This document shows, one piece after another, positions 1 through 64,000 of a stretch of DNA of 64,000 nucleotides. Source of the DNA: Stappia sp. MMSF_3263 (GTDB lineage Bacteria; Pseudomonadota; Alphaproteobacteria; Rhizobiales; Stappiaceae); the NCBI RefSeq assembly GCF_030733745.1, contig NZ_JASHIK010000021.1, forward strand, positions 1 to 64,000. The letters are read 5' to 3'. The position numbers were made by a program, and so were the translations under genes. The notes beneath the pieces were generated by a model. The model searched no databases, was not told the origin of the DNA, and saw nothing but the letters and a program-made list of their open reading frames with translations. Each line of letters opens with the position of its first letter. Position 1 is the first letter of the stretch.

Positions 1-1
1 G

Positions 2-586
2 ATGATCGTCGGGCGCGACCCGGACCAACTCGACGAGGCGGGTGTCGCCCGCGCGGCGATCGAATCCTGCGCCGAGAACGCCGCCGACGGGGTGACCGCG
101 CCGGCACTGTGGTTCCTTGTTCTCGGCCTGCCCGGGCTGATCGCCTACAAGGCGGTGAACACGGCAGATTCGATGATCGGCCACCGGACCGACCGGCACC
201 GGGCCTTCGGCTGGGCCTCCGCCCGTTTCGACGACCTGGTGAACTGGCCGGCGGCGCGCCTGTGCGGACTGGCGATGGCGGTGACCGCGCCGCTCTCCGG
301 GCGCTCCGTCACCGAATGCATCGCCGTGATGCGCCGCGATGCGCCCAAGCACCGCTCGCCCAATGCCGGCTGGCCGGAAGCGGCGATGGCGGCGGTGCTG
401 GGACTGGCGCTTGCCGGCCCGCGCGCCTATCCCGGCTATACGGTCGACGATCCGTTCATGAACGAGGACGGACGCAGGCAAGCGACGGCCGGCGACATTT
501 CTCGGGCGCTCAAGGTCTTCCGCCACGCAATGGCGTTGCAGGCCGGCGCCGTCGCGCTGCTCGCCCTTCTCGTATTGTTGCTGTGA
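2..586 (+). CDS. cobD: Adenosylcobinamide-phosphate synthase CobD/CbiB, 3' part
   Basis: This is the C-terminal part (about 194 residues) of the membrane enzyme that attaches the aminopropanol arm to adenosylcobyric acid in cobalamin synthesis. The family-typical stretch ESCAENAADGVTAPALW followed by KAVNTADSMIGH lies near residues 22-60, and the last 20 residues form a hydrophobic segment. Family members are about 300-330 residues, so roughly 120 N-terminal residues lie left of the window; the first ATG seen here is probably internal. It is on the plus strand, about 20 kb from and opposite to the cobU-cobQ operon, so the cob genes of this genome are split into at least two units. Confidence 0.9.
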   Translation: MIVGRDPDQLDEAGVARAAIESCAENAADGVTAPALWFLVLGLPGLIAYKAVNTADSMIGHRTDRHRAFGWASARFDDLVNWPAARLCGLAMAVTAPLSGRSVTECIAVMRRDAPKHRSPNAGWPEAAMAAVLGLALAGPRAYPGYTVDDPFMNEDGRRQATAGDISRALKVFRHAMALQAGAVALLALLVLLL

Positions 587-594
587 GGTCCGAA

Positions 595-1209
595 ATGCTT
601 CCCTTCGCCCCGTCGGCCGAGCGCAACAAGGACCCGATCCTGGCGGGCCTTGCTCCCCATCTGGCCGGGTGCCGGCGCGTTCTGGAAATCGGCAGCGGAA
701 CCGGCCAGCACGCCGTTCACATGACGCAGGCCCTGCCGCATCTCGTCTGGCAATGCAGCGACCTGCCCGACGCCGTTGCCGGCATCGCGGCGCGGCTGGA
801 AAGCGAGGGAAATGAGCGTACCCCGCCGCCGCTCGCCCTTGACGTCGCCGCCCCGCCCTGGCCGCTGCCGGCAGCAGGCGCGGACGATGCCTTCGACGCG
901 GTCTACACGGCGAACACGCTGCACATCATGTCGTTTGCCCGTGTCGGGCAGTTCTTCGCCCGCATCGGCGAGTTGCTGGCGCCAGGCGGGGTGTGCTGCG
1001 TCTACGGGCCGATGAAATATGCCGGCGCCTTCACCACCGACAGCAATGCCGCCTTCGACGCGCAGCTCAGGGCCGGCAATCCGGAGAGCGGCATCCGCGA
1101 TTTCGAGGCGCTGGATGCACTGGCGAAGGATCAGGGGCTGGCGCTGGTCGAGGACATGGCCATGCCGGCGAACAACCGGCTGATCGTCTGGCGGCGGGCC
1201 GCCGGGTAG
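595..1209 (+). CDS. DUF938 SAM-dependent methyltransferase
   Basis: The 204-residue protein has a Rossmann methyltransferase motif I (LEIGSGTGQ, residues 30-38) and the family-typical YTANTLHIMS and VYGPMKY segments of DUF938. The substrate of this family is not established. The ATG at 595 is preceded by GAGG at 585-588, which overlaps the TGA of cobD, so the gene is probably translationally coupled to it. A longer reading of the same frame runs antiparallel through cobD and is not credible. The link to cobalamin metabolism is positional only. Confidence 0.85.
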   Translation: MLPFAPSAERNKDPILAGLAPHLAGCRRVLEIGSGTGQHAVHMTQALPHLVWQCSDLPDAVAGIAARLESEGNERTPPPLALDVAAPPWPLPAAGADDAFDAVYTANTLHIMSFARVGQFFARIGELLAPGGVCCVYGPMKYAGAFTTDSNAAFDAQLRAGNPESGIRDFEALDALAKDQGLALVEDMAMPANNRLIVWRRAAG

Positions 1210-1222
1210 CGGGTGATCCGCC

Positions 1223-1738
1223 TCAGGCGGTCTCCTCGCCCGGGCGCCATCGCCGGATCGCCCGCAGCATGCCGGCGACCTTGCCGGGCCCGACCATCAG
1301 CAGGATGCCGACAAGCACCACGATTAGACTGGCGACAAGCCCCGGCAATTGCTCAAGCACCCAGTCGTTTGCGGCGAGATGGCGCATGTCCCCGAAGGTG
1401 AATGTCAGCCACGCCACCGTCCACAGGACGATGGCCTTCATGCCGACAAGAAAAACGAAGAGGCCGAGCAACGACACGCCCACCGTCTCGACCCGTTCCG
1501 AGATCGGGGCGGCTTTCGCATCCGCCGTCTCGAACCCCAGCCCGGCGACGAAAATGCGCGGAACAAGTACGAGCAGCAGGCAGAAGAGGAAGGCGGCGAC
1601 CAGAAGAGTGGAGGAGATGGCTCCCGCAAGCCCTGTTCCGGCTCCGTAGCTCAGCGACAACGCATGAGGGAGCGACGGCAGAAAGACGACGAGCGCATAG
1701 GCAGCGAAAAGCCTGACCAGCAGCAATGCATAGGGCAT
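1223..1738 (-). CDS. Small integral membrane protein of unknown function
   Basis: The 171-residue protein is strongly hydrophobic, with about four predicted transmembrane segments (near residues 4-25, 36-60, 85-112 and 128-155) and a basic C-terminal tail (RAIRRWRPGEETA). I recognise no catalytic motif and cannot assign a family. It is convergent with the DUF938 gene and upstream of no co-directional neighbour in the window. The 228-bp gap to the hyuB end (1739-1966) shows no gene and presumably carries this gene's promoter. Confidence 0.6.
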   Translation of the reverse strand: MPYALLLVRLFAAYALVVFLPSLPHALSLSYGAGTGLAGAISSTLLVAAFLFCLLLVLVPRIFVAGLGFETADAKAAPISERVETVGVSLLGLFVFLVGMKAIVLWTVAWLTFTFGDMRHLAANDWVLEQLPGLVASLIVVLVGILLMVGPGKVAGMLRAIRRWRPGEETA

Positions 1739-1966
1739 GAATCAAGTCCGATCCGTTGAGGTTGGAAGGCCTCGAAAGCCCAAACCTACCCGGCACGGTT
1801 GCACTGGACAACCGTCAGCGGACAGCAATCTCCAGGGTCGCGTCGATGCCGAGGGCGCAATCGGGGGCAAGGCCCGGCAGAGGATCCGTCACGCCCCGGT
1901 GAGCCGAAACGCATGCCCGGGACAGCCCTCTCCTTGCGGCCCTTTCGGTGCGGCGAGGCGGCGGAT

Positions 1967-3661
1967 CTAAAGCCCCGCCGCCGCCTTTCCGAAGAGCGTT
2001 TTTGCCCGCTCCGCCGTGTAGCGACCGAGGCGCACGTCCTCGGCGACAAGCGCCGGATCGCGCTCCTGCGGATCGCCGTAGCCGCCGCCGCCAGGCGTTT
2101 TCACGCGCACCCGGTCGCCCGGCTCCAGAGGAATGTCCTGCGCCTTGGACAGATGCTCGGGCACAATCGCCGTACCCCCTTGCCAGACGGTGACGGAATT
2201 GGGCTCGCCGTCCTCGCCGCCAAGCGCGCCCTGCGGGCCGAAGCGGCCGTGATCCATCACGAAACTTGCCGTGGCGTGGCCGCGCAGCAGCTCGATCTCG
2301 TAATCGAGCCCGAAACCGCCGCGATGGCGTCCAGCGCCGCCCGAGCCCTCGCGCAGGGCGTAGCGGTGATAGAGCACCGGGAACTGCTGCTCCATGATCT
2401 CCACCGGCGGGGCCTTGGAAATGCCGATGGTGGAACAGCCGTTGGAAAGCCCGTCGTGATCCGAGTTGCCGCCATAGCCGCCGCCCGAGATCTGGTACAT
2501 GACGAAGCCCGCCCCGCGCGCCGGATCGACGCCGCCAAGGGCGAAGTTGCCTGAGCTGCCAGCTGGCGCGGCCGTCACCCGGTCGGGCAGCGCCTCGACA
2601 AGGGCGGCGAAGACCGCCTCGGCGATGCGCTGGCTGACTTCGGCGGCGCAGCCCGAGACGGGGCGCGGATAATGGGCGTCGAGGAAGGTGTCCACGGGAC
2701 GGACGATGGTCAGCGGCTCGAAGGCACCGGCCGATATCGGCACGTCGGGGAAGATGTGGCGCATGGCGAGGTACACGGATGAATGGGTCGTCGCCAGCAC
2801 CGAGTTCATCGGCCCCCGGCAGGGCGGCGAGGAGCCCGCGAAGTCGAAGGTCAGTTCGCCATCCTTTGCCGTGATCGCAAGCCGGATCTCCAGCGGCTCG
2901 TTGACGACGCCGTCGCTGTCCACATAGGCGAGCGAGCGGTAGGTGCCATTGGGAATGAGCGCGACATTGGCCCGCATCTGCGCGGCCGCGCGCCGGCGCA
3001 ACTCACCAATCGACTCGCACACCACATCGTCGCCATAGCGGTCGAGAATGCGCGCCAGACGCTCCGCCCCCACCAGGAGGGCCGCGGCCTGGGCCTTCAC
3101 GTCGCCGATGCGCTGTTCCGAGACACGGATGTTGGAACAGATGATCGAGTAGATCTCCTGGTCGAGCACCCCCTTCTTGAACAGGCGCACGGGGGGAAGA
3201 CGCAAGCCTTCCTGCTCCACGGATGTGGCCGATGCGGAAAAGCCACCCGGCACCGCGCCGCCGGTGTCCGGCCAGTGGCCGGTGTTGGAGAGCCAGCAGA
3301 AGATCTCGCCGTCCCGGTAGAAGGGCATGGCGAAGCGCACGTCCATCAGATGGGTGCCGCCGAGATAGGGGTCGTTGACGATGTAGATGTCGCCCGGCTC
3401 GGGAGCCGGCACGCGCCCCTCGCGGATCATCCCGATCAAGGTGCGGGTCGAATACTGCATGGTGCCGACGAAGACCGGCAATCCGCCCGCCCCTTGCGCG
3501 ATGAGCGAGCCGTCCTCGGCCGAATAGATGCCGTCGGAGCGGTCGTTCGCCTCGGCGATGACCGGCGAGAATGCGGCACGCGAGAAGGTGAGGTCCATCT
3601 CGTCGCAGACCTGCTGCAGGCCCGACTGGATGACGCTCAGCGTGATCGGATCGATGCTCAT
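1967..3661 (-). CDS. hyuB: Hydantoinase B / oxoprolinase family subunit
   Basis: The 564-residue protein is a full-length HyuB, the partner subunit of the HyuA/HyuB enzymes that hydrolyse cyclic amides with ATP (5-oxoprolinase, N-methylhydantoinase, acetone carboxylase and the caprolactam/valerolactam hydrolases). It starts with MSIDPITLSVIQSGLQQVCDEM and ends with the typical glycine-rich TPGGGGYGDP tail. Its ATG overlaps the TGA of hyuA by 4 nt. It is last in the minus-strand operon with a Mo-hydroxylase, and close to an Hnr-type ring reductase. From that context I infer it opens a lactam ring made from an N-heterocycle. Confidence 0.88.
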   Translation of the reverse strand: MSIDPITLSVIQSGLQQVCDEMDLTFSRAAFSPVIAEANDRSDGIYSAEDGSLIAQGAGGLPVFVGTMQYSTRTLIGMIREGRVPAPEPGDIYIVNDPYLGGTHLMDVRFAMPFYRDGEIFCWLSNTGHWPDTGGAVPGGFSASATSVEQEGLRLPPVRLFKKGVLDQEIYSIICSNIRVSEQRIGDVKAQAAALLVGAERLARILDRYGDDVVCESIGELRRRAAAQMRANVALIPNGTYRSLAYVDSDGVVNEPLEIRLAITAKDGELTFDFAGSSPPCRGPMNSVLATTHSSVYLAMRHIFPDVPISAGAFEPLTIVRPVDTFLDAHYPRPVSGCAAEVSQRIAEAVFAALVEALPDRVTAAPAGSSGNFALGGVDPARGAGFVMYQISGGGYGGNSDHDGLSNGCSTIGISKAPPVEIMEQQFPVLYHRYALREGSGGAGRHRGGFGLDYEIELLRGHATASFVMDHGRFGPQGALGGEDGEPNSVTVWQGGTAIVPEHLSKAQDIPLEPGDRVRVKTPGGGGYGDPQERDPALVAEDVRLGRYTAERAKTLFGKAAAGL

Positions 3662-5775
3662 GCGCCTGCTCCGCCGGTGCTGCCAAGGGTGATGATGATA
3701 TTGCCGTCCCGGTCCTGTACCGCGTGGTCGCCCGGTTCGATGACGATGGTGGTGTCCATCTGCTCGACGATGGCGGGGCCCGCGATCTCCGCCGACAGCG
3801 GCAGGTGGTCGCGCCAGTAGACCGGCGTCTCGCGCCAGCCGTCGAACCAGACGGGACGCGTGCCGGTGCGTGCATCCTCAAGCGTCTGCCGGCGTCCGTC
3901 CGGATCGATCAGAAGGGCGAGGTCGATGCCGGGGCGGCGGCCGATGACGGAGGTGTTGACGTTGACGAGGCTGGCCTTGATCTCGGGAAGTTCGACGCGG
4001 AAGCGGCTGAAATAGGCTGCCTCGAAGAGGCTCTGCAGCTCGTCCACGCTCGGCGCGGGACCGGGCAGCGGCACCCGCAGCAGGTGAGTCTGGCCGATGA
4101 ACTGCATGTCGACCGAAAAGATCTCCTTCAGTTCGTCGATGGGCACGTTCTCCTTTTCCACGAGCGCCCGCCCCTCCTCGCGCTGCTGGGAAAAGAGCGC
4201 ATGCACCTGGGCGATGTCGAGCACGGCCAGCGGCCGGTTGACCGTGTTGACGAAATCGTGCCGCAGGTCGGCGACGACGCAGCCGAGCGCGTTGGTGATG
4301 CCCGGACGCGAGGGAACGAGAACACGCGGCACGCCGAGTTCGCGGGCAATCGCGGTCGCATGAAGCGGGCCGGCGCCGCCGAAGGCGAAGAGCGCATAGT
4401 CGCGCGGGTCCTCGCCAAGGCTGATGGAGACCATGCGCACCGCCTCGGCCATGCGGGTGTTGGCGATGCGCAACACGGCGGAGGCGGCCTCCTCGGCGCT
4501 GACGCCGAGCGGGGCGCCCAGCCTGGCGGCGAAGATCGCCACGAGATCCTCCCGCGAGACGCCGTTCGAGACGGAATTGAGCTTGTCCGGGTTCATCCGC
4601 CCCAGAAGCAGGTTGGCATCCGAGATGGTCGGCTCCGTGCCGCCGCGTCCGTAGCAGATCGGCCCGGGCACCGAACCGGCACTGTCCGGACCGACCTGGA
4701 GCAGGCCCGCCCGGGTGATGCGAGCGATCGAGCCGCCGCCGGCACCGACCGTGCGCACGTCCACCATGGGGACGTGGATCGGCATGGCGTATTCGATCTC
4801 GATCTCGTTGGAGACCGCAGGCTCCGCGTCGCGGATCAGCGCAACGTCCGTGGAAGTGCCGCCCATGTCGTAGGTGAGAAGGTTGGCGATGCCGGCGCGG
4901 CGACCGGTATAGGCGGCCGCCATGACGCCGGAGGCGGGCCCGGACATGACCGTCTTGGCCGCTTCGGCTGCAACGCGGCGGGCCGAGACCATGCCGCCAT
5001 TGCCGTTCATGACAAGAACGTCGTGGCGGTAGCCGTCGCGGGCCAACTCGTCCGCCAGCCGCTCGACATAGCGGCGCAGGAGCGGCTGCACCGAGGCGTT
5101 GATCGCCGCCGTCACCCCGCGCTCGAACTCGCGGCTTTCCGACAGCAGCGCGTGGCCGAGCGTCACGTTCTCGTTCGGCCAGACCTCACGGGCGATCTCG
5201 CCGGCTCGCAGCTCGTGCTCCGGATTGGCGTAGGAATGCAGGAAGTGGATGACGAGCGCCTCGCAGCCCTTATCGAGCAGCGCCCGCATGGCCGCCTTCA
5301 GCGCGTCCTCGTCGAGGGGAACCCGCACGCTTCCGTCCGCGTGAAGCCGCTCGGGCACCTCAAGGCGCAGGTCGCGCGGGATGATCGGACGGAACTCGCC
5401 CTTCATGCCATAGGCATTCGGGCGGGTGCGACGGCCAAGTTCCAGCACGTCGCGAAACCCTTGCGTGGTGATGAAGCCGGTGCGGCAGAGATTGCGCTCC
5501 AGCACCGCATTGGTCGTCGTCGTGGTGCCGTGGACGATGAGGTCGATGGCGGTGAGGTCGGCGTCCACCAGCTCCAGCGTCGTGCGCACGCCGACGGCCT
5601 GGTTCTGCAGCGTCGTCGGCGTCTTGGCGAGGCGGACCCGGCCATGGGCGGAATCGAACAGCACGAGGTCGGTGAAGGTGCCGCCGACATCGATGCCGGC
5701 GACAAGCGCGGTGCGCCCCGCCGCGTCGGTCTCTTCCGGTTTTTCTGCGTCGGCGATCGACGGGGTCATGTTCAT
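3658..5775 (-). CDS. hyuA: Hydantoinase A / oxoprolinase family ATPase subunit
   Basis: The 705-residue protein carries the ASKHA-type phosphate-binding motif GIDVGGTFTD (about residues 27-36), the conserved HGTTTTTNAVLER segment and a second TYDMGGTSTDVALI motif, all typical of HyuA. Family members phosphorylate the substrate amide oxygen so that the HyuB partner can complete hydrolysis. An AGAGG ribosome site precedes the start. It lies between the Mo-hydroxylase gene (66-nt gap) and hyuB (4-nt overlap). The substrate is not shown by the sequence; pyridine-derived lactam, hydantoin and oxoproline remain possible, with lactam favoured by context. Confidence 0.9.
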   Translation of the reverse strand: MNMTPSIADAEKPEETDAAGRTALVAGIDVGGTFTDLVLFDSAHGRVRLAKTPTTLQNQAVGVRTTLELVDADLTAIDLIVHGTTTTTNAVLERNLCRTGFITTQGFRDVLELGRRTRPNAYGMKGEFRPIIPRDLRLEVPERLHADGSVRVPLDEDALKAAMRALLDKGCEALVIHFLHSYANPEHELRAGEIAREVWPNENVTLGHALLSESREFERGVTAAINASVQPLLRRYVERLADELARDGYRHDVLVMNGNGGMVSARRVAAEAAKTVMSGPASGVMAAAYTGRRAGIANLLTYDMGGTSTDVALIRDAEPAVSNEIEIEYAMPIHVPMVDVRTVGAGGGSIARITRAGLLQVGPDSAGSVPGPICYGRGGTEPTISDANLLLGRMNPDKLNSVSNGVSREDLVAIFAARLGAPLGVSAEEAASAVLRIANTRMAEAVRMVSISLGEDPRDYALFAFGGAGPLHATAIARELGVPRVLVPSRPGITNALGCVVADLRHDFVNTVNRPLAVLDIAQVHALFSQQREEGRALVEKENVPIDELKEIFSVDMQFIGQTHLLRVPLPGPAPSVDELQSLFEAAYFSRFRVELPEIKASLVNVNTSVIGRRPGIDLALLIDPDGRRQTLEDARTGTRPVWFDGWRETPVYWRDHLPLSAEIAGPAIVEQMDTTIVIEPGDHAVQDRDGNIIITLGSTGGAGA

Positions 5776-5841
5776 GGACGCCTCTTTGCTATCGACATCG
5801 TGCGGCGAAGGATGATGGGGCTACGGGCCGGAGGACGCATG

Positions 5842-8577
5842 TCAGGCCGGGCGACTGCGGATTGCGGCAAGAACCTTGTCGGGCGTCGCGGGAAGGTTCG
5901 TGACCCTGGCCCCGCAGGCATCGGCAATGGCGTTCAGGATCGCCGGCGCGGTCGGGATCAGGCAATGCTCGCCGAGCCCCTTGGCGCCATAAGGCCCGTG
6001 CATGTCGCCGGTCTCGATGATCAGCGTCTCGATCGGCGGCACGTCGCCAATGGTCGGGATCAGATAATCATGCAGGTTTTCCGTGCGACCCGGCAGGAAC
6101 TCCTCCATCAGAGCCATGCCGATGCCCTGGGCGATGCCGCCCTGCACCTGCCCCTCGACCAGGAGCGGATTGATCGCCTTGCCGACATCGTGGGCGGCGG
6201 TGATCTTCAGGAGCCGCACGGTGCCGAGCTGCATGTCGACCTCGAGTTCGGCGATCTGCGCGGCCGTGCCGAAGACGGCATAGGGCACACCCTGGCCGTT
6301 CTCATCCAGCGGCGAGGTCGGCGGGTCGTAGGTCTCGACCGCCTCGATCACATAGGCCGGGCTGTCCGGTGCAAGGTCGGCGAGCGCGATGGTGCGCCGT
6401 CCGTCCTTGTCCGAAAGCCGGATCTCGCCGTCCGCGACGTCGATTTCCGCCGTGTCCGACACGTTGCCGAGGCGCAGGAGACGGGCACGCAGCGCCTCGC
6501 CGCAGAGACGTGCCGCATTGCCGGTGACGAAGGTCTGACGGCTCGCCGAGGTCTTGCCCGCATCCGGCGTCACGTCCGTATCCGGCCCGACGATGGCAAT
6601 CGCCTCGACGGAAACGCCGAGCGCGGTGGCGAAGATCTGGGCGATGACCGTGTTCGACCCCTGGCCGATATCGGTCGCGCCCTGGTGCAGCACCACGCGG
6701 CCATCGGCCGTTATTCCGGCGCGGATCGTGGAAGGATTGCTCATGGACGTGTTGCCACAGCCGTACCAGCCGCCGGCGATACCGACGCCGCGACGGAGGT
6801 GTCCACCCCGCGCGTTGAACGCTTCCGCCTCCGCAATCGCCGCATCCCAGCGCGGTTTCAGCGCGTCGAAACACTCGATGATGCCCATGCCGCGCTCGAA
6901 GACCTGGCCAGTGACGGTCGGATCGCCATTGGCGAGCGCGTTGCGGCGGCGGAACTCAAGGCGGTCGATGCCGAGCCGGTCGGCCAACTCGTCGTAAAGC
7001 GGTTCCTGGGCCAGAGCCGACTGGGGCACGCCGAAGCCTCGGAAGGCGCCGGCGGGAGCGGTGTTGGTGTGGATGCCGGCGCTGCGGGCGACATAATTCG
7101 GCGTCCGGTAGGGACCGGAAGCGTGGATCGGCACGCGGTTGGCGACCGTCGGACCCCAACTCGCATAGGCACCGGTGTTGAACGTGCCGTCGAACTCGAC
7201 GGCGACGATGCGCCCCTCGGTGTCCGCACCGATGCGCATGCGGATCTCGGACGGGTGGCGCTTGGTGGAGGTCGCGATCGACTCGACCCGCGAATAGGTG
7301 ACCCGGACCGGCCGGTTCAGGATCCAGGCGGCCAACGCCACATAGGGCTGGGTGGTCAGATCGAGCTTGGAGCCAAAGCCGCCGCCTGTTGCCGTCGGCA
7401 CGACACGCACAGCCTCCTTCGGCAGACCGAGAAGTCCGGCGATGCCGTCGCGGTTCATCACGGGTGCCTGGGTACAGCAATGGACCTCTATCCGGTCCCC
7501 GATACGCCGGGCGAAGGCGGCCTCGGGTTCGATATAGCCATGCTCGATGAAGCCGGTGGAGAATTCGCCCTCGACCACCACCGCCGCGCGCTCCATGGCG
7601 GCTTCCGGCTCGCCGCGCCGGACGAAGCCACGGCACATGACATTGTCGCCGCGCTTCTCGTGCAGGTTGGCGATGCCGCCGGCATCGGCCGGAAGAAGGG
7701 CGGCGGGCAGTTCCTCGTAGGCGACGGGGAAATCGGACAGGTCGAGCGCATTGACGAGATCGGCCGGACCGACGATCGCCGCGACTGCCTCGCCGCGAAA
7801 GCGGATCTCCGCTTCAGCGAACATCGGCTGGTCCTCGAAGCCCGGAATGACGCCAAAACGGTTCTCACCGGGCACGTCTGCCGCCGAAAGCACCAGATCG
7901 AGCCCGCGCGAGCGCGCCCAGCCACCGATGTCGCCAAGGGTGAAGCGGGCGCGGTGATGGGGGCTTCTGACAAGGCGCAGGGTGAGCGCATCGGCGGGCG
8001 CAACGTCATCTCCGAAAAGTTCGGTGCCCGTCACCTTGGGCCAGCCGTCGACGCGCGCCATGGCCGCGCCCACGCCGCCGGCGGCCGGCATGCCGGTGCC
8101 ACCGGCATCGAGCACCGCGTCGATGATCTTGCGGTAGCCGGTGCAGCGACAGAGAACACCGCCGAGCGCGTCGCGCACGGCCTCCTCACACGGCTCCCCG
8201 TCCTCGCGCAGGAGGGCGAGCGCGGACACCATCATGCCGGGAGTACAGATGCCGCACTGGGCGGCCTGGTGGCGCTGGAAGGCGCGGGCGAGCGCTTCGG
8301 CCTTCGGATCGGAGGCGATGAGCCCGGCAAGCGTCTCGACATCCGCGCCCTCGACCTGGCCAAGCGCCGTCGTGCAGGAGCAGACCGGCCTGCCGTCGAC
8401 AAGCACGGTGCAGGCGCCGCAGTCGCCGGCATCGCAGCCGACCTTGACGTCGCGGACCCCTGCCCGCTCGCGCAAGGCCAGCGACAGTCGTTCGACCGGA
8501 TCGGCGACAATGTGCGCCGGCTTTCCGTTGAGGACGAGGGACACCCCGGTCCTTTCCTCGATATCCGTCAGCGCCAT
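5842..8577 (-). CDS. Xanthine-dehydrogenase-family hydroxylase, fused [2Fe-2S] and molybdopterin subunit
   Basis: The 911-residue protein joins an N-terminal [2Fe-2S] module to a molybdopterin-binding large subunit. The plant-type ferredoxin cysteines are seen in CDAGDCGACTVL and the second cluster in CGICTPGMM...CRCTGYRK within the first ~155 residues. The rest matches the XDH large chain, and the active-site glutamate motif GAKGLGE is near the C-terminus. Such enzymes hydroxylate electron-poor ring carbons of N-heterocycles using water. The gene overlaps the FAD-subunit gene by 10 nt, giving a two-gene version of the usual three-subunit enzyme. A strong GGGAGG site precedes the ATG. Confidence 0.9.
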   Translation of the reverse strand: MALTDIEERTGVSLVLNGKPAHIVADPVERLSLALRERAGVRDVKVGCDAGDCGACTVLVDGRPVCSCTTALGQVEGADVETLAGLIASDPKAEALARAFQRHQAAQCGICTPGMMVSALALLREDGEPCEEAVRDALGGVLCRCTGYRKIIDAVLDAGGTGMPAAGGVGAAMARVDGWPKVTGTELFGDDVAPADALTLRLVRSPHHRARFTLGDIGGWARSRGLDLVLSAADVPGENRFGVIPGFEDQPMFAEAEIRFRGEAVAAIVGPADLVNALDLSDFPVAYEELPAALLPADAGGIANLHEKRGDNVMCRGFVRRGEPEAAMERAAVVVEGEFSTGFIEHGYIEPEAAFARRIGDRIEVHCCTQAPVMNRDGIAGLLGLPKEAVRVVPTATGGGFGSKLDLTTQPYVALAAWILNRPVRVTYSRVESIATSTKRHPSEIRMRIGADTEGRIVAVEFDGTFNTGAYASWGPTVANRVPIHASGPYRTPNYVARSAGIHTNTAPAGAFRGFGVPQSALAQEPLYDELADRLGIDRLEFRRRNALANGDPTVTGQVFERGMGIIECFDALKPRWDAAIAEAEAFNARGGHLRRGVGIAGGWYGCGNTSMSNPSTIRAGITADGRVVLHQGATDIGQGSNTVIAQIFATALGVSVEAIAIVGPDTDVTPDAGKTSASRQTFVTGNAARLCGEALRARLLRLGNVSDTAEIDVADGEIRLSDKDGRRTIALADLAPDSPAYVIEAVETYDPPTSPLDENGQGVPYAVFGTAAQIAELEVDMQLGTVRLLKITAAHDVGKAINPLLVEGQVQGGIAQGIGMALMEEFLPGRTENLHDYLIPTIGDVPPIETLIIETGDMHGPYGAKGLGEHCLIPTAPAILNAIADACGARVTNLPATPDKVLAAIRSRPA

Positions 8578-9422
8578 GCTTTCCCTCCCCGCTCAATGGC
8601 CGCCATCACGGTGCGGGCAACAAGCTCGCGCGCCGCATCGAGGCGGTATTCGGCGCTCGCACGGACATCGTTGATTGGCGAAAGTTCCGCGAAGGCGGCA
8701 TCCGCCAGCGCATTTCGGACCGCCGTTCCGGAGGCCTCGACCCCGCGAAGGGCGGCCTCGACGCCGGCAAGGCGGCACGCCACCGCGGAGCATGCTCCGA
8801 CGGCGACACGTGCCTGGCCGATCCTCCCCGCGCCATCGAGCGACACGGCGGCGGCGACCATGGCAATGGAAATGACCAGATAGCGCCGGGCGCCGAGTTT
8901 CAGGAAATGGGTCCGGTCCGCGCTCCAGTCCGGAACGAGGATCGCTGTAACGATCTCGCCGGGGGCCAGGGCCGTCTTGCGAACGCCCAGAATGAAGTCG
9001 CCAAGCGGCAGTTCGCGCAAGCCCTGCGGGCCGGCAAGCTCGACACGGGCCTCCAACGTCAGAAGCGGGGGAACGCCGTCAGCGGCCGGCGAGGCATTGC
9101 AGAGATTGCCGGCGATGGTGCCCGCGTTCTGGATCTGGATCGAGCCGACCTCGCGGGCGGCAAGCCGCAGACCGTCAAAAAGCGGCGGGAGGTCCGCCCT
9201 CGCGATGTCCGTCCAGGTGGTCATGGCGCCGATGCGCCAACCATGGTCCCGCCGCGAGATGCCCCGGAGCGCCGCGATGCGGCCGAGATCGACGACGGGA
9301 GCCAAAGGTCTCCGCCCGCCCAGCGCGGGGAAGAAATCGGTCCCCCCCGCCAACACACGTGCCTCGCCCCAGCTGAGGAAGGAAAGCGCGCCATCCACCG
9401 TGTCCGGCCTGTGAAACTGCAT
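8568..9422 (-). CDS. Xanthine-dehydrogenase-family FAD-binding subunit (subunit M)
   Basis: About 284 residues, beginning MQFHRPDTVDGALSFL. The FAD-binding motifs AGGTDFFPAL (near residue 30) and TIAGNLCNASPAAD (a variant of TIGGN) identify the medium subunit of molybdenum hydroxylases, which passes electrons from the Fe-S clusters to the external acceptor. I chose the ATG at 9422 because it has a GAGGG site and because a longer reading to 9458 would run through the operator at 9443-9456. It is the first gene of the minus-strand operon. Confidence 0.88.
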   Translation of the reverse strand: MQFHRPDTVDGALSFLSWGEARVLAGGTDFFPALGGRRPLAPVVDLGRIAALRGISRRDHGWRIGAMTTWTDIARADLPPLFDGLRLAAREVGSIQIQNAGTIAGNLCNASPAADGVPPLLTLEARVELAGPQGLRELPLGDFILGVRKTALAPGEIVTAILVPDWSADRTHFLKLGARRYLVISIAMVAAAVSLDGAGRIGQARVAVGACSAVACRLAGVEAALRGVEASGTAVRNALADAAFAELSPINDVRASAEYRLDAARELVARTVMAAIERGGKAWR

Positions 9423-9442
9423 CGGCACCCTCAATGGATTTC

Positions 9443-9456
9443 GTTTGCATACTAAC
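9443..9456. promoter_or_regulatory. Putative MarR operator, copy 1
   Basis: GTTTGCATACTAAC, a near-perfect inverted repeat (GTT-w-GCATrC-w-AAC), lies 20 bp ahead of the start of the minus-strand FAD-subunit gene. It is identical to copy 3 and one base from copy 2. The size and symmetry suit a MarR dimer; the only regulator gene in the locus is the MarR gene at 19993. Confidence 0.7.
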
Positions 9457-9556
9457 AACGTTACCGCTCAGTCGAAATTCCTGTCAAGCACTCGGATGCG
9501 CCATTCCGATCAAAGTTTCATCATGCATTTTTTGGTTGCGCTTGCCGATTTTTTTC

Positions 9557-9570
9557 GTTTGCATGCTAAC
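9557..9570. promoter_or_regulatory. Putative MarR operator, copy 2
   Basis: GTTTGCATGCTAAC lies 42 bp ahead of the ferredoxin-NADP reductase start. Here the core GCATGC is fully palindromic and flanking C and G extend the symmetry to 16 bp. With copy 1 it frames the divergent promoter region, with centres 114 bp apart. Confidence 0.7.
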
Positions 9571-9612
9571 GATAAACATCTCGTCCTCCCTTTCGCAAGG
9601 AGCGCCCAGATC

Positions 9613-10446
9613 ATGACGGACACACTCGCAGACGACCGCCCGATCCTCGCGGGCGCCCCCTCCCCCTTCGCAGTACCGGCCGGCTGCCACGCGCTCAGCG
9701 TCACCGAGGTGCAGCACTATACGGACACGCTGTTCCGCTTCCGCATCACCCGGCCGCAGGAGTTCCGCTTTCGCTCGGGCGAGTTCGTGATGATCGGCCT
9801 GCCGAACGCGGAAAAGCCTGTCTTCCGCGCCTACTCCGTGGCAAGCCCTGCCTGGGACGAGGAGCTGGAATTCTATTCGATCAAGGTGCCGGACGGTCCC
9901 CTGACCCAGCATCTGCAGAAGATCCGCCCCGGCGACACGGTGCTCATGCGCAAGAAGGCGACCGGCACGCTGGTCAACGACGCGCTGCTTCCCGGCAAGC
10001 GGCTGTGGATGTTCTCCACCGGCACGGGAATCGCCCCCTTCGCGAGCCTCATCCGCGACCCCGAAACCTATGACAAGTTCGAGGCCATCCATCTCGTCCA
10101 TGGCTGCCGGACCGTCGCCGAGCTGAAATACGGCGAGGATCTCGTCGCGGCACTGCGCTCCGATCCACTGATCGGCGAGATGGTCGAGGGCCACCTTCAC
10201 CACTACACGAGCGTGACCCGCGAGGCCTTTCCCCGCCAGGGCCGGGTCACCGACCTGATCAGCTCCGGGAAGCTCTTCGACGATCTCGGCGTGCCGCGCA
10301 TGGGACCGGCCGAGGACCGCGCGATGATCTGCGGCTCGATGGCGATGCTCAAGGACACGAAGGAGCTTTGCCTCGGTCACGGGCTCGAGGAAGGCGCAAA
10401 CAACAAACCGGCGCAATTCGTGGTTGAACGGGCCTTCGTGGACTGA
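9613..10446 (+). CDS. fpr: Ferredoxin--NADP+ reductase
   Basis: The 277-residue flavoprotein shows the FAD-binding RAYSVASP motif, the DGPLTQHL segment, a nucleotide-binding STGTGIAPFASLIRDP motif and the C-terminal FVVERAFVD typical of bacterial Fpr enzymes. It moves electrons between NADPH and ferredoxin or flavodoxin. I start it at the ATG at 9613, preceded by AAGGAG at 9597-9602; the longer in-frame reading from 9445 crosses both operators. As first gene before hnr, and with ferredoxin known as donor for the clostridial Hnr, it plausibly feeds the ring reductase or the Rieske oxygenase. No ferredoxin gene is in the locus. Confidence 0.9.
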   Translation: MTDTLADDRPILAGAPSPFAVPAGCHALSVTEVQHYTDTLFRFRITRPQEFRFRSGEFVMIGLPNAEKPVFRAYSVASPAWDEELEFYSIKVPDGPLTQHLQKIRPGDTVLMRKKATGTLVNDALLPGKRLWMFSTGTGIAPFASLIRDPETYDKFEAIHLVHGCRTVAELKYGEDLVAALRSDPLIGEMVEGHLHHYTSVTREAFPRQGRVTDLISSGKLFDDLGVPRMGPAEDRAMICGSMAMLKDTKELCLGHGLEEGANNKPAQFVVERAFVD

Positions 10447-10533
10447 CCCGACCTGCCGCGGCGCGCGGCAGCGCTGCCCGATAAATCAGCGCGGGGCGCG
10501 CTCAAATCCGATTGACACCAAAATCCCGCATAT

Positions 10534-10547
10534 GTTTGCATACTAAC
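10534..10547. promoter_or_regulatory. Putative MarR operator, copy 3
   Basis: GTTTGCATACTAAC lies in the 114-bp gap between fpr and hnr, 17 bp after a TTGACA hexamer (10512-10517), so it would cover the -10 region of a second promoter for hnr and the genes after it. A repressor bound here would block that promoter. Confidence 0.7.
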
Positions 10548-10560
10548 GAAGCGAGCATAC

Positions 10561-12093
10561 GTGCCAGCAGGAGTCACGACGTTGACTGCAGCCGATGGAA
10601 AGCCTGAAAAGATCAGGTGTGATGCCTGCCCGGTGATGTGCTACATCGCCGAGGGCCGCTCCGGCGCTTGCGACCGATACGCCAATGACGGCGGCCAGCT
10701 CGTCCGTCTCGATCCGCTGACGATCCTCCGGCAGCGCGCCGAAAGCGGCGGCGAGGTCGTGCCTTTCCTCGACAAGGAATGGGACGGCGACATCCTCCCT
10801 TCCGAGGGCGGTTTCGTCACCGCGATCGGCGCGGGAACCACTTATCCCGACTACAAGCCCGCTCCCTTCATCGTCGCCTCGAAGGTCGACGGCGTGGACA
10901 TGGTCACCGTCGTGACGGAGGGCATTTTCAGCTATTGCGGCGTGAAGCTGAAGATCGACACCGACCGGCATCTTGGCGACGAGTGTTCGCCCGTTCGCGC
11001 CGACGGCGAGGTCATCGGCCACGTGACCACCTCGGAATACGGCAGCCAGATGCTGTCGCTCGGCGGGGTTCACCACCTGACCGGCGGGTCCAAGAAGGAA
11101 GGCCGCGTCACCTGTTCCTCCATGCTGGCGCTGTGCAACGGCGAGGCGGTCGAACTGACCATCGACGGTGGCGCCACGCTGACCGTGCAGGCAGGCCAGG
11201 CGCCCGTCATCAACGGCCAGACCGAGGAACGCATGCGCGTTGGCTGCGGCTCGGCGACCGTCGGCATGTTCGCCGCCCAATGGAACGGGCTGGTCGACGA
11301 GGTGGTCGTCGTGGACGACCACATCACCGGCGTCATTTCCGAGCATCAGGCCGGCAAGGTGATCGGCTGGGCGCCGACCGGCATCCGCATCAAGGGCCGC
11401 CGCTCGACGCCGGGTCGCTACTTCCAGGTCGCCGACCCGGGCACGGGCTGGGGCGGCACCAACCTCACCGATCCGCTCGCGATCCTGGGCACGTTCGACC
11501 CGAAGGCGGCCCGCCCGGGCCTCTCCATCCTGATGGTGTCGACGACGGGCGAGCACTCCGCCTATTTCGAGCTCGACGAGGCGCTGTTGCCCGTCGAGAA
11601 GGACATGCCGGCGCGGCTCGCGCCCTCGGTCCAGAGGATCGCCGACAATTGCGAGCCGGCGCTCACCTCCGTGATCTTCATGGCCGGCGCCGGCGGGTCG
11701 CTGCGCTCGGGTGTGACCGAGCACCCGGTCGGGCTTACCCGCTCGGTGCAGGGCGCCCTCACCTATGTGAGCTGTGGCGGCGCGCCGGTCTATGTCTGGC
11801 CGGGCGGCGGCATCACCTTCATGGCCGATGTCACGCGCCTGCCGAAGAACGCCTTCGGCTACGTGCCGACACCCGCGCTCGTCGCGCCGATCGAGTTCAC
11901 CATGCGCGCCGAGGACTACCAGGCGCTCGGCGGCCACATGGACTATGTGATGCCCCTTTCGGAGGCCCTGGAGGGCAAGACCGGCCGGCAGAACGACCAC
12001 ATCCTGAAGGGCCGGCGCGGGGTGCAGCCATCCACGGGCAATCCCTGGCCGACGGGATCGGACAATTTCCCCTGGCGGGGGCGCTCGGCATGA
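10561..12093 (+). CDS. 6-hydroxynicotinate-reductase-like Fe-S flavoprotein
   Basis: The 510-residue protein resembles 6-hydroxynicotinate reductase (Hnr), which in Eubacterium barkeri reduces 6-hydroxynicotinate to its tetrahydro-6-oxo form and carries covalent flavin plus Fe-S clusters. An N-terminal C-x2-C-x3-C-x9-C motif (C20, C23, C27, C37) looks like an Fe-S site, and further cysteines occur in YCGVK, DEC, TCSSMLALC and VGCGS. D202-G-G-A-T206-L-T resembles an ApbE flavinylation site. The GTG at 10561 is only 14 bp after the operator; a TTG at 10582, 8 nt after AGGAG (10569-10573), is an equally good start. The actual substrate is unknown; no enamidase gene is present. Confidence 0.8.
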   Translation: MPAGVTTLTAADGKPEKIRCDACPVMCYIAEGRSGACDRYANDGGQLVRLDPLTILRQRAESGGEVVPFLDKEWDGDILPSEGGFVTAIGAGTTYPDYKPAPFIVASKVDGVDMVTVVTEGIFSYCGVKLKIDTDRHLGDECSPVRADGEVIGHVTTSEYGSQMLSLGGVHHLTGGSKKEGRVTCSSMLALCNGEAVELTIDGGATLTVQAGQAPVINGQTEERMRVGCGSATVGMFAAQWNGLVDEVVVVDDHITGVISEHQAGKVIGWAPTGIRIKGRRSTPGRYFQVADPGTGWGGTNLTDPLAILGTFDPKAARPGLSILMVSTTGEHSAYFELDEALLPVEKDMPARLAPSVQRIADNCEPALTSVIFMAGAGGSLRSGVTEHPVGLTRSVQGALTYVSCGGAPVYVWPGGGITFMADVTRLPKNAFGYVPTPALVAPIEFTMRAEDYQALGGHMDYVMPLSEALEGKTGRQNDHILKGRRGVQPSTGNPWPTGSDNFPWRGRSA

Positions 12094-12989
12094 CCGCTCC
12101 GGCCCGGATGCATGGTGCGACCGCGCGGCTTCTGGCCGATGGTCGCCGATTGCATCTCCAGCACGGGCCGATCGACCTGGTGATCGAGGCAAGCGGCAGG
12201 GCCGACGAGGTGGCGCTTGCCTACCGGCAGGCCTGCGAGGCCTTCGGTCCCGTTCTCGACGAGCTCGTCGCCGAACTGCCAAGGCTGCGCGCGCCCTCGG
12301 GTCCCCTTCCCGACGGAGCTGTCGCACGCCGCATGGCGGCTGCGATCGCCCCGTTCACGCCCGTCTTCGTCACCCCCATGGCGGCTGTGGCCGGCAGCGT
12401 CGCGGACCATGTGCTCGCCGCCCTGGTCAAGGGGCGCGATCTGGACCGCGCCTACGTGAACAATGGCGGCGACATCGCGCTTCACCTTGCGCGAGGGACA
12501 TTCCGCGTCGGCATCTGCGAGGATCCGGTGGCGGGAACGGCGGGTGGCATCGTGACGCTCTCGCCCGGAGACGGGATCGGCGGCATCGCCACCAGCGGCT
12601 GGCGCGGACGCTCGCACTCTCTCGGCATCGCCGACGCGGTGACCGTGCTGGCCGAAACGGCGGCCCGCGCCGACGCGGCCGCGACCCTGATCGCCAATGC
12701 CGTCGACCTTCCCGGCTCGCCCCGCGTGACCCGGACGCCGGCCAGCGACCTTGCTCCCGACAGCGACCTGGGCGCCCGTCCGGTCACCGTCGCGGTCGCG
12801 CCGCTGTCACCGCCGGAGATCGACGAGGCCCTCGCCCGTGGCGAGGCGGCCGCCCGTGCCCATGAGCGCTCCGGGCTGATCCGGGCCGCCTTCCTTGGCC
12901 TGGCCGGAGAGCGGCGAACCGTTTCCGGCGCCCACCCTGCCGGGGCCACCCTTTCTTTCGCTTCCTGGAGGACCAAAGCCTGTGCCTGA
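12090..12989 (+). CDS. UPF0280 family protein (ApbE superfamily)
   Basis: The 299-residue protein matches UPF0280, a family related to the ApbE FMN transferases. Visible shared features are VNNGGDIALHL (NNGGDI at residues 124-129) and the later SLGIADAVTVLAE...ADAAATLIANAV stretch, which parallels the metal-binding C-terminal half of ApbE. UPF0280 has no firmly established activity. Its ATG overlaps the hnr stop by 4 nt (ATGA), so the two are coupled. Because Hnr of E. barkeri holds covalent flavin, I infer that this protein may attach FMN to the Hnr homologue. That role is a hypothesis. Confidence 0.82.
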   Translation: MTAPARMHGATARLLADGRRLHLQHGPIDLVIEASGRADEVALAYRQACEAFGPVLDELVAELPRLRAPSGPLPDGAVARRMAAAIAPFTPVFVTPMAAVAGSVADHVLAALVKGRDLDRAYVNNGGDIALHLARGTFRVGICEDPVAGTAGGIVTLSPGDGIGGIATSGWRGRSHSLGIADAVTVLAETAARADAAATLIANAVDLPGSPRVTRTPASDLAPDSDLGARPVTVAVAPLSPPEIDEALARGEAAARAHERSGLIRAAFLGLAGERRTVSGAHPAGATLSFASWRTKACA

Positions 12990-13566
12990 GCCGATCCTGC
13001 GCAAGAGCGCCATCATCGTTGAGGAAATTTTTCATGAGGGCGGACCGGTCGCGTCCGTGCCGCTGAAGCGCGCAGCCGCGCTCTGCGTCATCCAGAACCC
13101 GTTCGCGGGTCAGTATGTCGAGGACATCACCCCCTTCATGGACGATCTGAAGCCGCTCGGCCTGAAGATGGCCAGGGACCTGATCGACGCGCTCGGCGGC
13201 GATCCCTCCGTGGTCGAGGGCTACGGCAAGGGCGCCATAATCGGCGCGGCCGGCGAGTTGGAACACGGGGCCCTCTGGCACGCACCGGGCGGTTATTCGA
13301 TGCGCGAAGTGCTGCCGAACTCCATGGCGATCGTGCCGTCGACGAAGAAGATCGGCGGTCCCGGCACGCGGCTCGACGTGCCGATCACCCACACCAACGC
13401 CTCCTATGTGCGCTCCCATTTCGACGCCATGGAGGTCGGCATGAACGACAGCCCGCGCGCCAACGAGATGATGCTCGTCCTGGTCATGACCACGGGCCCG
13501 CGCATCCACAACCGCGCCGGCGGCCTGAAGGCTTCCGAGGTCGTCGGCAAGGACGGCCTCAGATGA
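12982..13566 (+). CDS. DUF1185 'amino acid synthesis' family protein, paralogue 1
   Basis: The 194-residue protein begins at a GTG with GGAGG at 12967-12971 and overlaps the end of the UPF0280 gene by 8 nt. It belongs to the DUF1185 (AA_synth) family, whose function is unknown despite the name. Conserved segments include GKGAIIGAAGELEHGA, PSTKKIGGPGTRLDVPI and YVRSHFDAMEV. It is the same length as the next gene and ends with the same residues (DGLR), so the pair arose by tandem duplication. Constant association with Hnr-like and Rieske genes in one transcript suggests a catabolic role. Confidence 0.85.
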   Translation: MPEPILRKSAIIVEEIFHEGGPVASVPLKRAAALCVIQNPFAGQYVEDITPFMDDLKPLGLKMARDLIDALGGDPSVVEGYGKGAIIGAAGELEHGALWHAPGGYSMREVLPNSMAIVPSTKKIGGPGTRLDVPITHTNASYVRSHFDAMEVGMNDSPRANEMMLVLVMTTGPRIHNRAGGLKASEVVGKDGLR

Positions 13567-14147
13567 GCCTGCCGGTCCGCAAGATCGTGACCCATTGCGA
13601 GGTGACGCGGCAAGAGATGGGCCAGGCGGTGACACCGCCGGCCCGCCGTGCGGTGGCGGCGGCGATCCTCGCCAACCCCTGCGCCGGGCGCTTTCATGCG
13701 GACCTCTCGCCGCTGATCGACATGGCTACCGAGCTCGGCGACCTTCTGACCCGCCGAGCGCTGGCCGCGCTCGGCATCGAGGCCGCCGCCATCCAGAGTT
13801 TCGGCAAGGCGGCCATGATCGGCGAGAACGGCGAGCTGGAACATGCCGCCGCGCTGCTGCATCCGAGCCTCGGCGCGCCGATGCGTGCAGTGCTCGGCGG
13901 CGGCAAGGCGCTCGTTCCCTCGGCAAAGAAGATGGGCGGACCGGGCCAGTCGCTCGACATCCCGCTCGGCCACAAGGACGCGGCCTATGTGCGCTCCCAT
14001 TTCGACGCGGTGGAAATCCGTGTGGCCGACGCCCCGCAGCCAAACGAGGTGCTCGTCGCCATCGCGCTGTCGCCGGGCGGGCGGCCAATCCCCCGTGTCG
14101 GCGGGCTCGTCCACGGGGAAATCAGGGGTGACGACGGCTTGAGATAG
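13563..14147 (+). CDS. DUF1185 'amino acid synthesis' family protein, paralogue 2
   Basis: This second 194-residue DUF1185 protein starts at an ATG overlapping the TGA of paralogue 1 by 4 nt. It keeps GKAAMIGENGELEHAAA, PSAKKMGGPGQSLDIPL and YVRSHFDAVEI in the same order, but its N-terminal third differs strongly from paralogue 1. A short run of identical DNA encodes YVRSHFD in both genes. The two may form a heteromer or act on successive substrates; the sequence does not decide. It is followed after 23 bp by the Rieske gene. Confidence 0.85.
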   Translation: MSLPVRKIVTHCEVTRQEMGQAVTPPARRAVAAAILANPCAGRFHADLSPLIDMATELGDLLTRRALAALGIEAAAIQSFGKAAMIGENGELEHAAALLHPSLGAPMRAVLGGGKALVPSAKKMGGPGQSLDIPLGHKDAAYVRSHFDAVEIRVADAPQPNEVLVAIALSPGGRPIPRVGGLVHGEIRGDDGLR

Positions 14148-14170
14148 CTTCGGTCAAAGGGAGAACTGCC

Positions 14171-15238
14171 ATGGAATTCGTGCGGAACGCCTGGTACGTC
14201 GCAGGCTGGTCGTCGGAAATCGACCAGGAGCTGCGGCGCTTCACGATCCTCGACGAGCACATCGTTCTCTTCCGCAAATCGGACGGGACGGTGGCCGCGC
14301 TCGAGGACCGGTGTCCGCACCGGCTTCTCCCGCTGTCCCTGGGCAAGCGTCTCGGCGACACGGTCCAGTGCGGCTATCACGGCATGACGTTCGATGCCTC
14401 CGGCATGTGCGTGCGCATCCCCGGCCAGTCGAACCTGCCCCCCTCGGCCTATGTGGAGAGTTATCCGGTCGAGGAACGTCACAACATCGTCTGGATCTGG
14501 ATGGGCGATCACGACAAGGCCGATCCGGACGAAATCTTCGACATGCCGGAGTTTTCCGATCCGGCCTGGGCCGCGCATCAAGGCGACGCGCTGCACCTGA
14601 AGGCGAACTACATGAACGTGGCGGAGAACCTGGTCGATCCGGCCCATGTGAGCTTCGTGCACCCGACCACGCTCGGCAACCCGGCATCGGAGAACGTGCC
14701 GGTGCATGTCTCGACAGAAGGCAAGGTGATCGTCGCCTGGCGCTGGATCCGCGACAGCGAACCGGTCGGCTTCTTCAAGGCCTTCGGCGGCTTTACCGAG
14801 AATGTCGACCGCTGGCACTACTACTATCTGCACACGCCCTGCACCGCCGTGATCGACTTCGGCAGCGCCCCGACCCGCGACGCGATCGGGGAGGACGAGC
14901 GCGACAGGGGCGTGCGCGTCTTCGCCCTGCATTTCATGACGCCCGTCACCGCCAACTACACGATCGATCGCTGGATGCATCTGCGCAACACGGCGCTCGA
15001 CGACGACACCGCCGCCGACACGATGGACACCCTGCTGCGCAAGGCGTTCCAGGAGGACAAGTCGGTGCTCGAAGCCATCCAGGAGCAGGAGGAGCGCCCC
15101 CAGAAACGCAGGCCCATCCGCATCGCCATCGACAAGGGACCGATGGTCTACCGCAAACGCATTTCCGAACTGATCGAGAAGGAGCGTACGCAGGACCTCG
15201 CGTCCAACCCGACCCCCGCCTACGTCTACCACGACTGA
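14171..15238 (+). CDS. Rieske non-haem iron oxygenase, VanA-like
   Basis: The 355-residue protein is an oxygenase component with a Rieske centre (C48-x-H50...C67-x2-H70) and a mononuclear iron site in the NLVDPAHVSFVH segment (D156, H159, H164 by position). Overall length and the VRNAWYVAGW start resemble the VanA/phthalate-type class of demethylases and hydroxylases. This class normally pairs with an FMN/[2Fe-2S] reductase; none is encoded here, so the fpr product at 9613 is the nearest candidate donor. It may demethylate or hydroxylate the heterocycle; the substrate is unknown. Confidence 0.9.
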   Translation: MEFVRNAWYVAGWSSEIDQELRRFTILDEHIVLFRKSDGTVAALEDRCPHRLLPLSLGKRLGDTVQCGYHGMTFDASGMCVRIPGQSNLPPSAYVESYPVEERHNIVWIWMGDHDKADPDEIFDMPEFSDPAWAAHQGDALHLKANYMNVAENLVDPAHVSFVHPTTLGNPASENVPVHVSTEGKVIVAWRWIRDSEPVGFFKAFGGFTENVDRWHYYYLHTPCTAVIDFGSAPTRDAIGEDERDRGVRVFALHFMTPVTANYTIDRWMHLRNTALDDDTAADTMDTLLRKAFQEDKSVLEAIQEQEERPQKRRPIRIAIDKGPMVYRKRISELIEKERTQDLASNPTPAYVYHD

Positions 15239-15339
15239 GGCATGCGGTTTTCCAAGGCGCGCAAGCGAGCCGAAAACGATATAAGAATCAATAAAATGAA
15301 CGGCAAAGACCGTCACAAACCAACCAGAACGAGGGACAG

Positions 15340-16542
15340 ATGAAGAGCATGAAAACCTGGACGGCCGCAGCCGTCGCGCTTCTCTCCATGAGCACCGCCA
15401 CCTTTGCCGCCGACACGATCAAGATCGGCGAAATCAACCACTACAAGCGCATGGCCGCCTTCGCCGAGCCCTACAAGAAGGGCATCGAACTGGCGCTAAA
15501 GGAGGTCAATGATGCCGGCGGCGTGCTCGGCAAGCCGCTGGAGTTCATCTTCCGCGACGACGACGGCAAGCCGGGCGACGCGGTCAAGATCGCCGAGGAA
15601 CTGATGACGCGCGAAGGCGCGGTGATGCTGACCGGCACGATCCTGTCCAATGTCGGCCTCGCCATCTCCTCCTATGCGGGCGAGAAGGGCTACATCTACC
15701 TTGCCTCCGAGCCGCTGGCCGACGATCTCGTCTGGAAGTCGGGCAATCCCTACACGTTCCGCCTGCGCACCTCGACCTATGTCCAGGCGGCGATGCTCGC
15801 CGAGGAAGCCGCCAAGACGGACGCGGTCCGCTATGCGACCATCGCGCCGAACTACGCCTACGGTACGGCGGCGGTGGAAGCCTTCAAGGAGAACCTGAAG
15901 CGCCTGAAGCCCGAAGTCGAGTTCGTCACCGAGCAGTGGCCGGCGCTGTTCAAGATCGACGCCGGCGCCGAGGTGCAGGCGATCGAGCGCGCCAAGCCCG
16001 ACGCGATCTACAACGTCACCTTCGGCACCGACCTGCAGAAGTTCGTCCGCGAGGGCACGACCCGCGGCGTGTTCGAAGGCCGCAAGGTCTACGGTCTGCT
16101 GACCGGCGAGCCGGAATACATGGATCCGCTCGGGGAGGAGTCGCCGGAAGGCTGGGTCGTCACCGGCTACCCCTGGTATGCGATCACCGACGGTCCGGGA
16201 AAGACCTTCGTCGACGCCTACATGGCCGCTTTCCCGGGCGAGACCCCGAAGATCGGCAGCCTGGTCGGCTACATGACGGTCGAGAGCATCGCCGCCCTCA
16301 TCAAGAAGGCCGGTTCGACCGAGACGCCGGCCCTGCTCGAGGCGTTCAAGGACCTCAAGGTCGCGACCCCGATGGGCGAGATCACCTACCGGGCGCTCGA
16401 CCACCAGTCGACCATGGGTGCCTATATCGGCGTGACCGCGGTCGAGAACGGCAAGGGCGTGATGCGCGACTGGTCGTACAAGGACCCGGCGCCCTACATG
16501 CCGAGCGACGAGGCGATCGCGGCGATGCGCCCGGCCAAGTAA
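15340..16542 (+). CDS. Branched-chain-type ABC importer, substrate-binding protein
   Basis: The 400-residue protein has an Sec signal peptide (cleavage near TFAADTI, residue 24) and a Peripla_BP_6 fold, with the typical IKIGEINHYKRMA opening and a YKKGIELALKEVNDAGGVLG helix. Proteins of this type bind branched-chain amino acids, but many in catabolic operons bind aromatic acids or amides. GAGGGAC precedes the ATG. It is the first gene of the transporter set after the Rieske gene (101-bp gap) and should catch the substrate of the locus in the periplasm. Confidence 0.9.
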   Translation: MKSMKTWTAAAVALLSMSTATFAADTIKIGEINHYKRMAAFAEPYKKGIELALKEVNDAGGVLGKPLEFIFRDDDGKPGDAVKIAEELMTREGAVMLTGTILSNVGLAISSYAGEKGYIYLASEPLADDLVWKSGNPYTFRLRTSTYVQAAMLAEEAAKTDAVRYATIAPNYAYGTAAVEAFKENLKRLKPEVEFVTEQWPALFKIDAGAEVQAIERAKPDAIYNVTFGTDLQKFVREGTTRGVFEGRKVYGLLTGEPEYMDPLGEESPEGWVVTGYPWYAITDGPGKTFVDAYMAAFPGETPKIGSLVGYMTVESIAALIKKAGSTETPALLEAFKDLKVATPMGEITYRALDHQSTMGAYIGVTAVENGKGVMRDWSYKDPAPYMPSDEAIAAMRPAK

Positions 16543-16568
16543 GCCGGACGCTCCCGCCTACCTGACAG

Positions 16569-16596
16569 GCCCGCCGCCCGACGCGCGGCGGCGGGC
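16569..16596 (+). terminator. GC-rich stem-loop after the binding-protein gene
   Basis: A 10-bp perfect stem (GCCCGCCGCC paired with GGCGGCGGGC) with an 8-nt loop lies 26 bp after the binding-protein stop. There is no U-tract. It may be a partial terminator or an mRNA 3'-end stabiliser that keeps binding protein in excess over the permease, as in many ABC operons. Confidence 0.5.
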
Positions 16597-16623
16597 ACCG
16601 CCCCCCTTATCTCGAACAGAAAG

Positions 16624-18492
16624 ATGGCCATGGGTCTCTTTGTGGCACAGCTCCTCACCGGGCTTGCGAATGCGGCAGCCTTGTTCCTCGTCGCTTCCGG
16701 ACTGTCGCTGATCTTCGGCGTGACGCGTATCGTCAACTTCGCGCACGGATCGCTCTACATGATCGGCGCCTATGTGGGCGTTACCCTGATGAACGTACTT
16801 CCCGGCCATTTCGGCTTCTGGGGATCGATCGTGCTCGCCGGCCTGATCACCGGCCTGATCGGCGTCGTCATCGAGATGTGCGTCCTGCGCCCGGTCTACA
16901 AGGCGCCGGAGCTGTTCCAGCTGGTCGCGACCTTCGGCGTCATCCTCGTCATCCAGGACCTGGCCCTGATGATCTGGGGCGCGGAGGACAAGCTCGGTCC
17001 CCGGGCACCGGGGCTGAAGTCCGTCGTGCGCATCCTCGGCGAGCCGGTGCCGCAATACGACCTCGCCCTCATCGCGATCACCCCGTTCATCCTCTTCGCG
17101 CTGTGGTGGCTCATCACCAAGACGCGCGTCGGCATCCTGGTCCGCGCGGCGACCCAGGACCGCGAGATGGTCGGCGCACTCGGCGTCAACCAGGCCTGGC
17201 TCTTCACCGGCGTCTTCTTCCTCGGCTCGGCGCTTGCAGGTCTGGGCGGCGCGATCCAGCTGCCCAAGGGCGGTGCCGACCTGCTGATGGATCTCAACAT
17301 CATCTCCGCCGTCTTCGTCGTCGTCGTCATTGGCGGCATGGGCTCGATCACCGGCGCATTCCTGGCCTCGGTGCTGATCTCCGTGCTCAACGTGTTCGGC
17401 GTCACCTACCTGCCCCAGAGTACACTCGTGCTCATGTACGTGGTCATGGCGGTGGTGCTGCTGGTGCGTCCCTACGGCCTGTTCGGCCGCGAGGAGAAGG
17501 CCGGCGAGCACGGCCAGGTCGGCGAACCCGACCGCCCGATACGCCCCTTCGGCAAGATGGGCATGGCACTCACCTCGCTCCTGCTGCTCGGTCTCGCCCT
17601 CGTTCCCTTCCTGGGGTCCAGCTTTGCCCAGGTGCTGATCGTCGACATCCTGATCTTCTGCCTCTTCGCCGCTTCGCTGCAGTTCATCCTGAGCACCGGC
17701 GGCCTCGTCAGCTTCGGCCACGCGCTGTTCTATGGCGGCGGCGCCTATGCCGCGGCCCTGCTGATGAGCTATGCCGACACGCCGATGGAGGTGGCCTTCA
17801 TTCTGGCGCCGATCTCCGCCGGTCTCCTCGCCCTTGTCGTCGGCTGGTTCTGCATCCGGCTCAGCGGCGTCTACTTCGCCATGCTGACGCTGGCCTTCAG
17901 CCAGCTCGGCTGGTCCCTCGTCTTCCAGTGGAACGAGGTCACCGGCGGCGATGACGGGCTCGTCAACATCTGGCCCTCGGCCTGGCTCTCGGACACCACG
18001 ACCTATTACTATTTCGCGCTGGTCTTCGTGACGGCCGGCATCCTGTTCCTGCGCCACGTCATCCACGCGCCCTTCGGCTACGCGTTGCGGGCGGCCCGCG
18101 ACAGCGCCCGCCAGGCGGAGGCAACCGGCATCGACGTGCGCAAGGTGCAGTGGATGTCGTTCGCACTGGCCGGGGCGATCGCCGGTCTTGCGGGAGCCCT
18201 CTTCGTCTTCTCCAAGGGCTCGATTTTCCCGAACGAGCTGCAGATATCCAAGAGCTTCGACGCGCTGATCGTGGTCTTCCTCGGCGGCGTGAAGACGCTT
18301 TCGGGCGGCATCGTCGGCGCCACGTTCCTGGAGGGCGCCAAGGACTGGCTCATCCGCCTCGAATACTGGCGGCTGGTTCTGGGCCTCGTCATCATCTTCG
18401 TCGTCATCATCGCGCCGGACGGCATCGTCGGCACCCTGCGCAGGCTGGGCGAACGCCTCGGCCTGCGCCGGCAAGAGGAGTTCATGCGATGA
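16624..18492 (+). CDS. Fused LivH-LivM-type ABC permease
   Basis: The 622-residue protein joins two permeases that are usually separate. Residues 1 to about 295 are LivH-like (LFGVTRIVNFAHGSLYMIGAY, MGSITGAFLASVLISVLNVFG) and about 320-622 are LivM-like (STGGLVSFGHALFYGGGAYAAALL, GGVKTLSGGIVGATFLEG). A short charged linker (FGREEKAGEHGQVGEPDRP) connects them. The whole would form the complete membrane channel of the importer. The stop overlaps the ATG of the next ATPase gene by 4 nt. No frameshift or internal stop was seen, so it is a true fusion. Confidence 0.9.
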   Translation: MAMGLFVAQLLTGLANAAALFLVASGLSLIFGVTRIVNFAHGSLYMIGAYVGVTLMNVLPGHFGFWGSIVLAGLITGLIGVVIEMCVLRPVYKAPELFQLVATFGVILVIQDLALMIWGAEDKLGPRAPGLKSVVRILGEPVPQYDLALIAITPFILFALWWLITKTRVGILVRAATQDREMVGALGVNQAWLFTGVFFLGSALAGLGGAIQLPKGGADLLMDLNIISAVFVVVVIGGMGSITGAFLASVLISVLNVFGVTYLPQSTLVLMYVVMAVVLLVRPYGLFGREEKAGEHGQVGEPDRPIRPFGKMGMALTSLLLLGLALVPFLGSSFAQVLIVDILIFCLFAASLQFILSTGGLVSFGHALFYGGGAYAAALLMSYADTPMEVAFILAPISAGLLALVVGWFCIRLSGVYFAMLTLAFSQLGWSLVFQWNEVTGGDDGLVNIWPSAWLSDTTTYYYFALVFVTAGILFLRHVIHAPFGYALRAARDSARQAEATGIDVRKVQWMSFALAGAIAGLAGALFVFSKGSIFPNELQISKSFDALIVVFLGGVKTLSGGIVGATFLEGAKDWLIRLEYWRLVLGLVIIFVVIIAPDGIVGTLRRLGERLGLRRQEEFMR

Positions 18493-19262
18493 CCGCCGTC
18501 CTCAAGGTCACGGACCTCGTCAGGCATTTCGGCGGCATCAAGGCCGTCAACAATGTCAGCTTCGAGGTAGCGCCTGGCGAATTGCGGGCGCTGATCGGAC
18601 CAAATGGCGCCGGCAAGTCCACCTGCTTCAACATGCTCATGGGCCAGTTGAAGCCGACCGCCGGAAAGGTCTTCCTCAACGGCGAGGACATTACCGGACG
18701 ACCGCCCCGGGAAATCTGGCGCTTGGGCGTCGGACGCACGTTCCAGATCACCGGCACGTATCAGAGCATGACGGTGGCCGAGAATGTGCAGATGGCGCTG
18801 ATTTCCCACAACAGGAAACTCTTCTCCGTCCTGCCGCGCGCGCACCGGCTCTACCGGGAGGAGGCACTGGACCTGCTGGAGACCGTGGGCATGGTCGACC
18901 AGGCCGACCGGGCCTGCGCGATCCTTGCCTATGGCGACCTGAAGCGCCTGGAACTTGCCATCGCGCTCGCCAACTCGCCCCGACTGCTCCTGATGGACGA
19001 ACCGACCGCCGGCATGGCGCCGCGCGAGCGGATCAACCTGATGCAGCTGACCTCCGACATCGTGCGCGACCGCGGGGTCAGCGTCCTCTTCACGGAGCAT
19101 GACATGGACGTCGTCTTCGCCCACTCCCACCACATCATGGTGCTCAACCGCGGCGAGTTGATCGCCGAAGGCTCGGCGGCCGAGGTGCGCGCCGATGCCC
19201 GCGTACAGGAAGTCTATCTCGGCGGGGGCACGCTGTTTGCTGCGGAGGACGCCCATGCTTGA
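18489..19262 (+). CDS. livG: LivG-type ABC ATPase
   Basis: The 257-residue protein starts MTAVLKVTDLVRHFGG and has a Walker A motif (GPNGAGKST), the LivG-type insertion before the signature region (GDLKRLELAIALA) and Walker B LLLMDEPTAGM. It is one of two ATPases that power the branched-chain-type importer. It overlaps both the permease gene before it and the second ATPase gene after it (8 nt), so the set is translated as one coupled unit. Confidence 0.9.
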   Translation: MTAVLKVTDLVRHFGGIKAVNNVSFEVAPGELRALIGPNGAGKSTCFNMLMGQLKPTAGKVFLNGEDITGRPPREIWRLGVGRTFQITGTYQSMTVAENVQMALISHNRKLFSVLPRAHRLYREEALDLLETVGMVDQADRACAILAYGDLKRLELAIALANSPRLLLMDEPTAGMAPRERINLMQLTSDIVRDRGVSVLFTEHDMDVVFAHSHHIMVLNRGELIAEGSAAEVRADARVQEVYLGGGTLFAAEDAHA

Positions 19263-19956
19263 GGTCAGCGCGCTCAACAGTTTCTACGGCAAGGCCCATA
19301 TCCTCAACGACCTGAGCTTCAAGGTGGAGCGCGGCGAGGTCGTCGCCCTTCTCGGGCGCAACGGCGCCGGCAAGACCACCACCATGAAATCGCTGATGCA
19401 ACTGGTGCGGCCACGTTCTGGCCAGGTGATCTTCGACGGAACGAGGATCACCGGCCTGCCGGCCCACAAGGCGGCGCGCCTCGGCCTCGGCTATGTTCCC
19501 GAAGAGCGGCGGATATTCTCCGACCTCACCATCCTGGAAAACCTCGAGGTTGGCCGGCAGCGCCCGCGCGAGGGAGCGCCCGCATGGACGCTGGAGGCCC
19601 TGTTCGAGCTCTTTCCCAATCTCTGGGAGAGACGCAACAACCGGGGCAAGGCCATGTCGGGCGGCGAGCAGCAGATGCTGACAATCGCCCGCACGCTGAT
19701 GGGCAATCCGAAGCTCCTCCTGCTCGACGAGCCGTCGGAGGGCATCGCCCCGGTGATCGTGGAACAGATGGCGCGAACCATCGTGCGCCTCAAGAACGAG
19801 GGGCTGACCGTCATCATCTCCGAGCAGAACCTTCATTTCGCGCGCATGGTGGCCGACCGCGCCGTCATCATCGAAGGCGGCGAGAAGAAATTCGACGGGA
19901 GTTTCTCCGAACTTGAAAAGCATCCGGAGATCCGCGATGCCTACCTTTCTGTGTGA
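19255..19956 (+). CDS. livF: LivF-type ABC ATPase
   Basis: The 233-residue protein starts MLEVSALNSFYGKAHIL and shows Walker A (GRNGAGKTTT), the LivF-typical GYVPEERRIFSDLTILENL segment, the signature MSGGEQQML and Walker B LLLLDEPSEGI. It pairs with the LivG-type ATPase. The 36-bp gap after it leads to the MarR gene on the same strand, which is therefore probably co-transcribed with the transporter. Confidence 0.9.
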   Translation: MLEVSALNSFYGKAHILNDLSFKVERGEVVALLGRNGAGKTTTMKSLMQLVRPRSGQVIFDGTRITGLPAHKAARLGLGYVPEERRIFSDLTILENLEVGRQRPREGAPAWTLEALFELFPNLWERRNNRGKAMSGGEQQMLTIARTLMGNPKLLLLDEPSEGIAPVIVEQMARTIVRLKNEGLTVIISEQNLHFARMVADRAVIIEGGEKKFDGSFSELEKHPEIRDAYLSV

Positions 19957-19992
19957 GACCGGCCCTCGGGCGGCTGCAAGCGGGAAGACCAT

Positions 19993-20454
19993 GTGAACGA
20001 TCGCAGCGACGATACGGACAAGGGAACGGCCGCGCCGCTTCCCGACCACGGCTATGTCATCGACGAACAGGTCGGCTATCTTCTGCGCAAGGCCTACCAG
20101 CGCAACGCCGTGATCTTTTCCGAACACATCGGCGACCTGACGCCGACGCAGCTTGCCATGCTCGCCCGGCTGACCGAACTCAGGTCCGTCTCCCAGAACC
20201 GGCTCGGGCGCAAGGTCGGTCTCGATGTCGCGACCACGAAGGGCGTCGTCGACCGGCTGACGGCGCGGGGCCTGCTTCAGCTCGACCGGGATCCTTCCGA
20301 CCGCCGCCGCCAGCTCGTCTCGCTGACCGAGGAAGGCTGGCGGGTGTACCAACACGCCGCCCCGCTCGGGCTCAAGGTGAGCGAGGAGACGCTGGCCCCG
20401 CTGACCCAGGCCGAGCAGCGCACCCTCCATCGCCTGCTGAAGAAGCTGCAGTAG
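19993..20454 (+). CDS. MarR family transcriptional regulator
   Basis: The 153-residue protein has a MarR winged helix (LTELRSVSQNRLGRKVGLDVATTKGVVDRLTARGLLQLDRDPSDRRRQLVSLT), with the DPSDRRR wing typical of the family, and it resembles MarR repressors of nicotinate and aromatic-acid pathways. It starts with GTG, since the ATG two bases earlier is followed by a stop. It closes the plus-strand operon, so repression by it would be autoregulatory. I infer that it binds the three GTTTGCATRCTAAC sites and is released by a pathway substrate or intermediate. Confidence 0.87.
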   Translation: MNDRSDDTDKGTAAPLPDHGYVIDEQVGYLLRKAYQRNAVIFSEHIGDLTPTQLAMLARLTELRSVSQNRLGRKVGLDVATTKGVVDRLTARGLLQLDRDPSDRRRQLVSLTEEGWRVYQHAAPLGLKVSEETLAPLTQAEQRTLHRLLKKLQ

Positions 20455-20525
20455 ACCGGCTCGCGGCCGCCCCGAAAGCCGCAGCGGAGAGCCAAGACCC
20501 GCCCGGGACCTTCACCCGGCAATCG

Positions 20526-22001
20526 TCAGCGCCCGGCGATCTCCAGGATCGCGTCGATGTCGAGGGACGCCTCCAGATGGGCGGCAAGGCGGTCGAGCGC
20601 CGTCTCGATGCCGCCTTCATAGGCAAGCCGCGAGGCCGCGCCGAACCGCGCCAGGAAGGCGGCGCGGAAGGCATCGGAGGCAAACAGCCCGTGCACATAG
20701 GTGCCCATGACGAGGCCGCTTGCGCAGACCGCCCCGTCCGGGTGCGGCGCGTCGGTGCCTGTCGCGACCGAGGCGAAGGGCCGGGCGCAGTCCGCACCTT
20801 GCGTGCGGCCGATATGGATCTCGTAGCCGGAAAAACCCTCGCCGCTGGCCAGATGCCGGCCCGAGACCTCGACCAACCGCTTGTCCGGCGTCAGCACGGT
20901 GTCGACGTCAAGCAGGCCGAGGCCGGCGACGGTGCCGGGCCTGCCCTCGATGCCGTCCGGATCGGCAATGGAGCGCCCCAGCATCTGGTAGCCGCCGCAA
21001 ATGCCGATCACCTGACCCCCGCGCCGCACATGGGCGGCAATGTCGATGTCCCAGCCCTGCGCCCGCAGGAAGGCGAGATCGCCAACGGTCGACTTGGAAC
21101 CGGGGAGCAGGACGAGATCGGCATCGCCGGGCAGCGGCTCGCGCGGGCCGACCAGTTCCAGCGTCACGCCGGGCTCCAGCCGCAGCGGATCGAGATCGTC
21201 GAAATTGGCGATGCGGCTGATCACCGGCACGGCGATCTTCACCGACCCGTCGCCCTCGCCCTCCTCCAGCCCAAGCGCGTCCTCGGCCGGCAGGCGGTGG
21301 GCATCGGCAAACCAAGGCACGACGCCGAGCGGGCGCCAGCCGGTGCGCGCGGCGATCTCGCGCACGCCTTCATCGAAGAGCGACACATCGCCCCGGAATC
21401 GGTTGACGAGAAAGGCCTTGATGCGGGCCCGCTCATCCTCGGGCAGGATTGCATGGGTGCCGACGAGCGAGGCGATCACCCCGCCCCGGTCGATGTCGCC
21501 GCACAGCGCCACGGGAATGTCGGCGGCCTGCGCAAAGCCCATGTTGGCGATGTCGCCGGCGCGCAGGTTGATCTCCGCCGGCGAGCCCGCCCCTTCCACC
21601 AGGACGAGGTCGGCACCGTCGCAGACGATGCCGAAGCTCTCCAGAACCCTGGGCAGCAGCTCGGCCTTGCGGCTGCCGTATTCGCGCGCCCGCATGGTGC
21701 CGGCTCGCCTGCCCTGCACGATGACCTGCGCCCCGACATCGGTCTCGGGCTTCAACAGCACCGGGTTCATGTGAACCGACAGCGGCACGCGCGCGGCGAT
21801 CGCCTGCAAGGCCTGCGCCCGGCCGATCTCGCCGCCGTCACTGGTGACGGCCGCGTTGTTCGACATGTTCTGCGGCTTGAAGGGGCGGACCTTCAATCCC
21901 CGGTCGGCGAAGAGACGGCACAGGCCGGCGACGATCAGGCTCTTGCCGACATTGGAGCCGGTACCCTGGATCATCAGGGCGGGGGTGCGGCGGGCGATCA
22001 C
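20526..22001 (-). CDS. cobQ: Cobyric acid synthase
   Basis: The 491-residue glutamine-dependent amidotransferase amidates four side chains of adenosylcobyrinic acid diamide. It has an N-terminal P-loop-like domain (GTGSNVGKS, residues 13-21) and a C-terminal class I glutaminase domain with the nucleophile in [10 protein letters not shown]. Its start overlaps the yrhK stop by 4 nt, so it is the distal gene of the riboswitch-headed cob operon. It is convergent with the MarR gene, 71 bp away. Confidence 0.95.
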
Positions 22002-22318
22002 CCCGCGCGCTCCCGGTCAGCGCCATAGGGGCGGAACTCGTCCGGCACCGGCAGTCTGGTCAGGTGCAATTCCAGCGCAAGCCGGATGGTCGGCCTGACG
22101 GCAAAGAGGATCGAGCCGATCAGGAACAGCCACGTGCCGGCGAACAGCAGGCTGTCGTAGAAGAAGAACACGCTGCCGACGACGAACAGGACGGCCGCGA
22201 GAAATTCCACCAGCGTGCGAAACAGCTCATAGCGGCGCACCAACTCGGCATGATCGGGCGAGGCGCGGCGAAGGTCGGAGCTGAAGAATTTCATGAAACC
22301 CCACTGCGCAATACGCAT
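21998..22318 (-). CDS. YrhK-like small membrane protein
   Basis: The 106-residue protein contains two hydrophobic segments (about residues 36-54 and 58-75) with the pattern [23 protein letters not shown]...[16 protein letters not shown] of the YrhK domain. Function is unknown. The start may be the ATG at 22318 or the internal ATG at 22294 ([10 protein letters not shown]). It overlaps cobQ by 4 nt and so travels in the cob operon, but no role in cobalamin metabolism is established. Confidence 0.75.
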
Positions 22319-22370
22319 GATATCCTTTTAGGCTCAGGAGTCCGCTTCTGAAAGCAACCCCATCATCATT

Positions 22371-22835
22371 TTAATCATTCTTAATATATTCAATCAGATT
22401 TTTTGAAATACTTTTACATTGAATATCAGTTGACTCGACAATGTTATAGGGGAGCGAAATCATATAGTACTTACCAGTGGGCGGCCAATTGACATGCCCC
22501 GGGGAGCAGCGTGGAAACCCACCATCCACCTTCCTTGAAATATCGTTATGTATTATTCCCAATGTATCGAGTACGTCGGGTGACACCCCATAATTCAGGC
22601 AATCATAGGTCGCACCATCAGGTCCCATAAAAAGTATTGGGAACCTGCTTCCCGTTTGTGCAATCGCCTGCTGCACCTCTGACACATAGGGCGCCCAGGC
22701 TAACGGGCACCTGGGTCCAGCGCTATATGCAGGGTGCGTAAGCATTGAGACCGCCATCAACGCGAACATCGTCAGACGGGAAAGTTTCCAAGAAATGCCC
22801 ATGCCATCACTTTCAAAAAAACCATCGAAACGCAT
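22371..22835 (-). CDS. Orphan secreted protein inside the cob operon
   Basis: The gene encodes up to 154 residues with an Sec signal peptide (MGISWKLSRLTMFALMAVSM, cleavage near PAYSA) and a mature part with four cysteines (PRC, YDC, PRC, IQC), which could form two disulphides. I recognise no family. The ATG at 22835 overlaps the cobO stop by 1 nt; the ATG at 22802 fits the signal peptide better. The last third is markedly AT-rich compared with its GC-rich neighbours, which suggests recent acquisition. It interrupts an otherwise tightly packed biosynthetic operon. Confidence 0.65.
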   Translation of the reverse strand: MRFDGFFESDGMGISWKLSRLTMFALMAVSMLTHPAYSAGPRCPLAWAPYVSEVQQAIAQTGSRFPILFMGPDGATYDCLNYGVSPDVLDTLGIIHNDISRKVDGGFPRCSPGHVNWPPTGKYYMISLPYNIVESTDIQCKSISKNLIEYIKND

Positions 22836-23467
22836 CAGAACTCGATCCCCTCCTGCGGCTTCACGCCGGAGCGGAACGGGTGCTTGATCTGGGTCATCTC
22901 GGTGACGAGGTCGGCGATCTCGATCAGCTCGTCCTTGGCGTTGCGCCCGGTGATGACGACATGCACGTCCTCGGGCTTCTCATCCTTGAGGAAGGCGACG
23001 ACCTCCTCGATCGGCAGGTAGTCGTAGCGCAGCACGATGTTCAGCTCGTCGCACAGCACGATCCGGTGCTCGCGCGAGCGGATCAGCTCCTTGGCGGCCT
23101 CCCAGGCGGCGCGGGCCGCGTCGATGTCGCGCTGGCGGTCCTGGGTCTCCCAGGTGAAGCCCTCGCCCATGCGCTTGATGGTGACGAGGTCGGAGAAGCG
23201 CTCCAGCGCCATGCGCTCGCCGGTCTCGATGCGGCCCTTGACGAACTGCACCACGGCGACCTTGTGGCCATGGCCGAGCGAGCGGAAGACCATGCCGAAG
23301 CCGGCCGTCGACTTGCCCTTGCCCTTGCCGGTATGGACGATCAGGAGGCCCTTCTCGATGGTCTTGGTGGCCATGATCTTGTCGCGCGCCGCCTTCTTCT
23401 TGCGCATCTTGTCGGCATGGCGGGCGTTGAGTTCCTCTTCGGTCATTTCCGCCTTCTTGTCGCTCAT
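22835..23467 (-). CDS. cobO: Cob(I)yrinic acid a,c-diamide adenosyltransferase
   Basis: The 210-residue CobO/BtuR-type enzyme transfers adenosyl from ATP to the cobalt of the corrinoid. The atypical P-loop HTGKGKGKST lies at residues 45-54, and the family segments FVKGRIETGER and LCDELNIVLRYDYL follow. The lysine-rich N-terminal 35 residues are usual for this family. Its ATG overlaps the cobN stop by 4 nt, consistent with translational coupling. Confidence 0.95.
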   Translation of the reverse strand: MSDKKAEMTEEELNARHADKMRKKKAARDKIMATKTIEKGLLIVHTGKGKGKSTAGFGMVFRSLGHGHKVAVVQFVKGRIETGERMALERFSDLVTIKRMGEGFTWETQDRQRDIDAARAAWEAAKELIRSREHRIVLCDELNIVLRYDYLPIEEVVAFLKDEKPEDVHVVITGRNAKDELIEIADLVTEMTQIKHPFRSGVKPQEGIEF

Positions 23468-26400
23468 CCGGTCGTCTCCCTTTCCTCAGGCCCTGGGGCG
23501 TCGATGCCCTGGCCGTCAATGTTCAATGCGGCGCGTGTCGAGTTGCGGCGCGGGCGCCAGAGGCCCCGCTCGACCGCCTCGCGGAACCGCGCCTTGATTT
23601 CCTCAAGCGCCTTCGGATTGGCCTCGGCGAGAAACGCGCGCACCGTCTCGTCGTCCAGATAGGCATCATAAAGCTGGTCGAAGTGATGGTCGCCGACCGC
23701 GTTGGTGGTGGCGGAAAAGGCGAAGAGATAGTCCACCGTCGCGGCGATCTCGAAGGCGCCCTTGTAGCCGTGGCGCATGACGCCGGCGATCCATTTCGGA
23801 TTGGCTGCGCGGCCGCGCACGACCCGGCCGATCTCCTCGGCAAGCGAGCGGATCACCGGGCGCTCGGGGCGCGAATGGTCGTTGTGCCAGACCCGGGGCG
23901 CGGCGCCCTTCAGCGTCTCAACCGTGGCGGCAAGCCCGCCCTCGAACTGGTAGTAGTCGTCGCTGTCGAGCAGGTCGTGCTCGCGGTTGTCCTGGTTGTG
24001 CAGGACCGCGTCGACCTGCGACAGGCGCGTCTCGAAGGCGGACCGCGCGCCCTCGCCCGACGCCCCGCCGCCATAGGCGTAGGAGCCCCAGGCAAGGAAG
24101 GCGTCGGCGAAATCGGCGCGGCTCTCCCAGATGCCCTCGTCGATCAGCGCCTGCAGCCCGGCGCCATAGGCTCCCGGCTTCGAGCCGAAGACGCGGAAAA
24201 GCGACCGGCGGCGGGCGTCGGCAGGTGCGAGCCCTTCGCCCTCCAGCCGGGCGGTCTCGGCGCGGGCGCGGGCGGCAAGCGGATTGGCGTCGTCCGGCTC
24301 GTCGAGCGCGGCGATGGCAGCCACCGCCGACTGGAACAGGTCGATCTGGTGCGGGAAGGCATCGCGGAAGAAGCCGGAAATGCGCAAGGTGACGTCGACG
24401 CGGGGACGGCCGAGTTCAGCAAGGGCCAGAATGTCGAATCCGGTGACGCGGCCCGAACCCGGCTCCCATTTCGGCCGGGCGCCGATCAGGGCCAGGGCCT
24501 GGGCGACATCGTCGCCGCCGGTGCGCATGTTGGCCGTGCCCCAGCATGTGAGCACGAGAGCGGCTGGATACTCGCCCTCCTCCTGGAAATGGCGCTCGAC
24601 GAGCCGTTCCGCGCTCGCCGCCCCGATACGCCAGGAGGTTTCGGTCGGCACGGCGCGCACATCGACGGAATAGAAGTTGCGGCCAGTCGGCAGCACGTCC
24701 GGCCGTCCGCGCGTCGGCGCGCCGGACGGGCCCGGAGCCACGAAACGCCCCGACAGGCCGGCAAGGACGCCGGCGGTTTCCGCCTCGCCCGACGAGGCAA
24801 CGGCCGGGCGGATGCGGCTTTCGATCTCCTCCAGCACGGCGGCGGTGGAGGCAAAGCCCTCCGGCGCGCGTCCCTCCGCGACCAGTCGTTCGGCGAGCAA
24901 TTCCAGCCGCTCGACCGTGTCGCCGCAGGTGCGCCAGGGACTGTCGAAGAGCGTGGCGAGCCTTTCGGGGCGCGGGCCGGTCCAGGGCAGCTCGTAGGCG
25001 CAGGCAAGCGGGTCGAAGTCCTCAAGCCCCAGATCGCGGGCCAACGCCCGCGTGATCCCTTCGTGCGCCGGCCCCTCACCGCGCGGCACGCGGGTCAGCG
25101 CCACCAGCAGCGCGTCAAGCAGGGTCCCTTGCGGCGCCGCACCCAGCACATGCAGCCCGTCGCGGATCTGCATCTCCTTGAGGTCGCACAGATGCGCGTC
25201 GAGCCGGGCAAGGCGGGTTTCCTCGTCCATCTCGCCGGTGATGCCGATGTCGCGGTCGAGGCCGTGACGGGTCGCGGCCTCGAGAATGTCGCGGGTCAGC
25301 GCCTTCAACCGGCGCGGATCGACGCCCTGGGCGAGATAATACTCGTCGAGCAACACCTCAAGTTCGGCGGCAACGCCGTGGCTTTCGGCGCGCGCCAGCG
25401 GCGGCGTCAGGTGGTCGACGATGACGGCGGAGGTGCGGCGCTTGGCCTGCGCCCCCTCGCCCGGATCGTTGACGATAAAGGGGTAGATGTTGGGCACCGG
25501 GCCGAGCACCGCCTCGGGGAAGCAGTTTTCCGACAGCGCCAGCGCCTTGCCGGGCAGCCATTCGAGATTGCCGTGCTTGCCCAGATGCACGACCGCATGG
25601 ATGCCGAACACCTCGCGCAGCCAGATGTAGAAGGCGAAATAGTGATGCGGCGGCACGAGGTCCGGATCGTGATAGGTCGCCTTGGGATCGATGTTGTAGC
25701 CGCGCGCCGGCTGGATGCCGACCACCGCGTTGCCGAAGCGGGTGACGGCAAGGCGGAAGGCACCCTCCTCCACATGCGGATCGTCTTGCGGCGCACCCCA
25801 GCGGGCGGTGACGGCCTCGCGCACCGCCCGCGGCAGGCGGGCGAAATGCGCCGCATAGTCGGCAAGCGGCAGCGCCGCGCCGCCATGGCGGACACGGCGA
25901 GAGGCGAGATCGTTGGTCGGCCCGTCGCTGATCATCGCCATCAGCGCGGCGGAGTCCTCCGGCGCGCCGTCGATGCGGTAGCCGTCCGATGACAGCGCCC
26001 GCAGCAGGGCCGCACAGGAGGCGGGCGTGTCGAGACCGACGCCATTGGCGAGCCGGCCGTCCTTGTTGGGGTAGTTGGCAAGGATCAGCGCGACCTTGCG
26101 CCCGGCGGCGGGTGTCGCGGAGAGACGCGCGATGCGGGCGGCCTGCGCCGCGACGAAGGCGATGCGGTCGGGTTTGGGCACGAAGCGCATGGTCGAGGAC
26201 TGGGTAAGCGGATCGCGCGGCGCCTGCTCCTTGAAGGAAACGGCGCGGGTGAGAATGCGCCCGTCGACCTCCGGCATCACCACATGCATGGCAAGGTCGC
26301 GGATCGACAGGCCCTGGTCGGCGTCGCGCCAGCCTTCCTCCGACGAGGAGGAGAACACCACCTGCAGAACCGGCGCGCCCGGCGCGTCGAGCGGGGTCGG

Positions 26401-27237
26401 CCGGTGGTCGCGCCCGGCACTGCCGACGGCGAAGGCGGTGGCGTTGAGCACCACGGCGGGCGGCGCCTCGTCAAAGAGCGCGGCAAGGACGGCGGCGGAT
26501 TCGGCCTCCTTCAGCGAGGAGACGAAGACGGGCAGCGGGTTGACACCCTCGGTTTTCAGGGCCTCGCACAGCGCCTCGACCGGCTCGGTCGCAGCCCCTT
26601 GCATGAGTGCCCGGTAGAAGACGATGGCGGCGACGGGTGCGGCCGGGTCGGTCCATGTCGCCTTCAGGTCGGCGAGCGTCGGGCGGGAGCGGCCCGGCAG
26701 GAACAGGCCGGCGCGCGGAAGGGCGCGCGGCGGATCGGGCTCGGCCGCGCCGTCGAGCAGATGGTGGGCGTAGCACAGCAGATTGCCAAGGTTCTCCGCG
26801 CCGCCCTCGGCGAGATAGCGCCAGAGCCGCTCGACCGCTTCCAGCGGCAGCGTCGAGCGGGCGGCAAGGGCCTCGTCCCAGCGGTCATCGCCCGGCAGGA
26901 TCGCGAGATGCAGCCCCTCGCCGCGCGCCACCTCGGTCAGCCGGTCGACGCCATAGGGCCAGTATTCCGCGCCGCCGAGCAGGCGGACGATGACCAGCCG
27001 CGAGCCGGCAACCGTCGCCCCGGCATACATGTCGACCGAATAGGGATGCGACAGTGCCATCAGGTTGGCGAGGCGCAACGAGGGACCGTCCGCCCCCCGC
27101 ATGGCAGCGACACTCGCCAGCGAGGCGAGCTCGGTGTCGGCCGCCGACAGGAAGACGATGTCGGCCGGCGACTGACCGAGATCGACCGCCTCGTCACCCT
27201 GGTCGATGCGTCCGCTGCGTCCGGCGAGAATATGCAT
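23464..27237 (-). CDS. cobN: Cobaltochelatase large subunit CobN
   Basis: The 1257-residue protein is a full-length CobN, the subunit that binds hydrogenobyrinic acid a,c-diamide for ATP-dependent cobalt insertion in the aerobic pathway; it needs CobS and CobT, which are not in the window. Family landmarks include GLDTPASCAALL, YHDPDLVPPHHYFAFYIWL, VHLGKHGNLEWLPGKALALS and the C-terminal NPKWIAGVMRHGYKGAFEIA. It starts 36 bp after cobW and overlaps cobO by 4 nt. Confidence 0.96.
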   Translation of the reverse strand: MHILAGRSGRIDQGDEAVDLGQSPADIVFLSAADTELASLASVAAMRGADGPSLRLANLMALSHPYSVDMYAGATVAGSRLVIVRLLGGAEYWPYGVDRLTEVARGEGLHLAILPGDDRWDEALAARSTLPLEAVERLWRYLAEGGAENLGNLLCYAHHLLDGAAEPDPPRALPRAGLFLPGRSRPTLADLKATWTDPAAPVAAIVFYRALMQGAATEPVEALCEALKTEGVNPLPVFVSSLKEAESAAVLAALFDEAPPAVVLNATAFAVGSAGRDHRPTPLDAPGAPVLQVVFSSSSEEGWRDADQGLSIRDLAMHVVMPEVDGRILTRAVSFKEQAPRDPLTQSSTMRFVPKPDRIAFVAAQAARIARLSATPAAGRKVALILANYPNKDGRLANGVGLDTPASCAALLRALSSDGYRIDGAPEDSAALMAMISDGPTNDLASRRVRHGGAALPLADYAAHFARLPRAVREAVTARWGAPQDDPHVEEGAFRLAVTRFGNAVVGIQPARGYNIDPKATYHDPDLVPPHHYFAFYIWLREVFGIHAVVHLGKHGNLEWLPGKALALSENCFPEAVLGPVPNIYPFIVNDPGEGAQAKRRTSAVIVDHLTPPLARAESHGVAAELEVLLDEYYLAQGVDPRRLKALTRDILEAATRHGLDRDIGITGEMDEETRLARLDAHLCDLKEMQIRDGLHVLGAAPQGTLLDALLVALTRVPRGEGPAHEGITRALARDLGLEDFDPLACAYELPWTGPRPERLATLFDSPWRTCGDTVERLELLAERLVAEGRAPEGFASTAAVLEEIESRIRPAVASSGEAETAGVLAGLSGRFVAPGPSGAPTRGRPDVLPTGRNFYSVDVRAVPTETSWRIGAASAERLVERHFQEEGEYPAALVLTCWGTANMRTGGDDVAQALALIGARPKWEPGSGRVTGFDILALAELGRPRVDVTLRISGFFRDAFPHQIDLFQSAVAAIAALDEPDDANPLAARARAETARLEGEGLAPADARRRSLFRVFGSKPGAYGAGLQALIDEGIWESRADFADAFLAWGSYAYGGGASGEGARSAFETRLSQVDAVLHNQDNREHDLLDSDDYYQFEGGLAATVETLKGAAPRVWHNDHSRPERPVIRSLAEEIGRVVRGRAANPKWIAGVMRHGYKGAFEIAATVDYLFAFSATTNAVGDHHFDQLYDAYLDDETVRAFLAEANPKALEEIKARFREAVERGLWRPRRNSTRAALNIDGQGIDAPGPEERETTG

Positions 27238-27273
27238 GCCGCTACCTGTCCTGTCCTGCGGGGGGCTGCCCGG

Positions 27274-28395
27274 TCACGCGGCTAGCGCGTTGGCGAGCAG
27301 TCCCTCGACGCGAGCAAGGTCGAAGCCGGCAAGGCCGATGACGACGACGCGGCCCGGCGCGCGGGCGTCGCGGGCAAACCATGTCTCGACGCGCGGGCCG
27401 ACCGCCTGGACCATGGCCGGCGCGGCCTTGCCCTCGACGGCGACCGCGCCCTTGATGCGCAGCACGCCGGGGACCGCCATGGCGGCGGCGACACGCGCCT
27501 CCAGGTCCTTGAGCGAGGCGAGCTGCGGCAGCGCGATCACGTGGCTGGCGAACTCGTCATGGTCGTGGTCATGATGATGGTGGTGGTCGTGATCATGGTC
27601 GTGGTCATGATCGTCGTCGTGATCATGGTCGTGATCGTGATGGCTCTCGTGATGGCTTTGGCGGCCATGCATGTCCTCTTCCGAGGCGCTCATGCGTCCA
27701 AGCAGCACGTCGGCGGCCAGCACGCCCTTTTCCGCCGTGACGATCTCCACCGCCGGACGGACGCGGGCCGCCACTTCGGCGCGGACGCGGGCGAGCGTCT
27801 CGCCGTCGACAAGGTCGGCCTTGTTCAGCACAACCAGATCGGCGCAGACGAGCTGGTCCTCGAACAGTTCCTCGATCGGGCTTTCATGGTCGAGCGCCTC
27901 GTCGGCGGCGCGCTGCGCGGCCAGCGCCGCCTCGTTTCCGGTGACCCGGCCTTCGGCGACGGCAGCCGCATCGACAACCGTGACGACAGCATCGACCGTG
28001 ACCCTCGTCCTGACGCTCGGCCAGTTGAAGGCACGCACCAGCGGTTGCGGCAGGGCAAGGCCCGAAGTCTCGATGACGATGTGGTCGGGCGCTTCGTCGC
28101 GGGCGATCAGCATTTCCATGGTGGGGAGGAAATCATCGGCGACGGTGCAGCAGATGCAGCCGTTGGTCAGCTCGACCACATCATCGGCGGCGCAGTCGGG
28201 ATCGGCGCAACCGTCGACCAGCGAACCGTCAAAGCCCATGTCGCCGAACTCGTTGACGATGAGGGCGATGCGCTTGCCCTTGGCCTCGCGCAGCAGGTTG
28301 GCGAGCAGCGTCGTCTTGCCGGCTCCCAGGAAGCCGGTGACGATGGTGGCCGGGATCTTGCCGGGGGTGTTGCCCGGGGTATTGGCGGTGGTCAT
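27274..28395 (-). CDS. cobW: CobW-type metallochaperone GTPase
   Basis: The 373-residue COG0523 GTPase has Walker A GFLGAGKT (residues 21-28), the metal-binding C80-I-C82-C83 motif, a GTP-specificity NKAD motif and the C-terminal CobW domain. CobW is thought to supply cobalt to the CobN chelatase. A striking His/Asp-rich stretch of about 35 residues, encoded at 27550-27660, sits between the GTPase and C-terminal domains and probably binds metal. The ATG at 28395 overlaps the cobU stop by 4 nt. Confidence 0.93.
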   Translation of the reverse strand: MTTANTPGNTPGKIPATIVTGFLGAGKTTLLANLLREAKGKRIALIVNEFGDMGFDGSLVDGCADPDCAADDVVELTNGCICCTVADDFLPTMEMLIARDEAPDHIVIETSGLALPQPLVRAFNWPSVRTRVTVDAVVTVVDAAAVAEGRVTGNEAALAAQRAADEALDHESPIEELFEDQLVCADLVVLNKADLVDGETLARVRAEVAARVRPAVEIVTAEKGVLAADVLLGRMSASEEDMHGRQSHHESHHDHDHDHDDDHDHDHDHDHHHHHDHDHDEFASHVIALPQLASLKDLEARVAAAMAVPGVLRIKGAVAVEGKAAPAMVQAVGPRVETWFARDARAPGRVVVIGLAGFDLARVEGLLANALAA

Positions 28396-28946
28396 AGACG
28401 GATCTCCGGTTGCGCAGGAGCGGGTTTGAGAACGAGCGGCAGGCCGGCGGCGACGAGCACGACGGCATCCGCGATTTGGGCAATATGACGGTTGAGGCGG
28501 CCCTGTTCGTCGCGAAAGCGGCGCGCGAGCGCGTTTTCCGGCACGATGCCCGAACCGACCTCGTTGGTGACGAGAACGACCGGACCGGCGGCGGAGCGCA
28601 GCGCATCGGCAAGACGGTCCGTTTCGGCCGGAATGTCGGCCTCGGCAAAGAGCAGGTTGGACAGCCAAAGGGTCAGACAGTCGACGAGAACGGCCCGTGC
28701 GGGCCCTGCTTCGCGGCCAATCACGGCGGCGATGTCGCGCGGTTCCTCGATGGTGGTCCAGCCCTCACCCCGCTGCTCGCGGTGGCGGGCGATGCGGGCG
28801 CTCATCTCGGCATCGAACGCGGCGCAGGTGGCGACATAGACGGGATCGCGGGAGCTGGCCGCGACCAGTCGCTCCGCATGCAGGCTCTTGCCGGAGCGGG
28901 CGCCGCCGGTGACGAGCACGGTGCGGGGGGAATGAGCGGCGCTCAC
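28392..28946 (-). CDS. cobU: Adenosylcobinamide kinase / guanylyltransferase
   Basis: The roughly 184-residue bifunctional CobU/CobP enzyme phosphorylates adenosylcobinamide and adds GMP. A P-loop VTGGARSGKS lies near the N-terminus, with RHREQRGEGWTTIEEP (which carries the histidine that takes GMP) and DCLTLWLSNLL after it. I set the start at the GTG at 28946; no clear Shine-Dalgarno site is visible, so this start is tentative. It is the first gene after the cobalamin riboswitch and so the operon leader. Confidence 0.9.
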   Translation of the reverse strand: MSAAHSPRTVLVTGGARSGKSLHAERLVAASSRDPVYVATCAAFDAEMSARIARHREQRGEGWTTIEEPRDIAAVIGREAGPARAVLVDCLTLWLSNLLFAEADIPAETDRLADALRSAAGPVVLVTNEVGSGIVPENALARRFRDEQGRLNRHIAQIADAVVLVAAGLPLVLKPAPAQPEIRL

Positions 28947-29092
28947 GGCGTGCGTCCGCGACTGTCCACGTCGCAACAGATGCGGGAGCGGTTTACGGCG
29001 CCTGCGCGACACCGGCCCTTGAGAGGGACCTGGCCCTTGAAAGGGATCATCTGGCCTCCTGCCGTCCACCCGACGGCGCGTGACGTTTCGGG

Positions 29093-29114
29093 CCGGAACC
29101 CGCACGGGTTCCGG
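29093..29114 (-). other. Perfect hairpin next to the riboswitch
   Basis: CCGGAACCCG and CGGGTTCCGG form a perfect 10-bp stem with a 2-nt spacer (CA), a few bases after the B12 box on the minus strand. No U-run follows, so a simple intrinsic terminator is unlikely. It could be part of the expression platform or the closing stem of the aptamer region. Confidence 0.5.
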
Positions 29115-29285
29115 ATGGTCCGGCTCGTCTCCTGGCTCGCGGGTCAAAGCCTTGCTCCTGCCCTTCCCGGCCCCTGAAAGGGCCAGTGGTTTTCGCAGGA
29201 AGGCTCGCCGCTCACAGTTGCGGGGGCAGCTGCGGATTCGGGATCCCGAGTTGGGTCCTCCCCCACCGCATTCCGAATTTCCCCT
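29105..29285 (-). ncRNA. Cobalamin riboswitch
   Basis: Read on the minus strand, the leader holds the conserved blocks in the right order: GGAAT-x2-GGTG (29264-29274), CCCGCAACTGT (29214-29224), CCACTGGCCC...GGGCCGGGAAGG, and the B12 box GAGCCAGGAGAC (29127-29138). The aptamer lies about 160-180 nt ahead of cobU. Binding of adenosylcobalamin should reduce expression of cobU, cobW, cobN, cobO and the genes after them. I cannot tell from the sequence whether control is at transcription or translation. Confidence 0.92.
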
Positions 29286-29488
29286 CTTCCTCGGGCTTCG
29301 CCCGTCGAAGAGGACCGGACGTCCTTCTTAACGCGGCAGCCGGCTCACAACAAGCGCAAGCACGAACGACAACGTGCGGCACGCGCGGCGGTTGAAAGAG
29401 CTCCCGCACCATCGCCCCGCGGTCCGCCCGGCAACGGCGCGCGCCGCGGCGCAAGGCGCTCTTGTGGAAAAGTTTTGCGACAAAGTGC
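29286..29488. other. Spacer between riboswitch and tRNA promoter
   Basis: This GC-rich stretch has no credible gene. It must contain the minus-strand promoter of the cob operon, but I could not pick a convincing -35/-10 pair. Short inverted repeats such as GGGCTTCGCCC near 29297 are present. Confidence 0.5.
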
Positions 29489-29517
29489 TTGGCAAGGGTA
29501 GGATGCGTTTGCTATAC
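29489..29517 (+). promoter_or_regulatory. Sigma-70-type promoter of tRNA-Asn
   Basis: TTGGCA (29489-29494) and CTATAC (29512-29517) are separated by exactly 17 bp and lie 42 bp ahead of the tRNA 5' end, which fits a housekeeping promoter. Confidence 0.75.
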
Positions 29518-29559
29518 GCCTCGCACCGACGCGATGGATGCCATCGCATCGCTACGTGA

Positions 29560-29634
29560 TCCCCGGTAGCTCAGTGGTAGAGCAAGCGGCTGTTAACCGC
29601 TTGGTCGCTGGTTCGAATCCGGCCCGGGGAGCCA
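29560..29634 (+). tRNA. tRNA-Asn (GTT)
   Basis: The cloverleaf is complete. The acceptor stem pairs TCCCCGG (29560-29566) with CCGGGGA (29624-29630), and G29631 is the discriminator. The anticodon loop CTGTTAA gives anticodon GTT between AGCGG and CCGCT, and the T arm contains GGTTCGAATCC. CCA (29632-29634) is encoded. A T-rich run follows shortly after and may end transcription. Confidence 0.96.
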
Positions 29635-29685
29635 CCGCCTTTTCTACGCTGCGAAACGAAGCAACGCGACACGGTACGCGGCTAT

Positions 29686-30291
29686 TCATACAGACTTCGG
29701 TGTCGAGTGGCGCTTCACGAGATCATTCGAGACAGTGTCGATGATTTCACCGGAAAGTGCCGGATCGGGCACCACGCGGGATAGGACAACCGATCCTATC
29801 ATCTCTGCGAGAGCGGCGATCGCTCCACTCCGCTTAGCAATCGGGTCTCCTCCTGGCACGAGCGCGGTGAGAAGCTGGATATAGTTACTGACGATGCTGC
29901 CGAAGAACTCCCGCAGCGCCGGATCGTCGTGCCGGGCCGCGTCGGCAGCCAGCGACGCGAGGCTACACCCGTGTCCCGGGTCATCCCGGTGATAATCCGA
30001 AACGTAGTGGCGCACGAGCGTCTGCAGCGGATCATCACTAGCAGCAAGACGGCGCGCCAGGTCCTCGCTCATATCGTCATAGGCCCGCTTGACGGCTTGA
30101 ACGACGAGGTCGTCCTTCGACTTGAACTGCCGGTAGAAGCCTCCGTGGGTGAGCCCGGCCGCTTTCATTAAGTCGACCACGCCAATCCCGTCGAACCCTC
30201 GTTCGCGGAAGAGCCTTGCGGCGGTGTCAATTACCCGCTCGCGATTCTGCTCGACCGTTTCCTTGCTCACTTTCACGACCGCATTCCTCAT
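29686..30291 (-). CDS. TetR family transcriptional regulator
   Basis: The 201-residue protein has a TetR DNA-binding domain (RVIDTAARLFRERGFDGIGVVDLMKAAGLTHGGFYRQFKSKDDL, residues 19-62) and a variable ligand-binding C-terminal domain with HDDPALREFFGSIVSNYIQLLTALVPGG. It is divergent from the SDR gene at 30447. Two inverted repeats in the gap overlap the SDR promoter, so it most likely represses the SDR-hydrolase-YciI-SDR operon. The inducer is unknown, perhaps a reactive or xenobiotic carbonyl compound. Confidence 0.88.
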   Translation of the reverse strand: MRNAVVKVSKETVEQNRERVIDTAARLFRERGFDGIGVVDLMKAAGLTHGGFYRQFKSKDDLVVQAVKRAYDDMSEDLARRLAASDDPLQTLVRHYVSDYHRDDPGHGCSLASLAADAARHDDPALREFFGSIVSNYIQLLTALVPGGDPIAKRSGAIAALAEMIGSVVLSRVVPDPALSGEIIDTVSNDLVKRHSTPKSV

Positions 30292-30365
30292 TTAATGATG
30301 ATGACCGACATATAAGCCGGGTGTGACTCCTTTCGCCAGATCAGGTGTCCGTCCCAAAATGGCGC

Positions 30366-30419
30366 TTGACAATGATTACGACCATAATCATATATCTCAA
30401 TGATGTCGAACATAATCAT
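30366..30419 (+). promoter_or_regulatory. Promoter with two TetR-type operators
   Basis: A TTGACA -35 (30366-30371) is followed after 17 bp by CATATA (30389-30394). The inverted repeat ATGATTA-N6-TAATCAT (30372-30391) fills the space between them, and a second, slightly degenerate copy (ATGATGT-N6-TAATCAT, 30400-30419) starts 28 bp later. The placement suggests tight repression by the divergent TetR protein. Confidence 0.72.
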
Positions 30420-30446
30420 TATAGTTCATTGAAGAAGGAATTCGAA

Positions 30447-31280
30447 ATGGCCCAGGGTCAATCGCGCGCGACGAATGAAAAGGTCGCCCTTATCACTGGG
30501 GCATCCGGCGGAATTGGACTGGCAGCGGGGCAGGCCCTCATTCGCGCGGGGTATCGGGTGTTCGGCACCAGCCGCCACGCGACGCCTGGCGAGACGCGTC
30601 AGGGCATTCAGATGGTCCGGTGTGACGTGACCAATGCCGAGTCCGTCAAGCAGGTGGTCGCAGACGTGGTCGCGGCTGCAGGTCGCATCGATGTGCTGGT
30701 CAACAATGCCGGCCGCAGCCTGATCGGCGCCGCCGAGGAATCATCGCTGGAGCAGGCGCAAAGCCTGTTCGACATCAATGTCTACGGCATGCTGCGGACG
30801 ACTCGTGCGGTCTTGCCCACCATGCGCAGCCAGCGCAGCGGCCGTATCATCAACATCAGCTCGGTGGCCGGCTTTCTGCCCGGTCCTTACACCGCGCTCT
30901 ACAACGCCACGAAGCACGCCGTCGAAGGCTATTCCGAGTCCCTCGATCACGAGCTTCGTTCGTTCGGAATCCGTGTGTCTTTGATCGAACCCGTCTTCAC
31001 CCGCACCGCGCTGGAAGAGCATGGGGAAAAGCCGGACCAGATTCTGAGCGTCTACGACAAGGGCCGCGCCGCAGCGATTTCGACGTGGCGCAATGGCATC
31101 GCCAATGGCGATCCGGTCGAAGCCGTCGCGGACAAGGTGGTGCAGGCGGCCACGGATAAAGAGCCAAGCATCCGCTACACGCCTGGCAAAATGGCTGGCC
31201 GCCTCCGTCTCATGCGGCGGTTCGTGCCGGAGAAGATGTTCGAAAAAAGCTTCCGCAAGCAGATGGGCGTGGTCGACTAA
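30447..31280 (+). CDS. Short-chain dehydrogenase/reductase (oxidoreductase)
   Basis: The 277-residue classical SDR has the nucleotide motif TGASGGIG (residues 17-24), NNAGRS, the catalytic serine in INISSVAG and YNATK. Its C-terminus is long and basic. The reaction is an NAD(P)-linked oxidation or reduction of an unknown substrate. I use the ATG at 30447, preceded by GAAGGAA; a longer in-frame start at 30345 would read through both operators. It is the first gene of the TetR-controlled set. Confidence 0.87.
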   Translation: MAQGQSRATNEKVALITGASGGIGLAAGQALIRAGYRVFGTSRHATPGETRQGIQMVRCDVTNAESVKQVVADVVAAAGRIDVLVNNAGRSLIGAAEESSLEQAQSLFDINVYGMLRTTRAVLPTMRSQRSGRIINISSVAGFLPGPYTALYNATKHAVEGYSESLDHELRSFGIRVSLIEPVFTRTALEEHGEKPDQILSVYDKGRAAAISTWRNGIANGDPVEAVADKVVQAATDKEPSIRYTPGKMAGRLRLMRRFVPEKMFEKSFRKQMGVVD

Positions 31281-31378
31281 GCGGTCGACCGCCCCCGCCT
31301 GGCTTTCAAGGCTGCGACATGACCGCCCACGCAGCCAGATGCCCCTCCCGCAAACCTTTTCCTCCAGGAGATTTAGAA

Positions 31379-32353
31379 ATGCCGCAGGACACAGTTCAAA
31401 AGACCCGCGCGCTGCTCGCCAATCCGGGCCGCCGCCAAGCAATGATCGCAAGCGTCGCGGCGCTCACCGCGCTTTCATTGCCCGCGCCGATACGAGCGCA
31501 AACGGTGACATCCTCAAGCGTGGCCACGCGCTTTGTCGATGTTGATGGGCGCAGGCTCGCCTATCGTTCGGTCGGCGAAGGCAAGCCTATCGTGTTGGCC
31601 CACCGCTTCCGGGGCGTCCTGGGGCTTTGGGATCCAGCCTTCATCGACGCCTTGGCGGCCCAGGGCTTTCAGGTCGTCACCTTCGACCATTCCGGCTTTG
31701 GCCTCTCGACCGGCCAGAGGTCGTACAATCCCACCTCTCTGGTGAAGGACGCCAAGGATTTGATCGACGCCTTGGGCCTCAGGGATGTCGTGATTGGCGG
31801 CTGGTCCTTCGGTGCGATTGTGGCGGAAATCTATGTGGCGATGTTCGGACCCACGGTCAGCCACGCGGTGCTGATCGCAGGCACGCCGCCGGGGCCGCTC
31901 GTCAAACCCGGGCAACAGCGCTTCTACGACCTGGCGGCGCAGGATCACGCGACCCTCGAGCAGTACACCGGCATGTTCTTCGATCCGGATGACGCGGCCA
32001 GCCGCGCCGCGTCGAAGCGCTCGTTCGATCGGATCTATTCCAGCGCGAACGTCCGTAGCCCGGACATTCCGGCCGATTGGGCGATCGCGCAGGTTCCTCG
32101 CACCCCGCCGAATCCGGTGTTTCCGTCCAACGATGTGCTGAATGCGTTGAAAAACACCAACGTTCCCATTCTGCACTTGAATGGCGACCGTGACCTCTCG
32201 TTCCCCGTCGAGAACTGGTACGCGCTGAACGGGCAGTTCCCGACCCTTAGCTTAATCACCTACCCCCGAGCCGGACACGCAGCACACTTTCAATATCCCG
32301 AACTCGCTGCGACTCACATCGCCGCCTTCATCCGCGACACGAAGAAAATCTGA
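31379..32353 (+). CDS. Exported alpha/beta hydrolase
   Basis: The 324-residue protein begins with a twin-arginine-like leader (NPGRRQAMIASVAALTALSL, cut near IRAQ), so it is probably periplasmic. The alpha/beta hydrolase nucleophile elbow GWSFGA and the late histidine in AGHAAHF are present; the usual HG oxyanion motif is HRFRG here. AGGAG (31366-31370) lies 8 nt before the chosen ATG. Between two SDR genes it probably hydrolyses an ester or lactone in a small detoxification pathway. Confidence 0.82.
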   Translation: MPQDTVQKTRALLANPGRRQAMIASVAALTALSLPAPIRAQTVTSSSVATRFVDVDGRRLAYRSVGEGKPIVLAHRFRGVLGLWDPAFIDALAAQGFQVVTFDHSGFGLSTGQRSYNPTSLVKDAKDLIDALGLRDVVIGGWSFGAIVAEIYVAMFGPTVSHAVLIAGTPPGPLVKPGQQRFYDLAAQDHATLEQYTGMFFDPDDAASRAASKRSFDRIYSSANVRSPDIPADWAIAQVPRTPPNPVFPSNDVLNALKNTNVPILHLNGDRDLSFPVENWYALNGQFPTLSLITYPRAGHAAHFQYPELAATHIAAFIRDTKKI

Positions 32354-32430
32354 CGCTGCGGGCATTGGGCAACCCACCCGCTAAGCCGACCTTCGCTCGT
32401 CCAAACGCTACCCAGTCATAGGAGTGATCC

Positions 32431-32727
32431 ATGAAATACTACCTCTGCAAATACATTCCCCCGCGCGAAGATTTCCTGCCGACGATGACGGACCAGGAGA
32501 AGCAATGGATGGCCCAGCACGGTGCTTTTCTGGACGATCTGCTCAGCAAGGGGACCGTCGTCGCCCATGGCCCCGTCATGGATCCGAACGGAGGTTATGG
32601 CGTCTCGCTCTACCGGATCGCCGACGACCAGGACATCGAGGCCTTCACCTCGCAAGACCCGATCGTGAAGAATGGCGCCGGCCACTACGAGCATCATCCG
32701 ATGCTTCATCTGAAGGCGCGGGACTGA
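32431..32727 (+). CDS. YciI family protein
   Basis: The 98-residue protein has the YciI-like ferredoxin fold pattern: an N-terminal strand (YYLCKYIPPR), MAQHGAFLDDLLSKGTVVAHGPV with the conserved histidine, and a late DPIVKNGAGHYE segment with the usual aspartate. Many family members are small dehydrochlorinase-like enzymes or have no known function. It sits 77 bp after the hydrolase gene and 76 bp before the second SDR gene on the same strand. Confidence 0.82.
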   Translation: MKYYLCKYIPPREDFLPTMTDQEKQWMAQHGAFLDDLLSKGTVVAHGPVMDPNGGYGVSLYRIADDQDIEAFTSQDPIVKNGAGHYEHHPMLHLKARD

Positions 32728-32803
32728 CGCCCGCCTCGACCAATTTAACCTCAATACTCAACAAAGGCTTCGAGCTGTCCGCAGTTCGATGTGGAGAATA
32801 GCT

Positions 32804-33577
32804 ATGTCCACCGCACTCATCACCGGCGCTTCTAGCGGCATCGGCGCCGTCTATGCGCGCCGCCTGGCCGCCCGCGGCCATGATCTGGTCATCGTCGCCC
32901 GCGCAACCGACCGGCTGAACACGCTCGCCGAGGAGCTGCGCGCCGCCCATGGCGTCGCAATCGAAGTTATCACCGCCGATCTCACCGACGGAGCCGAACT
33001 CGAACCCGTCCTCGAGCGCCTGCGCTCCGATCCGCCGATCGACATTCTCGTCAACAATGCCGGCGCGGGCCTGCTTGGAAATTTCGCGACCGCGAATCCC
33101 GACGAGATGTACAAGCTGCTGCGCCTGAACGTCCTCGCGCCGACCTTGCTCACCTCCGCCGTGATCGGCGGCATGGTCGAGCGCGGCAGCGGTTCGATCA
33201 TCAATGTCGCGTCGGTGCTGGCGCTTCTGCCCGAATATTCCGCCGGCATCTACGCGGCGACCAAGTCCTATGTGCTGACGCTGTCGCAGAGCCTCGCGGC
33301 CGAGGTCAATTCGAAGGGCGTTTATGTGCAGGCGGTGCTCCCCGCGGCCACGCGCACGGAAATCTACGATCGCGCAGGCGGCGACATCAGCAAGGTTCCA
33401 GACGTCATGGAGGTCGACGACCTGGTCGATGCGGCGCTCGTCGGGTTCGACCGGAAGGAACTGGTGACGATCCCGCCGGTGCCCGACGTCGCGGCGTGGG
33501 ATTCCTTTGAGCAGGCGCGCGGCGTTTTGGCGTCAGGTTTCAGCAACTCCAAACCAGCCGCGCGCTATCGAGGCTGA
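32804..33577 (+). CDS. Short-chain dehydrogenase/reductase
   Basis: The 257-residue SDR has TGASSGIG (residues 7-14), NNAGAG, the catalytic serine in INVASV and YAATK. It belongs to the DltE-like group of classical SDRs (LITGASSGIGAVYARRLAARGHDLVIVAR). It is the last gene of the putative TetR-controlled operon and overlaps the end of the convergent AbiEi-like remnant by 13 bp. The substrate is unknown. Confidence 0.86.
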   Translation: MSTALITGASSGIGAVYARRLAARGHDLVIVARATDRLNTLAEELRAAHGVAIEVITADLTDGAELEPVLERLRSDPPIDILVNNAGAGLLGNFATANPDEMYKLLRLNVLAPTLLTSAVIGGMVERGSGSIINVASVLALLPEYSAGIYAATKSYVLTLSQSLAAEVNSKGVYVQAVLPAATRTEIYDRAGGDISKVPDVMEVDDLVDAALVGFDRKELVTIPPVPDVAAWDSFEQARGVLASGFSNSKPAARYRG

Positions 33578-33798
33578 AGCGCATGGCCGGCCCCATAGAT
33601 TCCGTGGCCAATTCTTATAAGCAGGCCCTCTTCACACATGCGGGCCAGGTAGCAGCGAGGGACGCCGATGTTCGTCAGGTCGCGCGTCCGCACCACGCCG
33701 CGCTCGTTCGCCAAGGCGACGGCTCGGTCCCTCAGCGAGGGTTTTGGGCCGCCGGCGAAGCGTAGCGCTTCTGCGCGATCCCGGTCTCGCTTGCGCAT
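33565..33798 (-). pseudogene. AbiEi-like winged-helix remnant
   Basis: A 77-residue open frame contains LRDRAVALANERGVVRTRDLTNIGVPRCYLARMCEEGLLIRIGHGIYG, which matches the N-terminal winged-helix domain of AbiEi-type antitoxins and related regulators. Those proteins usually have a further 100-200 residues after the GIYG turn; here a stop follows nine residues later. No toxin gene lies nearby. It therefore looks like a decayed fragment left at the edge of an acquired segment. The frame stays open upstream to 34044 but that extension overlaps another gene and shows no family pattern. Confidence 0.6.
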
Positions 33799-33982
33799 TT
33801 TGGGCAGCTCTGGCGTAGTTGGGAGTAGGGAAATCGAGAACTCGTAGTTCGCGTCTTCGCCGACCCCGGCGAGCCACTCCTTCTTTCTCTTCCCCCTCCC
33901 GACAGCCTGAACGCCTCCCTCGCCTCCCGCAGGGCACGGGTCCTTTCGTTCGGCGCCCGTCCCCCGCCTGTTGCGCCCATTC

Positions 33983-34204
33983 TCACGTCTTTCCGGCGAG
34001 CGCATGGGCGACCAGCGCGTTGGCATGGCCGTGGCCAAGGCCATGGGTCTGCTTCAGCCAGTTCACCAGTTCCATGTGCTTCATGCCGTCCTGCGCGTGG
34101 ATCAGCGCGATCCACTCGCCGACAGGCCGGCCGTATGTCTTCTCGATGGAGGGGAAGTAGGAGGCCGGCCCCTTGACCTTCGGCTTTTCGTTCGATGTCG
34201 ACAT
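33983..34204 (-). CDS. DUF4287 domain protein
   Basis: The 73-residue protein consists almost entirely of a DUF4287 domain (GPASYFPSIEKTYGRPVGEWIALIHAQ...HMELVNWLKQTHGLGHGHANALVAHALA). Function is unknown. It lies 38 bp after the cupin gene on the same strand and is probably co-transcribed with it. Confidence 0.85.
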   Translation of the reverse strand: MSTSNEKPKVKGPASYFPSIEKTYGRPVGEWIALIHAQDGMKHMELVNWLKQTHGLGHGHANALVAHALAGKT

Positions 34205-34242
34205 GATCTTGTCCTTTCAAGAAACATGCGGCGCGCGGGTGC

Positions 34243-34584
34243 TCACAGGTCCTGCTGCCAGATGGTGTCGCTCGGATGGATGCAGATGATCTCGAGCCTG
34301 TCACTGCCGACATTGAGGAAACGATGCGGAACATCGGCCGGGGCGACGACGATGTCGCCGGCCGTGGCACGGATGCGCTCCTTGCCGACGGTGAACTCCG
34401 CCTCGCCCCGCTGCACCACCCAGGTCTCCCGATAGGGGTGCAGGTGAAGCCCCGAGCCCTTCCCCGGATCCTTGCGCGACAGGAACATCGACACCGGCGA
34501 GGCGAAATCGCGCCCCTCGAAACGCACGGTCTGGCTCTCGCCCGTTTCCAAACGATGGTGACGCTTGACGCGGGCAACGATCAT
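34243..34584 (-). CDS. Cupin domain protein
   Basis: The 113-residue single-domain cupin carries the metal-binding motif 1 (GLHLHPYRETWVVQRGEAEFTVG) and motif 2 (GDIVVAPADVPHRFLNVG) with the expected His, Glu and His residues. GGAGG precedes the ATG. It is divergent from the MarR gene at 34758, and two palindromes lie just upstream, so it is likely the target of that regulator. The ligand or reaction is unknown. Confidence 0.87.
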   Translation of the reverse strand: MIVARVKRHHRLETGESQTVRFEGRDFASPVSMFLSRKDPGKGSGLHLHPYRETWVVQRGEAEFTVGKERIRATAGDIVVAPADVPHRFLNVGSDRLEIICIHPSDTIWQQDL

Positions 34585-34595
34585 GGCAACCTCCA

Positions 34596-34648
34596 CTTGT
34601 CTTTGCGGGAAGATAAATGACAAGGATTTATCTTTGTGTAAAGATAAA
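34596..34648. promoter_or_regulatory. Tandem palindromes between cupin and MarR genes
   Basis: The better copy (34627-34648) has perfect 9-bp arms, TTTATCTTT and AAAGATAAA, around GTGT. A second copy with three mismatches lies at 34596-34617, offset by 31 bp or about three helical turns. Two MarR dimers could bind on one face of the DNA and control both divergent genes. Confidence 0.72.
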
Positions 34649-34757
34649 CCTCTCCGCGCCGAGGGAGTGCGCCACGTGCCCACGCCCGCTATAGCTGGAA
34701 CGAGCGGACAGGTGCGGCCCACAAAATGGCGAGGCGACCGGGCAGAAGGGAACGAGG

Positions 34758-35279
34758 ATGACGGGGAGCGCGATGGCGGATCATGTCGACAGGTTACGGG
34801 CACAATGGGCGCGGGAGATTCCCGGTCTCGACACCGAGCCAATGGCGATCCTGGGCCGTGCCCGGCGGCTTTCCCTGCTGGCGTCCGGCGGCATCGAGCG
34901 GACCTTCGCGAGCTTCGGACTGGATCGCGGCGAGTTCGACGTGATCTCGACCCTGCGCCGCGCCGGAGCGCCCTACCGGCTGACCCCGACGGAGCTCTAT
35001 TCGACGCTGATGATCTCCTCGGGGGGCCTGACACACCGCCTCGCCCGGCTGGAAAAGGCCGGGCTCGTCCTGCGCGAGAAATCGTCCAGCGACGGGCGCA
35101 GCCTGGAGGTCGTGTTGAGCGAGGCGGGCATCGCGCTTGCCGAACAGGCCTTCCGCGCCGACATGGCGGACGAGATGCGCCATCTCGCCCATCTAACCGC
35201 GGAGGAGCGCGAGATGCTGGCTGGCCTGCTGCGCAAGCTGCTCGCTGGCGTGGAGCACGAGGCGGACGGCGGGAGTTGA
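34758..35279 (+). CDS. MarR family transcriptional regulator
   Basis: The 173-residue protein has the MarR winged-helix core (LTPTELYSTLMISSGGLTHRLARLEKAGLVLREKSSSDGRSLEVVLSEAG). The N-terminal helix is longer than in small MarR proteins. An ATG at 34773 (MADHVDRL) is an alternative start. It is divergent from the cupin-DUF4287 pair and convergent with the VOC gene. It probably binds the palindromes at 34596-34648. Confidence 0.87.
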   Translation: MTGSAMADHVDRLRAQWAREIPGLDTEPMAILGRARRLSLLASGGIERTFASFGLDRGEFDVISTLRRAGAPYRLTPTELYSTLMISSGGLTHRLARLEKAGLVLREKSSSDGRSLEVVLSEAGIALAEQAFRADMADEMRHLAHLTAEEREMLAGLLRKLLAGVEHEADGGS

Positions 35280-35329
35280 CGCTCCCGCCGCGGGCCTATC
35301 GGCGGAGGCCGCCCCGCCCTGTCCTGAGT

Positions 35330-36208
35330 TCAGCCTGCCCGTATAAGCACCCGCGTGCCCCAGGGATCGTCGAGCCGGAGTTCGCCCTCCCCCGCGACTG
35401 CTTCCAGGCCGGCGGCCGCGGCCTTCTCGGCAAGGGCCTCAAGGCGCTCCCCGTCGCCGACCACGATCTCAAGCATCTCCAGGCCGGCATGGCCCGGCTT
35501 TCGCGGCGGCGCGCCACGGCTGTTCCAGATGTTGCCGGCAAGCTGGTGGTGATAGCCGCCCGAGCCGAAGAAGCTGGCGCCAGGGTAGCGCTTGGCAATG
35601 TCGAAGCCGAGAAGGCCGGCATAGAAGCGCTCGGCCTCGGCCGTGTCGCCGACCTGAAGATGGACATGGCCGACAATGGTGCCAGCCGGCGCGCCGGCCC
35701 ACCGGGTCCCGGCCGCCTCGGCGAGCAGGCTCTCCACATCCAGCGGATCGGTCGACATCTCGATATCGCCATTGGAGTCGGTCCAGCCGGCCGGCGGCCG
35801 GTCGGCATAGATCTCGATGCCGTTTCCTTCCGGATCGGCGAGATAGACCGCCTCGCTGACCTTGTGATCGGACGCGCCCTGAACACGCAGCCCCGCCTGC
35901 GCCGCGAATGCGAGCCAGCGGCCGAGATCGGCACGAGCGGGAAGCAGGAAGGCGGTGTGGAAGAGGCCGGCTCCGCCGCGCGGCGTGGCCTGCAAGGCCG
36001 GATCGCCATGCAGCTCCAGAAAAGGCGTGCCTCCGGCACCGAGCAGATGTGTCTCGCCGCGATCCTCGGCAAGCACCAGGCCGAGCGCGTCGCGGTAGAA
36101 GCCCGAGACGCGTTCAAGATCGCGCACGGCGAGGCGGACGCGGCCGATGCGCATGGGGGCGGCAGCCATGTCGAAACGGTCTGCCGGGGCAAGGGTGGTC
36201 GCGGTCAT
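35330..36208 (-). CDS. Two-domain VOC family protein (catechol 2,3-dioxygenase-like)
   Basis: The 292-residue protein contains two vicinal-oxygen-chelate domains, about residues 20-135 and 170-285. The second has the metal-ligand pattern GHVHLQV, YHHQLAGNIW and LEMLEIVV (His, His, Glu), and the first has FHTAFLLP and GIEIYADRP. This matches the CatE-type group of extradiol dioxygenases, though the substrate cannot be read from the sequence. It lies beside a MarR gene, an arrangement common for quinone- or catechol-responsive systems. Confidence 0.82.
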   Translation of the reverse strand: MTATTLAPADRFDMAAAPMRIGRVRLAVRDLERVSGFYRDALGLVLAEDRGETHLLGAGGTPFLELHGDPALQATPRGGAGLFHTAFLLPARADLGRWLAFAAQAGLRVQGASDHKVSEAVYLADPEGNGIEIYADRPPAGWTDSNGDIEMSTDPLDVESLLAEAAGTRWAGAPAGTIVGHVHLQVGDTAEAERFYAGLLGFDIAKRYPGASFFGSGGYHHQLAGNIWNSRGAPPRKPGHAGLEMLEIVVGDGERLEALAEKAAAAGLEAVAGEGELRLDDPWGTRVLIRAG

Positions 36209-36403
36209 CGTCGATCTCCGGTCAAAAGGCGCAGGTGTGACACCGGCACCAATCCTCTTGTCCGGAAATCTGGTTTAATCGACAAGCAAATACAATACCG
36301 CGATCAATGACAGCATCGTTCGAGAAAGGTGAACGATGCACCTTGACCCGCCAGGCGGACCGCCCTGACCAACGCCAATCCCAGCCGATGCGGCCGGCGC
36401 ACC

Positions 36404-38122
36404 TCAGGCGGCCGCGAACCGGGCAAGGAATTCGTCGACGGAGGCGCGAAGGCTGGCCGCCTCCCGGTGCACGGTCCGCGACAGTTCGCGGACGGCGGCC
36501 GCGCTCTCACCGGAATGGTCAATGGCGGCGGACATCTCACCCATGGTGTCGGCCACCTCGCTGGTGCGCGCGGAGGCCTGCTGCGCGTGCTGGCTGATAT
36601 CGTTGGTCGCGCCGCCCTGCTGGGCGACGGCCTCGGCGATCGAGCCGGTGAACCCGTCGATGTCCTGCATGGTGCGGGTGATCTCGCCGATCGCCTCGAC
36701 CGCCTCGTCGGTGGAGGCCTGGATGGCGGCAATCTGCGAACCGATCTCTTCCGTTGCCTTCGAGGTTTGCGTCGCCAGTTCCTTCACCTCCGCAGCGACG
36801 ACCGCGAACCCCTTGCCGGCCTCGCCGGCGCGCGCCGCCTCGATGGTGGCGTTGAGGGCGAGAAGATTGGTCTGTTCGGCAATCGCCTGGATCAGCGTCA
36901 CCACTTCGCCGATCTTGGTGGCGCCCGCGGCAAGATGCGAAACGGTCTCGTTGGTCTTGTGGGCATGGCCCGAGGCACGGGTCACGACTTCCGTGGTGGA
37001 AGACACCTGGCGCGCGATCTCCGAGATCGAGGAACTCAGCTCCTCCGCCGCCGCGGCCACCGTCTGGACGTTGTCCGACGCGTGTCGCGAGGAACTCGTC
37101 GTGCTTTGTGAAAGCTCGCTGGACCGCTCCGTCATCCGGTCGAGCGTATCGACGGCACCGAGAAGACTGGCCGCGGCGCTATCGAGACTGTCGAAATAGG
37201 CCTGTGTCGTCTCGTGGAAGGCCTCGGCCGTCTGCTTCTGGAGCGCCTTCTGCTCGGTCGCGCGATGCGCCTCGCTCTCCGTCGCCCGGGCGGCAAGCTC
37301 GCGCTGGTGGACAACACCTTCCCGGAACTGGCCCAGCGTCTCGCGCAGTCGCCCAAGTTCGTCATTGGCCGTCCAGCCGGGAACCGGCCGGTCGGTGTCG
37401 CCATCCGCATAAGCGCGCGCCACCTTGTCCAGGTCGCGCAGACGCGAGGCAATGAAGCGCTGTATGTAGAACAGGCCGCCGAGAAGCACGGCCAGCATCA
37501 TGCCGAACCCGGCAAGACCGATGACACGGGCGGTCTCCGTCTCGCGGCGCAGATCGGCAAGGCTTGCCGCCATCTGCCCGTGGATGAGTTCCTCGGCCTC
37601 GTCGGCGCGGGCGATAAACCGCTCGAAGGTCTGGTCGAAGAGCTCATCGGCCTGCGAACCGGCAGCCTCTCCGCTGTCCTGTCCCGCTGCCAGCGACGAA
37701 TATCGCTTGCGCGCGACCTCCTCGAACACGTCGATCTGCGCGCCGACATCCTGCATGATCGCGCGAACCGCCGCATTGTCACTCGGATAGAACGTCCCCT
37801 CGTCGTTGCGCCCGCCCTCGAGAACGGCTTTCGCGTAGAAACGCGCCTCGCCGATCAGCCGCCAGACCTCGTCGATGCTCTCGCCGTCATCGCCGGACAT
37901 GATCTCCTCGAACAGGAGATGCGCATGCGTTGCCGTCAGCTTGATCTCCATCGCCGCATCGGCGAGCGGCGCTTCCCGTTCACCAAGGGAGATGCCGTTC
38001 TCGCCAACGCGCTGGGTCGCGTTGAACGACAGCAGGCTGGCGACGACGGACACACCGATGAGAAGGACCATCGTCGCTCCCATCTTGTGCGCCACTCCGA
38101 TATTCAGGCTGATTTTCCGCAT
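36404..38122 (-). CDS. Methyl-accepting chemotaxis protein
   Basis: The 572-residue receptor has an N-terminal transmembrane segment, a periplasmic helical region of about 150 residues, a second transmembrane segment ([22 protein letters not shown]), a HAMP domain and a cytoplasmic signalling domain. The conserved hairpin tip [21 protein letters not shown] is intact. There is no C-terminal pentapeptide for CheR binding. I prefer the ATG at 38122, which has GGAG sites upstream, over the one at 38140. The ligand is unknown. Confidence 0.92.
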
Positions 38123-38347
38123 ATTCTCCGCTCCGGTCATCGCACCGCAACGTCAAGGTTCCGGAGAAATACGTAAAGAAGCGGTAAAATGCCGCAAGGG
38201 CAGAACAAACGTCTGTCCGATATGACAGAATCGGTGCCATCCCCAGATTCGTTCGAATCAGGGCTTTAAAAAACACGATTTCCCGGCCAAGGGGCGAAAC
38301 ACGGCCACGCGGGGAGAGGCAAGCATGTCTCCCCGCGCGGCCGACCG

Positions 38348-38373
38348 CCGCGCGCCCGCGCCAGGGCGCGCGG
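38348..38373 (-). terminator. GC-rich hairpin after the fasciclin gene
   Basis: A perfect 10-bp stem (CCGCGCGCCC with GGGCGCGCGG) and a 6-nt loop lie about 30 bp after the fasciclin stop on the minus strand. No U-tract follows, so this is only a candidate terminator or 3' stabiliser. Confidence 0.45.
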
Positions 38374-38403
38374 TGGGTCTCTTCGTGACCTGAAGCGCGG
38401 GCC

Positions 38404-38964
38404 TTACGAGGCCGGCAGCAGCACGGTGTCGACCACGTGGATGACGCCGTTCGACTGGTCGACATCGGCGATGGTGACGGTCGCCATGTTGCCCTGGCCG
38501 TCCTCGATCATGATCTTGCCGTCCTTGGTGCGAGCGGTGAACTCGCAACCGCCGACGGTCTTGACCGGATGGGCTCCGCCATCATCCGCGATCATCTTGT
38601 TGATCGCCGAGGACATGGCATCGGCGGCCACCACGTGGCAGGTCAGGATCCTGGTGAGCTGGTCCTTGTTTTCCGGCTTCAGCAGCGTGGCGACTGTCCC
38701 CTCGGGCAGCTTGTCGAAAGCGGCATTGGTCGGGGCGAACACCGTGAACGGCCCCTCGCCCTGCAGCGTCTCGACGAGGCCGGCGGCCTTGACCGCGGCG
38801 ACGAGGGTCGTGTGATCCTTCGAGTTGACGGCATTCTCGACGATGTTCTTTTCCGCATACATCGGTGCGCCGCCGACCATCGGGTTGTCGGCGAAGGCGG
38901 CAGGGGCGGCCAGCGTGGCGGCGAAGGCGGCGGAAACGAGAAGCTTTGCAGAACGCGTGAACAT
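38404..38964 (-). CDS. Secreted fasciclin (FAS1) domain protein
   Basis: The 186-residue protein has a signal peptide (cleavage near AAFADN) and one FAS1 domain with the H1 box GPFTVFAPTNAAFDKLP and the H2-like GVIHVVDTVLLP. Such proteins mediate adhesion or are stress-linked envelope proteins. AGGAG precedes the ATG. It lies just downstream of the sigma/anti-sigma pair on the same strand, with its own ECF-like promoter at 39042-39067, so it is probably a member of that regulon. Confidence 0.92.
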   Translation of the reverse strand: MFTRSAKLLVSAAFAATLAAPAAFADNPMVGGAPMYAEKNIVENAVNSKDHTTLVAAVKAAGLVETLQGEGPFTVFAPTNAAFDKLPEGTVATLLKPENKDQLTRILTCHVVAADAMSSAINKMIADDGGAHPVKTVGGCEFTARTKDGKIMIEDGQGNMATVTIADVDQSNGVIHVVDTVLLPAS

Positions 38965-39041
38965 GAAGTTTCTCCTGTGAATTCGTTTTGACGGTGCCGG
39001 GCGGCGGCTTGGAGCACGCCTTTTCCCGACACATCAGGAGC

Positions 39042-39067
39042 TACCGGAGGATGTCCGGAAAGGTTTC
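39042..39067 (-). promoter_or_regulatory. ECF-type promoter of the fasciclin gene (predicted)
   Basis: On the minus strand GAAACC and CGGTA are separated by 15 bp, about 78 bp before the fasciclin start. The preceding TG and following TTT, and the trailing GCT, also resemble the promoter at 40727-40752. Confidence 0.7.
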
Positions 39068-39200
39068 AGTCCGAACGATCACGGGTTCGTGAGATAACGA
39101 GGCAAGCAGCCACGGGACGGGGAGCACGACGCACGCGTCGTCCCGCCGGGATACCGGCGGCGGCTGTCACGAGATGGTTCAGGAAGCTCCGCGCCGGCCG

Positions 39201-39938
39201 TCAGTCGCGGATCAGCTGACCGGAATAGACGACGGGGCCTGTCGGGGCGCCGGTCGCCGACCCGCCCGCCGGCTCGACGCTGACCGCAAGCACGGCATCT
39301 TCGGCGAGCGATCCAAGATCGAGATCGGCGGTCACCCGGTGCTCGGCATCGATCACGCCGAGCGAACGGGGCTGCGCACCGGGTGCCACATACCAGAGCT
39401 CGAGATCGCGCCCCTCGGGCTTTTCCGCCGCGACCGGGCGGACGCTGACGGTGCCGGAGGCAAGGTCCACGCGCACGATAAGCGCCGGCAGGCCGGCATC
39501 GCGATTGACCACGGCGACATAGTTGCCGCCGTCGCCGGCGGGTACAGCGGCAGGGTCGAAGAGCGGGCGTGCCATGTAGCCGCCGCCAAGTCCGAGGCAG
39601 AGCGCGATGATACCGGCGAGCCAGACCGGCGCGGCTGCGGACGGGCGCGCGGATGGCACGGGAGCAGGAGCACCCGGGAATGCCGGTTCGCCCGCACGGG
39701 CGCCGGACGACTGCGGGTCCGCCCCGATCTCGGCAAGGACGCGTTCCAGGATGCCAGCGGGCGGCGCGATCTCCACGGTGCCGGCGCCAAGGGGCCCAAG
39801 CCGGTGTTCCCACATGCCGATCTCGGCGTCGAGACGGTCGTCCCCGGCACGCAGGTGCTCGACCCGGCGGCGCTCCGCCAGGGACAGCGTGCCGAGCACA
39901 TACTCGCCGGCCAGGATTGTGCGTTCCTCGTCCGTCAT
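39201..39938 (-). CDS. Anti-sigma factor, RskA-like
   Basis: The 245-residue membrane protein has a cytoplasmic N-terminal anti-sigma region (ILAGEYVLGTLSLAERRRVEHL, DAEIGMWEHRLGPL), one transmembrane segment (VWLAGIIALCLGLGGGYMA, about residues 105-124) and a periplasmic domain ending in ELWYVAPGAQPRSLGVID, as in the RskA family. It should hold the partner sigma factor at the membrane until a signal releases it. Its start overlaps the sigma-factor stop by 4 nt. Confidence 0.9.
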   Translation of the reverse strand: MTDEERTILAGEYVLGTLSLAERRRVEHLRAGDDRLDAEIGMWEHRLGPLGAGTVEIAPPAGILERVLAEIGADPQSSGARAGEPAFPGAPAPVPSARPSAAAPVWLAGIIALCLGLGGGYMARPLFDPAAVPAGDGGNYVAVVNRDAGLPALIVRVDLASGTVSVRPVAAEKPEGRDLELWYVAPGAQPRSLGVIDAEHRVTADLDLGSLAEDAVLAVSVEPAGGSATGAPTGPVVYSGQLIRD

Positions 39939-40567
39939 CGGTCACCCAAACAGGCTTTCAGGGCGATCAGGCCCCGATGCAGCCATGTCTTGATCGTTCC
40001 GACCGGACGGTCGAAACGCTCGCTCAGATCCTCGCGGGAATAGCCTTCGTAATAGGCATAGAGGACGCAGCGCCTCTGGTCCGTCTCCAGAAGATCGAGG
40101 CATGCCCGCAGCGCGCCCAGATCCCATGGAGCGGGATGTTCCGTCTGGTCGGCGAGGCGTTCGAGGATGTCGCCATCCTCGGCCCCCTGCCCGTCCCCCG
40201 ATGCGCCGGTCGTGGTCAGCGCGCCCGGGAGGCCTGTTCTTGCACTTGTTCGCAACTCATCGATCGCCGCATTCCGGGCAACGGCCGCCAGCCAGGATAT
40301 CGGCCGGGCGCGCGCCTCGTCGAAGCTGTCCGCATAGCGCCAGATCCGCACATAGGCGTTCTGCAACACATCCTCGGAAATGCTCCTGTCCCTGCAGATA
40401 CTGACGATGACGCCGAAAAGTTTCGCGCTGGTTCGCGCGTAAAGCGTCTCGAAGGCCGCACGCTCTCCCGCAGCGACACGGGCGAGCAGCACGGCAAGGT
40501 CGTCGCCGGCGGAGGCGCCAGTCGCGGAACGCGGTTTATCGGGATTGTCGCCCGGCGAAAGGGTCAT
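39935..40567 (-). CDS. ECF RNA polymerase sigma factor
   Basis: The roughly 210-residue protein has sigma region 2 (AFETLYARTSAKLFGVIVSICRD...YVRIWRYADSFD) and region 4 (YYEGYSREDLSERFDRPVGTIKTWLHRGLIALKACL). I use the ATG at 40567 (MTLSPGDNPDK); an earlier in-frame ATG gives 231 residues with an implausible hydrophobic start. It is coupled to the RskA-like anti-sigma gene and flanked by two genes that share a promoter motif, which I infer is its target. Confidence 0.9.
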   Translation of the reverse strand: MTLSPGDNPDKPRSATGASAGDDLAVLLARVAAGERAAFETLYARTSAKLFGVIVSICRDRSISEDVLQNAYVRIWRYADSFDEARARPISWLAAVARNAAIDELRTSARTGLPGALTTTGASGDGQGAEDGDILERLADQTEHPAPWDLGALRACLDLLETDQRRCVLYAYYEGYSREDLSERFDRPVGTIKTWLHRGLIALKACLGDR

Positions 40568-40726
40568 GAACAGATGGCTCCAGAACGCACAATCTATGAC
40601 AAGAACGGCCCGGGTGTCGATCTTGCGCAAAGCGCAAGGCCCGTCCCCGTCTTTCCCGATACGCGGCGCGGAACCGAGCGGACCTAATTCACATCGCGCG
40701 CCGTCGGGATTTTTTTCCGCCTTGTT

Positions 40727-40752
40727 GAAACCTTTTCCGCCACCGGCCGGTA
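40727..40752 (+). promoter_or_regulatory. ECF-type promoter of the DUF7282 gene (predicted)
   Basis: GAAACC (40727-40732) and CGGTA (40748-40752) are separated by 15 bp, about 70 bp before the gene start at 40823. The match to the promoter of the fasciclin gene includes the spacing and parts of the spacer (TTT, CCG). Confidence 0.7.
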
Positions 40753-40822
40753 ACTAAGCCAAGCACGGAGGAAAACCGCTGCTTTCAAGAACACTTAAGT
40801 GCAAGCAAACACAGGAGTTGTC

Positions 40823-41230
40823 ATGAAACGCATTCTTCTCACCCTCGCCCTGGTCACCGCCGCCGGCACCGCCTCCGCGGACATGGGCAAGATGGGCGTC
40901 GAGGCTATGGACCAGTCGGTCGCCAACGGCATCGTTTCCGCGGCCAAGGTGACCGCGACCGACAATGGCTGGCTCGTCGTCCACCGCACCGACGACACCA
41001 TGAAGCCGGGGCCGGTTGTCGCCTATGCACCGATCCGCTCGGGCGAAACCATGGACGTCGCGGCAATCCTGACCGAGCCGGTCGCCTCGGGCGACAAGCT
41101 GATGCTGATGATCCACGGCGAGGACGGCGGCATGAAGACCGGCGCGTTCGAATACACGCTGGGCGCCAAGGAAGACGGCCCGGTGCGTGTCGACGGCAAG
41201 CTGGTGATGACCGTCATCACCGCCCAGTAA
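40823..41230 (+). CDS. Secreted DUF7282-like protein
   Basis: The 135-residue protein has a signal peptide (cleavage near TASADMG) and a mature domain with WLVVHRTDDTMKPGPVVAYAPI and LMLMIHGEDGGMKTGAFEYTLG, which fits the DUF7282 pattern. Function is unknown. I start at the ATG at 40823, preceded by AGGAG; an ATG at 40799 is in frame but lacks such a site. It is divergent from the sigma gene, has an ECF-like promoter and ends before a strong terminator. Confidence 0.8.
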   Translation: MKRILLTLALVTAAGTASADMGKMGVEAMDQSVANGIVSAAKVTATDNGWLVVHRTDDTMKPGPVVAYAPIRSGETMDVAAILTEPVASGDKLMLMIHGEDGGMKTGAFEYTLGAKEDGPVRVDGKLVMTVITAQ

Positions 41231-41308
41231 GGCCGACACGGACAGCCTGTCCGCGCGGGGCACGCCCCATCGGCTCCTCCTCCAGAGACCTCGCGCCGGC
41301 CGGCAGGG

Positions 41309-41337
41309 AAAGGGCGATCCGCAAGGATCGCCCTTTT
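41309..41337 (+). terminator. Rho-independent terminator
   Basis: AAAGGGCGATCC and GGATCGCCCTTT form a 12-bp stem with a GCAA tetraloop, followed by T residues, 79 bp after the DUF7282 gene. This is a strong intrinsic terminator. Confidence 0.9.
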
Positions 41338-41466
41338 CGCATTGCCGCCGCCCCGACACGCCGCTGCCCGGAACCCTGTCCAGATTTTGCCCTGAAACGT
41401 CCCTATGCTGACCGGCAAGCGCCTTGAGCCAACAGGCGCGCCGAACAACAAGGGGCCCGGAAGCGC

Positions 41467-42531
41467 ATGAGTTTTTCCCGACAATCCGGTATTCGCGCCG
41501 TCATGGTGCTGGCACTCGCGGTCACAGGCGGGGCAACGGGAACCGCCTGGGATCGGGCCCTTGCCTCAGAGACGGCCTTCAAGGAGAAGCCGGTGAAGAT
41601 CATCGGAACCGCCGCCTATCGCGAGCGTATCGCGGTGAGCAGCGACGCCGAGCTTGTCGTCGAGCTGCGCGAAAGCCCCTCGCTTGGCGACGATCCGGAA
41701 GCCGGCCGCCTGATCGCCAGCCGCAGCAGCCGCCTGGAAGGCCGGCAGGTTCCCGCCCCCTTCTTCCTCAAGGTCGACAGCACACTCCTTGTCCCGGGAA
41801 CGCCCTACGCGTTGCGGATCGAGCTGTCGGATCCCGGGCAGCCCGGCTGGGAATCGCAACCGGTCAAGGTGGTGCCCCGGAGCGGCGAGGAACACGACAC
41901 CGGCGCGATCACGCTGACGCGTACCGAGGCCCTTACGTTCACCTCGACGCTGGTCTGCGGCGATATCACCGCCCGGTTCGGAATGCGCGACGAGCGTCCC
42001 GTGCTGCAGGTGGCGGACGAGGAATTCACACTCCGGCAAGTGGAAAGTGCCTCGGGGGCGAAATACGAGGCGGAGGGCGATCCCAGCACGGGTTTCTGGA
42101 GCAAGGGCGAGACGGCGCTCGTTACCCTGCGCGGCAAGCAACTGCCCGAATGCGAGTTGACCGCAACGAAGACACGGGCACCGGCCGGACTGGATCTGCT
42201 GCCCGGTTCCGACTGGGTGGTGGAGGACATCGCCAAGGGCGGGATCATCGACTTCTCGCGGGTCACGCTGGCATTCACGCGCGAGGGCACGCTTGGCGGA
42301 CGGGCGACCTGCAACAGCTATTCGACCCGCTTCGCCACCAACGGAGAGCGCATCTCGGTCGATCACCGGACGGTGGCGACGATGATGGCCTGCGCGCCGG
42401 CATTGATGAACCAGGAGGCGAAGTTCCTGTCCCTGCTGCCGACCGTGACGGACTGGCGGATCGACGAGACCGGCGCGTTGCTGCTTTCAGCCGGCGAGGA
42501 ACTGGTCGTCAAGGCGCGCCGCGACGGATAG
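41467..42531 (+). CDS. Secreted protein with YbaY-, MliC- and META-like domains
   Basis: The 354-residue exported protein appears to join three small envelope domains: an N-terminal YbaY-like beta domain (about 40-145, IGTAAYRERIAVSSDAELVVEL), a middle MliC-like lysozyme-inhibitor domain (about 155-235, FTSTLVCGDITARFG...WSKGETALVTLRG) and a C-terminal META/HslJ domain (about 240-350, GSDWVVEDI...GGRATCNSYSTRF). The signal peptide ends near ALASE. The combination suggests an envelope-stress or lysozyme-resistance role. It stands alone between two opposite genes. Confidence 0.82.
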   Translation: MSFSRQSGIRAVMVLALAVTGGATGTAWDRALASETAFKEKPVKIIGTAAYRERIAVSSDAELVVELRESPSLGDDPEAGRLIASRSSRLEGRQVPAPFFLKVDSTLLVPGTPYALRIELSDPGQPGWESQPVKVVPRSGEEHDTGAITLTRTEALTFTSTLVCGDITARFGMRDERPVLQVADEEFTLRQVESASGAKYEAEGDPSTGFWSKGETALVTLRGKQLPECELTATKTRAPAGLDLLPGSDWVVEDIAKGGIIDFSRVTLAFTREGTLGGRATCNSYSTRFATNGERISVDHRTVATMMACAPALMNQEAKFLSLLPTVTDWRIDETGALLLSAGEELVVKARRDG

Positions 42532-42554
42532 GGCCCGCCTCCGCCGGCCGGCCG

Positions 42555-42764
42555 TCAATCGGTCGCCAGCATCACCTCGGACGCCTTGACGATAACGTGC
42601 ACCTCGCCGCCGACGGCGATGCCCAGATCCGCCACCGCATCGGAGGTGATCATCGAGGTGATGACGTTGCCGGCGCCGATATCGACACGAACCTGGCTGT
42701 TGACCGGGCCTTCCTTGATCTCGAGAACCTTGCCCTTGATGACGTTGCGGGCGCTGATCTTCAT
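42555..42764 (-). CDS. Molbindin, single TOBE domain
   Basis: The 69-residue protein is one TOBE/Mop domain (SARNVIKGKVLEIKEGPVNSQVRVDIG...LGIAVGGEVHVIVKASEVML). Molbindins assemble into hexamers that bind molybdate or tungstate and buffer the cytoplasmic pool. Its ATG overlaps the stop of the permease gene by 4 nt, so transport and storage are co-expressed. It could also act as a sensor domain. Confidence 0.92.
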   Translation of the reverse strand: MKISARNVIKGKVLEIKEGPVNSQVRVDIGAGNVITSMITSDAVADLGIAVGGEVHVIVKASEVMLATD

Positions 42765-43936
42765 CTTCCATTCTCCTGTGTGAGTGTCGCAGAACCTGCG
42801 CCGCGCCTGATACGCACGCGCACAGCCTCCGCCGCCAGACCGGCGGCGAGACCGGCGAGCGCGCCGAGGCCCCAAGTGGCCAGCGCGGCGACGGCGATCA
42901 CCGGCCGGCAGTCGGGCCGGGCATCGACGAGACGACGGCTGGCGAGCAGATCGACCGCCGCATAGGCAAGCAGCGCCCCGACGAGGGAGGAGGGAATGCG
43001 CGCGAGCAGCGCCGGCACCAAGTCTCCCGAAAGCGCCGCAAGAGCGCAGAGCAAGGCGAGCAGCAGCGGCGCCGCCAGGCTGCGCGCGCCGAACCGGTGA
43101 TGGCCGGCAATGCCCCCTGCCCCGTGGCACATGGGCATGGCGCCGAACGGGGCAAGAAGGAGGTTGAGCGCGCCGGAGGTCGCGGCAAGCCGGCGCTCGC
43201 TCACCCGCCGCGCGCCCGGGCCATACAGCGTGCGGGCAACGGCGGCGGCGACCACCACGGCGTTGAGCAGCGTCAGCGGCAGCTGCGGCAGCACGCCGGA
43301 CACAAAGGCGTTCCAGGGCGATGCGGCATGCCCGTCCGGCGAGGCGCCGGCCAGGGACATGTCGAGCGGCGCCCCTAGCGAGGGACCGAAGGCGACGGCG
43401 ACCGCGACGAGCGCGAGCGCAAAGGGGCCGCGCGGCCACACCCATGTCAGCGACAGCAAGGCCAACGCCGGGACGGCGAGCAGCCAGTCGCCCCCCATCA
43501 GACGCGCGGCAACGGCGAGCAGGACCAGCCCGAGCCCCGCCTGCAGGCCGGTAACGACCGATTGCGGGATCACCCGCGCGGCGCGCAGCAGCAGTGGCGA
43601 GGCGGCGAGCGTCAGCAGGATCGCCCCGAGCATCGCGCCGGCCCACGCGACCTCTCCGCCCGACAGGCCCCCGGCCAGGATCACGGCGCCGACTGCCTTC
43701 ATCGGCTGGACGGCAACAGGCAGGCGATAGACGATGGCAACAAGGAGATAGCCGGCGGCAAATCCGGCAAAGACCGGGGCCGGAGACAGGAGACCCGCAC
43801 CGATGGCGACGATCACGTAAGGGAGGAAGGTTCCAAGGTCGCCGAAGGCGCCGGAAACATCTCCAAGCACACCGCCGCCAGCCCCGGCGAGGCGCTGGCG
43901 CCATCCGCTTTCGGGGAGTTGCGGCGCGTTCGTCAT
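42761..43936 (-). CDS. MOT1-type molybdate/sulfate transporter
   Basis: The 391-residue protein has about ten hydrophobic segments and the MOT1-family signatures SGAFGDLGTFLPYVIVAI, VAVQPMKAVGAVILAGG and FGAMPMCHGAGGIAGHHRFG. This sulphate-permease-related family includes high-affinity molybdate carriers. The start is the ATG at 43936 (MTNAPQLPES); longer readings through the AT-richer upstream gap are not supported. The coupled molbindin gene favours molybdate or tungstate over sulphate as substrate. Confidence 0.88.
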   Translation of the reverse strand: MTNAPQLPESGWRQRLAGAGGGVLGDVSGAFGDLGTFLPYVIVAIGAGLLSPAPVFAGFAAGYLLVAIVYRLPVAVQPMKAVGAVILAGGLSGGEVAWAGAMLGAILLTLAASPLLLRAARVIPQSVVTGLQAGLGLVLLAVAARLMGGDWLLAVPALALLSLTWVWPRGPFALALVAVAVAFGPSLGAPLDMSLAGASPDGHAASPWNAFVSGVLPQLPLTLLNAVVVAAAVARTLYGPGARRVSERRLAATSGALNLLLAPFGAMPMCHGAGGIAGHHRFGARSLAAPLLLALLCALAALSGDLVPALLARIPSSLVGALLAYAAVDLLASRRLVDARPDCRPVIAVAALATWGLGALAGLAAGLAAEAVRVRIRRGAGSATLTQENGR

Positions 43937-44141
43937 GCGTTCCCTGTCATTATCATGCGTTTTCCTCCAGACCCTGAGGAACCCACTGATCCAACCCGGC
44001 TGTAACTGTCTCGAAAACGGGCGCAAACCGCAATCCTTCTCTGGTGAATAGGTTTGCAAAACAAGGCCGACCGAGCCGCTGGATGGTAGATTTTGCGATG
44101 TTTTTGTGTATTCCTTCCCTTCAGAGGGAGCGAACGCACAA

Positions 44142-44849
44142 ATGAAGGACTTCACGTCCATATTGGCGGAGGCCATCGGCCTGATTTTCGCCGGCGATGC
44201 GGATCTGATCGAGATCATCGCGTTGTCGCTGAAGGTGACGCTGAGCGCCGTGGTCATTGCCTGCCTGATCGGCCTGCCGCTCGGCGCTGCCGTCGGCGCC
44301 TTCCGGTTCCCAGGCCGCACCCTCGTCACCATCCTGCTCAACTCGCTGATGGGCCTGCCGCCGGTTGTCGTCGGCCTGGTCGTCTACCTGGCGCTGTCCA
44401 ATGCCGGCCCGCTGGGCCCCTTGCAGCTTCTCTACACCCCGACCGCCATGGTCATCGCGCAGACCATCCTGGTGACCCCGATCGTGGCGGCCCTGACGCG
44501 GCAGGTGATCGAGGATCTCGACACCGAATATTCAGAGCAGTTCCGCTCGCTCGGCGTCGGCCCGCTGGAGCGGATGAAAGCGCTGCTGTGGGACGCCCGC
44601 TACAGCCTGCTGACCGTGGCGCTGGCCGGTTTCGGACGCGCCGTCGCCGAAGTCGGCGCCGTGATTATCGTCGGAGGCAACATCAACCACGTTACCCGGG
44701 TGATGACGACGACGATCGCGCTGGAGACGTCGAAGGGCAACCTGGAGCTGGCGCTGGCGCTCGGCGTCGTGCTGCTGGTCATCGCCGTCATGGTCAATGC
44801 CGCCGTCATGGGACTGCGGGCCTCGGCCGTGAGGTCCGCCTATGCGTGA
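44142..44849 (+). CDS. tupB: Tungstate ABC importer permease
   Basis: The 235-residue permease has the MetI-like fold with about five membrane segments and the family-typical NSLMGLPPVVVGLVVYLALS and AGFGRAVAEVGAVIIVGGNI loop that contacts the ATPase. The TupB assignment follows from its TupA-type binding protein. AGAGGGAG lies before the ATG at 44142. It is the first gene of a seven-gene plus-strand operon. The gap to the divergent MOT1 gene (43937-44141) should hold both promoters. Confidence 0.9.
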   Translation: MKDFTSILAEAIGLIFAGDADLIEIIALSLKVTLSAVVIACLIGLPLGAAVGAFRFPGRTLVTILLNSLMGLPPVVVGLVVYLALSNAGPLGPLQLLYTPTAMVIAQTILVTPIVAALTRQVIEDLDTEYSEQFRSLGVGPLERMKALLWDARYSLLTVALAGFGRAVAEVGAVIIVGGNINHVTRVMTTTIALETSKGNLELALALGVVLLVIAVMVNAAVMGLRASAVRSAYA

Positions 44850-45645
44850 AGCGCTGCAGACCTTGAGCGAACCGCTGACGGAGGTCCCGGACGCCTCGCG
44901 CCCGCCCCTTGCCGAACCTTTGCTCAGCGGGCGCGGGCTGACGCTGGAGATCGGCGGACGGCGGCTTCTCGATGCGATCGACATCGACATCCGCCCCGGC
45001 CGGAGAACCCTGGTCATGGGAGCGAACGGCGCCGGAAAGAGCCTGTTGCTGCGGGTGCTGCACGGGCTCGTCTCGCCCACCTCGGGCCACGTGCACTGGC
45101 GCGGCCGGCCACTCGACAAGGCGGCGCGACGCGCCCAGGCCATGGTCTTCCAGCGGCCGGTGATGCTGCGCCGGTCTGTCGTCGCCAACCTTTCCTTCGC
45201 GCTCGGTGTGCGCGGCCTGCGTGGTGCCGAGCGCGGCCGGCGCATCGCCGAGGCGCTGGAGCAAGCCCGCCTCGGCGACCTGGCACGGCGGCCGGCACGC
45301 GTGCTGTCGGGCGGCGAGCAGCAGCGGCTGGCGCTGGTGCGCGCGCTCGCCTGCGACCCTGAGCTTCTGTTTCTCGACGAGCCGACGGCAAGCCTCGATC
45401 CGGCCTCGACCCAGGCCATCGAGCGCCTCGTCGACGACGCCCATCAACGCGGCGTCACCATCGTCATGGTGACCCACGATCTCGGCCAGGCCCGGCGCCT
45501 GGGCGACGATCTGGTCTTCCTGCATGGCGGCCGCGTTGCCGAAACCGGCCCGGCCCAAAAGCTGCTCGATGCTCCGGCATCGGAGGCGGCCAGGGCCTGG
45601 CTCGAGGGACGCCTCTATCTGGGCGACCCCGGCATGACGACCTGA
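44842..45645 (+). CDS. tupC: Tungstate ABC importer ATPase
   Basis: The 267-residue ATPase has Walker A (GANGAGKS), the signature LSGGEQQRLALVRAL and Walker B ELLFLDEPTASLDP. It has an N-terminal extension of about 30 residues before the ABC core and no C-terminal TOBE regulatory domain. It overlaps tupB by 8 nt and precedes tupA by 25 bp, the usual set for tungstate import. Confidence 0.88.
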   Translation: MREALQTLSEPLTEVPDASRPPLAEPLLSGRGLTLEIGGRRLLDAIDIDIRPGRRTLVMGANGAGKSLLLRVLHGLVSPTSGHVHWRGRPLDKAARRAQAMVFQRPVMLRRSVVANLSFALGVRGLRGAERGRRIAEALEQARLGDLARRPARVLSGGEQQRLALVRALACDPELLFLDEPTASLDPASTQAIERLVDDAHQRGVTIVMVTHDLGQARRLGDDLVFLHGGRVAETGPAQKLLDAPASEAARAWLEGRLYLGDPGMTT

Positions 45646-45670
45646 AACGTAAAATCGAGGGAGAATGCAC

Positions 45671-46507
45671 ATGTTCCGACGTCAGTTCCTGACCATCGCC
45701 GCCGCCGGCCTGATCACGGCCGGCCTGGTCGCGCCGCTCAAGGCGGAAGAGAAATTCATCGTCGTCCAGTCGACGACCTCGACGCAGAATTCCGGCCTGT
45801 TCGAGTTCATGCTGCCGAAATTCACGGAGAAGACCGGCATCGAGGTGCGCGTCGTGGCGGTGGGCACCGGCCAGGCGATCAAGAACGCGGCCAATGGCGA
45901 CGGCGACGTGCTCTTCGTCCATGCCAAGCCGGCGGAAGAGAAGTTCGTTGCCGACGGCAACGGCGTGAAGCGCTTCGACGTGATGTACAACGATTTCGTC
46001 ATCGTCGGCCCGCCATCCGATCCGGCCGGGGTCGCCGGCTCCAACAACGTCACCGATGCGCTCCAGAAGATCGCGAAAGCCGAAGCTCCCTTCGCCTCGC
46101 GCGGCGATGACAGCGGCACGCACAAGGCGGAGCTGCGCCTGTGGAAGGCGGCCGGCATCGACGTCAAGGGCGCATCGGGCGGATGGTACCGGGAGACCGG
46201 TTCGGGCATGGGCGCGACGCTCAACACCGGTACGGGCATGGGCGCCTATATCATGACCGACCGCGCCACCTGGATCTCCTTCGGCAACAAGGGCGAGTAC
46301 AAGGTCGCCGTCGAGGGCGACGACAAGATGTTCAACCAGTACGGCATTATCCTGGTCAGCAAGGACAAGCACCCGAACGTCAAGGCCGACCTCGGTCAGC
46401 AGTTCGTCGACTGGGTGGTGTCGAAGGAAGGCCAGCAGATCATCGCTGACTACAAGATCGACGGCCAACAGCTGTTCTTCCCGAACGCCGCACCGAGCGG
46501 CAGCTGA
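45671..46507 (+). CDS. tupA: Tungstate-binding periplasmic protein
   Basis: The 278-residue protein has a signal peptide (cleavage near PLKAEEK) and the TupA hallmark VQSTTSTQNSGLFEFMLPKF, which includes the TTST oxyanion-binding residues, followed by SRGDDSGTHKAELRLWK. TupA proteins bind tungstate very tightly and molybdate less so. I use the ATG at 45671, which is 7 nt after GAGGGAG; the ATG at 45665 is too close to that site. Confidence 0.93.
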   Translation: MFRRQFLTIAAAGLITAGLVAPLKAEEKFIVVQSTTSTQNSGLFEFMLPKFTEKTGIEVRVVAVGTGQAIKNAANGDGDVLFVHAKPAEEKFVADGNGVKRFDVMYNDFVIVGPPSDPAGVAGSNNVTDALQKIAKAEAPFASRGDDSGTHKAELRLWKAAGIDVKGASGGWYRETGSGMGATLNTGTGMGAYIMTDRATWISFGNKGEYKVAVEGDDKMFNQYGIILVSKDKHPNVKADLGQQFVDWVVSKEGQQIIADYKIDGQQLFFPNAAPSGS

Positions 46508-46523
46508 TCCCTCACGGAGGTCC

Positions 46524-46548
46524 GGACCGGCGCCGCTTGCGCCGGTCC
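46524..46548 (+). terminator. Stem-loop after tupA
   Basis: GGACCGGCGC and GCGCCGGTCC form a perfect 10-bp stem with a 5-nt loop, 16 bp after the tupA stop. Without a U-tract it is more likely a partial terminator or mRNA stabiliser than a full stop before the next gene. Confidence 0.5.
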
Positions 46549-46578
46549 GATCAACGTCACATGCGGGAGACATCAGGA

Positions 46579-47391
46579 ATGCTGAGGCACATCGCGGCCG
46601 CGACCTTGCTTGTCGCGGCAATCACGGGAATTTCGCAAGCCATGGCGGAGACCACCGTCAGACTGCACGCAGCCGGCAGCCTCAAGGCCGCGATGGGCGA
46701 GGTCGCCGACGCCTTCGAGGCGGGGCACGCGGCCACGGTGATGCGCGCCTTCGGCCCCTCAGGCCTGCTGCGCGAGCGGATCGAGGGCGGAGAGGCGGCC
46801 GAGGTCTTCGCCTCCGCCAACATGAAACATCCGACAACGCTTGCCGCTGCCGGCAAGGCGGCCCCGGTCGTGCTCTTCGCCCGCAACAGGCTTTGCGCAC
46901 TGGTGCAACCCGGCATCGAGACAGACACATCGAGCCTGCTCGAAACGATGCTGCGCGAGGACATCCGCGTTGGCACCTCGACACCGAAGGCCGATCCGTC
47001 CGGCGACTATGCCTTCCAGGTCTTCGACAAGGCCGAGGCGCTCGCGCCCGGCGCGACGGCAGCCTTGAAGGCCAAGGCGCTGCAGCTGACCGGAGGCAAG
47101 ACCAGCGAGAAAGCGCCGGAAGGGCGCAACACCTATGGCTGGGTGATGGACAGCGGCAAGGCGGACATTTTCCTGACCTATTGCACCAACGCGCTGCTGG
47201 CGCAGAGCGAGGTGCCGTCCCTTGCCATCGTGCAACTTCCGCCCCAGCTCTCCGTTGGCGCCGACTACGGCCTGACCGTGATGGACGGCGCCTCGCAGGA
47301 GGCCTGGGCGCTGGCGCTGCACATCCTGTCGCCGGCCGGACAGGCGATCCTGGCGAAATACGGTTTCGACGCGCCGGGCGTCACGCAATAG
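46579..47391 (+). CDS. ModA-like molybdate/tungstate-binding protein
   Basis: The 270-residue protein has a signal peptide (cleavage near AMAE) and a ModA-like extracellular solute-binding fold (VRLHAAGSLKAAMGEVADAFEA, FGPSGLLRERIEGGEAAEVFASAN, KADIFLTYCTNAL). The AAGSL and SGLLRERIE segments match molybdate-binding proteins. No ModB or ModC gene is adjacent, so it either shares the TupBC channel or serves a channel elsewhere. The ATG at 46579 has GGGAG 9 nt upstream; two earlier in-frame ATGs lack such a site. Confidence 0.82.
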   Translation: MLRHIAAATLLVAAITGISQAMAETTVRLHAAGSLKAAMGEVADAFEAGHAATVMRAFGPSGLLRERIEGGEAAEVFASANMKHPTTLAAAGKAAPVVLFARNRLCALVQPGIETDTSSLLETMLREDIRVGTSTPKADPSGDYAFQVFDKAEALAPGATAALKAKALQLTGGKTSEKAPEGRNTYGWVMDSGKADIFLTYCTNALLAQSEVPSLAIVQLPPQLSVGADYGLTVMDGASQEAWALALHILSPAGQAILAKYGFDAPGVTQ

Positions 47392-47428
47392 CGCCGCGGC
47401 CACACGCAGCACCAGCCGGAGGACCGGG

Positions 47429-48493
47429 ATGACGCGCCTGCAACATGCGGTTCTCGGGCTCGCCGCGCTGGCAACGGCTGCACTTGTGGCCATCGTCACG
47501 GCCCCTCCCCCGGCACAGGCGCGGACCATCGTGGATTCGGCCGGGCGCAGCGTCGAGGTGCCCGACACGGTCACGCGGGTCTTCGCCGCCGGGCCGCCGG
47601 CCTCCATCCTCGTCTACGCGCTGAAGCCCGACGCCCTGCTCGGCTGGCCGAGGGCGATCCGCGGCGAGGAACGCCCCTATATCGCGCCGGCCTATCGCGA
47701 CCTGCCCGAGACGGGGCGGCTGACCGGGCGCGGCGGCGAGGCCAACCTGGAGCGGGTCCTGGCGCTGAAGCCGGACCTGATCATCGATTTCGGCTCCGTG
47801 CGCGACACCTATGTCGATCTCGCCAACCGGGTGCAGGAACAGACCGGCATCCCCTATATCCTGGTCAACGGCCGGTTCGAGGAAACGGCAGATTCGCTGC
47901 GACTGGTCGGACAGGCACTCGGCGTTGCGGAACGCGGCGAGATGCTTGCCCGCGATGTCGAGGTGACCTTCGCCGAACTCGATGCGATCCTTGCCGACGT
48001 GCCGCAGGAAAGCCGACCGCGCGTCTATCTCGCCCGCGGCCCGGACGGGCTGGAAACCGGCATGAAGGGTTCGATCAACACCGAGATCATCGAGCGCGCC
48101 GGCGGCCGCAACGTCGCCGAGGCGCCCGGCCAATACGGTCTGGTGCGAGCCTCGCCGGAACAGGTCATCCTCGCCAATCCCGACACGATCATCACCTGGG
48201 ACCGCAACTTCCACCGCGCCGTCTGGTCGGATCCCCTGTGGGCCGGGATCGAGGCCGTGCAACGAAAACGCGTCTACCTCTCGCCAACCGCACCCTTCGG
48301 CTGGATCGACCGGCCGCCCTCTCTCAACCGGATGATGGGGCTGAAGTGGCTCGCCGGCCTGTTCTATCCCCAGCGCTGGCAGGGCGAACTGCGCGAGGAG
48401 GCGCGCGCTTTCTACCGGCTCTGGTACCATGTCGACCTTTCGAAGGGCGAACTGGACGGGCTTCTGGAATGGGCGAGCGGGCGCGCACCTTGA
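47429..48493 (+). CDS. BtuF/FepB-type binding protein, possibly MolA-like
   Basis: The 354-residue protein has a signal peptide (cleavage near AQARTI) and a class III binding-protein fold: DSAGRSVEVPDTVTRVFAAGPPASILVYALKPDALLGWP, ANLERVLALKPDLIIDFG and a C-terminal DRPPSLNRMMGLKWLAGLFYPQRW segment. The family carries iron siderophores, haem, cobalamin, or molybdate/tungstate in the MolABC case. The latter two large segments resemble MolA-type proteins, and the Mo/W neighbours favour oxyanion uptake, but ferric or corrinoid cargo cannot be excluded. Confidence 0.82.
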   Translation: MTRLQHAVLGLAALATAALVAIVTAPPPAQARTIVDSAGRSVEVPDTVTRVFAAGPPASILVYALKPDALLGWPRAIRGEERPYIAPAYRDLPETGRLTGRGGEANLERVLALKPDLIIDFGSVRDTYVDLANRVQEQTGIPYILVNGRFEETADSLRLVGQALGVAERGEMLARDVEVTFAELDAILADVPQESRPRVYLARGPDGLETGMKGSINTEIIERAGGRNVAEAPGQYGLVRASPEQVILANPDTIITWDRNFHRAVWSDPLWAGIEAVQRKRVYLSPTAPFGWIDRPPSLNRMMGLKWLAGLFYPQRWQGELREEARAFYRLWYHVDLSKGELDGLLEWASGRAP

Positions 48494-49518
48494 CGAGGGA
48501 CGGATTTCGGCGCGGTGCAGGCAGGGGCACGATCGGCCTGCTCGTCGCGGCCGTGGCCTTGCTGTCGATGGGCGCCCTGCTCGTCGGCCCCTTCCCGCTC
48601 GGCCCTTTCGAGGCGATCGGCCGGCTGCTCGACGCGATCGCCGGACGTGACGCGGCTGGGGACGCGGCCACCACCGTACTCGTCTCTATCCGCCTGCCGC
48701 GTATCGCCGGCGCATTGCTGGTCGGCGCCGCCCTCGCCGCCGCCGGCGCCTGTTATCAGACGCTGTTCCGCAATCCGCTTGTCTCGCCCGACATTCTGGG
48801 CGTCTCCGCTGGAGCCGGGCTCGGCGCGGTGCTCGGCATCTTCCTGTCGCTGCCGGTCGCAGCGATCCAGTTCATGGGTTTTGCCGGCGGGCTCGGTGCG
48901 GTGGCGCTGGTGGGCTTCGTCGCCGCCGCCATCCGCCATGGCGACCGGACGCTGATCCTGGTGCTGGCCGGCGTCGTGGTCGGTGCCCTGACGGGAGCGG
49001 CAACCTCGCTGCTGAAGGTTCTGGCCGACCCTTACGACCAGCTTCCGGCGATCACTTTCTGGCTGCTCGGCTCGCTCGCCGGGGTGAAGGGCGAGGACAT
49101 CTGGCCGGCGGCCCCCGTGGTTCTGGCGGGCCTGGTGCCGCTGGTGCTGCTGCGCTGGCGCATCAACGTGCTGTCACTCGGCGACGAGGAAGCACGCGCC
49201 CTCGGGATCGAGGCGGCACGGCTGCGGCTCGCGGTCGTCGTCTGCGCGACGCTGGTCACCGCCAGCGTCGTCGCCATTGCCGGCGTCGTCGGCTGGGTCG
49301 GGCTCGTCATCCCGCATATCGCACGCATGCTGGTGGGTCCCGGCTTCGGCCGGTTGTTGCCGGTCGCCGCCCTGCTGGGCGCCGCCTATCTTCTCGTCGT
49401 CGACACGCTGGCGCGCACGATTTCCTCCGTCGAGGTGCCTCTCGGCATTCTCACCGCCGTTGTCGGCGCACCGTTCTTCCTGTGGCTGCTCGCGCGCGGA
49501 CGGCGGGCCTGGGCATGA
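48469..49518 (+). CDS. FecCD/BtuC-type ABC permease
   Basis: The 349-residue permease has the ten-helix BtuC pattern with RLPRIAGALLVGAALAAAGACYQTLFRNPLVSPDILGVSAGAGLGA, FWLLGSLAGVKGEDIW and VGWVGLVIPHIARMLVGPG, the last being the ATPase-contact loop. Its ATG at 48469 overlaps the binding-protein gene by 25 nt. With its neighbours it makes a type II importer like MolB or BtuC. Confidence 0.92.
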   Translation: MGERARTLTRDGFRRGAGRGTIGLLVAAVALLSMGALLVGPFPLGPFEAIGRLLDAIAGRDAAGDAATTVLVSIRLPRIAGALLVGAALAAAGACYQTLFRNPLVSPDILGVSAGAGLGAVLGIFLSLPVAAIQFMGFAGGLGAVALVGFVAAAIRHGDRTLILVLAGVVVGALTGAATSLLKVLADPYDQLPAITFWLLGSLAGVKGEDIWPAAPVVLAGLVPLVLLRWRINVLSLGDEEARALGIEAARLRLAVVVCATLVTASVVAIAGVVGWVGLVIPHIARMLVGPGFGRLLPVAALLGAAYLLVVDTLARTISSVEVPLGILTAVVGAPFFLWLLARGRRAWA

Positions 49519-50294
49519 GGATCGAGGCGCGCAACCTGGACACGGGCTATTCCGGCCATCCGGTCGGCCACGGCCTTTCGATCCTGGCCGAGAGCGGCTC
49601 CGTGCTCTGCCTGCTCGGGCCCAACGGATCCGGCAAGACGACGCTGTTCAAGACCCTGCTCGGCCTGATCCCGGCGCGCGGCGGCGAGGTCCTCATCGGC
49701 GATGCCCGGCTGCAGGCCCTGCCGAGGGCGGAAGTGGCGCGCCGGGTCGCCTACGTGCCGCAGGCGCATGCGGCCCCGTTCGCCTATTCGGCCGAAGAGA
49801 TCGTGCTGATGGGCAGGACCGCCCGCCTCGGCCTGCTCTCGCAGCCGGGCGAACGGGACCGCGAGGCGGCGCTTGCCGCGCTGTCGCGACTCGGCATCGC
49901 GGATCTCGCGCCCGCCGACTACACACGGCTTTCCGGCGGGCAGCGGCAACTGGTACTGATCGCCCGGGCGCTCGCCCAGGAGACCCCGACCCTTGTCATG
50001 GACGAGCCGACCGCCAGTCTCGACTTCGGCAACCAGGCGATCGTGCTGCGCGAGATCGCGGCGCTGGCGAAAAGCGGACTGACCATCATCCTTTCCACCC
50101 ACGACCCCGACCATGCATTTGCAATCGGGACCCGGGTCGCGCTGTTGCACGAGGGCAACATCCTGTGCACGGGCTCTCCGGAGAAGGCGCTAACGGCTGA
50201 CGCGCTTTCCACCGTTTACGGCGTGCCGGTGCAGGTCGAGCGCGCGCCGTCAGGCCGCATCACCTGCCTGCCGGATTTTGGCGACCGAACGTGA
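49515..50294 (+). CDS. FecE/BtuD-type ABC ATPase
   Basis: The 259-residue ATPase has Walker A (GPNGSGKTT), the family-typical VAYVPQAHAAPFAYSAEEIVLMGRTARLGL segment, signature LSGGQRQLVLIARAL and Walker B TLVMDEPTASLDFGN. It overlaps the permease stop by 4 nt and ends the operon. It energises the type II importer encoded just upstream. Confidence 0.92.
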   Translation: MRIEARNLDTGYSGHPVGHGLSILAESGSVLCLLGPNGSGKTTLFKTLLGLIPARGGEVLIGDARLQALPRAEVARRVAYVPQAHAAPFAYSAEEIVLMGRTARLGLLSQPGERDREAALAALSRLGIADLAPADYTRLSGGQRQLVLIARALAQETPTLVMDEPTASLDFGNQAIVLREIAALAKSGLTIILSTHDPDHAFAIGTRVALLHEGNILCTGSPEKALTADALSTVYGVPVQVERAPSGRITCLPDFGDRT

Positions 50295-50648
50295 ATCCGC
50301 CTCCGCGGCGTTGAAAAAAAGACGCAGGCAACGGAATTATACTCCGTTCACGAAATCGTGATGTTAAGGATGCCACGTTCCAGCCAGACCTCTGCCGCAT
50401 TCCTGCCGCGTTTGAAAAGCGCGCGATATCATCGCGTTAACCCCGGAATCCGATGTTCCTTTAAAAAATTGTATAAAAAGAATCCTCGCATTTGTGATCC
50501 ATATTACGGTTTCGTCAGGATGTTTGAGGGAGCATGCTTGTCGTCGGACCTAGAATAGTTGGGTGACATACACCAGATCTTAAGCTTACCGACATTCAGG
50601 CGCCCACCGGCCAAAGAACCGGGGACGCCATGCCCTGGGAGGCGACGA
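50295..50648. other. AT-rich intergenic leader
   Basis: No gene is seen in these 354 bp. The stretch is much more AT-rich than its surroundings, contains the palindrome TCACGA-AA-TCGTGA (50348-50361) and CGCGAT-ATC-ATCGCG near 50429, and poly-T/A tracts around 50460-50480. It probably carries the promoter and a long untranslated leader of the gene at 50649; I cannot name a regulator. Confidence 0.5.
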
Positions 50649-51317
50649 ATGTTTAAATATATGAAGAATTTAGTTGCAATAAAGTCACGTGCCGCGACGG
50701 CAGTCGCGCTGAGGCTTGCGCTCGGACTGTCCGGCGGTATCGCCGGCGCCGAAACGCTCTCGGCCCGCGTCAGCGGCGCGGAGGCCGTCCTGCAGAAAAG
50801 CGACAGGGAAACCTTCGTCATCCCGGAGGACCGCCTGGCCGTGACGCTCGGCACCCCGCAAGGGAGCGACGAGGATGGCTCCTACGCGATCTGGGTCGGC
50901 GAGGTCGAACGCAACGGACGCAAGATCGTCTGGGTCGAACTGATCGACGACCATGGCGAGGTCATCTATGACAGCGAGGTCTCCCAGAACGAGACCCATC
51001 TGCTGCCGGACGGACGGGCCGTCGTCGTGCGAGCGCTCGGCGATGCCGAGACGGGCGGCGTCAAGGTCGCCAAGGCGGACCAGTCCCGGGTCGCGCCCGA
51101 TGCCCGCCTCGTGGTAACGCGCCGGGTCGTCGACGATCCCTCCCTGCAGACGGCGATCGAGTTCATCGAACAGTCGCCGCGCGAGGAACAGAGCACGATG
51201 ATGCGCATCGCCACCTTCGGCCAGGCGATCTGGGCATCCATCGTCGCCAGCCTGACCGCCGCCGCGGATGGCGTGATGGTGGCCTGGAACTGGATCACCG
51301 AGCCGTTCCGCGCCTGA
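50649..51317 (+). CDS. Exported protein of unknown function
   Basis: The 222-residue protein has a long basic N-terminus (MFKYMKNLVAIKSRAATAVA) that acts as a signal or anchor segment, cut near AGAETL. The rest is an acidic domain with EDRLAVTLGTPQGSDEDGSYAIWVGEVERNGRKIVWVELI and a terminal tryptophan-rich helix (AIWASIVASLTAAADGVMVAWNWI). I recognise no family. GGGAGGCG lies before the ATG. It is a single-gene unit between an AT-rich leader and a strong terminator. Confidence 0.65.
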   Translation: MFKYMKNLVAIKSRAATAVALRLALGLSGGIAGAETLSARVSGAEAVLQKSDRETFVIPEDRLAVTLGTPQGSDEDGSYAIWVGEVERNGRKIVWVELIDDHGEVIYDSEVSQNETHLLPDGRAVVVRALGDAETGGVKVAKADQSRVAPDARLVVTRRVVDDPSLQTAIEFIEQSPREEQSTMMRIATFGQAIWASIVASLTAAADGVMVAWNWITEPFRA

Positions 51318-51500
51318 CGCCTCGCGCCGATATATAAGGCCGCACGCCTCCGGGCGAGCGGCCTGCCCCTCCCCGCAAGAAACCCGACCGTCACGCAAAA
51401 ACGGCGTACACCCCGTCGCAAATCCGGCAAGGCCAGGCTCAGCTTCCCCGCACCTGCACCTCCCGTGACAAACACAGGCCTCCCATCCCGACCACGTCAG

Positions 51501-51536
51501 GCCGCCCCGGAACCGCTGTTTCCGGGGCGGCTTTTT
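51501..51536 (+). terminator. Rho-independent terminator
   Basis: GCCGCCCCGGAA and TTCCGGGGCGGC form a 12-bp stem with a 7-nt loop, followed directly by TTTTT. It ends the transcript of the gene at 50649. The DNA between 51318 and 51500 has no other gene. Confidence 0.9.
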
Positions 51537-51586
51537 CGCATCCGGCGCCACGGTCTCGGCGGCATACGGCCAAAAGGCGAAACCGC

Positions 51587-51616
51587 TAATCCATCAACGC
51601 GGAATGACCGTAAGGA
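51587..51616 (+). promoter_or_regulatory. Candidate ECF11/RpoE-type promoter of phr
   Basis: TAATCC (51587-51592) and TAAGGA (51611-51616) are separated by 18 bp. This is one base off the TGATCC -35 element I recall for RpoE-ChrR promoters of photosynthetic relatives. An overlapping GAAACC-N15-CGGAA (51579-51604) resembles instead the other ECF motif of this window, so the sigma factor is uncertain. Confidence 0.4.
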
Positions 51617-51656
51617 GTAGGCAAACCTGCCAGCACCGACCGGAACCCGCCGACCA

Positions 51657-53135
51657 ATGCCAGACACCGACCGCTCCGCCCCGATCCTCGTGTGGTTCCG
51701 CGACGATCTTCGGCTCGACGACAACCCGGCGCTTGCCGCCGCGCTGTCGCAGAACCGTCCGGTCGTCGCGGTCTATGTGCGCGAGGACGGCTCCGGGGCA
51801 CCGCGCGCTCCCGGCGGCGCATCGCGCTGGTGGCTGCATCACTCGCTGACCCGCCTGTCCGAATCCCTTGCACAGGCCGGTGTCCCGCTCGTGCTGCGGC
51901 GTGGCGCGGCACACGCGATCCTGCAAGACCTCGTTGCCGAGACAGGCGCCAGCCATATCTTGTGGAACCGTCGCTACGATCCCTCCGGCATCGCCGTCGA
52001 CACGGCGCTGAAAGCCGCCTTCAGGGCGGATGGGGTCGTCGCGGAAAGTTTCAGCGCGAACCTTCTCGCCGAGCCCTGGGACGTGGCCACCGGCTCCGGC
52101 GGACCCTACCGCGTCTTCTCCCCGTTCTTCCGGGCGCTGGTGGCGCGGGGCGAACCCGCTCCGCCGCGCCCGTCCGCCCTGCCCGCCGAGGCAGGACCTC
52201 GCGAAGGCACGGCGTCGCCCGACAGCGAGACGCCCGCGAGCCTGTTTCCCCTGCCGACCCGGCCCGACTGGGCCGGCGGCCTGCGGGACACATGGGAACC
52301 GGGGGAGGCAGGCGCCCTTCGCAGACTGTCGGCGTTTCTCGACGACGGGCTGGCACGCTACGCGGCCCAGCGCGACGAGCCGGCAAGCCAGGCGACGTCG
52401 ATGCTGTCGCCGCATCTGCGCTTCGGCGAAATCTCGCCGCGCCGGATCTGGCATGCGGTCGCCCATCGCGGCGCCGATCCCTCCTCCGGCATCGGCGAGC
52501 GGCAGGTGGCGAAGTTCCAGTCCGAACTCGGCTGGCGGGAATTCTCCTACCACCTCCTGTTTCATTTCCCGGACCTTGGCACCGCCAATTTCCAGCCGCG
52601 ATTCGACGCCTTTCCCTGGCGCTCTGACGAAATGCAGTTGCGGGCCTGGACCAAGGGGCTGACGGGGTATCCGCTGGTCGATGCCGGCATGCGCGAGCTC
52701 TGGCATACCGGCACCATGCACAACCGGGTGCGAATGGTCGCCGCCTCCTTCCTGATCAAGCACCTGATGCTCGACTGGCGGCAGGGAGAAGCCTGGTTCT
52801 GGGACACGCTGGTCGATGCCGATCCGGCCAACAACGCCGCCAGTTGGCAGTGGGTGGCCGGATCCGGCGCCGATGCCGCCCCCTATTTCCGCATCTTCAA
52901 CCCGACCACACAGGGAGAGAAATTCGACCCCGACGGCGACTACACGAAGCGCTGGGTGCCGGAGCTTTCCGGCCTTCCGCCAAAGTATCTTTTCAAGCCG
53001 CACGAGGCCCCGCGCGAGATCCTCGCTCAGGCAGGCATCCGCCTCGGCGACACCTATCCCCGGCCGATAGTCGATCACAGCACAGCGCGCCAGCGTGCCC
53101 TCGACGCCTTCCAAACCATAAAAAACGCCGCCTGA
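51657..53135 (+). CDS. phr: Class I CPD photolyase
   Basis: The 492-residue flavoenzyme repairs cyclobutane pyrimidine dimers with blue light. It has an N-terminal alpha/beta antenna domain (ILVWFRDDLRLDDNPALAAA) and a C-terminal FAD domain with TSMLSPHLRFGEISPR, WREFSYHLLFHFPDL, TGYPLVDAGMRELWHTGTMHNR and NNAASWQWVAGSGADAAPYFRIFNP. It is the first gene of a run of light-stress genes on the plus strand, with 19 bp to the next gene. Confidence 0.93.
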   Translation: MPDTDRSAPILVWFRDDLRLDDNPALAAALSQNRPVVAVYVREDGSGAPRAPGGASRWWLHHSLTRLSESLAQAGVPLVLRRGAAHAILQDLVAETGASHILWNRRYDPSGIAVDTALKAAFRADGVVAESFSANLLAEPWDVATGSGGPYRVFSPFFRALVARGEPAPPRPSALPAEAGPREGTASPDSETPASLFPLPTRPDWAGGLRDTWEPGEAGALRRLSAFLDDGLARYAAQRDEPASQATSMLSPHLRFGEISPRRIWHAVAHRGADPSSGIGERQVAKFQSELGWREFSYHLLFHFPDLGTANFQPRFDAFPWRSDEMQLRAWTKGLTGYPLVDAGMRELWHTGTMHNRVRMVAASFLIKHLMLDWRQGEAWFWDTLVDADPANNAASWQWVAGSGADAAPYFRIFNPTTQGEKFDPDGDYTKRWVPELSGLPPKYLFKPHEAPREILAQAGIRLGDTYPRPIVDHSTARQRALDAFQTIKNAA

Positions 53136-53154
53136 AGAAGACAAAGGACACGCA

Positions 53155-54459
53155 ATGCGCATTGCCGTGATCGGTTCCGGTATCGCCGGAAACAGCGCCG
53201 CCTGGGCCCTGAGCGAGAGACACGACGTCACCCTTTACGAAAAGCGTGCAAGGCCGGGAGGCCACAGCGCCACCGTCGACATCGACTATGACGGCACGCC
53301 GATGGCCGTCGACACCGGTTTCATCGTCTACAACGAGCTCAACTATCCCAACCTGACGGCCCTGTTCGGGCATCTGGGCGTTGCGACGGAGGCAAGCGAC
53401 ATGAGCTTTGCCTTCTCGCTCGACGGCGGCCTGCGGGAATGGTCCGGCGACACGCTCAACACCGTCTTCGGCCAGCGCCGGAACATCGTATCGCCGCGCT
53501 TCATGTGGATGCTGAGGGAGATCCTGCGCTTCAACCGGCAATGCATCGAGGACCGCGCCGCCGGCGCCCTGTGCGGCCTGTCGCTGCAGGACTATCTCGC
53601 CAAGCGCCGATTCTCGCGGGAGTTCGCCAGCGACTATCTGCTGCCGATGGGCGCCGCCATATGGTCGACCCCGCCGGCCCGCATGCTGGCTTTCCCGGCG
53701 GAAAACTTCATCGCCTTCTTCGAAAACCACCGCCTGGTGCATCGCGACCGGCCGGTCTGGCGCACCGTTTCCGGCGGCAGCCGCAGCTATGTCGAGCGAC
53801 TGCTGTCTCCGCTTGCCGGCAAGGTGCGCCTGGCAACCCCCGTCGCCAGCGTGACGCGTCGCGGCGAGCAGGTGCACGTCGTCGACACGAAGGGCAACGA
53901 GGATGTCTTCGACCGCGTGGTGCTGGCCGCCCATACCGACCAGACGCTGGCCATGCTCGCGGATGCCACCCCCGAGGAACGCAACATTCTCGGTGCGGTC
54001 CGCTATCGGCCCAACCAGGTCTACCTGCATCGCGACCGGGCATTGATGCCGCGCCGAAAACGCGTGTGGGCGTCGTGGAACTATCTCGCATCGAGCGATC
54101 CCGGCGCACCCTATCGCGACGCCTCGGTCAGCTACTGGATGAACCGGCTGCAGAACCTGCCCGCCGACAAGCCCCTGTTCATCAGCCTCAATCCGGTCGA
54201 GCGCCCGCGCGAGGACCTCACCTTTGCCACGTTCGAATACGATCATCCGCAATTCGATGCCGGCGCGATCGCCGCGCAAAAGGCGCTCGGGCAGATCCAG
54301 GGTGCGGGCAACACCTGGTTCTGCGGCGCCTGGTGCGGATACGGCTTCCACGAGGACGGCCTGACATCCGGCCTCGCCGCGGCGGAGGCGATCGGCAGCG
54401 AGATACCCTGGCGCCTCGACGACAACGGCGTGGCGCGCATGGCGGAGGCAGCCGAATGA
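53155..54459 (+). CDS. FAD-dependent amine-oxidase-like oxidoreductase
   Basis: The 434-residue flavoprotein starts with a Rossmann FAD motif (IAVIGSGIAGNSAAWALS, residues 3-20) followed by YEKRARPGGHSATVD and the characteristic VDTGFIVYNELNYPNLTALF. It belongs to the NAD/FAD-binding proteins found with DUF1365 and CFA-type methyltransferases in photo-oxidative stress operons. It probably oxidises or desaturates a lipid-linked substrate; the exact reaction is not known. Its stop overlaps the next ATG by 4 nt. Confidence 0.88.
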   Translation: MRIAVIGSGIAGNSAAWALSERHDVTLYEKRARPGGHSATVDIDYDGTPMAVDTGFIVYNELNYPNLTALFGHLGVATEASDMSFAFSLDGGLREWSGDTLNTVFGQRRNIVSPRFMWMLREILRFNRQCIEDRAAGALCGLSLQDYLAKRRFSREFASDYLLPMGAAIWSTPPARMLAFPAENFIAFFENHRLVHRDRPVWRTVSGGSRSYVERLLSPLAGKVRLATPVASVTRRGEQVHVVDTKGNEDVFDRVVLAAHTDQTLAMLADATPEERNILGAVRYRPNQVYLHRDRALMPRRKRVWASWNYLASSDPGAPYRDASVSYWMNRLQNLPADKPLFISLNPVERPREDLTFATFEYDHPQFDAGAIAAQKALGQIQGAGNTWFCGAWCGYGFHEDGLTSGLAAAEAIGSEIPWRLDDNGVARMAEAAE

Positions 54460-55310
54460 CCGGCAACCGGCACCGCACAACCGCGATGTCCGCGACGACG
54501 ATGGCCGACAATGGCGGTCCGCCGCCGGCCGCGGCACAGCTCTACCCGGGCACCGTGATGCATGCCCGGTTGAAGCCCTTCGGTCACCGTTTCAGCTATT
54601 CCGTGTTCACCCTGCTCGTCGACATCGACAGGTTGGCGGACGCAGGCAGGATCTCGCCGCTCTTTTCCATCGGGCGTTTCAACCTGATGTCCTTCCGCGA
54701 GGCGGACCACGGCCCGCGCGACGGCAGTTCCCTGCGCGCCCATGTCGACGCGCAGCTTGCCGCGCGCGGCATCGCGACGCCGCCGGCGCGGGTACTGCTG
54801 CTGTGCTATCCGCGCATCCTCGGCTATGTCTTCAACCCGCTGTCGGTCTATTTCGCCTATGACGAAAACAACGACCTGATCGCCGTCATCTACGAGGTGC
54901 GCAACACGTTCGGCGACCTGCACACCTATGTGGAACCCGTACGCCCCGGCCAGCTCGGCCCCGAGGGAGTTCGGCAGACGCGGGCCAAGGCCTTCTATGT
55001 CTCGCCCTTCATCGACATGACCCAGACCTACGCCTTCCGGGTGCTGCCGCCGGGCGAGGCCGTGCGCGTGCGCATCCTGGAAAGCGATGCCGAGGGCCCC
55101 CTCCTTTCGGCCGCCTTCGCGGGACGGCGCCGGGAGGCGACAAGCAGAACCATCCTCTCGCTCTGCTTGAAAATCCCGTTCATGACACTCAAGATAATCG
55201 GTGGCATCCATTGGGAGGCCACCAAACTCTGGTTGAAAGGGGCCCCCTTCCACTCGCCGTCACGACGTCCAAGGACCGTACTGCGCAACACTGCGATCCC
55301 CAGGGTCTGA
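54456..55310 (+). CDS. DUF1365 family protein
   Basis: The 284-residue protein matches DUF1365: YPGTVMHARLKPFGHRFSYSVFTLLVDID, CYPRILGYVFNPLSVYFAYDENNDLIAVIYEVRNTFGD and KAFYVSPFIDM. Function is unknown, but it is constantly linked to the preceding FAD oxidoreductase and the following CFA-type methyltransferase, which suggests a role in membrane lipid modification. It is translationally coupled to the FAD gene. Confidence 0.9.
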   Translation: MTGNRHRTTAMSATTMADNGGPPPAAAQLYPGTVMHARLKPFGHRFSYSVFTLLVDIDRLADAGRISPLFSIGRFNLMSFREADHGPRDGSSLRAHVDAQLAARGIATPPARVLLLCYPRILGYVFNPLSVYFAYDENNDLIAVIYEVRNTFGDLHTYVEPVRPGQLGPEGVRQTRAKAFYVSPFIDMTQTYAFRVLPPGEAVRVRILESDAEGPLLSAAFAGRRREATSRTILSLCLKIPFMTLKIIGGIHWEATKLWLKGAPFHSPSRRPRTVLRNTAIPRV

Positions 55311-55339
55311 CGCGCCCCGGCTGTGTGACGAGGTTTGAC

Positions 55340-56569
55340 ATGTCGACTGCGATTGCACTCACTCCCGACAATGCCCGCCAGGCACTGGCCGGACTTCCCC
55401 GGCTCGCCCGGCTCGGCATGCGTGTCGCGCTGAACCTGAAGGTCGGCTCGCTCACGATCGAAACGCCTGAGGGCCGGCTGTTCCTGGTCCAGGGCCAGCA
55501 ACCCGGCCCCGATGCCGATGTGAAGATCCATTCTTGGCGCTTCATCCGCCGCCTCCTGAGCGGCTCCGACATCGGTGTGGGCGAAAGCTACATGATGGGC
55601 GAATGGACCAGTTCCGACGTTACGACGTTCCTGGAACTGTTCTGTCGCAACCGCGACGCCACCGCCGACATGCTGCGCGGCAGCCCGCTGTTCCGCATGA
55701 TGATCCGCGTGCGCCACTGGCTGAACCGCAACACGCGGACGGGATCGCGGCGCAACATCTCCGCCCATTACGATCTCGGAAATGCCTTCTACAAGGAATG
55801 GCTCGACCCGACGATGACCTATTCCTCGGCGCTGTATGACGGCGGCGTCAACGACCTGGAACAGGCGCAGCGGCGCAAGTACCGGGCGCTGGCGGAGGAA
55901 ACCGGAATCAACCCGGACCACCACGTGCTGGAGATCGGCTGCGGATGGGGCGGGTTCGCCGAGTATGTCGCCGGCGAGATCGGCGCCAAGGTCACCGCGC
56001 TGACCATATCGCGGGAACAGTACGATTTTGCCTGCAAGCGAATGCAGGACGGGGGCCTCAACGACCGGGTTACCGTCAAGCTCCAGGACTATCGCGACGA
56101 GACCAGCCAGTATGACCGGGTTGCCTCGATCGAGATGTTCGAGGCGGTCGGCGAGCAGTTCTGGCAGACCTACTTCCAGAAGGTGGCCGGCTGCCTGAAA
56201 GCCGGCGGCCGCGCCGGGCTGCAGATCATCACCATCCAGGACACGCTGTTCGACGACTACCGCCGCACACCCGACTTCATTCAGCGTCACGTGTTTCCCG
56301 GCGGCATGCTGCCGCCACCGGGCGCACTTGCCGACCTGGGCGAGCGGACGGGCCTCAAGCTCGCCGCCGAGCGGATCTTCGGGCATGACTATGCGCGCAC
56401 CCTGGAGGAATGGCGGCAGCGCTTCTGGGCGGCCTGGCCGCGCATCAGCCCGCTGGGTTTCGACGACCGCTTCAAGCGGCTGTGGGAATTCTATTTCCAC
56501 TACTGCGAGGCCGGTTTCCGGTCGGGCAATATCGACGTGCGCCAGATGATCTACGTGAAGGCGTCCTGA
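55340..56569 (+). CDS. cfa: Cyclopropane-fatty-acid-synthase-family methyltransferase
   Basis: The 409-residue protein has a SAM motif VLEIGCGWGGFAEYVAGEIGAKVTALTIS, the CFA-typical ISAHYDLGNAFYKEWLDPTMTYSSALY, SIEMFEAVGEQFW and IQRHVFPGGMLPPPG. It transfers a methyl group to double bonds of membrane phospholipid acyl chains, giving cyclopropane or methylated acids. In related bacteria homologues are induced by singlet oxygen, and some act in furan fatty acid formation; the sequence does not decide which product is made. Confidence 0.9.
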   Translation: MSTAIALTPDNARQALAGLPRLARLGMRVALNLKVGSLTIETPEGRLFLVQGQQPGPDADVKIHSWRFIRRLLSGSDIGVGESYMMGEWTSSDVTTFLELFCRNRDATADMLRGSPLFRMMIRVRHWLNRNTRTGSRRNISAHYDLGNAFYKEWLDPTMTYSSALYDGGVNDLEQAQRRKYRALAEETGINPDHHVLEIGCGWGGFAEYVAGEIGAKVTALTISREQYDFACKRMQDGGLNDRVTVKLQDYRDETSQYDRVASIEMFEAVGEQFWQTYFQKVAGCLKAGGRAGLQIITIQDTLFDDYRRTPDFIQRHVFPGGMLPPPGALADLGERTGLKLAAERIFGHDYARTLEEWRQRFWAAWPRISPLGFDDRFKRLWEFYFHYCEAGFRSGNIDVRQMIYVKAS

Positions 56570-56572
56570 CAC

Positions 56573-57913
56573 GTGGCGGCAGGAGCGGGACTGACGCGCG
56601 CGGGACTGACGCGCGCGAGCCTCGCCGCCTATGCGGGTCCGGCCCTGCCGCTGGCGGCGCTGACGCTGCCGCTCTACGTGATCCTGCCGACATTCTATGC
56701 CGAGAGCGTCGGCCTGCCGCTGGCCCTGGTGGGAACCATCCTGCTCGCGGTCCGGCTGGCGGATGCGGTCTCCGATCCGCTGATCGGCCTTCTTGCCGAC
56801 CGCTACCGCCCGCCGCTCGGGCGCAGGCGCGGCTGGTTCCTCGCCGCCTGCCTGCCAGCGGCGCTTGCCGCCTACATGATCCTGACCCCGCCCGAGGGCG
56901 CAGGCGGCGGCTACCTGTTGTTCTGGGGGCTGGCGCTGTCGCTCGGCTACACGGCCTCGATCATTCCCTACACCGCCTGGGGGGCGGAACTGTCCGACGA
57001 TTATCATGGCCGCAGCCGCATCGCCGGCGCGCGCGAGGGGATGGTGCTTGTCGGCACGCTGATCGCCGTCTCGGTGCCCGCCATCGCCGAAGCGCTCGGC
57101 GCACCGGGCCAGGCGACGGCTCTCAAGGTGCTGGCGCTGATCGTCGCCGTCGCTCTCCCGGGCCTGACGCTCGTCGCGGTCTGGCGCCTGCCGGAGCCGC
57201 GCGACACCGGCGCCGCACTGCCGCCACTGGCGGACGGATTTCGGCAGGTGACGCGCAATCGCCCGTTCGTGCGGCTTCTCGCCGCGTTCGTCCTCAACGG
57301 GTTTGCCAACGGGCTGCCGGCGACGCTGTTCCTGTTTTTCGTCGCAAGGGCACTCGCCGCCCCGGACATGCAGGGACCGTTCCTGTTCCTCTATTTCCTG
57401 TGCGGCGTCGCCGGCGTGCCGTCGTGGCTTGCCGTCTCCCGCCGGATCGGCAAACACCGCGCCTGGTGCGTGGCGATGCTTGGCGCTTGCGCCGTCTTCG
57501 CGCTGGTGCCGCTGCTGGGGCCCGGAGACCTTGCCGGTTTTGCCGTGATCTGCGTGCTGACGGGACTGGCGCTCGGGGCGGATCTCGCCCTGCCCTCGGC
57601 CATCCAGGCCGATGTCATCGATGTCGACAGGATGGCGACAGGCACGCGGCGCTCGGGCCTTTATTTCGCGCTCTGGGGGCTTGCGACGAAACTGTCGCTG
57701 GCTCTGGCCGTCGGGCTTGCCTTTCCCCTGCTGGGGCTTGCCGGTTTCGACCCAGCCGCGGCGGACACGGTCGGCATCGGCGCGCTGGTGGCGCTCTACG
57801 CAATCGTGCCGGTGGTGCTGAAGCTTGCCGCCATCGCCCTCATGTGGAATTTCCCGCTCGGGGCGAAGGAACATGCGGAACTCGCCGCGCGGCTTGCCCG
57901 CCAGACAGGCTGA
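56573..57913 (+). CDS. MFS transporter, GPH/MFS_2 type
   Basis: The 446-residue protein has about twelve membrane segments and the MFS_2 pattern RLADAVSDPLIGLLADRYRPPLGRRRGWFLAA, with the motif A-like loop and IIPYTAWGAELSDDYHGRSRIAGAREGM. GPH carriers move sugars or related solutes with cations; in lipid operons they may move lipids. It starts with GTG 3 bp after the CFA gene and lacks a clear ribosome site, so coupling is likely. Confidence 0.87.
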   Translation: MAAGAGLTRAGLTRASLAAYAGPALPLAALTLPLYVILPTFYAESVGLPLALVGTILLAVRLADAVSDPLIGLLADRYRPPLGRRRGWFLAACLPAALAAYMILTPPEGAGGGYLLFWGLALSLGYTASIIPYTAWGAELSDDYHGRSRIAGAREGMVLVGTLIAVSVPAIAEALGAPGQATALKVLALIVAVALPGLTLVAVWRLPEPRDTGAALPPLADGFRQVTRNRPFVRLLAAFVLNGFANGLPATLFLFFVARALAAPDMQGPFLFLYFLCGVAGVPSWLAVSRRIGKHRAWCVAMLGACAVFALVPLLGPGDLAGFAVICVLTGLALGADLALPSAIQADVIDVDRMATGTRRSGLYFALWGLATKLSLALAVGLAFPLLGLAGFDPAAADTVGIGALVALYAIVPVVLKLAAIALMWNFPLGAKEHAELAARLARQTG

Positions 57914-57935
57914 CCAGCCGCCGGCCAGTCACTGA

Positions 57936-58754
57936 TCAGTCCTTTGGGCCGGGCTTGCGCGACCATCCGGTCGAGCGCGCCATCAGCGGGAAATACAGCC
58001 GGTAGGGCAACAGCCTCAGGAATTTCAGTTGGCGGGTGAAACGTTTCGGGAAAGTGATCTCGAAGGCGGTTCCCGCAAGGCCGTCGATCAGCGCGTCGGC
58101 CGCCTCGCCAACCGGCATCAGATGCGGCATGGGAAAGGGATTGTCCTTCGTCGCCGGCGTGTCGACGAAACCGGGCGAGACCACCTGGAGGAGGATGCCG
58201 AGACGGTCGAGGTCGAACTTCATCGCCTCGGCGAGATTGATCAACCCGGCCTTGGTTGCGCCATAGGCGGCGGAGGTCGGCAATCCGCTGTAGCCGGCGA
58301 CCGAGGCGACGAGCGCGATCTGACCCCGGCGACGCGGCTTCATCGCTTCGACCAGTGGCACCAGCGCGTTGGCCGTGCCCTTCAGGTTGACATCGAAGGA
58401 GGTGTGGAATGCGGCGAGATCCGGCTCGGTGCCGTCGACCGGCAGGTAGACGCCGGCATTGAGCACGGCAAGGGCGACGGGGCCGTGCTCCGCCTCGAGT
58501 TCGGCGACGATCGCGGCCATGCGCCCGGCATCCGTCACGTCGCCGGGCATGACCAGGATTTCGCCGGCGCCGCCCGCCGCGCGCGCGCGCAACGCTTCGA
58601 GAGGCCCGGCCGAGCGCGCCGTCACCGCGACTTTCCAGCCCAGCGCGACGAGCCTTTCCGCCAGCGCCTCGCCAATGCCCGAACTGGCGCCGGTGATCCA
58701 GGCAATGCCGTCCCCGGGGCGTGCGGCGCGGAGGGTCGCGTCAGCTTCGCTCAT
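57936..58754 (-). CDS. Short-chain dehydrogenase/reductase
   Basis: The 272-residue SDR has TGASSGIGEALAERL (residues 20-34), LNAGVYLP, VASVAGYSG and YGATK. It is convergent with the MFS gene and on the same strand as chrR, 95 bp downstream of it. Similar SDRs occur in light-stress gene sets next to chrR and cfa. The substrate is unknown. Confidence 0.87.
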   Translation of the reverse strand: MSEADATLRAARPGDGIAWITGASSGIGEALAERLVALGWKVAVTARSAGPLEALRARAAGGAGEILVMPGDVTDAGRMAAIVAELEAEHGPVALAVLNAGVYLPVDGTEPDLAAFHTSFDVNLKGTANALVPLVEAMKPRRRGQIALVASVAGYSGLPTSAAYGATKAGLINLAEAMKFDLDRLGILLQVVSPGFVDTPATKDNPFPMPHLMPVGEAADALIDGLAGTAFEITFPKRFTRQLKFLRLLPYRLYFPLMARSTGWSRKPGPKD

Positions 58755-58849
58755 GATCGCTCCTGTCGTTTCCTACCCGTTCTACGGGCTGCAACGCGAG
58801 CGGATCGCCGGGAGGCGAGAAACACAGAGCCTTTGAGGGGCAAAAAATC

Positions 58850-59497
58850 TCAGCCGCGCAGGAAGGGCGCGAAGAAGCGGCCGATCGGGCCGGTCAGGCG
58901 CAGACTGCCTTCAGTGACGGCGAAACAGATGCAGTCCTCGCCCTCGTCCGCGACGGGACGGTGGTCGACATGATCGTCGGCATAGGCGACGTCGCCGCGC
59001 ACATAGTGCCCCTCGCCGTCGCTGAAACCACCCTCGACGACCAGCGTCAGTTCGGTGCCGTGATGGGTGTGGGTCGGCATTGCCATTCCCGCGCGGATCC
59101 ACAAAAGGCTCGCCGTGCAGCCATCCATTTCCGCGACCTTGTATTCGCGCAGGCCCGGCAGCTTGGTCTTCCAGGGAAGGTCGGCGATGTCCTTGCCGAT
59201 GAAATCGGCGAGCGCCGCCGGCAGGCGGGTGTCACGCGGCGGCGCGGGCGGAGCGGCAATACGTTCGCCGAGCGGCGTGTCGAAGATCGCGGCCAGCATC
59301 GCATCTCGGTTTTCGAGCGACATCGGCGCAACGCCCTCAAGCATAGACCCGCAGGTCGCCTCCAGATCGCGAACAAAACCGCGATTGACGGGCGACAGGT
59401 CAAGATGGGAACGCACGAGCAGGCGGGCGGGCTCGGCAAGCGTTCCCGCTACATATCCGGCCAGCAACGCGTCGAAATGTTCCTGTCTCTCGTCCAT
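58850..59497 (-). CDS. chrR: ChrR-like cupin anti-sigma factor
   Basis: The 215-residue protein has a short N-terminal anti-sigma domain and a C-terminal cupin, as in ChrR, which holds RpoE inactive until singlet oxygen appears. The cupin zinc ligands are kept (H143, H145, E149, H179). In the anti-sigma domain H7 and H31 are kept, but the two zinc cysteines of the Rhodobacter protein align with S35 and N38. The usual partner gene rpoE is not adjacent: the 386 bp upstream hold no sigma factor. It may control a distant sigma factor or have a changed signal. Confidence 0.85.
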   Translation of the reverse strand: MDERQEHFDALLAGYVAGTLAEPARLLVRSHLDLSPVNRGFVRDLEATCGSMLEGVAPMSLENRDAMLAAIFDTPLGERIAAPPAPPRDTRLPAALADFIGKDIADLPWKTKLPGLREYKVAEMDGCTASLLWIRAGMAMPTHTHHGTELTLVVEGGFSDGEGHYVRGDVAYADDHVDHRPVADEGEDCICFAVTEGSLRLTGPIGRFFAPFLRG

Positions 59498-59883
59498 TCC
59501 GTTTCAACCTTCGTCACGGCACGCGGCCCTTGCGGGGACAGCTGAGTGCCGGGCCCGTCTTAGCCGACAATGAGGCTCGCGCCAATTCCGCAAACGGCCT
59601 TGCAGCGGCGCGGTATTTGGCTTTCCCGTATCATGCTACGATGGGCGGAGCGTCGCGGATCAGCGAAAACATCATATTCCAAGCCTATGTCCACTTTGGT
59701 GATTTATCGATCAACTTTGCAGAACAGGGCCGAAAGGATTATCAACGACAGCCTTACAAATGGCACGGGATCGCTTGAAGCCCCCCCTCCCGCCACCTAC
59801 CCTTTCGGCCAGCCTTGCAGGGTGTGCCGGACCATCGCGGACCGGGAACCCAGCTCCCCCTTCGAACGGACCAGAGACGACCG
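59498..59883. other. Intergenic region between chrR and cysK
   Basis: No convincing gene is present, in particular no ECF sigma gene. The region should carry the divergent promoters of chrR and cysK. The part from 59640 to 59760 is AT-richer than its surroundings. Confidence 0.5.
59633..59662 (-). promoter_or_regulatory. Candidate RpoE-type promoter upstream of chrR
   Basis: On the minus strand TGATCC (59657-59662) and TAGCAT (59633-59638) are separated by 18 bp. The -35 matches the RpoE-ChrR element I recall; the -10 is poorer. The distance to the chrR start is about 135 bp. Confidence 0.4.
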
Positions 59884-60924
59884 ATGGACATCAAGACCTC
59901 CGTGATCGACGCGATCGGCAACACGCCGCTCATCCGCCTCAACCGCGCATCGGAGCTGACCGGCTGCGATATCTACGGCAAGGCCGAGTTCATGAATCCC
60001 GGCCAGTCGGTCAAGGATCGCGCGGCGCTCTTCATCATCCGTGACGCGGAGGCGCGCGGCGCGCTTCGGCCCGGCGGGGTCATCGTCGAAGGCACGGCGG
60101 GCAATACCGGCATCGGCTTGGCGCTGGTCGGCAACGCGCTCGGCTATCGCTCCGTGATCGTCATCCCGGAGACCCAGAGCCAGGAGAAGAAGGACATGCT
60201 GCGGCTGGCCGGCGCCGAGCTGGTCGAGGTTCCCGCCGTCCCCTACAAGAACCCCAACAACTACGTGAAACTCTCCGGACGCCTCGCCGAGCGCATGGCA
60301 GCGAGCGAGCCGAACGGCGCGATCTGGGCCAACCAGTTCGACAATGTCGCCAACCGGCAGGCGCATGTCGAGACGACGGGCCCGGAGATCTGGCGCCAGA
60401 CGGACGGCAAGGTCGACGGCTTCATCTGCGCGGTCGGATCCGGCGGTACGCTAGCCGGCGTCGGCATGGCGCTGAAGGGCTTCAACAAGGACATCAAGAT
60501 CGGCCTCGCCGACCCGATGGGAGCCGCGCTCTTCAACCATTATGCCCATGGTGAGCTGAAAGCCGAGGGCTCGTCCATTTCCGAGGGCATCGGCCAGGGC
60601 CGCATCACCGCCAATCTCGAGGGCGCGCCCGTCGACATGCCGTTCCAGATCCCCGACGAGGAAGCGCTGCCGATCGTCTTCGACCTGCTCGAGCACGAAG
60701 GCCTGTGCATGGGCGCCTCCACCGGCGTCAACGTTGCAGGCGCGATCCGCATGGCCCGCGAGATGGGACCGGGCCACACGATCGTGACGATCCTGTGCGA
60801 CTACGGCACCCGCTACCAGTCGAAGCTGTTCAACCCGGATTTCCTGCGCTCCAAGAACCTGCCGGTGCCGGCCTGGCTGGAGCGGTCCAGCGGCATCACG
60901 GCACCGTTCGAAGAAGCGGTCTGA
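59884..60924 (+). CDS. cysK: Cysteine synthase A
   Basis: The 346-residue PLP enzyme makes cysteine from O-acetylserine and sulphide. The PLP lysine lies in NPGQSVKDRAA, the substrate loop in VEGTAGNTGIGLALV, and the phosphate-binding glycines in VGSGGTLAGVGMAL. It is about 20-30 residues longer than Escherichia coli CysK, as in a common alphaproteobacterial group that is sometimes cystathionine-beta-synthase-like. The start is the ATG at 59884 (MDIKTSVIDAIGNTPLI). Confidence 0.9.
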   Translation: MDIKTSVIDAIGNTPLIRLNRASELTGCDIYGKAEFMNPGQSVKDRAALFIIRDAEARGALRPGGVIVEGTAGNTGIGLALVGNALGYRSVIVIPETQSQEKKDMLRLAGAELVEVPAVPYKNPNNYVKLSGRLAERMAASEPNGAIWANQFDNVANRQAHVETTGPEIWRQTDGKVDGFICAVGSGGTLAGVGMALKGFNKDIKIGLADPMGAALFNHYAHGELKAEGSSISEGIGQGRITANLEGAPVDMPFQIPDEEALPIVFDLLEHEGLCMGASTGVNVAGAIRMAREMGPGHTIVTILCDYGTRYQSKLFNPDFLRSKNLPVPAWLERSSGITAPFEEAV

Positions 60925-60931
60925 TCCGTTC

Positions 60932-62383
60932 ATGCTGCGTGACGTCGACCTCGCCGAAGCCTTCGTCGCCAACCTGCCGATCATCGCGGCCTTCACGCTG
61001 GCGCTCTACGCGCTGGCGGCTGTCTGCGCCGTGCGGGAAGTGCTGAACTCGCGCACCGCGCAAGGCTCGATCGCCTGGCTGCTGTCGCTTCTGTTCCTGC
61101 CGTTCCCGACCGCCTTCCTCTATCTCGTCTTTGGCTGGAAACGCTTCGAGGATTACGGCGAGGTGCGCGCCTATGCCGGACGGGCCACCCGGGCAGCACG
61201 CGCGGGGGAACTGCGGCTGGCCGATGCCAAGACCAGCACCAGCTGGCCGGTGCTCACCCGCATCGCGCAGATCCCGTTCCTAGCCGGCAACAGCGTCGAT
61301 CTGCTGATCGACGGGCCCGACACGTTCGATTCCATTCTCGCCGGCATCGCCGCCGCCCGCCGCGAGGTGCTGGTGCAGTTCTTCATCATCCGCGACGACG
61401 GGCTGGGCCGGCGCTTCGCCGATGCCTTGATCGAACGCGCGCGGGCCGGTGTCGCCGTGCATCTGCTTTATGACGATGTCGGCAGCAAGAGCCTGCCGCG
61501 CAGCTATCGGCGAAGATTGCGCGAGGCCGGCGTCAGGGTTGCCGGCTTCAACCAGCGGCACAAGTGGCTGCGGGTGACCGGGCCGATGCGCCTCAACTAC
61601 CGCAATCACCGCAAGATCGTCGTCGTCGACGGACAGAGTGCCTGGGTCGGCGGGCACAATGTCGGCGATGAATATATCGGTCTCTCGGCGGATTTCGGCC
61701 ACTGGCGCGACACGCATGTGCGTGTCGACGGCCCCTCGGCCATCGCCTGCGCCCTCTCCTTCTGCGAGGACTGGCACTGGGCGACGGGAACGCCGATCCG
61801 CCCCTTCCTGCCGGTGCCGATCCCGCAACCGGGCGACGAGCCGGTGCTGGTGATGCCGACGGGGCCTGCGGATACGTTCGAGGATTGCGGCATCGCGTTC
61901 TCCGAGGCCATTTCGCGGGCTCGCGAGAGGCTCTGGATCGTCAGCCCCTATTTCGTCCCGGAAGCCGCGATGCAGACCGCCCTGCTTGCCGCCGCCATGC
62001 GCGGCGTCGACGTGCGCATCCTGCTCCCCGAGAAGGCGGATCACCGGCTGGTGTGGCTGGCCAGCTACGCCCATGCCGACGACATGGTCGACCACGGCAT
62101 CAAGATCTATCGCTACACGGCCGGCTTCCTGCACCAGAAGGTCATTCTCGTCGACGACGCGCTGGCCGGCATCGGCACGGTCAATTTCGACGCCCGCTCG
62201 TTCCGGATCAATTTCGAGATCACCTTGTGGTTCACGCATGAGCGCACGATCGGCAAGGTTGCCGAGATGCTGACCCGAGACTTCAAGCAGAGCCGCGCGA
62301 CGACGGCGCAGGACCTTGCGGTGCGCTCCTTCGCCTTCCGCTTCATCGCCCAGGCGGCACGGCTGTTCTCCCCGATTTTGTGA
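60932..62383 (+). CDS. cls: Cardiolipin synthase
   Basis: The 483-residue membrane enzyme joins two phosphatidylglycerols into cardiolipin. Two N-terminal membrane segments (about residues 15-35 and 48-68) precede two phospholipase-D HKD motifs, HRKIVVVDGQSAWVGGHN and HQKVILVDDALAGIGTVNFD. Length and order fit bacterial ClsA-type enzymes. It starts 7 bp after cysK on the same strand and is likely co-transcribed with it. Confidence 0.93.
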   Translation: MLRDVDLAEAFVANLPIIAAFTLALYALAAVCAVREVLNSRTAQGSIAWLLSLLFLPFPTAFLYLVFGWKRFEDYGEVRAYAGRATRAARAGELRLADAKTSTSWPVLTRIAQIPFLAGNSVDLLIDGPDTFDSILAGIAAARREVLVQFFIIRDDGLGRRFADALIERARAGVAVHLLYDDVGSKSLPRSYRRRLREAGVRVAGFNQRHKWLRVTGPMRLNYRNHRKIVVVDGQSAWVGGHNVGDEYIGLSADFGHWRDTHVRVDGPSAIACALSFCEDWHWATGTPIRPFLPVPIPQPGDEPVLVMPTGPADTFEDCGIAFSEAISRARERLWIVSPYFVPEAAMQTALLAAAMRGVDVRILLPEKADHRLVWLASYAHADDMVDHGIKIYRYTAGFLHQKVILVDDALAGIGTVNFDARSFRINFEITLWFTHERTIGKVAEMLTRDFKQSRATTAQDLAVRSFAFRFIAQAARLFSPIL

Positions 62384-62477
62384 CGTTGCGTCAGTTTTCG
62401 CAGGAGCCTGCGGCAGTTGATTGCCCTTGCCGATCGGATAGGGTGGCGCTCCGGCCTGAATCATCGAGGACTGCCAC

Positions 62478-63191
62478 ATGACGGAACTGCTCTTTCGCGA
62501 CGATGCCTATCTGCGCAGCTGCGAGGCGCGGGTAACCGCCATCACGGAGCGCGGCGGCGTGGTCACGGACCGGACAGTCTTCTACGCGACCGGTGGCGGC
62601 CAGCCTGGCGACAACGGCCGGATCGAGCTTGCCGACGGGCAGCAGATCGAGATCGCCACCACCGTCTATGGCGAGGATCGCAGCCAGATCGTCCATGTGC
62701 CGGCGGAAGGCTCCGCCCTGCCGGCGGTCGGCGACACGGTGGTGCTGCATCTGGACTGGGAGCGGCGCTACCGCCTGATGCGGGTCCACACGGCGCTGCA
62801 CCTCTTGTCCGTCGTTCTGCCCTTCCCGGTCACCGGCGGGCAGATCGGCGAGGGCGAGGGCCGGCTCGACTTCGACATTCCCGAGGCCGCCCTCGACAAG
62901 GACGAGATCGCGGCGAAGGTCAACGAGATCGCCGGCGCCGACCATGCCGTCACATCCGACTGGATCACCGACGAGGAATTGCTGGCCAGGCCGGAAATGG
63001 TCAAGACGATGAGCGTCAAGCCACCGATGGGCTCGGGCCGGGTGCGGCTCATCCGCATCGGCGATGTCGACCTGCAGCCCTGCGGCGGCACCCATGTCGG
63101 CCAGACGGCCGAGATCGGGCCGCTCGACGTCACCAAGATCGAGAAAAAAGGCCGGCAGAATCGCCGTGTCCGCATCAAGCTGGCGGACTGA
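62478..63191 (+). CDS. Alanyl-tRNA editing protein (AlaX-type)
   Basis: The 237-residue protein is a free-standing trans-editing enzyme that removes wrongly attached serine or glycine from tRNA-Ala. It contains the zinc site halves HTALHLL (about residues 103-109) and CGGTHV near the C-terminus, and the FYATGGGQPGDNG segment typical of the AlaRS second additional domain. It lies between cls and sseA on the same strand. Confidence 0.9.
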   Translation: MTELLFRDDAYLRSCEARVTAITERGGVVTDRTVFYATGGGQPGDNGRIELADGQQIEIATTVYGEDRSQIVHVPAEGSALPAVGDTVVLHLDWERRYRLMRVHTALHLLSVVLPFPVTGGQIGEGEGRLDFDIPEAALDKDEIAAKVNEIAGADHAVTSDWITDEELLARPEMVKTMSVKPPMGSGRVRLIRIGDVDLQPCGGTHVGQTAEIGPLDVTKIEKKGRQNRRVRIKLAD

Positions 63192-63237
63192 CGCGCAACG
63201 TCAGGCCGGCCCGACCGTTCCCACAAGAGGCAGAACC

Positions 63238-64000
63238 ATGGCGCTTTCCCCTCTCGTTTCGACACAGTGGCTGGCGGAAAAGCTCGCCTCCCCAGACATC
63301 GTCGTCGTCAATGCCTGGCTGCCGCCAGTCGGCAAGCCGAATGCCGAGCCGGAGTACCGGGACGGCCATATTCCCGGCGCGATCTTCTTCGACGTCAACG
63401 CCATCAGCGACACGACGAGCGACCTGCCGCACATGCTGCCGCCGGCGCATGTCTTCTCCTCGATGATGCGCCGCCTGGGCATCGGCGACGGCCAGACCAT
63501 CGTCGTCTACGACGGGGTCGGGCTTTATTCCGCTGCCCGCGTGTGGTGGATGTTCCGCGCCATGGGCGTGGAGCAGGTGTTCGTCCTCGACGGCGGCCTG
63601 CCGAAATGGCGGGAGGAAGGCCACCCGATCGAGGACATGCCGCCACCCCCGCGCGGCGAGCGGCATTTCACCGCAAGGCTCAACAACGGCCTCGTCGCCA
63701 ATCTGGACAAGGTGGCACAGGCCCTGACGAGCGGTGCCCAGGTGCTCGACGCGCGCTCGCGGGGCCGCTTCGCCGGCACCGACCCGGAACCACGCGCGGG
63801 CCTGCGTTCGGGTCACATGCCGGGGGCGCTCAACCTGCCCTTCACCGAGCTTCTCGACGACGGCCGCATGAAGCCGGCGGACGAACTTGCAAGCGCCTTC
63901 GACGCGGCCAGCCTCGACCGCTCGCGCCCGGTGATCACCACCTGCGGATCCGGCGTCACCGCCGCGATCCTGTCGCTGGCGCTGGCCGTCACCGGCCACG
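63238..64000 (+). CDS. sseA: 3-mercaptopyruvate sulfurtransferase, 5' part
   Basis: The open frame starts at the ATG at 63238 and runs off the window after about 254 residues. It has two rhodanese domains: the first with YRDGHIPGAIFFDVNAISD and YDGVGLYSAARVWWMFRAMG, and the second with DARSRGRFAGTDPEPRAGLRSGHMPGALNLP and the active-site loop CGSGVTA, which is the SseA version of the rhodanese loop. The enzyme transfers sulphur from 3-mercaptopyruvate to thiols or cyanide. Only about 30 C-terminal residues should be missing. Confidence 0.93.
   Translation, partial: MALSPLVSTQWLAEKLASPDIVVVNAWLPPVGKPNAEPEYRDGHIPGAIFFDVNAISDTTSDLPHMLPPAHVFSSMMRRLGIGDGQTIVVYDGVGLYSAARVWWMFRAMGVEQVFVLDGGLPKWREEGHPIEDMPPPPRGERHFTARLNNGLVANLDKVAQALTSGAQVLDARSRGRFAGTDPEPRAGLRSGHMPGALNLPFTELLDDGRMKPADELASAFDAASLDRSRPVITTCGSGVTAAILSLALAVTGH

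Follow-up and report, generated by a model that had tools for sequence, protein, structure and literature searches.

A SigK-like ECF sigma factor locus of Stappia with predicted fasciclin and DUF7282 target promoters and a conserved promoter-like site within the sigma gene

The window analysed here, a stretch of 64,000 nucleotides from Stappia sp. MMSF_3263 (contig NZ_JASHIK010000021.1, positions 1 to 64,000), is likely to contain a small, self-contained extracytoplasmic function (ECF) circuit, in which a sigma factor would drive two neighbouring genes, for a fasciclin-domain protein and a DUF7282 protein, and would also start transcription towards its anti-sigma gene from within its own coding sequence. 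In the proposed scheme, the SigK-like sigma factor would be held by a membrane RskA-like anti-sigma factor, and both would be expressed from a housekeeping-type promoter, with no copy of the ECF motif upstream. Sigma factor released by a signal would then transcribe the fasciclin and DUF7282 genes from promoters of the TGAAACT-N16-CGT type, here in the form TGAAACC-N16-GGT. The internal start, which precedes the anti-sigma gene and is oriented towards it, would yield an anti-sigma transcript lacking full-length sigma, and the extra anti-sigma factor would exert negative feedback and permit fast shut-off. Because the third copy of the motif lies inside the sigma gene, the sigma factor probably raises its inhibitor and not itself. 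Comparison of related loci demonstrates conservation of the promoters and their co-occurrence with the sigma factor; that the neighbouring sigma factor recognizes them we infer. An envelope, aggregation or oxidative-stress role for the circuit would be a guess.

Three genes of the locus are carried on the minus strand: the fasciclin-domain gene, a predicted sigma target (38404..38964; Pfam Fasciclin, 1.4e-35; signal-like N-terminus by eye), the gene for the RskA-like membrane anti-sigma factor (39201..39938; Pfam RskA_C, PF10099, 1e-19, 71.6 bits against a cut-off of 29.4; NCBIfam anti-sigma factor model, 100.3 bits against a cut-off of 100) and the gene for the SigK-like ECF sigma factor (39935..40567; sigma-70 regions 2 and 4), whose stop overlaps the anti-sigma start. 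The DUF7282 gene, the other predicted target, lies on the plus strand (40823..41230; Pfam DUF7282, 1.1e-17; signal-like N-terminus by eye). The Pfam matches uphold the names given to all four genes in an earlier note on this DNA. Adjoining the DUF7282 gene, at 41467-42531, is a single predicted protein matching YscW, MliC (lysozyme inhibitor) and META domains.

The earlier note had reported the element GAAACC-N15-CGGTA before both genes flanking the sigma/anti-sigma pair, with extra identity around the core and at similar distances from the gene starts. The element was found exactly at 39067-39042 (minus strand) and 40727-40752 (plus strand), with TGAAACCTTT and CCGGTA-x-CT common to both sites. 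The distance from the end of CGGTA to the start codon is 77 bp for the fasciclin gene (ATG at 38964) and 70 bp for the DUF7282 gene (ATG at 40823). The corresponding predicted ECF promoters, both exact pattern matches, are TGAAACC-N16-GGTAGCTCC for the fasciclin gene (39037..39068, minus strand; conserved in related loci) and TGAAACC-N16-GGTAACT for the DUF7282 gene (40726..40757, plus strand; present in congeners and in more distant loci). They have the features of ECF promoters, namely a -35 core and a CGT-type -10 (GGT in the window) at fixed spacing before sigma-linked genes.

A scan of the 5.02-Mb genome, which had been suggested as a check, located the exact core at two places only, those flanking the sigma/anti-sigma pair. 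The core was matched 0 times in 100 shuffles of the window and four times in the whole genome when run backwards as a control, so the 11 bases of the core are not rare by themselves; the improbable part is the occurrence of both copies within 1.7 kb around one sigma gene. With up to one mismatch, the core gave 66 matches in the whole genome against 53 for the control, without clear enrichment, and its use as a genome regulon scan was dropped. The extended pattern TGAAACYTT-N14-GGTANCT, with up to two mismatches, gave four matches in the genome (control, five), consisting of the two flanking sites (0 mismatches), a site in the sigma gene (two mismatches) and one site elsewhere (two mismatches). 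This fourth match, C48:5441, lies near a response-regulator-like reading frame.

Within the family, the anti-sigma factor was detected in 15 of 87 genomes (E 1e-12). The region before the fasciclin gene carries TGAAACTTT or a near form, followed at the same spacing by a CGT- or GGT-type -10, in all 14 aligned family loci and in L118 too. The family was searched with TGAAACYTT-N13-CSGTARCTCC at up to two mismatches, a pattern read off the loci themselves; 18 of its 21 matches in the 87 genomes stand at the fasciclin or DUF7282 gene of the locus and three elsewhere, and the backwards control gave 36 matches (summed from the table). Two genomes in which the locus is present (G059 and G071) had no match to this pattern at up to two mismatches. 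Ten family fasciclin genes without an adjoining pair lacked TGAAAC at a fitting spacing; a similar TGAACC..CGTAGCT was seen at two of them (L119 and L120), and some of the others have a different, GCATCC-type element in common. Another two-block element, CTGCATCC..GTGTAC or similar, lies upstream of the fasciclin genes of L121, L122 and L123, which are without the pair, and may be a promoter used by some other ECF sigma factor.

Beyond the family, the set consisted of the best 80 of 589 fasciclin relatives in a species collection, with titles mostly of Hyphomicrobiales or Rhodobacterales; 79 of these 80 loci were scored, L168 being left out for too little upstream sequence. Sigma and anti-sigma genes lie near the fasciclin gene in 59 of the 79, and L133 (the same as L055) was left out of the 58 promoters and of the 73 sigma genes considered below. 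With a matrix trained on the family, 45 of the 58 fasciclin promoters, all from other loci, scored higher than any of 395 shuffles (best shuffle, 14.6), and 13 did not. Other stretches of the same loci gave a maximum of 18.0 and a 99th percentile of 14.8 (347 stretches) against 14.6 for the shuffles, and the stretches scoring 18.0 may include the sigma-internal site. GAAAC[TC] with a -10 GT at fitting spacing was present in 54 of the 58, and the consensus over 47 promoters of relatives reads TGAAACT-N16-CGTnnCT. A later matrix was retrained on 57 of its 59 scored promoters, and its result of 57/59 arises by construction and carries no evidential weight. Second, tandem or nearby fasciclin paralogs, each with its own upstream promoter motif, were observed in L145 (8367), L186 (6624) and L189 (6664).

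For counts across all samples, near-duplicates were merged, leaving 201 clusters from 215 sequences; the samples of the class and of the phylum partly overlap the named set, and because the samples share ancestry the counts do not represent independent events. Where a cluster combines sigma, anti-sigma and fasciclin genes, the motif is present in 91 of 107 cases and unmatched in 16. Of 45 sigma loci sampled across the class, mostly more distant, seven include a fasciclin gene, with the motif before one of the seven, and four loci from other classes, in which fasciclin and sigma are neighbours, showed no typical site before the fasciclin gene.

The 20 fasciclin loci without a sigma neighbour were divided by whether a close sigma factor is encoded elsewhere in the genome, as it is in ten (best E of 3e-75 or lower; next, 3e-54). 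Where the close sigma gene sits in trans, the motif precedes six of ten fasciclin genes and is missing from four; in the ten genomes without a close sigma factor it precedes none of the nine fasciclin genes scored. Among the ten genomes with a trans sigma factor, at least four (L289, L290, L293 and L297) have a motif-bearing fasciclin gene adjoining that sigma gene, and three of these four are genomes whose first fasciclin gene had no motif.

A DUF7282 gene belongs to the sigma locus in 11 of the 201 clusters, and the motif precedes it in ten: four from the genus of the window, five from other Alphaproteobacteria (L134, L244, L250, L251 and L369) and one from another class (L337). In L247, the one cluster without it, the gene is a distant homologue at a distance of 2.7 kb. 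On this comparative evidence both the fasciclin and the DUF7282 genes are independently well supported as predicted targets, and the small regulon of secreted proteins put forward in the earlier note gains good support from the fasciclin and DUF7282 clusters (91/107 and 10/11, respectively). The structure model of the DUF7282 protein is a beta sandwich with a mean pLDDT of 76.5. Searching with this model, Foldseek returned nothing at E 0.001 or better, and the best VIA-align match was a biofilm-associated protein domain (Z 9.4, rmsd 2.6 over 85 residues), which is not decisive, with the remaining matches under Z 8 among the 50 listed; the predicted fold is thus readable only as a beta sandwich. 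A literature search found no paper on DUF7282.

The earlier note had also stated that no such site precedes the sigma gene, which holds for the upstream region but overlooks a related site within the sigma reading frame. Ahead of the sigma gene the motif was absent in 58 of 59 loci (score below 15, up to 350 nt searched) and present in one (L163), as it also is in L202, L245 and L327; upstream autoregulation of the sigma factor as a rule was rejected at 1/59. The window has instead a housekeeping-type promoter-like site, TCGACA-N18-TAGATT (40591..40620, minus strand), which ends 23 bp before the sigma ATG and is the only sigma-70-type match within 38900-40900 (0.2 expected); a similar block stands upstream of the sigma gene in the congeners L052-L055. 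In L245 the motif stands before the sigma gene and also, on the minus strand about 250 bp upstream of it, before a divergent gene for a secreted-looking protein (possibly cytochrome P460-like, by eye). In L243, whose pair is without fasciclin, the motif lies about 1060 bp ahead of the sigma gene and precedes a gene for a secreted-looking, possibly DUF4394-like protein (by eye).

When whole loci were scanned, most of the remaining motif matches fell at one place, in sense orientation, within the sigma coding sequence. In the window this ECF-promoter-like site is CGAAACT-N16-AGTATCTGC (40394..40425, minus strand, sense), one of the four genomic matches to the clade pattern at up to two mismatches; its -10 is AGT, with a deviating first base (A), and this copy may be weak. 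The intragenic site, CGAAACTTTTCGGC...CGTATCTTG, encodes A-K-L-F-G-V-C-L-R-I-L in sigma region 2.1. GAAACT-N16-CGT is present in synonymous codons of 64 of 73 related sigma genes, a set that excludes L064 and L065, which lack fasciclin and have a distant sigma factor; when each gene was recoded by the codon usage of its own locus, as estimated from two or three of the genes there, the site was present in a mean of 0.90 of the 73, with a maximum of four (40 runs). GAAACT..CGT was found in 0/73 sigma genes at spacings of 14, 15, 17 and 18, and GAAACT-N16-CGT in 0/74 anti-sigma and 0/76 fasciclin genes. Two columns of the site rank first and third of 180 in third-base constraint, respectively: G directly precedes the Lys codon in 70 of the 73, and the -10 codon, for Arg, Gly or Ser, ends in T in 70 as well. 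In this per-column test other columns with common codons are also prominent (z 8.0 and 7.3). The Lys codon is AAA in 72 of the 73, and the Leu codon is never CTG, with TTG once (L202). Elsewhere in the sigma gene, near its 3' end, column +166 has A as third base in 59 of 72, perhaps marking the ribosome-binding site for the anti-sigma gene that comes next.

The occurrence of the intragenic site is graded by closeness of the sigma factor. By cluster, it was found in 65/68, 23/25, 16/26, 10/30 and 4/52 from the closest grade to the most distant. All ten close sigma genes found in trans have it. The phylum sample, which covered 69 of 118 places (29 close, ten chosen further Alphaproteobacteria and 30 of 44 from other classes), has it in 28/29 close, 7/10 chosen intermediate and 5/30 other-class sigma genes, and the class-wide sample has it with A, C or G before GT in 11 of 45. 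Five fairly close sigma genes (L246, L248, L249, L253 and L254) have AAG there and the site is absent. Among clusters with both fasciclin and anti-sigma genes, the site is present in 92 of 107 and absent in 15, and its median distance to the start of the anti-sigma domain is 464 nt (54 loci). The comparison across relatives thus establishes constraint on the intragenic site at the DNA level; on the same comparative basis, the site probably drives the anti-sigma gene, in negative feedback.

Conservation of this kind could in principle be a by-product of the conserved protein stretch A-K-L-F-G-x-x-L-R-I-L together with codon usage, since the Lys and Leu occur in all 73 sequences and the Arg in nearly all, and no more than two or three genes per locus supplied the codon usage behind the null model. 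This is nevertheless highly improbable, given that recoding keeps the site in a mean of 0.9 of 73 genes against the 64 seen, and given that the bases persist where the residues change: the G before AAA is kept in codons for Leu, Val or Gly (L243, L250, L251 and L258), and GT is kept where Arg is replaced by Ser (AGT; the window, L269 and L271) or Gly (GGT; L052-L055 and L261), with one Gly case, encoded by GGC (L266), as the exception. Alternatively, the intragenic site may be real and have another role, as a polymerase pause or block, as the source of a truncated sigma product that titrates the anti-sigma factor, or as the start of a small RNA. Its place near the 5' end of the sigma gene, at the median of 464 nt from the anti-sigma start, would suit such a role, and the overlap of the sigma and anti-sigma genes in the window hints at translational coupling, which an internal transcript would miss. 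On the other side, the sense orientation, the spacing and mostly the -10 base follow those of the fasciclin promoters, the third-base constraint at column +166 would fit a ribosome-binding site for the anti-sigma gene embedded in the sigma gene, and an internal promoter of this kind has been demonstrated experimentally in C. glutamicum (PMC3489674). Another role is accordingly somewhat unlikely, and a promoter for the anti-sigma gene remains the preferred reading.

It might also be that the motif is the promoter or operator of a different regulator (RpoE/ChrR, EcfG or a transcription factor) and that the neighbouring sigma gene is incidental. Of the genes of R. sphaeroides, rpoHII and RSP_1087-1091 are RpoE targets. 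The fasciclin gene of that species, RSP_1409, appears with them as stress-responsive in a table of PMC7074977, and passages of PMC10949492 state that the A. brasilense fasciclin, said there to mediate flocculation, is controlled by RpoE-ChrR, a different sigma pair. From these two cases, fasciclin genes can be run by other sigma factors, and the GCATCC-type element at some fasciclin genes without a sigma gene points the same way. The motif described here, however, tracks the close sigma factor both in cis and in trans, with 0/9 scored where that factor is absent, and it is also built into the sigma gene, so that control by another regulator is improbable and recognition by the neighbouring sigma factor is preferred.

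The window belongs to a clade in which the -10 element has shifted. Its CGGTA is a variant of the usual CGTA and was seen in the window and four congeners; GGTA stands at both promoters in the window and in these four locus-bearing congeners (10/10). The internal -10 in the genus relatives is also GGT, which displaces the Arg codon. Counted by cluster, the first -10 bases of the fasciclin and internal sites pair as C/C in 81, G/G in three, G/A in one (the window) and A/C in one, with one or both missing in 21. The arginine at the internal -10 is kept in 68/68 of the other, nearer sigma factors of the set; some more distant ones have Gly, Ser, His, Leu or Ala there, so this residue is not indispensable. 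It is conceivable from these comparisons, although we hold it at somewhat less than even confidence, that in many Alphaproteobacteria the codons of a SigK-like sigma gene carry the promoter of its own inhibitor, and that in the clade of the window a change in the -10 preference of the sigma factor from CGT to GGT was followed by the fasciclin, DUF7282 and internal promoters together, at the sacrifice of the arginine. The joint -10 change may also come from common descent alone, in one clade, and with a single clade there is no statistical power for sigma residues as an explanation of the shift.

If borne out, the locus would offer a minimal, testable ECF circuit outside the actinobacteria with gene partners of the kind known from the tuberculosis antigen regulon, to which the uncharacterised DUF7282 family would be added as a target. 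The intragenic site yields a prediction about the logic of the circuit, that the inhibitor is raised by the sigma factor, which can be tested by synonymous codon changes, and the clade with the shifted -10 may be a natural case of co-change between promoters and sigma factor in which one of the promoters is carried in coding sequence. Among the papers listed on fasciclin and ECF sigma factors, none describes such a system in its title or the opening of its abstract.

The locus shows features of the SigK/RskA type (ECF18/ECF19): an adjacent RskA_C anti-sigma factor, both sigma cysteines and a fasciclin-type target beside the pair. The start of the anti-sigma factor, ERTILAGEYVLGTL, resembles by eye the AS19-1 consensus HTLAGAYALDAL as printed in PMC7406223. 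The nearest solved sigma factor is M. tuberculosis SigK (4nqw, 6.8e-23; next, 1.4e-11), with C156 and C206 aligned to M. tuberculosis C133 and C183 (4nqw numbering, hand-counted) and with Cys in 67/68 relatives at each of the two columns. The sigma factor scored 133.9 bits with the NCBIfam SigK model NF007228, below its cut-off of 226, and is called SigK-like, not SigK, because this curated cut-off was missed. MPT70 and MPT83 of mycobacteria are fasciclin-type proteins. The mpt83-sigK-rskA cassette, described in passages of PMC7509140, is like the present locus in its SigK-like sigma factor with redox cysteines, its adjacent RskA_C membrane anti-sigma factor and its secreted fasciclin-domain target. 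The present locus differs in having a DUF7282 partner too, in a comparison made by genes and proteins. Further, M. tuberculosis sigK is stated in PMC7509140 to be autoregulated via Rv0449cp, whereas here the site lies inside the gene and none lies upstream.

Also comparable are the ECF26 systems of S. meliloti (RpoE1/RpoE4), which, in the cited parts of PMC6180224 and PMC6527743, are likewise alphaproteobacterial pairs with few targets, some of them adjoining the pair. Their elements, GGAAT and CGTC, are unlike the -35 and -10 here, rpoE4 has its own RpoE4-type promoter, unlike the sigma gene here, and the word fasciclin is absent from the main texts of both papers. A further related circuit is sigH-rshA of C. 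glutamicum, for which PMC3489674 reports, on the basis of Northern blots and primer extension, that rshA has a SigH-dependent promoter within sigH, and proposes fast shut-off. As envisaged here, sigH itself is transcribed from housekeeping promoters, and a sigma-dependent promoter within its coding sequence precedes the anti-sigma gene (PMC3489674). RshA is a ZAS-domain anti-sigma factor, unlike the RskA-like protein here, and the C. glutamicum starts lie 62-66 nt before rshA (PMC3489674), compared with several hundred nt between the site and the anti-sigma gene here. The present site further differs from that of sigH-rshA in being conserved at the codon level in many species.
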